Virus record (IMG/VR): IMGVR_UViG_3300030107_006487
Span: 1-23,496 of that record
DNA from: a virus
Direction: 5' to 3' (one strand)
DNA length: 23,496 nt
The notes beneath the pieces were generated by a model. It saw only the letters and a program-made list of their open reading frames with translations, was not told where the DNA came from and did no database searches. The translations under genes were made by a program, and so were the position numbers. Below, piece after piece: positions 1 to 23,496 of this stretch; position 1 is the first letter of the stretch, and every line of letters starts with the position of its first letter.

Positions 1-116
1 ATGTTGCAAATGGAATACAGTTCTTATCAACTTTTCCAGAATGGTTACAATGGTCAATTTTGGCTAGTATCGGAGCGAGTTTTGGGTTAAAATCAATCGG
101 TAAATTTACAAAATAG
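1..116 (+). CDS. C-terminus of a small membrane-anchored phage protein (5' truncated)
   Basis: The reading frame that starts at base 3 is open from the window edge to the TAG at 114-116 and gives about 37 residues ending in WSILASIGASFGLKSIGKF and a short basic tail. The middle is hydrophobic and could form one membrane segment. The stop codon is embedded in TAGGAGG, which is the Shine-Dalgarno of the next gene, so the two are translationally coupled and in one operon. Proteins with such a hydrophobic end are common at the distal end of structural or lysis modules in marine phages; holin-like or tail-associated are both possible. The amino-terminal part lies outside the window, so no function is assigned. 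Confidence 0.55.
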   Translation, partial: VANGIQFLSTFPEWLQWSILASIGASFGLKSIGKFTK

Positions 117-125
117 GAGGTCTCA

Positions 126-374
126 ATGCCTGGGATGAAAAAAAGTAAAGGCTACGCTAAAGGCGGAGCTAGAATGATGAAAGCCATGGGTGGTAAAATG
201 GCTAAAGGTAACTCTAAAATGATGACTGCCAGAGGCGGTAAAATGGCTAATAATAAGATGGCTAAAGGTTATTCTAAAGGCACTGGTAAAGGTGGTGTAA
301 AAACTATGACCGTTGCTCAAATGGTGTCAGCATTAAAGAAAACAGGTAAATATAAAATTACGAAAAAAACATAA
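126..374 (+). CDS. Small Lys/Gly/Met-rich repetitive protein
   Basis: This 82-residue protein is extremely basic. It is built from degenerate repeats of the form GGKMAKG(N/Y)SK; copies are visible around residues 22-32, 37-52 and 54-58. It is followed by a non-repetitive helical tail (TVAQMVSALKKTGKYKITKK). A strong AGGAGG Shine-Dalgarno (116-120) lies 5 bases before the ATG. Composition suggests nucleic-acid or charged-surface binding, for example a virion or DNA-condensing peptide, but this is inference. Its place directly after the structural-region gene and before the replication-type genes fits a minor virion or late protein. Low-complexity sequence makes family assignment from sequence alone unreliable. 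Confidence 0.75.
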   Translation: MPGMKKSKGYAKGGARMMKAMGGKMAKGNSKMMTARGGKMANNKMAKGYSKGTGKGGVKTMTVAQMVSALKKTGKYKITKKT

Positions 375-376
375 AC

Positions 377-1063
377 TTGTCATATTTAATATCTAACATA
401 CCCTTAGTTCTTAAAGCTTGGGTTAGAAAAGAATTTACACACAATCATCGTGCTTATCACGGTGAGTTTCTACACTGCTACGTTATCGCAGTCAACACTA
501 TTCCAGATCGCTGTTTAAGTTTTCAAGTTATTTTTACGGGTTGTGAGGATGAAGAAAACCGTTTGGAGAACCCTCACGGTGGTGCTATGTGGGCTCGTAT
601 GCCTATCACAGCATTGGTTGAAGATGAGCCACTTGATAAAATGCCACCACCAATAAAAACACATATTGCCCAACCTTGGGATGTCTCCTCGAGAGAGCAC
701 TCTATTGTTATTTTTGATAGAACCAGCTCTAGCCCTTGGTTGGCTCGTATTGAAGGTGAATTTTATACGGCTAAGTATTACTTTACCGTTGACTATACTA
801 ATAGTGAAATAGCTGATGACCCAGCACAACACAAACAGTCGCATGTATTAGCTCTAACTGAGGGACCATGGAAAGGGTGTTTTGTGGCACTACCTAATAA
901 CAGAGTAAGAGTCACTTCTCCTGCCATGTGGGTCACGGGCAACGGACCACCAGATTTCGTGCCATCTCAGTGGACGCATAAGGCAGAAGCTCATGACAGT
1001 TATATGGATTGGGAGTATACTTTTAATAATTTATACGCACCTGATAACAAAAAGAAAAAATGA
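377..1063 (+). CDS. Conserved marine-phage protein of unknown function (TTG start)
   Basis: A 228-residue soluble protein with no membrane segment or recognisable catalytic motif. The only start that keeps the full reading frame is TTG at 377, two bases after the previous stop; the frame is closed by a TAA at 353-355. The first residues, (M)SYLISNIPLVLKAWVRKE, look like the family's normal N-terminus as I remember it from uncultured marine phages, so the TTG start is credible even though no clear Shine-Dalgarno precedes it. Translation probably reinitiates from the upstream gene. Recognisable conserved-looking stretches are GGAMWARMPITALV (residues about 68-81) and DPAQHKQSHVLALTEGPW (about 149-166). 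The stop overlaps the next ATG (ATGA), showing tight coupling with the dehydrogenase gene. I cannot assign a function. Confidence 0.8.
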   Translation: MSYLISNIPLVLKAWVRKEFTHNHRAYHGEFLHCYVIAVNTIPDRCLSFQVIFTGCEDEENRLENPHGGAMWARMPITALVEDEPLDKMPPPIKTHIAQPWDVSSREHSIVIFDRTSSSPWLARIEGEFYTAKYYFTVDYTNSEIADDPAQHKQSHVLALTEGPWKGCFVALPNNRVRVTSPAMWVTGNGPPDFVPSQWTHKAEAHDSYMDWEYTFNNLYAPDNKKKK

Positions 1064-1815
1064 AAATAACAATTGTGGGTTATGGTTTTGTTGGCCGAGC
1101 TTTTCAATCAATATTACAACCACACTATGATGTAAAAGTCGTAGATCCAAAATACAACACCAATCAAATAGATGATGACACTGAAGCTGTCGTAGTGTGT
1201 GTGAGCACTCCAGAGGGTTTAGGAGGTGTTTGTAATATGTACGCAGTGCACGAAACTGTGCGTAAAAGTCCTGATGTGCCCATCTTAATAAAAAGCACAG
1301 TATCTCTTGAAGGTTGGAATCACTGTAAAAAAACTTATGGTAAACGCATGGCTTTTTCTCCAGAGTTTATGAGAGAGGCGAGTGCAATGAAAGATGTCAG
1401 AGAGTGTGAACATGTATTAGTAGGGGGTGATGAAATTGATTTTTGGACAGATGTCTTTAAAAAAATATATAATGCACCTTACATTGAAGTAGCAGAACCG
1501 CAAGAACTTATTTTAGCGAAGTATTTTAGAAACGCTTTTTTAGCGACTAAAGTTTCTTTTTTTAACCAGGTGCATGATTTTTGCACTGCATCTGGCATAA
1601 ACCCAGAAAATGTACGCAAAGCCATTGTATCGGATTTAAGAATAAATGATTCACACAGTAAGGTTACTAAACAAAAAGGATTTGGTGGTAGTTGTTTACC
1701 TAAAGATGTCAAGGCGATCATAGCTTCAGCTTTGTATTATGGAGTTAATTTAAGTATATTAGAAAAAGTAATAACATATAATCAAGAAATTAGAAATGAA
1801 AATAATAAGAAATGA
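1060..1815 (+). CDS. Nucleotide-sugar (UDP-glucose/GDP-mannose) dehydrogenase family, short form
   Basis: The family oxidises UDP-glucose or GDP-mannose to the uronic acid with two NAD+. Seen here: the Rossmann NAD-binding motif GYGFVG (residues 7-12), CVSTPEG (47-53), the substrate-domain signature FSPEFMREAS (99-108), the helix LAKYFRNAFLATKVSFFN (152-169) and the active-site motif GFGGSCLPKD with catalytic Cys212. The protein is only 251 residues, against roughly 390-450 for cellular enzymes. It ends shortly after the dimerisation helix and lacks the C-terminal UDP-binding domain. Because the catalytic Cys is kept, the phage copy may still be active, perhaps as a half-enzyme or with an altered substrate. 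It sits in an operon (ATGA overlap upstream, 20-base overlap with the exonuclease downstream). A role in capsule or LPS remodelling of the infected host, or virion glycan supply, is inference. Confidence 0.85.
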   Translation: MKITIVGYGFVGRAFQSILQPHYDVKVVDPKYNTNQIDDDTEAVVVCVSTPEGLGGVCNMYAVHETVRKSPDVPILIKSTVSLEGWNHCKKTYGKRMAFSPEFMREASAMKDVRECEHVLVGGDEIDFWTDVFKKIYNAPYIEVAEPQELILAKYFRNAFLATKVSFFNQVHDFCTASGINPENVRKAIVSDLRINDSHSKVTKQKGFGGSCLPKDVKAIIASALYYGVNLSILEKVITYNQEIRNENNKK

Positions 1816-2512
1816 CAGCTCCTTTACTGTCACTGGATTTAAAACAACCAATAAATATGATTATACTAACTATACAAGGAACGACGATGACGGTCCAAGA
1901 ACATATAATGTTGAAAATAAAAAAGTTCCCAGTGTAACTAACATACTTTCAGACACACAATCTAAAGAAAAGAGTGAGGCATTAGATAAGTGGCGTGAGC
2001 GAGTAGGCTATACTCAGGCATCACGGATCACGGCTCAAGCAGCAAAGCGTGGCACAGAAATGCACTATGTCCTAGAACAATATATGAAAGGTCAAGGATA
2101 TTTAAACTTAGGCAAAGAGGGTTCTTTACCTAGGATGATGGCACACACCATCGTAGATAATTTAGATAAGTTAACTGAGGTTTATGGCACAGAGGTTAGC
2201 CTTGCATATGAAAATAGATGGGCGGGTTCAACAGACTTAGTTTGTGTTTATGATGGTAAACCAACTATTGCGGATTTTAAACAATCAAACAAACCTAAAA
2301 GAGAAGAATGGATTGAAGATTACTATTATCAAATTGCTGCATATTCTTTGGCTCACAAAAAACAGTACGGTAAAATTTCACAAGGTTTAATTTTAATTTG
2401 CACCAAAGACTTAGTTTTTCAAAAATTTTTGATGAATGAGGTCATGTTAGACGAATATGAGAAAAAATGGATGAATCGAGTAGAAAAATACTATCTTAAA
2501 AACAAAAATTAA
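1796..2512 (+). CDS. PD-(D/E)XK family exonuclease (RecB/Cas4-like)
   Basis: A 238-residue protein with the nuclease core in the expected order: RGTEMH (85-90), an acidic residue in the strand GTEVSLAYENRW (131-142), GSTD with Asp147, IADFKQ with Asp160 and Lys162 (the D-x-K of the motif) and the QxxxY helix YYYQIAAY (176-183). This is the arrangement of phage RecB/Cas4-like exonucleases, which resect DNA ends during recombination and replication or degrade host DNA. It overlaps the dehydrogenase gene by 20 bases; the ATG at 1796 has only a weak purine stretch upstream, so coupling is likely. It is the last gene before the terminator at 2596-2620. Confidence 0.85.
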   Translation: MKIIRNDSSFTVTGFKTTNKYDYTNYTRNDDDGPRTYNVENKKVPSVTNILSDTQSKEKSEALDKWRERVGYTQASRITAQAAKRGTEMHYVLEQYMKGQGYLNLGKEGSLPRMMAHTIVDNLDKLTEVYGTEVSLAYENRWAGSTDLVCVYDGKPTIADFKQSNKPKREEWIEDYYYQIAAYSLAHKKQYGKISQGLILICTKDLVFQKFLMNEVMLDEYEKKWMNRVEKYYLKNKN

Positions 2513-2595
2513 ATCTAAGGCATCTAATGGCTAAATTTAAAGGTTTTACTAATCGCATGGACATCTGGGTTCAAAACATTTTTTAAAGCCCAAAT

Positions 2596-2620
2596 ATAGC
2601 CTTGTAGAGGGCTATTATTT
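2596..2620 (+). terminator. Intrinsic terminator between convergent genes
   Basis: ATAGCC (2596-2601) pairs with GGCTAT (2610-2615) across an 8-base loop and is followed by TATTTT. An alternative pairing of AGCCC (2587-2591) with GGGCT (2609-2613) overlaps it. It lies in the 108-base gap between the exonuclease stop and the minus-strand helicase stop, where a terminator for one or both operons is expected. Confidence 0.55.
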
Positions 2621-4021
2621 TCATAAATAGTTGTCAATTTCTTCTCCGAGCGTTTTTGACGAGATTTGTATTTTATTTTTTAAAGATTTTATAATTAATT
2701 CATCTACTGTATTTTTACAGACCAAATCAATATATAAAACTTGTCCTTTTTGTCCAGCACGATGTGCACGATCTTCTGATTGTTGTCTATGTTCTAGATT
2801 GTAGGAGTTACTATAATAAACAACTGTATTAGCACTAGTAAGATTTATTCCGTAACCTGCGGTTTGTGGATTACCTACAAAAAATTTAACGGCATTGTCC
2901 TCTTGAAAACGACGATTAATCTCTGGTCTATCTTTTGCTGGTATTTTTCCGTAAATAGCAACCACACTATCTGTTCCATATTTTTTTTGCAGAGTTAGTA
3001 TAATCTTTTCTATAGATCTAACATAGTTTGCCCAAATAATTACCTTGCCACTGCTTTCCTCTAATATGTGTAAAAGTTCATCTAGTTTTCCTGATGGTAA
3101 ATCTTTTTTCTGACCATCATCAGATGTGTAAAAACCATCGGTCAATTCGTGTAGTTTTAATATCTCTGTAAGTTTGTTGTTGTAGCTGATTTCATCATTA
3201 TGAATAATAGTCCTGGCAAACTCAGCTAAATGTGCATAAGCCTCTGCCTGATCTTTTTTCATATCAACAAATCTTTTTATGTATTCTTTTGGTTTAAGAT
3301 CTAAACAGTCTTTTTTCAATACTCTAAAAGAATGTGCTTTAATTTTTGATTCTAACTCATCTAAATTAATGTAATAGTTCGGTATACTAATTCGTTTACC
3401 AGATGGTGATGGTATGTCGTGCATCACACAATATTTTGCCCTAAATACATAAAAATTGTCCGTTCCTAATAAGTTTGCTTTTAAAAACTGAAACTGAGAA
3501 AACAAATCTAAAGGTGATTTTGTTACTGGTGATCCGGTCAGAATCCTACGATATTTGCTCATTTTACCTAATTTAAGCAAAGATTTAGTTCGTTTTGCTG
3601 TCCTATTTTTAATTGTGGTTGATTCGTCAAGCACCACCATGGAGTATACCCCATAGTATTTTAAAACTTGTTCAAGAAAACTTGTTCCTGACTTATGGCT
3701 AAAAGCCTCCACATTCATAAGAATAAAATTTAAATTGCCCTCAGTGTATTTAAAACCTTTATCAATTTTATAAACAAAGATTGAGTTAGATACTGGGCAG
3801 TGCATATTTATTTCGTCTTTCCAATTTTGATATACAGAATTAGGTGCTATGACCACACACATTTTTATTTTATTTTGTTGATATAAATACGCAGCGTTAT
3901 CAATAGATACTTTAGTTTTACCTGTACCCATCTCCATAAGATAGGCATACACTTCTTTTTCAGCCCCATTAATCAAAGCTTCTCTTTGATGTTCAAATGG
4001 TTGTGTTTTATATTCATACAT
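2621..4021 (-). CDS. SNF2-like superfamily 2 DNA helicase/ATPase
   Basis: A 466-residue DNA-dependent ATPase. Motifs seen in order: a Q-motif-like start (QPFEHQREAL), Walker A EMGTGKT (30-36), VVIAPNSVYQNW (56-67, motif Ia), the Walker B variant LDEST (131-135) typical of phage SNF2-like helicases, LTGSP (161-165, motif III), motif V around GYGINLTSANTV (389-400) and motif VI QQSEDRAHRAGQ (413-424). The family unwinds or translocates on DNA; in small phages of this type it is probably the replicative or recombination helicase. It is the only large gene transcribed leftward in this half of the window. No Shine-Dalgarno precedes the ATG at 4021, and its promoter places the transcription start about three bases before the ATG (see 4031-4059). 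Confidence 0.92.
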   Translation of the reverse strand: MYEYKTQPFEHQREALINGAEKEVYAYLMEMGTGKTKVSIDNAAYLYQQNKIKMCVVIAPNSVYQNWKDEINMHCPVSNSIFVYKIDKGFKYTEGNLNFILMNVEAFSHKSGTSFLEQVLKYYGVYSMVVLDESTTIKNRTAKRTKSLLKLGKMSKYRRILTGSPVTKSPLDLFSQFQFLKANLLGTDNFYVFRAKYCVMHDIPSPSGKRISIPNYYINLDELESKIKAHSFRVLKKDCLDLKPKEYIKRFVDMKKDQAEAYAHLAEFARTIIHNDEISYNNKLTEILKLHELTDGFYTSDDGQKKDLPSGKLDELLHILEESSGKVIIWANYVRSIEKIILTLQKKYGTDSVVAIYGKIPAKDRPEINRRFQEDNAVKFFVGNPQTAGYGINLTSANTVVYYSNSYNLEHRQQSEDRAHRAGQKGQVLYIDLVCKNTVDELIIKSLKNKIQISSKTLGEEIDNYL

Positions 4022-4030
4022 ATGGTAGGT

Positions 4031-4059
4031 ATTTTACAATCCCACTATTGACATTGCAA
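4031..4059 (-). promoter_or_regulatory. Sigma70-type promoter for the SNF2-like helicase
   Basis: On the minus strand TTGCAA (4059-4054), a 17-base spacer and TAAAAT (4036-4031). The predicted start is near 4024, only about three bases from the ATG at 4021, so the transcript should be leaderless. It overlaps the rightward promoter head to head, so the two probably interfere with each other. Confidence 0.6.
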
Positions 4060-4076
4060 GAAAATAAGAATATCTT
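4048..4076 (+). promoter_or_regulatory. Sigma70-type promoter for the rightward replication operon
   Basis: A consensus TTGACA (4048-4053), a 17-base spacer and TATCTT (4071-4076). The leader of about 25 bases contains AGGAGGGTCCT before the ATG at 4109. It should drive the operon that starts with the coiled-coil protein and continues through SSB-like protein, primase, helicase and polymerase. Confidence 0.7.
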
Positions 4077-4108
4077 TGAGTTTCTATAAATAAATATAGG
4101 AGGGTCCT

Positions 4109-4645
4109 ATGGATCTTGAAGCATTATCTACAGTGAGTGTAGATACAGCAATGACAACAGACATTGCAAAAGAGTGCAACAAGTTAATAGAGACTCAGAA
4201 AGAAGTAGCAAACATGGAAGAGCAACTAAAGAAGCTAAAGGAAACAGAGCGAACCCTTTCTGAGCAGTCTATACCTAACTTGATGCATGAAGCTGGTATT
4301 AGTGAGATTAAACTTGAAGATGGCACTGCTATCGGAGTAAAACCTTACTATGCCGCAAGTATTTCTAAAGCTAAACAAGACGAAGCATTTACTTGGTTGC
4401 GTGACAATGGCTTTGGAGACTTGATTAAAAATAATGTGATACTCCAATTTGGTAAAGCACAAGATGCAGATGCAAATAATCTTGTAACTGAACTGAAAAG
4501 TAAAGGTCACAATGTTTCTCAAAAAATGAAAGTAGAACCAATGACACTAAAAGCCTTTGTTCGTAATGAAATAGAAGAAGGGCGAGAAGTACCAATGGAT
4601 TTATTTGGCGTTTTTGTTGGAAACAAAACCACGATTAAAAATTGA
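4109..4645 (+). CDS. Conserved phage replication-module protein with N-terminal coiled coil
   Basis: 178 residues. Residues about 20-52 form a predicted coiled coil (KECNKLIETQKEVANMEEQ and the following Lys/Glu-rich heptads). The C-terminal part contains DEAFTWLRDNGFGDLIKN (about 91-108) and EPMTLKAFVRNEIEEG (about 143-158), which I recognise as recurring in hypothetical proteins of many podovirus-like replication operons. There is no nuclease or ATPase motif. A strong AGGAGG Shine-Dalgarno and the consensus promoter upstream make it the first gene of the operon, 12 bases ahead of the SSB-like gene. A role as accessory factor of DNA replication is inferred from context only. Confidence 0.85.
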   Translation: MDLEALSTVSVDTAMTTDIAKECNKLIETQKEVANMEEQLKKLKETERTLSEQSIPNLMHEAGISEIKLEDGTAIGVKPYYAASISKAKQDEAFTWLRDNGFGDLIKNNVILQFGKAQDADANNLVTELKSKGHNVSQKMKVEPMTLKAFVRNEIEEGREVPMDLFGVFVGNKTTIKN

Positions 4646-4657
4646 CGGAGAAAGAAA

Positions 4658-5524
4658 ATGGCGACAAAGAAAGAAGTAGTAAAGAAACAAACAACAGAAA
4701 TAATGGTAGGTGATTTAGGTAGTCTTGAAGATTTTGCAGGTCAGGGAACTGAAAACGTAGGTATTCAAGATATAAAATTACCTGAAATAAAATGTGCATC
4801 TAAAACCACACCTGAGGTCGATGAAGATAATCCTAAATACATAGAAGGGTGTAAGATTGGTGATATTTTTAATAATGCTACCAAATCAGTCTATGAGGGT
4901 TATAAAAGAGAAAATAAAGGTGTCCTTGCTGTACCATGCCACTATTATTTAAATTGGGTTGAATGGTCAAAACTTGGGACAGGTAATGTTGCTCCAGAGA
5001 ATGTGTACAGTGACAATAGTATTTTGGCACAAACATCAAGAAAACCAGCATCTGAGAAAGACTACAAGGATTATTTACCAAATGGTAACTATGTAGCAGA
5101 AACAGCTAATCATTTTGTTTTACTTTTAGATGAAGATTATCAGCCTATGGAACAAGGATTGATTCGCATGGCGGCAACACAAAGAAAAAAGTCCAAACTT
5201 TGGAATACGATGATAACTTCAAAAAAAATGAAAAGTAAGAAGGGTGGTTTTTTTACACCAGCTTCATGGGCAGGAGTATATCGCTTAACCACTTGTCAAG
5301 AACAAAATGACATGGGACCATGGACTGGTTGGGTTATAAACTTTGACCGTATGTTAGATCAACCTGGTGATGAAAAAACATTACAGGCTGCTCATAAGTT
5401 TTGCCAAGATGCGAAAGATTTTGATATGTCATCAAATGCAACAAATGAAACTGCAGCAGAACCTATTGTTGTTGAAGATAAAAAAGCAGATGCTGATTTT
5501 GAAGACGGTAAAGTACCCTTCTAA
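4658..5524 (+). CDS. Probable single-stranded DNA-binding protein (phage type)
   Basis: 288 residues with a central domain rich in aromatic and beta-strand-like segments (GVLAVPCHYYLNWVEWSK, NHFVLLLDEDYQPMEQGL, GVYRLTTCQEQNDMGPWTGW). It ends in an acidic tail terminating DADFEDGKVPF. Bacterial SSBs end in an acidic stretch closing with DDDIPF that docks partner proteins, so the tail is strong circumstantial evidence. A position between the coiled-coil protein and the primase also fits. No OB-fold motif can be proven by eye; an annealing protein is the main alternative. The start ATG at 4658 follows GACGGAGAAAG, a good Shine-Dalgarno. The stop shares one base with the primase ATG. Confidence 0.7.
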   Translation: MATKKEVVKKQTTEIMVGDLGSLEDFAGQGTENVGIQDIKLPEIKCASKTTPEVDEDNPKYIEGCKIGDIFNNATKSVYEGYKRENKGVLAVPCHYYLNWVEWSKLGTGNVAPENVYSDNSILAQTSRKPASEKDYKDYLPNGNYVAETANHFVLLLDEDYQPMEQGLIRMAATQRKKSKLWNTMITSKKMKSKKGGFFTPASWAGVYRLTTCQEQNDMGPWTGWVINFDRMLDQPGDEKTLQAAHKFCQDAKDFDMSSNATNETAAEPIVVEDKKADADFEDGKVPF

Positions 5525-7113
5525 TGATGCACAAAGAATTATTTTCCTTATTTAAAGGAGATGATAGTTCTTACTTGAAGTCCTCACTTACGGGTGAGGA
5601 CGACGAGAGGGGGAAGAAAGGTGCACAATATGTCACTGTAAAAGAATCTTTAACATCTAATGTTTGGAAAGATCATCTTGACGGAAAAACTCGCATAGGT
5701 ATTAAACCAGAGATTGGTGACGAGTGTTTGTGGGGCTGTATTGATGTCGATCCAAATAATTATAAAGATTATTCTGAAAAAAAATATGTAGAAATAATTT
5801 CAAAGTATAAATTACCTTTTGTTCCGGTGAAGTCTAAATCTGGTGGTTTACATATATTTGTATTTTTTAAACATGAGGCAAAAGTAACTAAAGTAAAGCA
5901 AAAGCTTAATGAGATAAACGAACAATATTTTTTATCTGATGAAGTTTTTCCAATGAATAAAGCAGTTAATATGCCTTACTTTAATTGTAATGCAACGATG
6001 GAATATGGCTTTGATGACAGTAATACACCGATGATGGTTGGTCGTTTTATTGAATTTGCTAACAAAAGAAAGATTAACCCAGATGAATTTTATGAGTTTT
6101 CGGTGGCAGAGTATGATGCTGAAAGTGAATGGTCGCATTATCCACCTTGTGTGCAAAAACTTGTTCAAGAAGGTTGGTCTGGTAATAATCGTAATAATTA
6201 TTTATTTAATGTCATGGTGTTAGAGATGAAAAAGAATCAAGGTTTGTCTCTACAACAAATTGAAGAAGTTGCTTTTGAACGAAATAGCCAAATTTTTACC
6301 AAACCTTTAGGACAAAACGAAGTTACTAATTTGTGTAAGTCTGTGCATAAACAAGGGTATGAGTTTCAATGTCCACCGAAACACCCTGAGTTTCAACCTA
6401 TTTGTAACAAAGAGCTGTGTAAAACAAGACGACTTGGTATTGGTGAAGCAACCCCAGACATCATAGATAAGTTTGATAACATAACATATATCATGGATAC
6501 CAAAACAATATTCTATGAGTTTGATTATGAGGGAAAGCATGTGATGGTTACTCCTAGTGATATGAAAGATGAAAAATCTTTTAGGGTAAAACTATTGCAA
6601 TATAAATTATTTTGGATGTCTTTACCTAAACCAAGAAAAGGTCCAGTGCCTTTTGAATTGTTGATGAAAGGCATAGTGGAGAAAGCAGTTGAAAATAAAG
6701 ATCATTTATATGAAGACACTGTTGAAGAAGAACGATATAGAGTTTTAAAAGATTTTTTTGAGTCTCACATTGAACAAGATAAGTTTGACAAATTAAAAGA
6801 TGGTTATGTCGTGTTGGATTCTAAAAGTAATATTTGTTATTTTAAAAAGATAACCTTATCTAACTTCTTGAAAAAAAAGGCAAACGGGGTATTTAACACT
6901 CCCGCTGATGCTCTTCGTCTGTTAGAATGTAAGCGTAAGGATTATCATGAAGGAGAGAAAAATATATGGTGGGTGAAGATGCCAGACTTTGTGAGTCATC
7001 AAGCAATAAAAAGCAAATCAAAAACAAAACACGCAGTAAGTGAGATTGACGACGACTATCATGCAAAATTCAGGACTGGAAAAACAGAAAGCTCTGCACC
7101 ACAAGACCATTAA
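5524..7113 (+). CDS. AEP-superfamily DNA primase
   Basis: 529 residues. The archaeo-eukaryotic primase catalytic motif is GCIDVDP (71-77) with metal-binding Asp74 and Asp76; the second motif is KSGGLHIFVFF (105-115) with His110. A PriCT-like helical segment with the typical PPC...GWSGNNRNN pattern follows (207-226), then a Cys-rich zinc-binding-like segment (Cys283, Cys294, Cys299) leading into TRRLGIGE. This matches phage AEP primases that make primers for a family-A polymerase. The C-terminal 200 residues are of unknown role. ATG 5524 overlaps the previous stop by one base; a second ATG at 5527 is equally possible. The C-terminus overlaps the next helicase gene by 53 bases. Confidence 0.85.
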   Translation: MMHKELFSLFKGDDSSYLKSSLTGEDDERGKKGAQYVTVKESLTSNVWKDHLDGKTRIGIKPEIGDECLWGCIDVDPNNYKDYSEKKYVEIISKYKLPFVPVKSKSGGLHIFVFFKHEAKVTKVKQKLNEINEQYFLSDEVFPMNKAVNMPYFNCNATMEYGFDDSNTPMMVGRFIEFANKRKINPDEFYEFSVAEYDAESEWSHYPPCVQKLVQEGWSGNNRNNYLFNVMVLEMKKNQGLSLQQIEEVAFERNSQIFTKPLGQNEVTNLCKSVHKQGYEFQCPPKHPEFQPICNKELCKTRRLGIGEATPDIIDKFDNITYIMDTKTIFYEFDYEGKHVMVTPSDMKDEKSFRVKLLQYKLFWMSLPKPRKGPVPFELLMKGIVEKAVENKDHLYEDTVEEERYRVLKDFFESHIEQDKFDKLKDGYVVLDSKSNICYFKKITLSNFLKKKANGVFNTPADALRLLECKRKDYHEGEKNIWWVKMPDFVSHQAIKSKSKTKHAVSEIDDDYHAKFRTGKTESSAPQDH

Positions 7114-8680
7114 GATATTTGGTCCACCAGGTACAGGTAAAACACACACTTTGATAGAACGTGTATTAAAAGGTTATTTGAAAAAAGGAGTGCACCCAAA
7201 TAGCATTGCTTTCATTTCATTTACCAATAAAGCTGTTAATACAGCACGAGATAGAGCATTAGCTGCTTTTCCACAATTTACCACAGAGGATTTTACACGT
7301 TTTAAAACACTTCATAAGTATTGTCGTCGTTATTTTAAGGAAGAGGTATTTGATCCAAAGAACTGCATGTTAGATTATGCAATGGAAGCAAAGATAATAA
7401 AAACATCTGACACTCGTTTAGCTGATGATAATTTCACTTACAAAGATTGGTCTTTAGGTGTGTATGATAAAGCTCGTAACATGATGGAAGACCCAAGGTT
7501 AACTTACAAAAAAGAGTCATACAAAAAAGATTCTATGGATATATATTTACGAAAAATATCGACATACGAACATTATAAAAAAGATTCTTTTATAGATTTT
7601 ACTGACATGATTTTAAGAGCAGTAGATGAAGTAAACTTCCCACCTTTGGATGTGTTAATTTTAGATGAGGCACAAGATTTTACGCCATTGCAGTGGTCAG
7701 TTATTTACAAAATAGCAGACAATGTAAAAAGAATTTACTTAGCTGGGGATGACGATCAGGGTATTTATCGTTGGAATGGTGCAGATCCTAAATATTTCAC
7801 CACATACTTTCCAGGTAGAAAAGTTATTTTAAGAAAGACTCGTCGTTTTGGTGAAGCCATTCATCATTTTTCACAAATAATTCGTCGTGGCATTTTAGAC
7901 AGTGTTGAAAAAGAATATGACTGTCAAGACAAACAAGGCACGGTAAAACGATATTTGAGTTTTCAAGAAGTGCCAATTACAGAACTTAAAGGCACTTGGT
8001 ATATCTTAGGTCGTGTCAACACAACTGTGAATGAATTGCGTATGTGTGCTAAAGAGGCAGGTTTATATTTTTCTAACAACTCTGGTACAAAGTCCTTTGA
8101 TAAAAAACAATGGACTGCCATCAAAGCTTGGACTCGTTTATGTAATCAAAAGAAATTGAGTAAGGAATGGTCTGAAACTATGTATCAGTATTTGCGTGAT
8201 ATAAAAGACCCAGATTATAGAACTCAAAAGTTTTGGTTAAAGATGCCAAACACTGATATCTATGATTTTGATTATTTAGTTGAGTTTTGTGGTCTTGATT
8301 TACCTGTAGAAACAAAGGAATTAGTATGGTGGAAAGTATTACAGCGTAACTTTAAACCAGAACAAGTAAATTATTTTGTGCGTTTGTTAAAAAATTACGG
8401 ACAAAAAGCTTTGGATGAAGAGCCACAGATTATTATTGACACCATTCACTCAGTTAAAGGTGGAGAGGCTGACAATGTTTTACTGTACTCAAAAACCAAC
8501 TGGCCTTCTGCCTTTAGTCATAAAAACCGAGAAGAACAATCTGACGAAAAACGAGTGTATTATACAGGAGCAACAAGGGCTAAAGATACATTACATTTAT
8601 TATCAACCGATCATCAATATAACTATCCTATGGGAGAAGATTATTTTGTTTACTTACAGGAGAGTAAATATGAACAGTGA
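7061..8680 (+). CDS. UvrD/Rep-like superfamily 1 DNA helicase
   Basis: 539 residues with the SF1A motifs in order: Walker A GPPGTGKT (21-28), Ia FISFTNKAV (51-59), II LILDEAQDF (199-207), III LAGDDDQGIYRWNGA (227-241), V DTIHSVKGGEADNVLL (460-475) and VI VYYTGATRAKDTLHLL (499-514). It should translocate 3' to 5' on ssDNA and unwind at forks or recombination intermediates. An in-frame GTG at 7040 would extend it by 7 residues; ATG 7061 is preferred because it starts just before the conserved core. Neither start has a clear Shine-Dalgarno, so coupling to primase translation is likely. The 3' end overlaps the polymerase gene by 11 bases. The second helicase of the window, beside the SNF2-like one. 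Confidence 0.9.
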   Translation: MQNSGLEKQKALHHKTIKIFGPPGTGKTHTLIERVLKGYLKKGVHPNSIAFISFTNKAVNTARDRALAAFPQFTTEDFTRFKTLHKYCRRYFKEEVFDPKNCMLDYAMEAKIIKTSDTRLADDNFTYKDWSLGVYDKARNMMEDPRLTYKKESYKKDSMDIYLRKISTYEHYKKDSFIDFTDMILRAVDEVNFPPLDVLILDEAQDFTPLQWSVIYKIADNVKRIYLAGDDDQGIYRWNGADPKYFTTYFPGRKVILRKTRRFGEAIHHFSQIIRRGILDSVEKEYDCQDKQGTVKRYLSFQEVPITELKGTWYILGRVNTTVNELRMCAKEAGLYFSNNSGTKSFDKKQWTAIKAWTRLCNQKKLSKEWSETMYQYLRDIKDPDYRTQKFWLKMPNTDIYDFDYLVEFCGLDLPVETKELVWWKVLQRNFKPEQVNYFVRLLKNYGQKALDEEPQIIIDTIHSVKGGEADNVLLYSKTNWPSAFSHKNREEQSDEKRVYYTGATRAKDTLHLLSTDHQYNYPMGEDYFVYLQESKYEQ

Positions 8681-10547
8681 TGGATTACAGTTAAACTTTA
8701 GTTTTAAAAAATCGATATGGTCAGCTCCTAGTGAGTACAAGGATTTGAGTGGATACGATGAAATCGCCATTGATTTAGAAACTCGTGATGATGGTATTAA
8801 CACTGGTATGGGTGCAGGTTGGGCTACTAAGTCTGGAGAGATAGTGGGCTTTGCTGTTGCCGTTGCGGGTTGGCAAGGTTACTTTCCTTTTGGACATCTG
8901 GGTGGTGGTAATTTAATCAAGGAACAAGTTTGGCAGTACATGAAAGATGTATGTGCTTTGCCAGGAACAAAGATATTTCATAATGCTCAATACGATATAG
9001 GCTGGTTACAAGCGTCAGGGATCACGGTTCACGGAACAATCGTAGACACCATGATAGCGGGTGCATTGATTGATGAGAACCGTTATAGCTATGCACTCAA
9101 CAGTTTATCTAAAGATTATTTAGGTGAACTGAAAGCAGAGACAGAATTGGTTGAAGCAGCACAACAGCATGGGGTAGATCCAAAAGGTGAGATGTGGAAG
9201 TTACCAGCAGAGCATGTTGGTTTCTATGCCGAACAAGATGCAAGACTTACTTATCTGTTGTGGCAAAGGTTTAAAGTAGAAATTCAAAACCAAAACTTAA
9301 ACACAATTTGGAATTTAGAGAGTAAATTATTACCTCATCTAATCAACATGCGTATGCAAGGTATAAGAGTTGATGTTGAAAAAGCGACTCAACTTAAAAA
9401 AGACTTTATGAGCCGAGAAAAAACAGTTCTACAACAGATTAAAAAACTTACAGGCACTAATGTAGATATTTGGGCGGCAAGACAGATTGGTCATGCTTTT
9501 GACAAGCTTGGTATTGATTACCCTAAGACAACAAAGTCAAAAGAACCTAGTTTTACTCAACAATGGTTGAGCAACTCACCACATGATATTAGCAAATTAA
9601 TTGTTCAAGCAAGAGAACTTAATAAGTTTCAAAACACTTTTATAAACTCTATATTAAAGTTTGAACACAAAGGTCGCATACACAGTGAGATAAGACAACT
9701 TAAAAGTGAGCAAGGTGGCACAACCACTGGCAGATTAGCAATGTCAAATCCTAATTTACAACAACTACCAGCACGATCTAAAGAGTTTGGTCCATTGATT
9801 AGAGGTTTATTTTTACCTGAAGAGGGTTGTCAGTGGGGAAGTTTTGATTACTCTCAACAAGAACCAAGACTTGTGGTGCATTATGCCGCAAGTGTGGGTG
9901 ATGGTTTTGCAGGTTCTAATGAATTGGTAGAGGCGTATAAAAAAGGTGATGCTGACTTTCATCAGACGGTGGCTGATTTGGTAGGTATTGATCGTAAATC
10001 TGCCAAGACCATTGGATTAGGTTTGATGTACGGTATGGGTAAAAATAAGTTAGGTGTGCAACTAGGGGTGTCCAATGATGAAGCTCATGACTTAATAAAT
10101 TTATATAACCGAAAAGTACCTTTTGTCAAAGATTTATCTGATATGTGTATGAAAAAAGCAGACAATGAAGGTGTTATTAGAACTAAGTTAGGCCGTAAAT
10201 GTCGGTTTGATATGTGGGAGACTCGTGATTTTGGCATACATACGCCAGAGCGTTTTGAAAACGCATCGGCTAAATACGGCCAATCAAATATTAAAAGAGC
10301 GTTTACTTATAAAGCACTCAACCGTTTAATACAAGGTAGTGCTGCCGATCAAACCAAACAAGCTATTCTTGATTGTATTGAATTAGGACATCAACCTTTA
10401 TTACAAGTGCATGATGAACTATGTTTTAATGTAGAGAGTGATAAACAAGCCAAACAAATTAAAGAAGCTATGGAAACTTGTGTGGAATTAAAAGTACCTA
10501 GTAAAGTTGATGTTGCTTTGGGTAAAGATTTTGGTGAAGTGGTATGA
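8670..10547 (+). CDS. polA: Family-A DNA polymerase with 3'-5' exonuclease domain
   Basis: 625 residues. The proofreading exonuclease is intact: ExoI IDLETR (34-39, Asp35/Glu37), ExoII HNAQYD (104-109, Asn105/Asp109) and ExoIII YAEQD (186-190). The polymerase domain has motif A DYSQQEPR (393-400), motif B KTIGLGLMYG (446-455) and motif C VHDEL (580-584); there is no 5'-3' nuclease domain. The residue equivalent to E. coli Pol I Phe762 is Leu450. ATG 8670 is preferred over upstream in-frame starts because AGGAGAG lies 5-11 bases before it and the upstream extension would only overlap the helicase gene. The stop overlaps the methylase start (ATGA). It is the replicative polymerase of this phage. 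Confidence 0.95.
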   Translation: MNSDGLQLNFSFKKSIWSAPSEYKDLSGYDEIAIDLETRDDGINTGMGAGWATKSGEIVGFAVAVAGWQGYFPFGHLGGGNLIKEQVWQYMKDVCALPGTKIFHNAQYDIGWLQASGITVHGTIVDTMIAGALIDENRYSYALNSLSKDYLGELKAETELVEAAQQHGVDPKGEMWKLPAEHVGFYAEQDARLTYLLWQRFKVEIQNQNLNTIWNLESKLLPHLINMRMQGIRVDVEKATQLKKDFMSREKTVLQQIKKLTGTNVDIWAARQIGHAFDKLGIDYPKTTKSKEPSFTQQWLSNSPHDISKLIVQARELNKFQNTFINSILKFEHKGRIHSEIRQLKSEQGGTTTGRLAMSNPNLQQLPARSKEFGPLIRGLFLPEEGCQWGSFDYSQQEPRLVVHYAASVGDGFAGSNELVEAYKKGDADFHQTVADLVGIDRKSAKTIGLGLMYGMGKNKLGVQLGVSNDEAHDLINLYNRKVPFVKDLSDMCMKKADNEGVIRTKLGRKCRFDMWETRDFGIHTPERFENASAKYGQSNIKRAFTYKALNRLIQGSAADQTKQAILDCIELGHQPLLQVHDELCFNVESDKQAKQIKEAMETCVELKVPSKVDVALGKDFGEVV

Positions 10548-11050
10548 TAGCTTTTCCTAATAAAAAATATCGTACCATTTATGCTGACCCACCTTGGAAT
10601 GAAGTAGGTGGTGGTAAAATTAAGCGTGGTGCTGACCGACATTACTCGTTAATGAAAACAGCAGACATTAAAAAGTTACCTGTTCAGGATATAGCTGATG
10701 ACGAGTGTTGGTTGTATATGTGGGTTACCAATAACTATTTAAAAGATGGATTGGACATTATGGAACATTGGGGGTTTAGATATATAACTAATATAGTTTG
10801 GGCAAAAACTTCATTTGGTTTAGGTTATTACTTTAGAGGGCAACATGAAATTTGTTTGTTTGGTGTCAAAGGTAAATTAAAACCAAAAATTAAAAACGAA
10901 AGCACCTTAATACTTAAACCAAAAGACAAACATTCCAAAAAACCAGAGGAGTTTTATGAAAAGATTGAGAATGTATCACATGGTCCGTATATAGAACTAT
11001 TTGCAAGAGAACACAGAGATGGTTGGGATGTATGGGGAAACGAGATATGA
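10544..11050 (+). CDS. MT-A70-family adenine-N6 DNA methyltransferase
   Basis: 168 residues. The catalytic DPPW motif is at 15-18 (YADPPWNE). The family's conserved blocks follow: LYMWVTNNYLKDGL, the WGF strand, YFRGQHEICLFGVKG, HSKKPEEFYEKIE and the C-terminal YIELFAREHRDGWDVWGNE. Bacteriophage members methylate adenine in DNA, probably in a short recognition sequence, and protect phage DNA from restriction; they use S-adenosylmethionine. The small size is normal for phage MT-A70 proteins. It is coupled on both sides by ATGA overlaps (polymerase upstream, PP-loop protein downstream) and is the first of three genes that look like a DNA-modification cluster. Confidence 0.93.
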   Translation: MIAFPNKKYRTIYADPPWNEVGGGKIKRGADRHYSLMKTADIKKLPVQDIADDECWLYMWVTNNYLKDGLDIMEHWGFRYITNIVWAKTSFGLGYYFRGQHEICLFGVKGKLKPKIKNESTLILKPKDKHSKKPEEFYEKIENVSHGPYIELFAREHRDGWDVWGNEI

Positions 11051-11871
11051 AAACATTGCGAGTTTTGTCTCTTGGGGCAGGAGTGCAAAGCACAACGATT
11101 GCCTTGATGATTGAAAAAGGTGAACTGCCCATGGTTGACGGAGCTGTGTTCTCGGATACCGGAGGAGAACCTAAAGATGTATATGATCACTTGGCTTGGT
11201 TAGAAAAACAACTATCCTATCCCGTTTACAAAGTGCAGTGGAGAAATTTAAAACAAGATATTATAGACGCTGCTGATGGGAAACTTAAGAAGTTTACTGT
11301 GCCTTTTTATACCTTGGATAAAAAAACCAACAAGCGTGGTTCTTTAATAAGACAATGCACTAGGGATTATAAGGTAAGACCTGTTACCAACAAGGTAAGA
11401 GAAATGATGGGCTATCAAAGGTATCAGCATGTTGATAAGACTAAATGGAAAGTTGAAATGTTAATCGGTATTTCTAATGATGAAATGCAACGCATGAAAA
11501 AAAATATATTAAAGTACGCTCAAAATGTGTACCCATTGATTGAAAAAGGCATGTCTAGAAATGATTGTCTTGCATGGATGAAAAAAAATAATTATCCAGA
11601 GCCACCAAGAAGTGCCTGTACTTTTTGTCCGTACCATTCAAATAAAGAATGGCATAATTTAAAACAAAATCAAAAAGAGTGGGATGAAGTAATTAAAATG
11701 GATCGTTTGATAAGAAATACAGACGAAAACAAAAAGAGTCAAATAATTAATAATGAAATGTTTTTACACTATAGTTGTAAACCCTTAGATGAGATTAATT
11801 TTGATGATAAATTATGTGAACAGTTTGCTTTTGATTTCGCAGATGAATGTGAGGGAATGTGTGGCAATTAA
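11047..11871 (+). CDS. PP-loop ATPase / PAPS-reductase-like protein
   Basis: 274 residues from ATG 11047 (ATGA overlap with the methylase, GGGGAA upstream); an in-frame TTG at 11023 is less likely. The N-terminus carries the PP-loop SLGAGVQST (8-16), which binds ATP to adenylate a substrate, then FSDTGGEP (35-42). Four cysteines are suggestive of a metal or Fe-S site: Cys104 in RQCTRDYKVRPV, Cys174 in NDCLAWM, and Cys191/Cys194 in ACTFCPYH. The family includes PAPS reductases, DndC (DNA phosphorothioation) and thiolation enzymes. Placement between two DNA methylases makes nucleic-acid modification attractive, but no other dnd gene is visible, so sulfur metabolism or tRNA thiolation remain possible. 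Confidence 0.8.
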   Translation: MKTLRVLSLGAGVQSTTIALMIEKGELPMVDGAVFSDTGGEPKDVYDHLAWLEKQLSYPVYKVQWRNLKQDIIDAADGKLKKFTVPFYTLDKKTNKRGSLIRQCTRDYKVRPVTNKVREMMGYQRYQHVDKTKWKVEMLIGISNDEMQRMKKNILKYAQNVYPLIEKGMSRNDCLAWMKKNNYPEPPRSACTFCPYHSNKEWHNLKQNQKEWDEVIKMDRLIRNTDENKKSQIINNEMFLHYSCKPLDEINFDDKLCEQFAFDFADECEGMCGN

Positions 11872-12976
11872 GCATTTAGACTTTTGTTCAGGTATTGGTG
11901 GTTGGGCGATAGCTTTTCGTGAACTAGGCATCAACACCATTGCCTTTTGTGAGATAGAAAAATACCCAAGACAAGTATTGCAAAAAAACTTTCCTAATAT
12001 ACCAATTTTTAATGATTTAAAGGAGTTGACTTATGAAGATATCAAAAAAAGAACAGGAGTTGATGGCATTGACATCCTCACTTGTTCCTACCCCTGCCAA
12101 CCTTTTAGTGTTGCAGGCAAACAAAAAGGCGAAGAAGATCCAAGACACCTCTGGCCAGACACTTTTAGACTTGTCCAAGAGTGTAGGCCCACTTGGTTTG
12201 TTGGAGAAAACGTTAGTGGACACATTAAACTCGGTCTTGACACCGTGCTCCAGGACTTGGCGAGTGAAGGTTACGACACAAGGACATTTATTATTCCAGC
12301 TTCATCCGTTGGTGCATGGCACAAAAGGGAAAGACTCTGGGTTATCGGATATAAAGCAGTATCCGACACCGACAACTCAAGAGATAGAGCATCCAGACAT
12401 AAAGCTGACCAAGAACAACCGCAGACTGACCAAGGATGGCAAAAACAGTCACAGCTTGAATTTGGCGGACACAGTGAGAATGTATCCGACACCGAGAGCC
12501 TGCGACTTAGAGGGAGGAGTGGTCAAGAATGTAGATCTCCACAATGGCAGTTTCTCCAGGAAGAACAAGAAGGGCGTGAGGTATGGCGTGAAGTTGAAGG
12601 ACGCAGTACACCATATGGAGAAGATGTACCCAACACCAGCAGCGAGGGATTACAAGGACTCAACGCTAAGCCCAGCATCAATGAGTCGCAACTCGGACAG
12701 TCTACCGACTATGATGATGCGACAAGAACAGTATCCGACACCTCAAGCGGCAGATTGGAAGAACATGGATACAGCAAAACAGAAGATGCTTTCCAATTCA
12801 CTGCCCAAGAAAACTGGTGGCAAACTCAATCCGAACTTTGTGGAGTTCCTGATGGGATTTCCTATGAACTGGACAAAAGTCGAGTCGGAAGAATCAAAGG
12901 ATTAGGTAATGCTATCGTACCTCAAATCGCCTGGTTTATTGGTCATGCCATAATTACCGCAGAAAAAAAGTCTTGA
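11861..12976 (+). CDS. dcm: C5-cytosine DNA methyltransferase
   Basis: 371 residues from GTG 11861, which has GAGGGA 4 bases upstream and starts right before motif I; in-frame ATGs at 11789 and 11843 would overlap the PP-loop gene more. Motif I DFCSGIGGW (7-15), catalytic PCQPFS with Cys79 (78-83), ENV (116-118), HKRERLWVIG (154-163) and C-terminal RIKGLGNAIVPQIAWFIG are all present, so the enzyme looks complete. Between them lies a long hydrophilic variable region with repeated SDT/NTS segments (VSDTDNS, VSDTESL, VPNTSSE, VSDTSSG), probably the target-recognition region. It probably protects phage DNA from restriction. Most of the gene is overlapped by another ORF (12033-12905) in the +1 frame. 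Confidence 0.92.
   Translation: MAIKHLDFCSGIGGWAIAFRELGINTIAFCEIEKYPRQVLQKNFPNIPIFNDLKELTYEDIKKRTGVDGIDILTCSYPCQPFSVAGKQKGEEDPRHLWPDTFRLVQECRPTWFVGENVSGHIKLGLDTVLQDLASEGYDTRTFIIPASSVGAWHKRERLWVIGYKAVSDTDNSRDRASRHKADQEQPQTDQGWQKQSQLEFGGHSENVSDTESLRLRGRSGQECRSPQWQFLQEEQEGREVWREVEGRSTPYGEDVPNTSSEGLQGLNAKPSINESQLGQSTDYDDATRTVSDTSSGRLEEHGYSKTEDAFQFTAQENWWQTQSELCGVPDGISYELDKSRVGRIKGLGNAIVPQIAWFIGHAIITAEKKS
12033..12905 (+). CDS. Overlapping ORF inside the cytosine methylase gene (YPTP-repeat protein)
   Basis: A 290-residue ORF in the +1 frame, lying wholly inside the C5-methylase gene. It has its own Shine-Dalgarno, AAAGGAG (12019-12025), 7 bases before ATG 12033. Its protein is not random-looking: CSRTWRVKVTTQGHLLFQL (72-90), four YPTP motifs (110, 151, 199, 234), DYKDS/DWKN segments after them, and LNPNFVEFLMGFPMNWT (265-281). 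I recall these elements from proteins annotated as phage methylase-associated or hypothetical; this memory needs a search to confirm. The repeat DNA TATCCGACACC reads V-S-D-T in the methylase and Y-P-T-P here. It may be a target-recognition or regulatory partner of the methylase, or a protein-like byproduct of the methylase repeat region. Confidence 0.55.
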   Translation: MKISKKEQELMALTSSLVPTPANLLVLQANKKAKKIQDTSGQTLLDLSKSVGPLGLLEKTLVDTLNSVLTPCSRTWRVKVTTQGHLLFQLHPLVHGTKGKDSGLSDIKQYPTPTTQEIEHPDIKLTKNNRRLTKDGKNSHSLNLADTVRMYPTPRACDLEGGVVKNVDLHNGSFSRKNKKGVRYGVKLKDAVHHMEKMYPTPAARDYKDSTLSPASMSRNSDSLPTMMMRQEQYPTPQAADWKNMDTAKQKMLSNSLPKKTGGKLNPNFVEFLMGFPMNWTKVESEESKD

Positions 12977-13000
12977 ATGTCAGTCAATTTGATGTAATAT
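12973..13000 (+). promoter_or_regulatory. Putative promoter for the 13029-14188 gene group
   Basis: TTGAAT (12973-12978), a 16-base spacer and TAATAT (12995-13000). It overlaps the end of the methylase gene and precedes a gene with a good Shine-Dalgarno. The -35 box is one base off consensus and the -10 is weaker, so it is tentative. Confidence 0.4.
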
Positions 13001-13028
13001 TAAATTGTTTACTAACAATAGGAGTCAT

Positions 13029-13418
13029 ATGAAACAAGATTTATATAAATTATTGAGTGAAACCATGGAAAATAATAATAAAGACATATTTTCTTTGCTT
13101 AAAATAGTTCACTTTTACGAAACGCTTTTTTTTGAATTAAAGTTAATGACAGATGAAAAAGTTTTATTAACAGAAGCTCAGATTAAAAAAGCTACCTTTG
13201 TAAAAGATTTAATTGATTTGGCAGAGAATAGAACAGAGAAATTGATGAATAGTCATCTTTATGATCTGTATCAAAATCAAACTTTATTACCTAAAAAAGC
13301 CACATCAAGACCTCAAAAACGCACGAAAATGCAACGTGTTCAAGTTGACTTGTACGGTGTTTATGATTCATTCAAGTGTGGCGACGGAGTAAATTCAAAA
13401 GATAGAAAACTTAACTGA
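13029..13418 (+). CDS. Small phage protein, unknown function
   Basis: 129 residues, hydrophilic and mainly helical, with a Lys/Arg-rich segment (KKATSRPQKRTKMQRVQ) near residues 88-104 that could bind nucleic acid. ATG 13029 is chosen because TAGGAG lies just upstream; the frame is open 8 codons further up but without a ribosome site. The C-terminus is polar (VYDSFKCGDGVNSKDRKLN). No family is recognised. It starts a group of four small genes (13029-14188), all with Shine-Dalgarno sites, ending at the terminator at 14221-14257. Confidence 0.75.
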   Translation: MKQDLYKLLSETMENNNKDIFSLLKIVHFYETLFFELKLMTDEKVLLTEAQIKKATFVKDLIDLAENRTEKLMNSHLYDLYQNQTLLPKKATSRPQKRTKMQRVQVDLYGVYDSFKCGDGVNSKDRKLN

Positions 13419-13432
13419 CAATGGAGAACAAA

Positions 13433-13753
13433 ATGAAAGCGTATGATTACACAGAAGAAAGACGATTATTAGGTAGCTTTGGGGTTGATTCAGGTTCAGT
13501 CATGATAGGCGACCCTTGCTATATTGACACTTACTGGAATATTGAAGAGAAAAATCCTGAAGCGGTAAAAAAACATCCGTTTTTAAAGGACTTCTGTATG
13601 GATGGTATTATTAAAGTACTTAGAAATAAAAATAAAGGTGGGGAATTAAGTAGTGCCGTTGTATCACAAACTGGTCATGGTGATGGCGAATACAAGGTTT
13701 ATGCTACATACAAGGACGGTGCAGTAAAAAAACTAGAAATAGAATTTTTTTAG
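13433..13753 (+). CDS. Phage protein with GDPCY motif
   Basis: 106 residues from ATG 13433, which has GGAG 6 bases upstream; ATG 13421 is in frame but lacks a site. The sequence VDSGSVMIGDPCYID (residues about 17-31) followed by a GHGDGEYKVYATYKDGAVKKLEIEF C-terminus (in two parts) is a recurring pattern I recognise in phage and bacterial hypothetical proteins, resembling the DUF4241 type. There is no visible catalytic motif and no membrane segment. The function is unknown; the GDPCY signature is conserved enough to suggest a folded beta-rich domain. Confidence 0.75.
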   Translation: MKAYDYTEERRLLGSFGVDSGSVMIGDPCYIDTYWNIEEKNPEAVKKHPFLKDFCMDGIIKVLRNKNKGGELSSAVVSQTGHGDGEYKVYATYKDGAVKKLEIEFF

Positions 13754-13762
13754 GGGGTTAAT

Positions 13763-13990
13763 ATGTTAGATAAACAAAAAGTCGAAGATTTTAAAAAATT
13801 TTGTGAATATGCAGACAACCTACAATGTTTGGTGGCATGGTTGACTTTGTATCTTAAAACACATGAAAAGTTAAATGTTAGGCAACACGATTGGGTAAAA
13901 TTAGAAACTGCAAAAGAATGTGGGGTTGACTTAGATCAGCTTTTAAAATCACATAGTTCTCTGCTTGAAGAAATAAATAAAAATCTTTAA
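13763..13990 (+). CDS. Small phage protein, unknown function
   Basis: 75 residues, helical, with one moderately hydrophobic stretch (CLVAWLTLYL, about residues 22-31) too short and amphipathic to call a membrane helix. TAGGGGGTTAAT precedes ATG 13763, a strong purine-rich ribosome site. The gene sits 9 bases after the GDPCY gene and 24 bases before the next small gene, clearly in the same operon. No family is recognised. Confidence 0.7.
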   Translation: MLDKQKVEDFKKFCEYADNLQCLVAWLTLYLKTHEKLNVRQHDWVKLETAKECGVDLDQLLKSHSSLLEEINKNL

Positions 13991-14014
13991 GATGATAGCT
14001 TATAGGAGCTTATT

Positions 14015-14188
14015 ATGTCTTGTTTAAATAAAGAAAGATTATTAGAGGAATTGTACGATAAGTTTAGAGGTCTAGGATTATCAGATATTGATGCTCAACT
14101 TGCCGCAGAGATAGAGTTAGAGAGCTATCCTGATTTGCAAGTGGTAGACGAGTATAATGATTATCAAGACATACCTTCTGAAGATTAG
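14015..14188 (+). CDS. 57-residue acidic phage protein
   Basis: A short ORF of 57 residues starting MSCLNKERLLEEL and ending in the very acidic DIPSED. TAGGAG (14003-14008) lies 6 bases before ATG 14015. The helical LLEELYDKFRGLGLSDIDAQLAAEIELESYPD core followed by an acidic tail resembles small helical regulators or DNA-mimic proteins, but no family is recognised. It is the last gene before the tandem hairpins at 14196-14257. Confidence 0.65.
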   Translation: MSCLNKERLLEELYDKFRGLGLSDIDAQLAAEIELESYPDLQVVDEYNDYQDIPSED

Positions 14189-14195
14189 TTTCATT

Positions 14196-14214
14196 GTCAA
14201 GCCCTATGCTTGAC
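14196..14214 (+). other. Short hairpin ahead of the terminator
   Basis: GTCAAGC (14196-14202) and GCTTGAC (14208-14214) form a perfect 7-bp stem with a CCTAT loop, without a T tract. It stands 6 bases before the main terminator stem; it could protect the mRNA 3' end or be a protein-binding palindrome. Confidence 0.5.
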
Positions 14215-14220
14215 CCCCTT

Positions 14221-14257
14221 GGATGACACACCTACCATTATGTGTCATCCTTTTTTT
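14221..14257 (+). terminator. Strong intrinsic terminator
   Basis: A perfect 10-bp stem GGATGACACA (14221-14230) / TGTGTCATCC (14241-14250) with a 10-base loop, followed by seven Ts (14251-14257). It ends the 13029-14188 group. Unusually, the next ATG (14258) comes directly after the T run. Confidence 0.9.
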
Positions 14258-14488
14258 ATGGCAGACACAAAAACAATTTATAACATTGATTGGAGCGAAA
14301 TATTTGACAAAGAATTTTTCGCACAAGGTTTGATTGATCCTGAAACCTTGTCTGGATATGAACGTTGCCACTTTTTAAATACCTTGTTTGATGACTATTT
14401 ATTTTACAAGAAACAAGGTTACGATCCTCAATTTTTACGCTTGTATGAAACTGCTCTATCATATATGGTTCAGGTATACGGACACTAA
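14258..14488 (+). CDS. Small phage protein, unknown function
   Basis: 76 residues (MADTKTIYNIDWSEIF...). ATG 14258 is taken because the only upstream in-frame start (TTG 14210) would place the terminator hairpin inside the gene. No Shine-Dalgarno is possible: the T run of the terminator abuts the ATG. The protein is rich in aromatic and acidic residues (ERCHFLNTLFDDYLFYKKQGYDPQ in two halves) and helical. It lies 12 bases upstream of the next gene and probably shares its transcript. How it is translated (leaderless start, or read-through of the terminator) is open. No family is recognised. Confidence 0.6.
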   Translation: MADTKTIYNIDWSEIFDKEFFAQGLIDPETLSGYERCHFLNTLFDDYLFYKKQGYDPQFLRLYETALSYMVQVYGH

Positions 14489-14500
14489 TATGATGTGCTT

Positions 14501-14968
14501 ATGGATGAGAGTATAAAAAGCGTTGACGTTTTACAAGTACACGCTGATTTTTTAAACGATGATGATTATTCGCCTGAAACTCGCTTATGGCGACGAGTTG
14601 TTGCCAATGCTCTTGAAGATACCTTAATTATAAGTCAAGACAGAAAACGCTCCATTGCCAAAGCCAAGGCCCATAACTGGATACTTGAAGATAGCCAAGA
14701 CTTTCAACACGCTTGTTATTGGGCAAACCTTGATCCTGATTGTGTTCGTGATGTTTATTTACGTTTAGTACGCCAAGGGTGTGTTCGATTTAGCCATAGA
14801 CAGCTTAAATGGCTCGAATATCAGCGTTTGTGGGAAAGATTGGCCATGAGCCACGGATTACGGCAAAAACGTAAAATTAGGGCAAAAATTAAAGATTTAC
14901 GCTGTTTAATTTTACAATCATCTACTCAGTTTGATACCACTTTGTTTGTTAATCCTATAAAATTGTAA
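14501..14968 (+). CDS. Conserved phage protein, possible DNA-binding regulator
   Basis: 155 residues from ATG 14501 (GTG 14495 in frame is an alternative). Segments RLWRRVVANALEDTLI (about 28-43), RKRSIAKAKAHNWILEDSQDF (in two parts, about 48-68) and CYWANLDPDCVRDVYLRL (about 72-89) form a pattern I recognise in many small phage proteins of proteobacterial hosts. The region around DPDCVRDVYLRLV and the basic segment RQKRKIRAKIK suggest a helix-turn-helix-like nucleic-acid binder. This is inference; the family has no firm function. It precedes the structured non-coding region at 14981-15118. Confidence 0.65.
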   Translation: MDESIKSVDVLQVHADFLNDDDYSPETRLWRRVVANALEDTLIISQDRKRSIAKAKAHNWILEDSQDFQHACYWANLDPDCVRDVYLRLVRQGCVRFSHRQLKWLEYQRLWERLAMSHGLRQKRKIRAKIKDLRCLILQSSTQFDTTLFVNPIKL

Positions 14969-14980
14969 GAAAATTCTTGA

Positions 14981-15058
14981 TTTAAACAACATTTAATCTT
15001 ATCATGAATGTGTTCATTGTTTTTTATCATTTTACAATGAACTCCTTTGTTGTTTAAA
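14981..15058. repeat. Nested inverted repeats in non-coding DNA
   Basis: The outer arms TTTAAACAACA (14981-14991) and TGTTGTTTAAA (15048-15058) are perfectly complementary over 11 bp. Within them, GTTCATTGT (15012-15020) and ACAATGAAC (15034-15042) form a second perfect 9-bp stem. As RNA this gives a two-stem nested structure; as DNA it could be a cruciform or a pair of dyad binding sites. It has no terminal T tract and no ORF. Confidence 0.7.
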
Positions 15059-15067
15059 GTTGGTTGA

Positions 15068-15118
15068 GAGGTGTTTAGGTCTTAGTTTATTCATTGTTGT
15101 CTCTTTTCTAAACACCTC
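15068..15118. repeat. Long-loop inverted repeat
   Basis: GAGGTGTTTAG (15068-15078) and CTAAACACCTC (15108-15118) are perfectly complementary over 11 bp with a 29-base loop. It follows directly on the nested repeats and lies upstream of the 15158-15186 promoter. There is no T tract downstream, so it is not a standard terminator. Confidence 0.7.
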
Positions 15119-15157
15119 AAGATCATGCTTTTTAAGGTTTTACTTTAAATAAATAAC

Positions 15158-15186
15158 TTGTTTTAAGTATTTGTTTTTGCTATAAA
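15158..15186 (+). promoter_or_regulatory. Sigma70-type promoter for the GIY-YIG fusion gene
   Basis: TTGTTT (15158-15163), a 17-base spacer and TATAAA (15181-15186). The predicted start near 15193 is two or three bases before ATG 15195, so the transcript should be leaderless; no Shine-Dalgarno is present. Confidence 0.6.
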
Positions 15187-15194
15187 CCTTGATT

Positions 15195-15875
15195 ATGAGC
15201 CGATACCATTATAAAACTCCAGGCTATAACAAAAAATCTACAGGGCGAACTCGCTCTAAAAATAAACTTGTAAATTTATCCGATCATTTTTTGGTGGAGT
15301 GGCATGTCATGATGGCAGGTCGTCGGTCTTTTTACATTCGTGATGAAAAAGTCAACTGTCTGTTGGTCAACTATTCTAAAAAAGGCAGTCATTCTTTTGC
15401 TTTTGATTATCGCTCCGGTACGGTGCATAAATCTAAAGTGTTTGGTTACTTTCCTAGTATGTCAGTAGATGAGGCCAGAGAAAAAGCTCGTGAAATTCAA
15501 AAACGTTTTGTTGAAGAAGGTTTAGAATACGATGAGTTATTTGAAGTACATCGTTACCCTGCCATGATTTATTTTTTACAAAGTGATGACATGATCAAAA
15601 TCGGTAAATCAAACAATATATGGCATAGAATGAGAGACCTAGTTGGCTCTCAAGAGGGTGTTTTTCTGTTAGGTATGCGAGAACAAAATAATGCAGTAAC
15701 TGAGAGTAAATTACACCATGTTTATCGTGCTTTTCGTAAACAAGGCAATGAATACTTTGAACGTAATTTTATGTTGCTTGAGTTTATTCAACGTTGGTGT
15801 GTCGCTAGGAGTAATGATACAGACATAAAAAGTCTGCTTAAAAGGCACGAAACCGAACTTTATGTAGATAAATAA
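15195..15875 (+). CDS. Integrase-arm-like domain fused to a GIY-YIG (T5orf172-like) nuclease domain
   Basis: 226 residues. Residues about 35-110 resemble the N-terminal arm-site-binding domain of tyrosine integrases (DUF4102 type): SFAFDYRSG...KVFGYFPSMSVDEAREKAREIQ, the last part matching the G-x-(Y/F)P-x-(L/M)S-x-x-EAR-x-x-AR pattern. Residues about 124-200 look like the GIY-YIG superfamily, T5orf172/MUG113 branch: MIYFLQ (124-129), IKIGKSNNIWHRM with Arg145, and ESKLHHVYRAF with Glu170, then NEYFER. No integrase catalytic domain (R-H-R-Y) follows. It is perhaps a site-directed endonuclease or DNA-binding regulator. ATG 15195 has no Shine-Dalgarno; a promoter sits directly upstream. Confidence 0.65.
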   Translation: MSRYHYKTPGYNKKSTGRTRSKNKLVNLSDHFLVEWHVMMAGRRSFYIRDEKVNCLLVNYSKKGSHSFAFDYRSGTVHKSKVFGYFPSMSVDEAREKAREIQKRFVEEGLEYDELFEVHRYPAMIYFLQSDDMIKIGKSNNIWHRMRDLVGSQEGVFLLGMREQNNAVTESKLHHVYRAFRKQGNEYFERNFMLLEFIQRWCVARSNDTDIKSLLKRHETELYVDK

Positions 15876-15886
15876 CTTCAAAACAC

Positions 15887-15914
15887 TTGAGATTTGCTTA
15901 CATTGTGTTAAACT
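15887..15914 (+). promoter_or_regulatory. Putative promoter for the 15948-17385 small-gene operon
   Basis: TTGAGA (15887-15892), a 16-base spacer and TAAACT (15909-15914), giving a leader of about 25-30 bases that holds GGAGA before ATG 15948. Both boxes deviate from consensus. Confidence 0.45.
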
Positions 15915-15947
15915 TTAGGTACTTTTAACAATTATGGAGATAGCAAG

Positions 15948-16160
15948 ATGAGAAAATATTTAATTAAAGGCACTTACACTTATAAGGTACAAAAAATTAT
16001 TATGGCGGATAGTGAAGAAGATGCTATGGCAACGTATGAAGCAGGTGATGTTGAACCTTTATGTGAATGGGATAGTCAAGAACAAGACACTTACCATGAA
16101 ATTATTAATTCAATTGAACTTGATGAACAGAAACAAATAGGGGGTAATCAAAATGGCTAG
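15948..16160 (+). CDS. Small phage protein, unknown function
   Basis: 70 residues. The start MRKYLIKGTYTYKVQKIIMADSEEDAMATYE resembles the beta-beta-alpha opening of small phage proteins that I have seen with the pattern ...V-x-A-x-SEEEA..., but no function is known. TATGGAGATAGCAAG precedes ATG 15948. The stop lies 8 bases inside the next gene, which has its own GGGGG site within this gene's last codons. It is the first of five co-directional small genes. Confidence 0.7.
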   Translation: MRKYLIKGTYTYKVQKIIMADSEEDAMATYEAGDVEPLCEWDSQEQDTYHEIINSIELDEQKQIGGNQNG

Positions 16161-16449
16161 AGGTACACCAGAACAAGATTTAGATACTTACATGGATCAA
16201 CAAGAACAAGCAGAAATTGAACTCAACGAAGAGGAACACTATGCAGAAGATTTGGTATATGGCATATCCAATGTAATTGAAAATATTAAGCACAATATCG
16301 TAGATACCGAGTCAGAGGTAGAGCTACATGGTATTGAAAGAGAGCTTATTATTAGATTTTCTCTTAGTGATGTAGAAATGGAAATGCTACAAAATTATTT
16401 AGATGACCACGCACCGAAGTATGTGGCAGAAAAAGTAGAGAGGTTGTGA
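16153..16449 (+). CDS. Small acidic helical phage protein
   Basis: 98 residues, very acidic in the first third (DLDTYMDQQEQAEIELNEEE), then a mixed alpha/beta region (IVDTESEVELHGIERELIIRF) and a helical end (MEMLQNYLDDHAPKYVAEKVERL in two parts). GGGGGTAATCAAA precedes ATG 16153. The last base of its stop is the first base of the next ATG (TGATG). No family is recognised. The charge is compatible with a DNA-mimic or chaperone-like role, but nothing in the sequence proves it. Confidence 0.7.
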   Translation: MARGTPEQDLDTYMDQQEQAEIELNEEEHYAEDLVYGISNVIENIKHNIVDTESEVELHGIERELIIRFSLSDVEMEMLQNYLDDHAPKYVAEKVERL

Positions 16450-16751
16450 TGACAGATAAATGGTTAAGTGATAATGAAAGTTATGAAAAACTCTACAAAG
16501 AGTTAAAAAAAATGATTGTAGAAGAACATAATGAAGATACTGAAAATTGGCAAGATTATGGGCATTGGGACATTATGCACCTTGCGAAAGAGGGAGTTTT
16601 ATGCAGAAAAGCATTAGAGCATTTTATTGATAACGATGACAGTAAGGGTTTTAGTGAGTGGTTGGATAGAGAATATGCTTATGATAACCCGTATACTGAA
16701 ATTCCGCATTATAAAGTTACTTTAGGTTATCATTGGCAAGATAAAAAATAA
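16449..16751 (+). CDS. Small phage protein, unknown function
   Basis: 100 residues from ATG 16449, which overlaps the previous stop (TGATG) and has GAGAGG upstream; GTG 16446 in frame is an alternative. It is acidic and rich in Trp, Tyr and His (WQDYGHWDIMHLAKEG, EYAYDNPYTEIPHYKVTLGYHW). There is no membrane segment. The family is not recognised. Confidence 0.7.
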   Translation: MTDKWLSDNESYEKLYKELKKMIVEEHNEDTENWQDYGHWDIMHLAKEGVLCRKALEHFIDNDDSKGFSEWLDREYAYDNPYTEIPHYKVTLGYHWQDKK

Positions 16752-16762
16752 AAGGAGATAGA

Positions 16763-16996
16763 ATGGGAAGGAAAACTAAGTTAGAGCAGTTTTTAACTGC
16801 TGAGGAGTTAGAGTCAAGACCGATGCGTGTAGATTTTGACGATGACCGTGAGTATCATCGTGCGTATGACAAGTGGTATAGGACCACGGGCCATGGATCA
16901 AGGGCAAAACGGCTCAATAATGAGTATCACTATGAAACAATTACCAAGGTAAAAAGACAAAAAGCTAGATTAGAAAAAAACCAAGAGGCAGATTAA
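16763..16996 (+). CDS. Small charged phage protein
   Basis: 77 residues, with a strong AAAGGAG site before ATG 16763. The middle contains DDDREYHRAYDKWYRTTGHGSRAKR (residues about 25-49, in two parts) and the end is a basic helix (KVKRQKARLEKNQEAD). The mixture of acidic patch and basic helix is like small nucleic-acid-associated proteins, but no family is recognised. It is followed after two bases by the next start. Confidence 0.7.
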   Translation: MGRKTKLEQFLTAEELESRPMRVDFDDDREYHRAYDKWYRTTGHGSRAKRLNNEYHYETITKVKRQKARLEKNQEAD

Positions 16997-16998
16997 AT

Positions 16999-17385
16999 AT
17001 GAAATGGATTATTTTTCGAGATGTAAAAATAGACGAGGACACTTTAGATGTTGTATGGGACATACAAGAACTTTGTAAATATTTACTTTCATTTAAAGTA
17101 CCTTACAGCTCCGAAAAGATAGATGGTATGAATGAAATATTACAAGATTGTAAAAAAACTTTAGATATGGGATATGACCTTTGGGGTGCAGATATTGAAG
17201 GTAAGCTTTATCGTATAAAATTTTCTGAAATTGAATCACAGTTAGAGCCACGTTGTGCAAAATGGTATAAATATTTGGTAAGCACAACAAACAGAAAAAC
17301 ACAACATGAGTTTTGGCAATGGGTAGAAAAAGAACAACCAGAAACTTATGACCGTGTTAACAACTCATCTGGTAAACTTAATTAA
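16999..17385 (+). CDS. Small phage protein, unknown function
   Basis: 128 residues, globular-looking with many aromatic residues (MKWIIFRDVKI, WDIQELCKYLLSFKVPY, MGYDLWGADIEGKLYRIKF). ATG 16999 is two bases after the previous stop; GAGGCAG upstream serves as a weak site. It is the last gene before the 274-base AT-rich non-coding region in front of the small terminase. No family is recognised. Confidence 0.7.
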   Translation: MKWIIFRDVKIDEDTLDVVWDIQELCKYLLSFKVPYSSEKIDGMNEILQDCKKTLDMGYDLWGADIEGKLYRIKFSEIESQLEPRCAKWYKYLVSTTNRKTQHEFWQWVEKEQPETYDRVNNSSGKLN

Positions 17386-17463
17386 ATTCCAAAATCCCAA
17401 AATTCTTATAATGTAGTTACTTACAAAAAAAACTTTAAAAGTATAAAAGTTTTTAAATATATT

Positions 17464-17640
17464 TTAGGAAATTAGGAAAAATAAGCAAATATAGTAAGTA
17501 TACAATACAATATAGAGTACACTATTAGGAATATTTTAGGAATTATTCCTAAAAAATAGGAATATTTATACAATTTTCGATCGTTTTTCTTAGAAAAAGT
17601 TTTTTATTTTTTTATTTCTAAGTATTTACATTATAGGAAT
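17464..17640. repeat. TTAGGAAT iteron-like cluster in AT-rich DNA upstream of terS
   Basis: Within the gene-free 17386-17659 stretch the motif (T)TAGGAA(T) occurs at 17464, 17472, 17525, 17536, 17557 and 17634, with one inverted copy at 17545-17551. Two copies form a near-perfect palindrome, TTTTAGGAAT (17534-17543) / ATTCCTAAAA (17545-17554), with one central base. There is also a CGATCG and the dyad TTTTTCT-T-AGAAAAA near 17585-17599. The setting (AT-rich, repeated short motif, directly upstream of the small terminase) fits a packaging recognition site, a replication origin or an operator cluster. Confidence 0.55.
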
Positions 17641-17652
17641 TTGGAATATAGT
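17625..17652 (+). promoter_or_regulatory. Sigma70-type promoter for terS
   Basis: TTTACA (17625-17630), a 16-base spacer and TATAGT (17647-17652). The predicted start falls at about 17659, one base before ATG 17660, so the small terminase mRNA should be leaderless; no Shine-Dalgarno precedes the gene. Confidence 0.55.
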
Positions 17653-17659
17653 ATGACAC

Positions 17660-18157
17660 ATGGGAAGCAAATTAATTGAAAACCGAACAGAAAAAGATTT
17701 GACCACCAAACAAAAGAAGTTTTTGAAACTACTTGTTAAAAATTGGGGTTCAATAAGCCAGGTTGAAGCTGCACAAAAAGCCGGGTATGGCAAAACTTAT
17801 AGGTCTGCTGCCACTATTGCTTCTAAAATGTTAGATCCTTCGGCAAATCCACACATTACTTTGGCCTTAGAGAACATGTTGGCAAAAGAACAGGAAAAAT
17901 ATGAAAAAGACAAACTAAGGCGATATAAAACATTTGAAAGACTAAGAGATGGGGCAGAAAATAAAGGGCAGTTTACTGCGTCTATTAATGCAGAATATCG
18001 TTCTGGTCAATTAGCTGGACTTTTTGTGGATAAAAAAGAAATTCAACACTCAACCTTAGAGGGAATGTCAAGAGAACAACTAGAGCAGAGATTACAAGAA
18101 TTAGAAAACAAAATAGGTGCAAATACCATTATTGTGCAAGGTGAGGTAGTTGAATAA
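17660..18157 (+). CDS. terS: Terminase small subunit
   Basis: 165 residues. The N-terminal region LTTKQKKFLKLLVKNWGSISQVEAAQKAGYGK (about 14-45, in two parts) is the DNA-binding helix-turn-helix-like start of phage small terminases. It is followed by a long helical oligomerisation region (LALENMLAKEQEKYEKDKLRR) and a C-terminal REQLEQRLQELENK helix. TerS recognises the packaging site and recruits TerL. The gene starts at ATG 17660 without a Shine-Dalgarno, right behind a promoter. Unusually, terL begins only at 23287, with about 5 kb of accessory genes between. It ends two bases before the end of a convergent gene. Confidence 0.75.
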   Translation: MGSKLIENRTEKDLTTKQKKFLKLLVKNWGSISQVEAAQKAGYGKTYRSAATIASKMLDPSANPHITLALENMLAKEQEKYEKDKLRRYKTFERLRDGAENKGQFTASINAEYRSGQLAGLFVDKKEIQHSTLEGMSREQLEQRLQELENKIGANTIIVQGEVVE

Positions 18158-18158
18158 A

Positions 18159-18449
18159 CTAATTTTTCTCATTTTCTATGCATTGTTTAATTATTCTAAT
18201 ATTTTTTAAAATATCTTCAGGGTGAACCTCAATGTGAGTAACATTGTTGACATCTGTGTGAATTATTTTTGGTTGAGATTTCTGTAAAAGTTTTTTACAA
18301 AATGCTTGATAGTAACAATTTTCAAATTTTTTCTTTACTTGCTTTGGTAAGGCAAGGTAAAAATACAAAAATTTATCGCTATCTTCTAAAGTTTCAATAT
18401 CAAATATATCAATTTCAATTTTATTGTTGTCGTTAAAGTAAATATTCAT
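18159..18449 (-). CDS. Small phage protein, unknown function
   Basis: 96 residues, convergent with terS (stops 1 base apart). A TATAAT hexamer on the minus strand (18478-18473) lies about 24 bases upstream of ATG 18449, a likely -10 box. The sequence is acidic at the start (NKIEIDIFDIETLEDSDKF), with Lys-rich and Cys-containing helices after it (KKKFENCYYQAFCKKLLQK). It is the only leftward gene between terS and the nuclease gene. No family is recognised. Confidence 0.6.
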   Translation of the reverse strand: MNIYFNDNNKIEIDIFDIETLEDSDKFLYFYLALPKQVKKKFENCYYQAFCKKLLQKSQPKIIHTDVNNVTHIEVHPEDILKNIRIIKQCIENEKN

Positions 18450-18505
18450 AAAAACACCAAATTTTAATGTAAATTATACCTTTAATATGGTATTTTTCAC
18501 CAAAT

Positions 18506-18898
18506 ATGTCAATGAATGAGTCAAAATTGTGGACTTTTATTAAACAAAGCCAAAAAACACACAAAAATTGGCATTTTTTTCGCCTAGAAAGCCATACTAT
18601 CAATGGAATACCGGACGTTTACGGTTGCATTAAAAGTCAATCTTTTTGGATTGAATTAAAGGCCACACATGTTGAAAATAGAGGACTTTCTAAATGGCAA
18701 TGGAATTGGCACATTGACAACAATCGTGCTGGTGGAAAATCATACATTCTTAATGCCAATGACAAGGAGTCTTGCTACGAAATTCTAGTGATCCGTGAGC
18801 CGAGGGCCATGGTCCTGGTTAAATCATATCCATATGACCATAACCATAACCATATCGCAACCATAACCGAGATCCTTATAACCATGTCTCAATCATAA
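18506..18898 (+). CDS. VRR-NUC-type PD-(D/E)XK nuclease
   Basis: 130 residues. The core is ESKLWTFIKQS..., FRLESHTINGIPDVYG (Gly34-Ile-Pro-Asp37), FWIELKAT with Glu50 and Lys52, and LSKWQWNWHI with Gln65: the G-I-P-D...E-L-K...Q pattern of VRR-NUC endonucleases, which cut branched DNA such as Holliday junctions. Phage members resolve DNA before packaging. ATG 18506 is used; ATG 18512 is also in frame. The last 25 residues (PYDHNHNHIATITEILITMSQS) are encoded mostly by CATAAC hexamer repeats and look like a repeat-derived, His-rich tail. The enzyme core itself ends before them. Confidence 0.8.
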   Translation: MSMNESKLWTFIKQSQKTHKNWHFFRLESHTINGIPDVYGCIKSQSFWIELKATHVENRGLSKWQWNWHIDNNRAGGKSYILNANDKESCYEILVIREPRAMVLVKSYPYDHNHNHIATITEILITMSQS

Positions 18899-18910
18899 CC
18901 ATAACCATAT
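18837..18910 (+). repeat. AACCAT hexamer repeats, cluster A
   Basis: ACCATAACCATAACCATAT at 18837-18855, AACCATAACC at 18859-18868, a single unit at 18880-18884 and CATAACCATAACCATAT at 18894-18910. All copies have the same orientation. They cover the 3' end of the VRR-NUC gene and the bases after its stop. Confidence 0.85.
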
Positions 18911-19007
18911 TGCTAAAAGTATGCTTTTTTGTTTAGTAGTCCGTTCTCATAACTTGCAGCTCTATGCTGGTAACTACCCAAGGAGAAAGCTAACTCCTTA
19001 CCATATC

Positions 19008-19109
19008 TTATCTAAACTTTTTCATTTCTTGGTGATGCATAAAAATTAATAATCCTAGTGCCGTGAACATCATGCCACTTGCAAAACCAACAATAAATAC
19101 CATCATCAT
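19008..19109 (-). CDS. Tiny single-span membrane protein
   Basis: 33 residues starting MMMVFIVGFASGMMFTALGLLIFM and ending HHQEMKKFR. The first 23 residues form one hydrophobic helix and the tail is basic, giving a likely N-out single-span topology with a positive inside end. GGGAGTTAAATA from the upstream gene's end provides a ribosome site. It could be a small holin or antiholin, or a membrane-active toxin-like peptide; nothing decides between them. It is the last gene of the leftward operon that starts at 20174. Confidence 0.5.
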   Translation of the reverse strand: MMMVFIVGFASGMMFTALGLLIFMHHQEMKKFR

Positions 19110-19112
19110 TAT

Positions 19113-19340
19113 TTAACTCCCAATGTGGTACCAATAACCTTCTGAAAAAACTTCTAGTCTTTTAGTACCATCATTTAATTCACCTTCAGATAATGTCTGT
19201 AATCTACCACCGGTAAAATGAATACATGCACTATCATATTCCTCAAACTTATCTGCATCTATAACGCAATGTATTTCACCTTTCCAATGTTCTTTGTTAC
19301 AAATCTCACCAAATCTTTTTTGAAGTTCTGCTTGTGTCAT
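19113..19340 (-). CDS. Small phage protein, unknown function (MTQAE start, copy 1)
   Basis: 75 residues. A perfect AGGAGG stands 5 bases before ATG 19340. The sequence has a beta-strand-rich look (EIHCVIDADKFEEYDSACIHFTGGRLQTLSEG, in two parts) and ends EGYWYHIGS. The start (MTQAE) and the leader are shared with the gene just upstream (19337-19510), whose stop overlaps this ATG. No family is recognised. It is translationally coupled in a run of leftward genes. Confidence 0.7.
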   Translation of the reverse strand: MTQAELQKRFGEICNKEHWKGEIHCVIDADKFEEYDSACIHFTGGRLQTLSEGELNDGTKRLEVFSEGYWYHIGS

Positions 19341-19522
19341 TTTACCTCCTCTCTATTTCTAATAAAATTAATAATTTTTCCCCAGTCGCCTTTGTATGCT
19401 TTACCAGCAAATAAAACTTGATTGTTCTCACCATGTCGCATTGTTATCATGGAGTTTTCTAAACTAAGAATAATTTCTGCAACTCCCTTTTCAGGTTCTG
19501 CTTGTGTCATTTTGCCTCCTCT
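19325..19522 (-). repeat. 28-bp imperfect direct repeat at two gene starts
   Basis: Bases 19325-19352 and 19495-19522 are identical except for one A/G difference: both read GTTCTGCTTGTGTCATTTT, a variable base, then CCTCCTCT. Each copy holds the AGGAGG site and the first codons (MTQAE) of a minus-strand gene. It is a recent duplication or recombination between neighbouring genes. Confidence 0.85.
19337..19510 (-). CDS. Small phage protein, unknown function (MTQAE start, copy 2)
   Basis: 57 residues (MTQAEPEKGVAEIILSLENS...GDWGKIINFIRNREEVK). AGGAGG precedes ATG 19510. The TGA stop overlaps the ATG of the next leftward gene (ATGA), and its own ATG overlaps the stop of the gene upstream, so coupling is tight. 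After MTQAE it has no visible similarity to copy 1, so the shared part is confined to leader and start. No family is recognised. Confidence 0.6.
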   Translation of the reverse strand: MTQAEPEKGVAEIILSLENSMITMRHGENNQVLFAGKAYKGDWGKIINFIRNREEVK

Positions 19523-19788
19523 TTTTTTTCAAATTCATTTTCCCAACCTACCGATAAAACTGGGCAATCTTTGTCGTCGTTACTTGCGAACAATGCCCCA
19601 CCATCATTTCCTTCATCATCTCTTGACGGATATATCCAAGTGCCATCGTCAAGTAACAAACAAATAGGGGAACTATCCCACCCCATTTTTTCACATTCTT
19701 CACTGGACATATATTGCACTTTTATAATCTTTTTACCGACAAAATCTTTCTCGGCTTTTTCCCACCAATGTGCGTATCTATTTCTCAT
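19507..19788 (-). CDS. Conserved phage protein (DDGT.IYPSRDDEGND type)
   Basis: 93 residues. The stretches NRYAHWWEKAEKDFVGKKI (3-21), YMSSEECEKMGW (26-37) and LDDGTWIYPSRDDEGNDGGALF (46-67, in two parts) form a pattern I recognise in small hypothetical proteins of many phages and bacteria. There is no catalytic signature; the Asp-rich loop could bind a metal. GAGGGGG precedes ATG 19788. It is in the leftward operon between the MGRYY gene and the MTQAE gene. The function is unknown. Confidence 0.75.
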   Translation of the reverse strand: MRNRYAHWWEKAEKDFVGKKIIKVQYMSSEECEKMGWDSSPICLLLDDGTWIYPSRDDEGNDGGALFASNDDKDCPVLSVGWENEFEKKEEAK

Positions 19789-19799
19789 TTTCTACCCCC

Positions 19800-20174
19800 T
19801 CAGCACTCTGCTGTAAATTCACAAGAACCTATTTCTTGTACACATTTTAATATTTCTCTACCTAATCTTAGTCTTGCATATAAACCTAATATCCTTGTAG
19901 TATCTTTCTGTTTTAGACCAATTTCATCTTCAAGCATCTTATCGTTCCAACCACCTCTATCTTTAAAAAACTTGTTAAGTTTGTCATTCCAATCGCCTAA
20001 CTCCTCAAGACACTCATTAATACCTTGTTTAATACTAGATATGTGTTCTTCATCAAAATAATAATAAAGCTCATCTGGTGCTTGACCATAAACACCAAAG
20101 TTGTCTGCATCATCACTTGGTTGCACGGCAAACATAAATTTGCCATTTATATCACCATTATAATATCTACCCAT
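19800..20174 (-). CDS. Conserved phage protein (MGRYYNGDINGKFMF type)
   Basis: 124 residues starting MGRYYNGDINGKFMFAVQPSDDADNFGVYG (in two parts), which I recognise from hypothetical proteins of diverse phages. The central part is acidic with a helical segment (EEHISSIKQGINECLEELGDW), and the end has several cysteines (KCVQEIGSCEFTAEC). AAGGAG precedes ATG 20174. It is the first gene of the leftward operon ending near 19008 and is driven by the operator-carrying promoter at 20209-20237. The function is unknown. Confidence 0.75.
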   Translation of the reverse strand: MGRYYNGDINGKFMFAVQPSDDADNFGVYGQAPDELYYYFDEEHISSIKQGINECLEELGDWNDKLNKFFKDRGGWNDKMLEDEIGLKQKDTTRILGLYARLRLGREILKCVQEIGSCEFTAEC

Positions 20175-20208
20175 TTTGTACTCCTTATTTATCGTTTAAA
20201 GAACCTAA

Positions 20209-20237
20209 AATATACCATATGTCAGCAAATATGTAAA
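20209..20237 (-). promoter_or_regulatory. Leftward promoter with embedded operator (site a)
   Basis: On the minus strand TTTACA (20237-20232), a 17-base spacer and TATATT (20214-20209). The spacer contains the complement of TGTCAGCAAATATG (20220-20233). It drives the gene at 19800-20174 with a leader of about 28 bases. Confidence 0.7.
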
Positions 20238-20241
20238 CTAA

Positions 20242-20430
20242 TTATATTTCCTCACTAAATATTCCCTCACTATGCCAAGTTAACTGTAAATTTAGATTTT
20301 TTTCGTCAACATCTTCATACTCTGCATACATAGAATTTTCAATCCATTCTAATAATTTTTCTCTACTATCATCTTCCATAGCATAAAGTCTAATTCGCAC
20401 TAAATCATCTATCATTTCTTCTCTACTCAT
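20242..20430 (-). CDS. Small acidic phage protein
   Basis: 62 residues, acidic and helical (MSREEMIDDLVRIRLYAMEDDSREKLLEWIENSM in two parts, ending EGIFSEEI). AGGGGGAATA precedes ATG 20430. It lies just downstream (leftward) of a terminator (20463-20488), so it depends on read-through or on a promoter I cannot identify. No family is recognised. Confidence 0.65.
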   Translation of the reverse strand: MSREEMIDDLVRIRLYAMEDDSREKLLEWIENSMYAEYEDVDEKNLNLQLTWHSEGIFSEEI

Positions 20431-20459
20431 TATTCCCCCTATTGGTTAGTTAAAATTAA

Positions 20460-20488
20460 AACCCCCAATAGCCAAAGGACTATTGGGG
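20460..20488 (-). terminator. Leftward intrinsic terminator
   Basis: CCCCAATAG (20463-20471) pairs with CTATTGGGG (20480-20488), a perfect 9-bp stem with an 8-base loop. Read leftward it is followed by GTTTTAATTTT. It ends the transcript of the MGNRAVI gene. Confidence 0.75.
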
Positions 20489-20521
20489 TTGATATTAATA
20501 AAAACAACTTAATAAATAATA

Positions 20522-20974
20522 TTATTTGATTGAGCACTTTTTAATTACCCCATCGTTTTGATAACTCTCTGGCATACATTTAATAATACTATTTTTCATG
20601 GCATCTTCTCCTCCTTGTTCTTCCTCTCGCCAATGAGTCTGCTCTACTTCTGGGGCGAATTCCCTTTCAACAATGCTTAGTTTTCCGTCTACATTATCAA
20701 GCCAATAAACCCCATTATCAAAATTATTAGTATGTGCTCGGCTATAAATATTTATGCCACAAGATAGCTCACCCCCTAAAGCATTACAGATTATTTGCGT
20801 TAGTCGTGCTAGTGCATAACATGCGTCTTCTGCCCCTCGCATCCCTAATTCATTGTGTGCATCTAAAAAACTCTGCACACTATCTCGCCCACCATTCCAA
20901 TGTAAATAAATGCACGGGGTATTCTCTTTTTCTACATACTGATCTTTTATTGCTATTACTGCTCTATTTCCCAT
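20522..20974 (-). CDS. Conserved phage protein (MGNRAVI...LHWNGGRDS type)
   Basis: 150 residues from ATG 20974, which has AAAGGAGATCACAAA upstream; an in-frame start at 21016 lies inside the promoter and is excluded. The opening MGNRAVIAIKDQ and CIYLHWNGGRDSVQSFLDA (about 20-38) recur in hypothetical proteins of many phages. ELSCGINIYSRAH and NGVYWLDNVDGK follow. No catalytic motif is recognised. It is expressed from the TTGACA-17-TATATT promoter at 21007-21035 under the shared operator and ends at a strong terminator. The function is unknown. Confidence 0.75.
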   Translation of the reverse strand: MGNRAVIAIKDQYVEKENTPCIYLHWNGGRDSVQSFLDAHNELGMRGAEDACYALARLTQIICNALGGELSCGINIYSRAHTNNFDNGVYWLDNVDGKLSIVEREFAPEVEQTHWREEEQGGEDAMKNSIIKCMPESYQNDGVIKKCSIK

Positions 20975-21006
20975 TTTGTGATCTCCTTTGTTGTTAAAGA
21001 AATTAA

Positions 21007-21035
21007 AATATACCATCTGTCAGCAAATATGTCAA
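21007..21035 (-). promoter_or_regulatory. Leftward consensus promoter with embedded operator (site b)
   Basis: Minus strand TTGACA (21035-21030), a 17-base spacer and TATATT (21012-21007). The spacer contains the complement of TGTCAGCAAATATG (21018-21031). The -35 box touches the first unit of the 19-bp tandem repeat (from 21034). Confidence 0.8.
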
Positions 21036-21103
21036 CCATAACCATATCAGGCAACCATAACCATATCATGCAACCATAACCATATCAGGCAACCATAACC
21101 ATA
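21034..21103 (+). repeat. 19-bp tandem repeats with AACCAT core, cluster B
   Basis: Three full units of AACCATAACCATATCAGGC (21034-21052, 21053-21071 with one T for G, 21072-21090) and a partial fourth (21091-21103). Each unit holds two AACCAT hexamers plus an ATCAGGC linker. They fill the gap between the divergent promoters of the MGNRAVI and ArdC genes. Confidence 0.95.
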
Positions 21104-21134
21104 ATGTCCATATTTCATCTTTCTATCTAGCTCC

Positions 21135-21171
21135 ACCTGGTTCTACCTGGTCTCGCCCTGGTAACACCTGG
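21135..21171 (+). repeat. ACCTGG repeats phased at 10-11 bp
   Basis: ACCTGG at 21135, ACCTGG at 21145, CCCTGG at 21156 and ACCTGG at 21166, so four copies one DNA helical turn apart on the same face. They form a GC-rich island in otherwise AT-rich DNA, upstream of the ArdC promoter. Confidence 0.8.
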
Positions 21172-21205
21172 CTGTATTAGAAAATGCTTATATAAAAAAT
21201 AAAGC

Positions 21206-21233
21206 TTGTATGTTAGCAAATATGCTGTATACT
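21206..21233 (+). promoter_or_regulatory. ArdC promoter with embedded operator (site c)
   Basis: TTGTAT (21206-21211), a 16-base spacer and TATACT (21228-21233). TGTTAGCAAATATG (21211-21224), one base different from the other operator copies, lies in the spacer. The leader carries AAAGGA before ATG 21267. Confidence 0.7.
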
Positions 21234-21266
21234 CTTAGATGTACACAATAACCAAAGGAAAAAAAA

Positions 21267-22145
21267 ATGACTAAAAGAAAAGAAAATTTAAATGAGTTAG
21301 CACAAAAAACCACTGACAAAATTATTGCAATTTTAGAAAGTGGATCTATGGATAACAATGCATGGTCTAAGGGTTGGATAGAACACAAGGGTTGTTACAA
21401 TGTCGTTACCAACACAATTTATAAAGGTTTTAACCAATTCACTTTATCAATGCTAGATTATGAAACACCGCAATATTCAACCTTTAAAGGATGGCAGTCT
21501 ATAGACTGTAAGATTAAAAAGGGAGAAAAAGGTCATAAAATACAAGTTTATAGTATTAACAAAAAAGAAGACAAAAAAACCGGAGAAGAAAAAACAATTT
21601 TATATTCTAATGTTGCTTATGTCTTTAATGCTCAACAAGTAGAAGGTGAAATTCCACCTTTTGAAAATTTTAAAAATCCTGAAAGCACAAATAATGAGAT
21701 AGAAAAATTTATTTCTAATTGTGATATTAATACAATACATAAATTTTCTAATAAAGCTTATTATACTCCATTGTATGATAATGTAACGATGCCAAAATTT
21801 GAGCAATTCAAAGGAAGTGTTGAATATTATGCAACATTATTTCATGAATATGCACATGCTACCGGTCATAAAGATAGATTAAACAGAAATATGAAAGGCG
21901 ATTTTGGCTCAAGTGATTATGCTTTTGAAGAATTAATCGCTGAATTATCAAGTGTCTTTACCATGCAACACTTAGGTTATTACGATACAGCAATTAGACA
22001 AGACCATTTAAAATATTTATCTAGTTGGCTAAAAGCTTTAAAAGATGATAATACTTTCATTATTAAAGCAATGTCTAAAGCTGTAAAAGCATCTGAGTAT
22101 TTAATTAATAAACAGATAAAAAAAGAAAATCAAAAAATCGCATAA
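21267..22145 (+). CDS. ardC: ArdC-like antirestriction protein (ssDNA-binding domain plus zinc metallopeptidase)
   Basis: 292 residues. The N-terminal part (about 15-125) shows the ArdC-type DNA-binding domain: DKIIAILESG...WSKGW, YNVVTNTIYKGFNQFTL, FKGWQSIDCKIKKGEKGHKI, then SNVAYVFNAQQVEG. The C-terminal part holds HEYAHATGH (193-201), the HExxH zinc site, and EELIAE (221-226), the third-ligand helix. ArdC proteins protect incoming DNA from restriction and bind single-stranded DNA. AAAGGA precedes ATG 21267. The stop codon lies in the first hexamer of repeat cluster C, so the gene end has been invaded by or built from the repeat. It is regulated by the shared operator in its promoter. Confidence 0.9.
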   Translation: MTKRKENLNELAQKTTDKIIAILESGSMDNNAWSKGWIEHKGCYNVVTNTIYKGFNQFTLSMLDYETPQYSTFKGWQSIDCKIKKGEKGHKIQVYSINKKEDKKTGEEKTILYSNVAYVFNAQQVEGEIPPFENFKNPESTNNEIEKFISNCDINTIHKFSNKAYYTPLYDNVTMPKFEQFKGSVEYYATLFHEYAHATGHKDRLNRNMKGDFGSSDYAFEELIAELSSVFTMQHLGYYDTAIRQDHLKYLSSWLKALKDDNTFIIKAMSKAVKASEYLINKQIKKENQKIA

Positions 22146-22170
22146 CCATAACCATAACCATAACCATATT
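22141..22170 (+). repeat. CATAAC hexamer array, cluster C
   Basis: Four CATAAC units followed by CATATT at 22141-22170, beginning inside the last codons of ardC. The array is identical to cluster D. Confidence 0.95.
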
Positions 22171-22193
22171 AAGCCCTCTAATGAGGGCTTTTT
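22171..22193 (+). terminator. ardC terminator, flanked by repeat arrays
   Basis: AAGCCCTC (22171-22178) / GAGGGCTT (22183-22190), a perfect 8-bp stem with a TAAT tetraloop, then TTTATTT. It lies exactly between clusters C and D. Confidence 0.9.
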
Positions 22194-22198
22194 ATTTG

Positions 22199-22228
22199 CA
22201 TAACCATAACCATAACCATAACCATATT
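22199..22228 (+). repeat. CATAAC hexamer array, cluster D
   Basis: A second copy of four CATAAC units plus CATATT, 58 bases from the start of cluster C and in the same orientation. The gene-free 22229-22366 stretch that follows is AT-rich and holds the TTTGCTTGGAGC direct repeats and a leftward terminator, nothing else that I can see. Confidence 0.95.
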
Positions 22229-22296
22229 GAAAAACGGCTTTATGTGAATGGATTTATATACATTTATATTTATATCTATCTTTATTAATAATTGAG

Positions 22297-22360
22297 TTTG
22301 CTTGGAGCGTTTGGAATAAAAAAAGCCCATCATATTGACGGGCTTCATTTTGCTTGGAGC
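22297..22360 (+). repeat. TTTGCTTGGAGC direct repeat around a terminator
   Basis: TTTGCTTGGAGC at 22297-22308 and again at 22349-22360, 52 bases apart, with the leftward terminator between them. The role is unknown. Confidence 0.75.
22316..22345 (-). terminator. Leftward intrinsic terminator
   Basis: AAGCCC (22323-22328) / GGGCTT (22340-22345) with an 11-base loop. Read leftward it is followed by a run of Ts (22324-22318). It ends the transcript of the 22367-22540 gene. Confidence 0.8.
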
Positions 22361-22366
22361 TTTTGA

Positions 22367-22540
22367 TTAATTATCATCATCCATGTTATATAGCTTGTTT
22401 AGAACTACTCTTAAGCTAACCATGATTTTTTCCATTCTATCATCTTCGGCTTTTAGCTCTTGAGCTAGATCATATAATCGGCCTTGCTCATGCTCCATTT
22501 CCTCAACAATACTCTCTAGTTTATCATATGCATCTGACAT
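22367..22540 (-). CDS. 57-residue acidic coiled-coil protein
   Basis: A short leftward ORF of 57 residues (MSDAYDKLESIVEEMEHEQG... ending NKLYNMDDDN). It is predicted to be one long amphipathic helix with heptad-like hydrophobics, so probably a dimeric coiled coil with an acidic end. TTGGAGACTAAAA precedes ATG 22540; that leader is nearly the same as the leader of the divergent gene at 22678. It has its own promoter with the shared operator (22576-22604) and a terminator 22 bases after the stop. No family is recognised. Confidence 0.7.
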   Translation of the reverse strand: MSDAYDKLESIVEEMEHEQGRLYDLAQELKAEDDRMEKIMVSLRVVLNKLYNMDDDN

Positions 22541-22575
22541 TTTTAGTCTCCAATATTTTGGTTTAAAGTATATAT

Positions 22576-22604
22576 ATTATATGACTATTTGCTGACAAAT
22601 ACAA
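22576..22604 (-). promoter_or_regulatory. Leftward promoter with perfect dyad operator (site d)
   Basis: Minus strand TTGTAT (22604-22599), a 17-base spacer and TATAAT (22581-22576). The spacer and -35 edge hold ATTTGTCAGCAAAT (22600-22587), a perfect ATTTG-4-CAAAT dyad that contains the shared operator. Confidence 0.8.
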
Positions 22605-22614
22605 GAAAAAAGAT

Positions 22615-22643
22615 TTGCAATGTCAGCAAATATTGATTAGAAT
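22615..22643 (+). promoter_or_regulatory. Rightward promoter with embedded operator (site e)
   Basis: TTGCAA (22615-22620), a 17-base spacer beginning TGTCAGCAAATATT (22621-22634), and TAGAAT (22638-22643). It drives the gene at 22678 and is divergent to site d. Confidence 0.8.
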
Positions 22644-22677
22644 TACTAGGTAATTCAAACAATATAGGAGACTAAAA

Positions 22678-23058
22678 ATGATTATTACAATGCAAGAACT
22701 AATAAGAGAAAATGAAACTTTAATGGAAATGGTAACACAGATAGAAGACGCAAGACTTCAAATGAGAATTGCTGAAGATACTGCATATCTAAAAAATTAT
22801 AAAGCTGATACAAAAGTATTTAATGATTTAAAAAAGAAACTTAGAACTCAGCTAGAAAACAGTTCAGCTTATCAAAGTAATTTAATTAAATTATGTGAGG
22901 CTGATACAGAAAATAAAGATATCGAAATTACTGACAGATTTTCGATAAGTGCATATAAAAAACAGAAACTAGATGATAAAGCAGTTGAGAAGTATTATCT
23001 AGATAATGATTTAGCACTTCCAATTATAATTAATTATACTAGCCAATTTAATGTATAG
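22678..23058 (+). CDS. Small phage protein with coiled coil
   Basis: 126 residues. The first half is helical and charged (MQELIRENETLMEMVTQIED, then RLQMRIAEDTAYLKNY and FNDLKKKLRTQLENS); the second half is a mixed domain ending LALPIIINYTSQFNV. ATAGGAGACTAAAA precedes ATG 22678; a second ATG lies four codons on. The leader matches that of the divergent 22367-22540 gene. It ends at the terminator at 23086. A similarity to Gp157-type phage proteins is possible but I cannot support it. Confidence 0.7.
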   Translation: MIITMQELIRENETLMEMVTQIEDARLQMRIAEDTAYLKNYKADTKVFNDLKKKLRTQLENSSAYQSNLIKLCEADTENKDIEITDRFSISAYKKQKLDDKAVEKYYLDNDLALPIIINYTSQFNV

Positions 23059-23085
23059 TTGAATAATTATCTTTGCTAAGATCTT

Positions 23086-23111
23086 AGCCCTCCTAGCGAG
23101 GGCTTTTTTTT
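23086..23111 (+). terminator. Intrinsic terminator ahead of terL
   Basis: AGCCCTC (23086-23092) / GAGGGCT (23098-23104), a perfect 7-bp stem with a CTAGC loop, followed by a run of Ts. The same AGCCCTC/GAGGGCT stem is used by the ardC terminator. The 175 bases to terL contain no convincing gene. Confidence 0.9.
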
Positions 23112-23286
23112 GTTTGCATAATGCTCCATGTATTAGAAGGCTCAATATACAATCCTAAATACTTTTTAAATAAAAAATATTTCATAAGGTGCGAAAAGCT
23201 TAGAACTTTATATACACACATAAAAACCAAGTTGCTCACACGCAGTATGGTGGAAAAAATTCTAGTAATCACTATAATGGAGGCTC

Positions 23287-23496
23287 ATGAAGACAGAACT
23301 GATGACCACAGAACAGATGAGGCTCGAAGTTGAAAAGCTTTGGATTCAACATATTAAACTTTGTCAAGATCATTTTTTATATTTTGTGCAAGAAGTCTGG
23401 CCCGATTTTGTTTGTAGAAAAGCCAAAAATGTAAAGGACTGGGGACATCACCAAATTATTGCTAAAGAATTTACCGATATCGCTGACCAAAGAAAA
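23287..23496 (+). CDS. terL: Terminase large subunit, N-terminal part (3' truncated)
   Basis: The frame is open to the window edge (70 residues). LWIQHIKLCQDHFLYFVQEV, then WPDFVCRK and WGHHQIIAKEFTDIADQRK, is the N-terminal region of phage large terminases just ahead of the Walker A motif, which lies beyond the window. TerL is the ATP-driven packaging motor and nuclease. GGAGG ends only 3 bases before ATG 23287; ATG 23302 and 23317 are in-frame alternatives. It is separated from terS by about 5 kb. Confidence 0.8.
   Translation, partial: MKTELMTTEQMRLEVEKLWIQHIKLCQDHFLYFVQEVWPDFVCRKAKNVKDWGHHQIIAKEFTDIADQRK

Follow-up and report, generated by a model that had tools for sequence, protein, structure and literature searches.

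A conserved gene overprinted on a phage cytosine-C5 methylase gene, and its likely role as the target-choosing subunit of a split methyltransferase

Does a long open reading frame nested within a viral cytosine-C5 methylase gene encode a second protein and, if so, what would that protein do? The question is raised by a locus in the window (the whole stretch of DNA analysed, 23,496 nucleotides of an IMG/VR virus record). A preliminary description, made from the sequence alone, had reported a 290-codon +1 ORF inside the methylase gene, with AAAGGAG 7 bases before its start, four YPTP repeats, and the blocks LNPNFVEFLMGFPMNWT and CSRTWRVKVTTQGHLLFQL. All of this held. The longest methylase ORF (11789-12976, starting at ATG 11789) fully encloses the +1 ORF (12033-12905), TAYCCRACACC occurs in four exact copies (12360, 12483, 12627, and 12732; 0.01 expected), and both blocks were found in the +1 protein. 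One minor correction concerns the methylase start, which is probably GTG 11861 and not ATG 11789, as inferred from a GAGGG upstream and from the homologues, which begin at the equivalent of 11867. Hereafter, the methylase is called alpha and the nested product beta (Table 1). Alpha matches PF00145 (E 8e-41) and TIGR00675. No family model of Pfam or NCBIfam matched beta, and its residues 5-288 match PHROG 1008, labeled "DNA methyltransferase" (E 1.4e-33). Immediately upstream of the methylase (window 10544-11871) are genes for an MT-A70 adenine methylase and a PAPS-reductase-like protein; L006, L007, and the Mycobacterium phage ShiLan likewise have a PAPS-reductase gene close to the methylase. 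The neighbors in the window are consistent with a DNA-modification region.

Table 1. Coordinates of the alpha and beta genes and their parts within the window
Feature	Position	Strand	Remark
Alpha (C5-cytosine methylase catalytic subunit)	11861..12976	+	motifs I-VIII and X; motif IX absent
Beta ribosome-binding site AAAGGAG	12019..12025	+	7 nt 5' of the beta ATG
Beta	12033..12905	+	nested gene, +1 frame, ATG start, 290 aa; PHROG 1008 member
Beta N-terminal domain (TSGQ...TWRVKVTTQGHLLFQL)	12033..12359	+	lies over alpha motifs IV-VIII; constraint in both frames
Alpha motif IV, catalytic Pro-Cys-Gln	12092..12100	+	invariant P76 C77 Q78
Beta cassette 1 (YPTPTTQEIEHPD..., family F4)	12360..12482	+	YPTP repeat start
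Alpha-frame filler, motifs VIII to X	12401..12877	+	no predicted structure; pLDDT <50
Beta cassette 2 (YPTPRACDLEGGVVKNV..., family F3)	12483..12626	+	YPTP repeat start
Beta cassette 3 (YPTPAARDYKDST...)	12627..12731	+	YPTP repeat start
Beta cassette 4 (YPTPQAADWKNMDT...) and linker	12732..12824	+	YPTP repeat start
Beta motif IX (LNPNFVEFLMGFPMNWT)	12825..12875	+	conserved in 48 aligned beta proteins
Alpha motif X (LGNAIVP)	12902..12922	+	begins at the end of beta

When the synonymous codons of alpha were resampled with the codon usage of the window (20,000 trials), the +1 frame contained a mean of 14.1 stops, versus the terminal stop only in the observed frame. Since no trial gave fewer than four stops, a chance origin of the ORF is excluded. 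Permuting alpha's own synonymous codons left the +1 frame open in 0.4% of the trials (P = 0.004), and open stretches in the +1 and +2 frames of ten other large genes in the window reach 95 codons at most. Codon-position and dN/dS tests were carried out on 13 related loci, with the overlap divided into three parts. In the flanks encoding alpha alone, the variation is 0.38-0.49 at position 3 and below 0.10 at positions 1 and 2; across the three parts of the overlap, position 3 variation goes down to 0.14, 0.23, and 0.07. The dN/dS of beta is 0.32 (0.17-0.57) in the part with motifs IV-VIII, where that of alpha is 0.19 (0.10-0.29); 0.53 (0.44-0.63) in the YPTP part, where that of alpha is 0.91 (0.74-1.11); and 0.34 (0.14-0.68) in the motif IX part. 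Purifying selection acts in both frames but at different places: the two are constrained together in the stretch of motifs IV-VIII, and the +1 frame alone in the YPTP region. For the cassettes we additionally compared 747 pairs, in which identity by bin was 0.17, 0.29, 0.42, and 0.51 in the alpha frame and 0.18, 0.27, 0.39, and 0.49 in the third, non-coding frame, with a beta-frame identity of 0.37-0.80, around 1.6-2.2 times the alpha-frame value. Over the cassettes, the gene is beta, and alpha is filler that shows no constraint beyond that coming from beta.

The preliminary description had proposed a conserved dual-coding (overprinted) gene. This is supported by the +1 frame being open in dozens of distinct loci, by the codon-position and dN/dS tests, and by the ribosome-binding site, which is retained as AAAGGAG in close relatives and in comparable form in 52 of 66 distinct full-length loci. 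The proposal would have been refuted by a lack of purifying selection in the +1 frame, by frequent stops there in relatives, or by loss of AAAGGAG in close relatives; all three were checked and none refuted it. If an overprinted gene is defined by purifying selection in both frames together with retention in relatives, beta meets the definition.

What beta contributes is best approached from what alpha lacks. In known C5-methylases, a small domain comprising the recognition region and motif IX is placed between motifs VIII and X (PMC3404938). The invariant residues of motifs I, IV, VIII, and X are present in alpha, and motif IX (LNPNFVEFLMGFP) is found in the +1 protein and is absent from the methylase frame, with motif X coming next, in the methylase frame. 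Being without motif IX, alpha does not qualify as a single-chain enzyme with PF00145 and all ten motifs. An AlphaFold model of alpha (53 sequences) has high confidence for residues 1-178 and 339-368, leaves 179-337 without structure, and aligns with the large domain of M.HhaI (Z about 25 over about 200 residues). On the basis of this model and the motif search, alpha is predicted to be the large domain only, with the small domain and its motif IX missing. The assignment of LNPNFVEFLMGFPMNWT as motif IX is by position and relies on relatives in which everything is in a single frame (L102/L103, and the Mycobacterium phages prophiGD91-2 and ShiLan). There, one chain carries motifs I-VIII, PTP cassettes, IX, and X, and LNPDWVALLMGFP or APAFSEWMMGWP stands in the motif IX position, between the cassettes and directly before motif X. 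For beta alone, AlphaFold (48 sequences) gave no reliable fold (pLDDT 52), so the model was not used for fold comparison, and the search of a beta profile against solved structures returned no relative, only chance matches. The N-domain of beta is conserved without having any assigned function, and the translation of beta is itself inferred, there being no expression data.

The middle of beta is a row of cassettes. Cutting 163 distinct beta ORFs at xPTP yielded 471 segments with a median of 40 residues, among which 19 families had four or more members (one of them a large merged catch-all and one belonging to the N-domain). The sets and order of cassettes differ among close relatives whose N-domains are nearly identical: TQEIEH-RACDLEGG-ARDYKDS-AADWKNM in the window, NTMDHLPP-RACDLEGG-ARDYKDS-AADWKNM in L008, NTMDHLPP-TQEIEH-VGCEEGG-ASDWKNM-SRDHKGG in L013, and RACDLEGG-ARDYQGA-NSEHKYR in L020. 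The types also reappear in distant bacteria, as in L167, where TQE-EH has 60% identity in the beta frame versus 13% in the alpha frame. In the single-frame relatives, the cassettes are between motifs VIII and IX, i.e., at the target-recognition position. While the exchange of cassettes is shown, their function is inferred: the tandem YPTP cassettes of approximately 40 residues are most likely exchangeable target-recognition modules, and the reading of DNA by each cassette has not been shown. This view of the middle of beta, as a row of swappable modules inferred to recognize targets, is what is new here.

Among viral-contig loci spanning the region, retrieved using the methylase protein alone, the +1 ORF is present in all but two, which are single-frame fusions. 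Bacterial genomes scanned with the beta motif (motif IX) yielded 225 relatives. In the best 80 of these, beta is in the +1 frame relative to alpha in every case (80/80), alpha is open beyond beta in 73, and a motif IX match is found in beta in 78 but never in alpha. Such a scan favors beta-bearing loci, although this bias does not extend to the frame relation or to the state of alpha. The record titles name Bacillota, Bacteroidota, Pseudomonadota, Chloroflexota, Verrucomicrobiota, Synergistota, Nitrospirota, Actinomycetota, Acidobacteriota, Calditrichota, and others; by these titles, phages and prophages from roughly ten or more bacterial phyla have the double gene, as do E. coli prophages and a Salmonella phage-plasmid. 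A search for further single-frame fusions with the second frame of a Gordonia phage found two loci. Other arrangements exist as well. In L167, alpha and beta are adjoining separate genes; the second frame of L149 and Gordonia phage Upyo (L005) has both motif IX and motif X; and Gordonia phage JKSyngboy and contig L228 have motif IX in the alpha frame, with the cassettes still in the +1 frame. Across these five, the content common to beta is the cassettes and not motif IX, and given JKSyngboy and L228, the supply of motif IX cannot be the sole role of beta.

Several individual loci deserve mention. In the fusions L102 and L103 (3155-3454 in both), a 99-codon +1 ORF resembling the beta N-domain (ELTLFQ...PAS) persists, as if alpha and beta had been fused again. 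In the deep-sea phage Deep1-GF2-KM23-C739 (L001:2297-3204, KT997847.1), alpha is frameshifted near an A run while beta is intact; the frameshift may be real or a sequencing error. The viral contig L109 (2977-4824), which has a +1 beta ORF, carries an apparent intein at the alpha catalytic site (GGFP/C...VVHN/CQPF). The E. coli cS100a prophage (L237:1057-2226) is given in RefSeq as two partial methylase pseudogenes, with alpha open for 404 codons and beta for 343, and the labels are likely an annotation artifact of the double frame. In the sampled E. coli prophages and several phage records, alpha is annotated alone; Paenibacillus larvae phage Leyra, by contrast, has annotations for both ORFs.

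A separate observation concerns related methylases with an in-frame stop at the catalytic motif IV of alpha, as seen in three relatives from bacterial genomes. Viral contigs were scanned for any 6-nt insert at GGFP/CQ. In true methylases, such inserts are always a stop codon followed by YYN (mostly TAACTA), never sense, and in 46 distinct loci (L183:2464 and L240-L347; e.g., L264, minus strand, and L240:6826) the insert falls precisely at the junction of the Pro codon and the catalytic Cys codon. Beta is usually open through the insert and alpha is open to motif X; in these loci, the motif X region after the stop varies by 0.54 at position 3 versus 0.24 and 0.19, an ordinary coding constraint. 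In true methylases, the stop is preceded by CCG, CCT, or CCA and never by CCC, which is common in uninterrupted methylases (24 of 76). In a set retrieved regardless of the insert, its frequency was 4/80. In two Synergistaceae loci (L207:2470 and L217:2224), the insert follows the catalytic Cys-Gln (CAG TAA CTA CAG; CAG TAA CTG). The insert between Pro and Cys might reflect a programmed ribosomal bypass (take-off at CCN and landing at YYN, restoring GGFPCQ) or stop read-through, neither of which has been shown; a short hop is one reading because YYN can pair with proline tRNA via G-C or G-U. The window methylase has no such insert.

Taken as a whole, the locus most likely encodes a two-subunit split DNA cytosine-C5 methyltransferase of the M.EcoHK31I kind, a precedent that the preliminary description had missed, with alpha as one subunit and the nested beta choosing the targets. 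The split is argued from the shown distribution of motifs: IX only in the +1 protein, X in the methylase frame, and all of them united in the single-frame relatives. The remainder is inferred, without expression or activity data. One mRNA would give both polypeptides, beta being translated from its own internal start and ribosome-binding site in the +1 frame. Alpha would perform catalysis (motifs I-VIII and X) and beta would supply the missing small domain, that is, the N-domain, the cassettes, and motif IX. The two would assemble into one active methylase, where both the heterodimer and the need of both polypeptides for activity are inferences. The cassette set of beta would then determine which sequences are methylated. 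Anti-restriction is the usual role of phage methylases, and the methylation presumably shields the phage DNA from host restriction. Of the roles initially suggested for beta, a partner that helps to choose the target is the best fit, with motif IX and the cassettes at the recognition position, and an inhibitor found no support.

Other explanations can be envisaged. Beta could be an essential partner providing only motif IX and stability, with alpha choosing the target and the cassettes being linkers, in line with the assignment of the predicted recognition domain of M.EcoHK31I to its larger subunit (PMC3404938). This is unlikely, given that the alpha frame is unconstrained and predicted to be unstructured exactly at the cassettes, whereas these are conserved in the beta frame, recurrent across phyla, exchanged, and placed between motifs VIII and IX in the single-frame relatives. 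It is also conceivable that ribosomal frameshifting yields one fused chain (the N-terminal half of alpha, the cassettes, and motif IX) and no separate beta, and the single-frame relatives are examples of such a chain working. However, upstream of motif IV beta is provided with a start and a ribosome-binding site of its own, its conserved N-domain over motifs IV-VIII would be left out of the fusion, and L167 has beta as a separate gene. With motif X again read in the alpha frame, the ribosome would have to shift twice, in opposite directions, and we regard this reading as very improbable.

Even less credit is given to beta as an inhibitor or anti-restriction protein that merely shares its DNA with the methylase. 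Beta could in principle have an overprinted function of its own, but no evidence for this was found; L102/L103 and the mycobacteriophages have motif IX and the cassettes in the methylase chain itself, and alpha is without motif IX wherever beta has it. Finally, the open +1 frame could be a compositional consequence of the methylase sequence, for which only the 0.4% of own-codon permutations that stay open can be cited. The dN/dS values, the resampling, the cassette-pair identities, and the retention across many phyla contradict this, leaving it practically excluded. The chance ORF, inhibitor, and frameshift-fusion readings were therefore considered and rejected.

The split methyltransferase with a target-choosing beta can be extended to a bolder reading, towards which we lean slightly: a class of C5-methylases that is widespread among phages and prophages may carry its whole specificity apparatus (tandem, horizontally exchanged cassettes for target recognition plus motif IX) as a subunit overprinted on the catalytic gene, so that gain, loss, or swap of cassettes would re-program the methylated motifs, whichever cassette is present being tolerated in the catalytic frame as unstructured filler. 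In bacteria and phages, long genes that overlap on the same strand are often questioned or left out by annotation. The present overlap combines large size with conservation in many phyla, and it can be tested by a simple assay of DNA modification. Should the cassettes prove to be recognition modules, short exchangeable peptides could allow the methylation specificity of many phages to be read and recombined, and a supposed rarity of two enzymes would turn out to be a common enzyme design.

In regard to known systems, beta is a match of PHROG 1008, but the label of that cluster gives neither the overlap nor a role. The open-access literature was searched for the overlapping family and returned only statements on M.EcoHK31I and M.AquI, which does not exclude a description elsewhere. 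M.AquI (CYCGRG) is a split C5-methylase whose second polypeptide has motif IX (PMC3404938), as in the window. Its beta also has motif X, the split being inside the variable region, whereas in the window motif X is in alpha; M.AquI is resembled more by L149 and Gordonia phage Upyo, where the second frame has both IX and X. The multispecific C5-methyltransferases of the Bacillus phages SPR and phi3T are single proteins with tandem recognition modules of approximately 40 residues between motifs VIII and IX. The window has similar tandem exchangeable modules of about 40 aa, variable in set and order, but on a separate overprinted subunit and with a recognition role that is inferred. M.EcoHK31I (YGGCCR) consists of two polypeptides, the larger with motifs I-VIII and X and the smaller with IX (PMC3404938), and its beta gene is reported to be nested, in a different frame, within that of alpha (Lee et al. 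1995). The window shares this distribution on both counts, its larger polypeptide having I-VIII and X without IX and its smaller one having IX. The difference is in the recognition domain, which a review predicts to be in the larger subunit of M.EcoHK31I (PMC3404938), whereas the constrained, exchangeable cassettes of the window are in beta. The beta of M.EcoHK31I has 176 aa, as compared to 290 aa and four cassettes here. Because the alpha stretch from motif VIII to motif X shows no constraint in the cassettes and no predicted structure, we consider the window system a variant of M.EcoHK31I and not a plain member of its kind.
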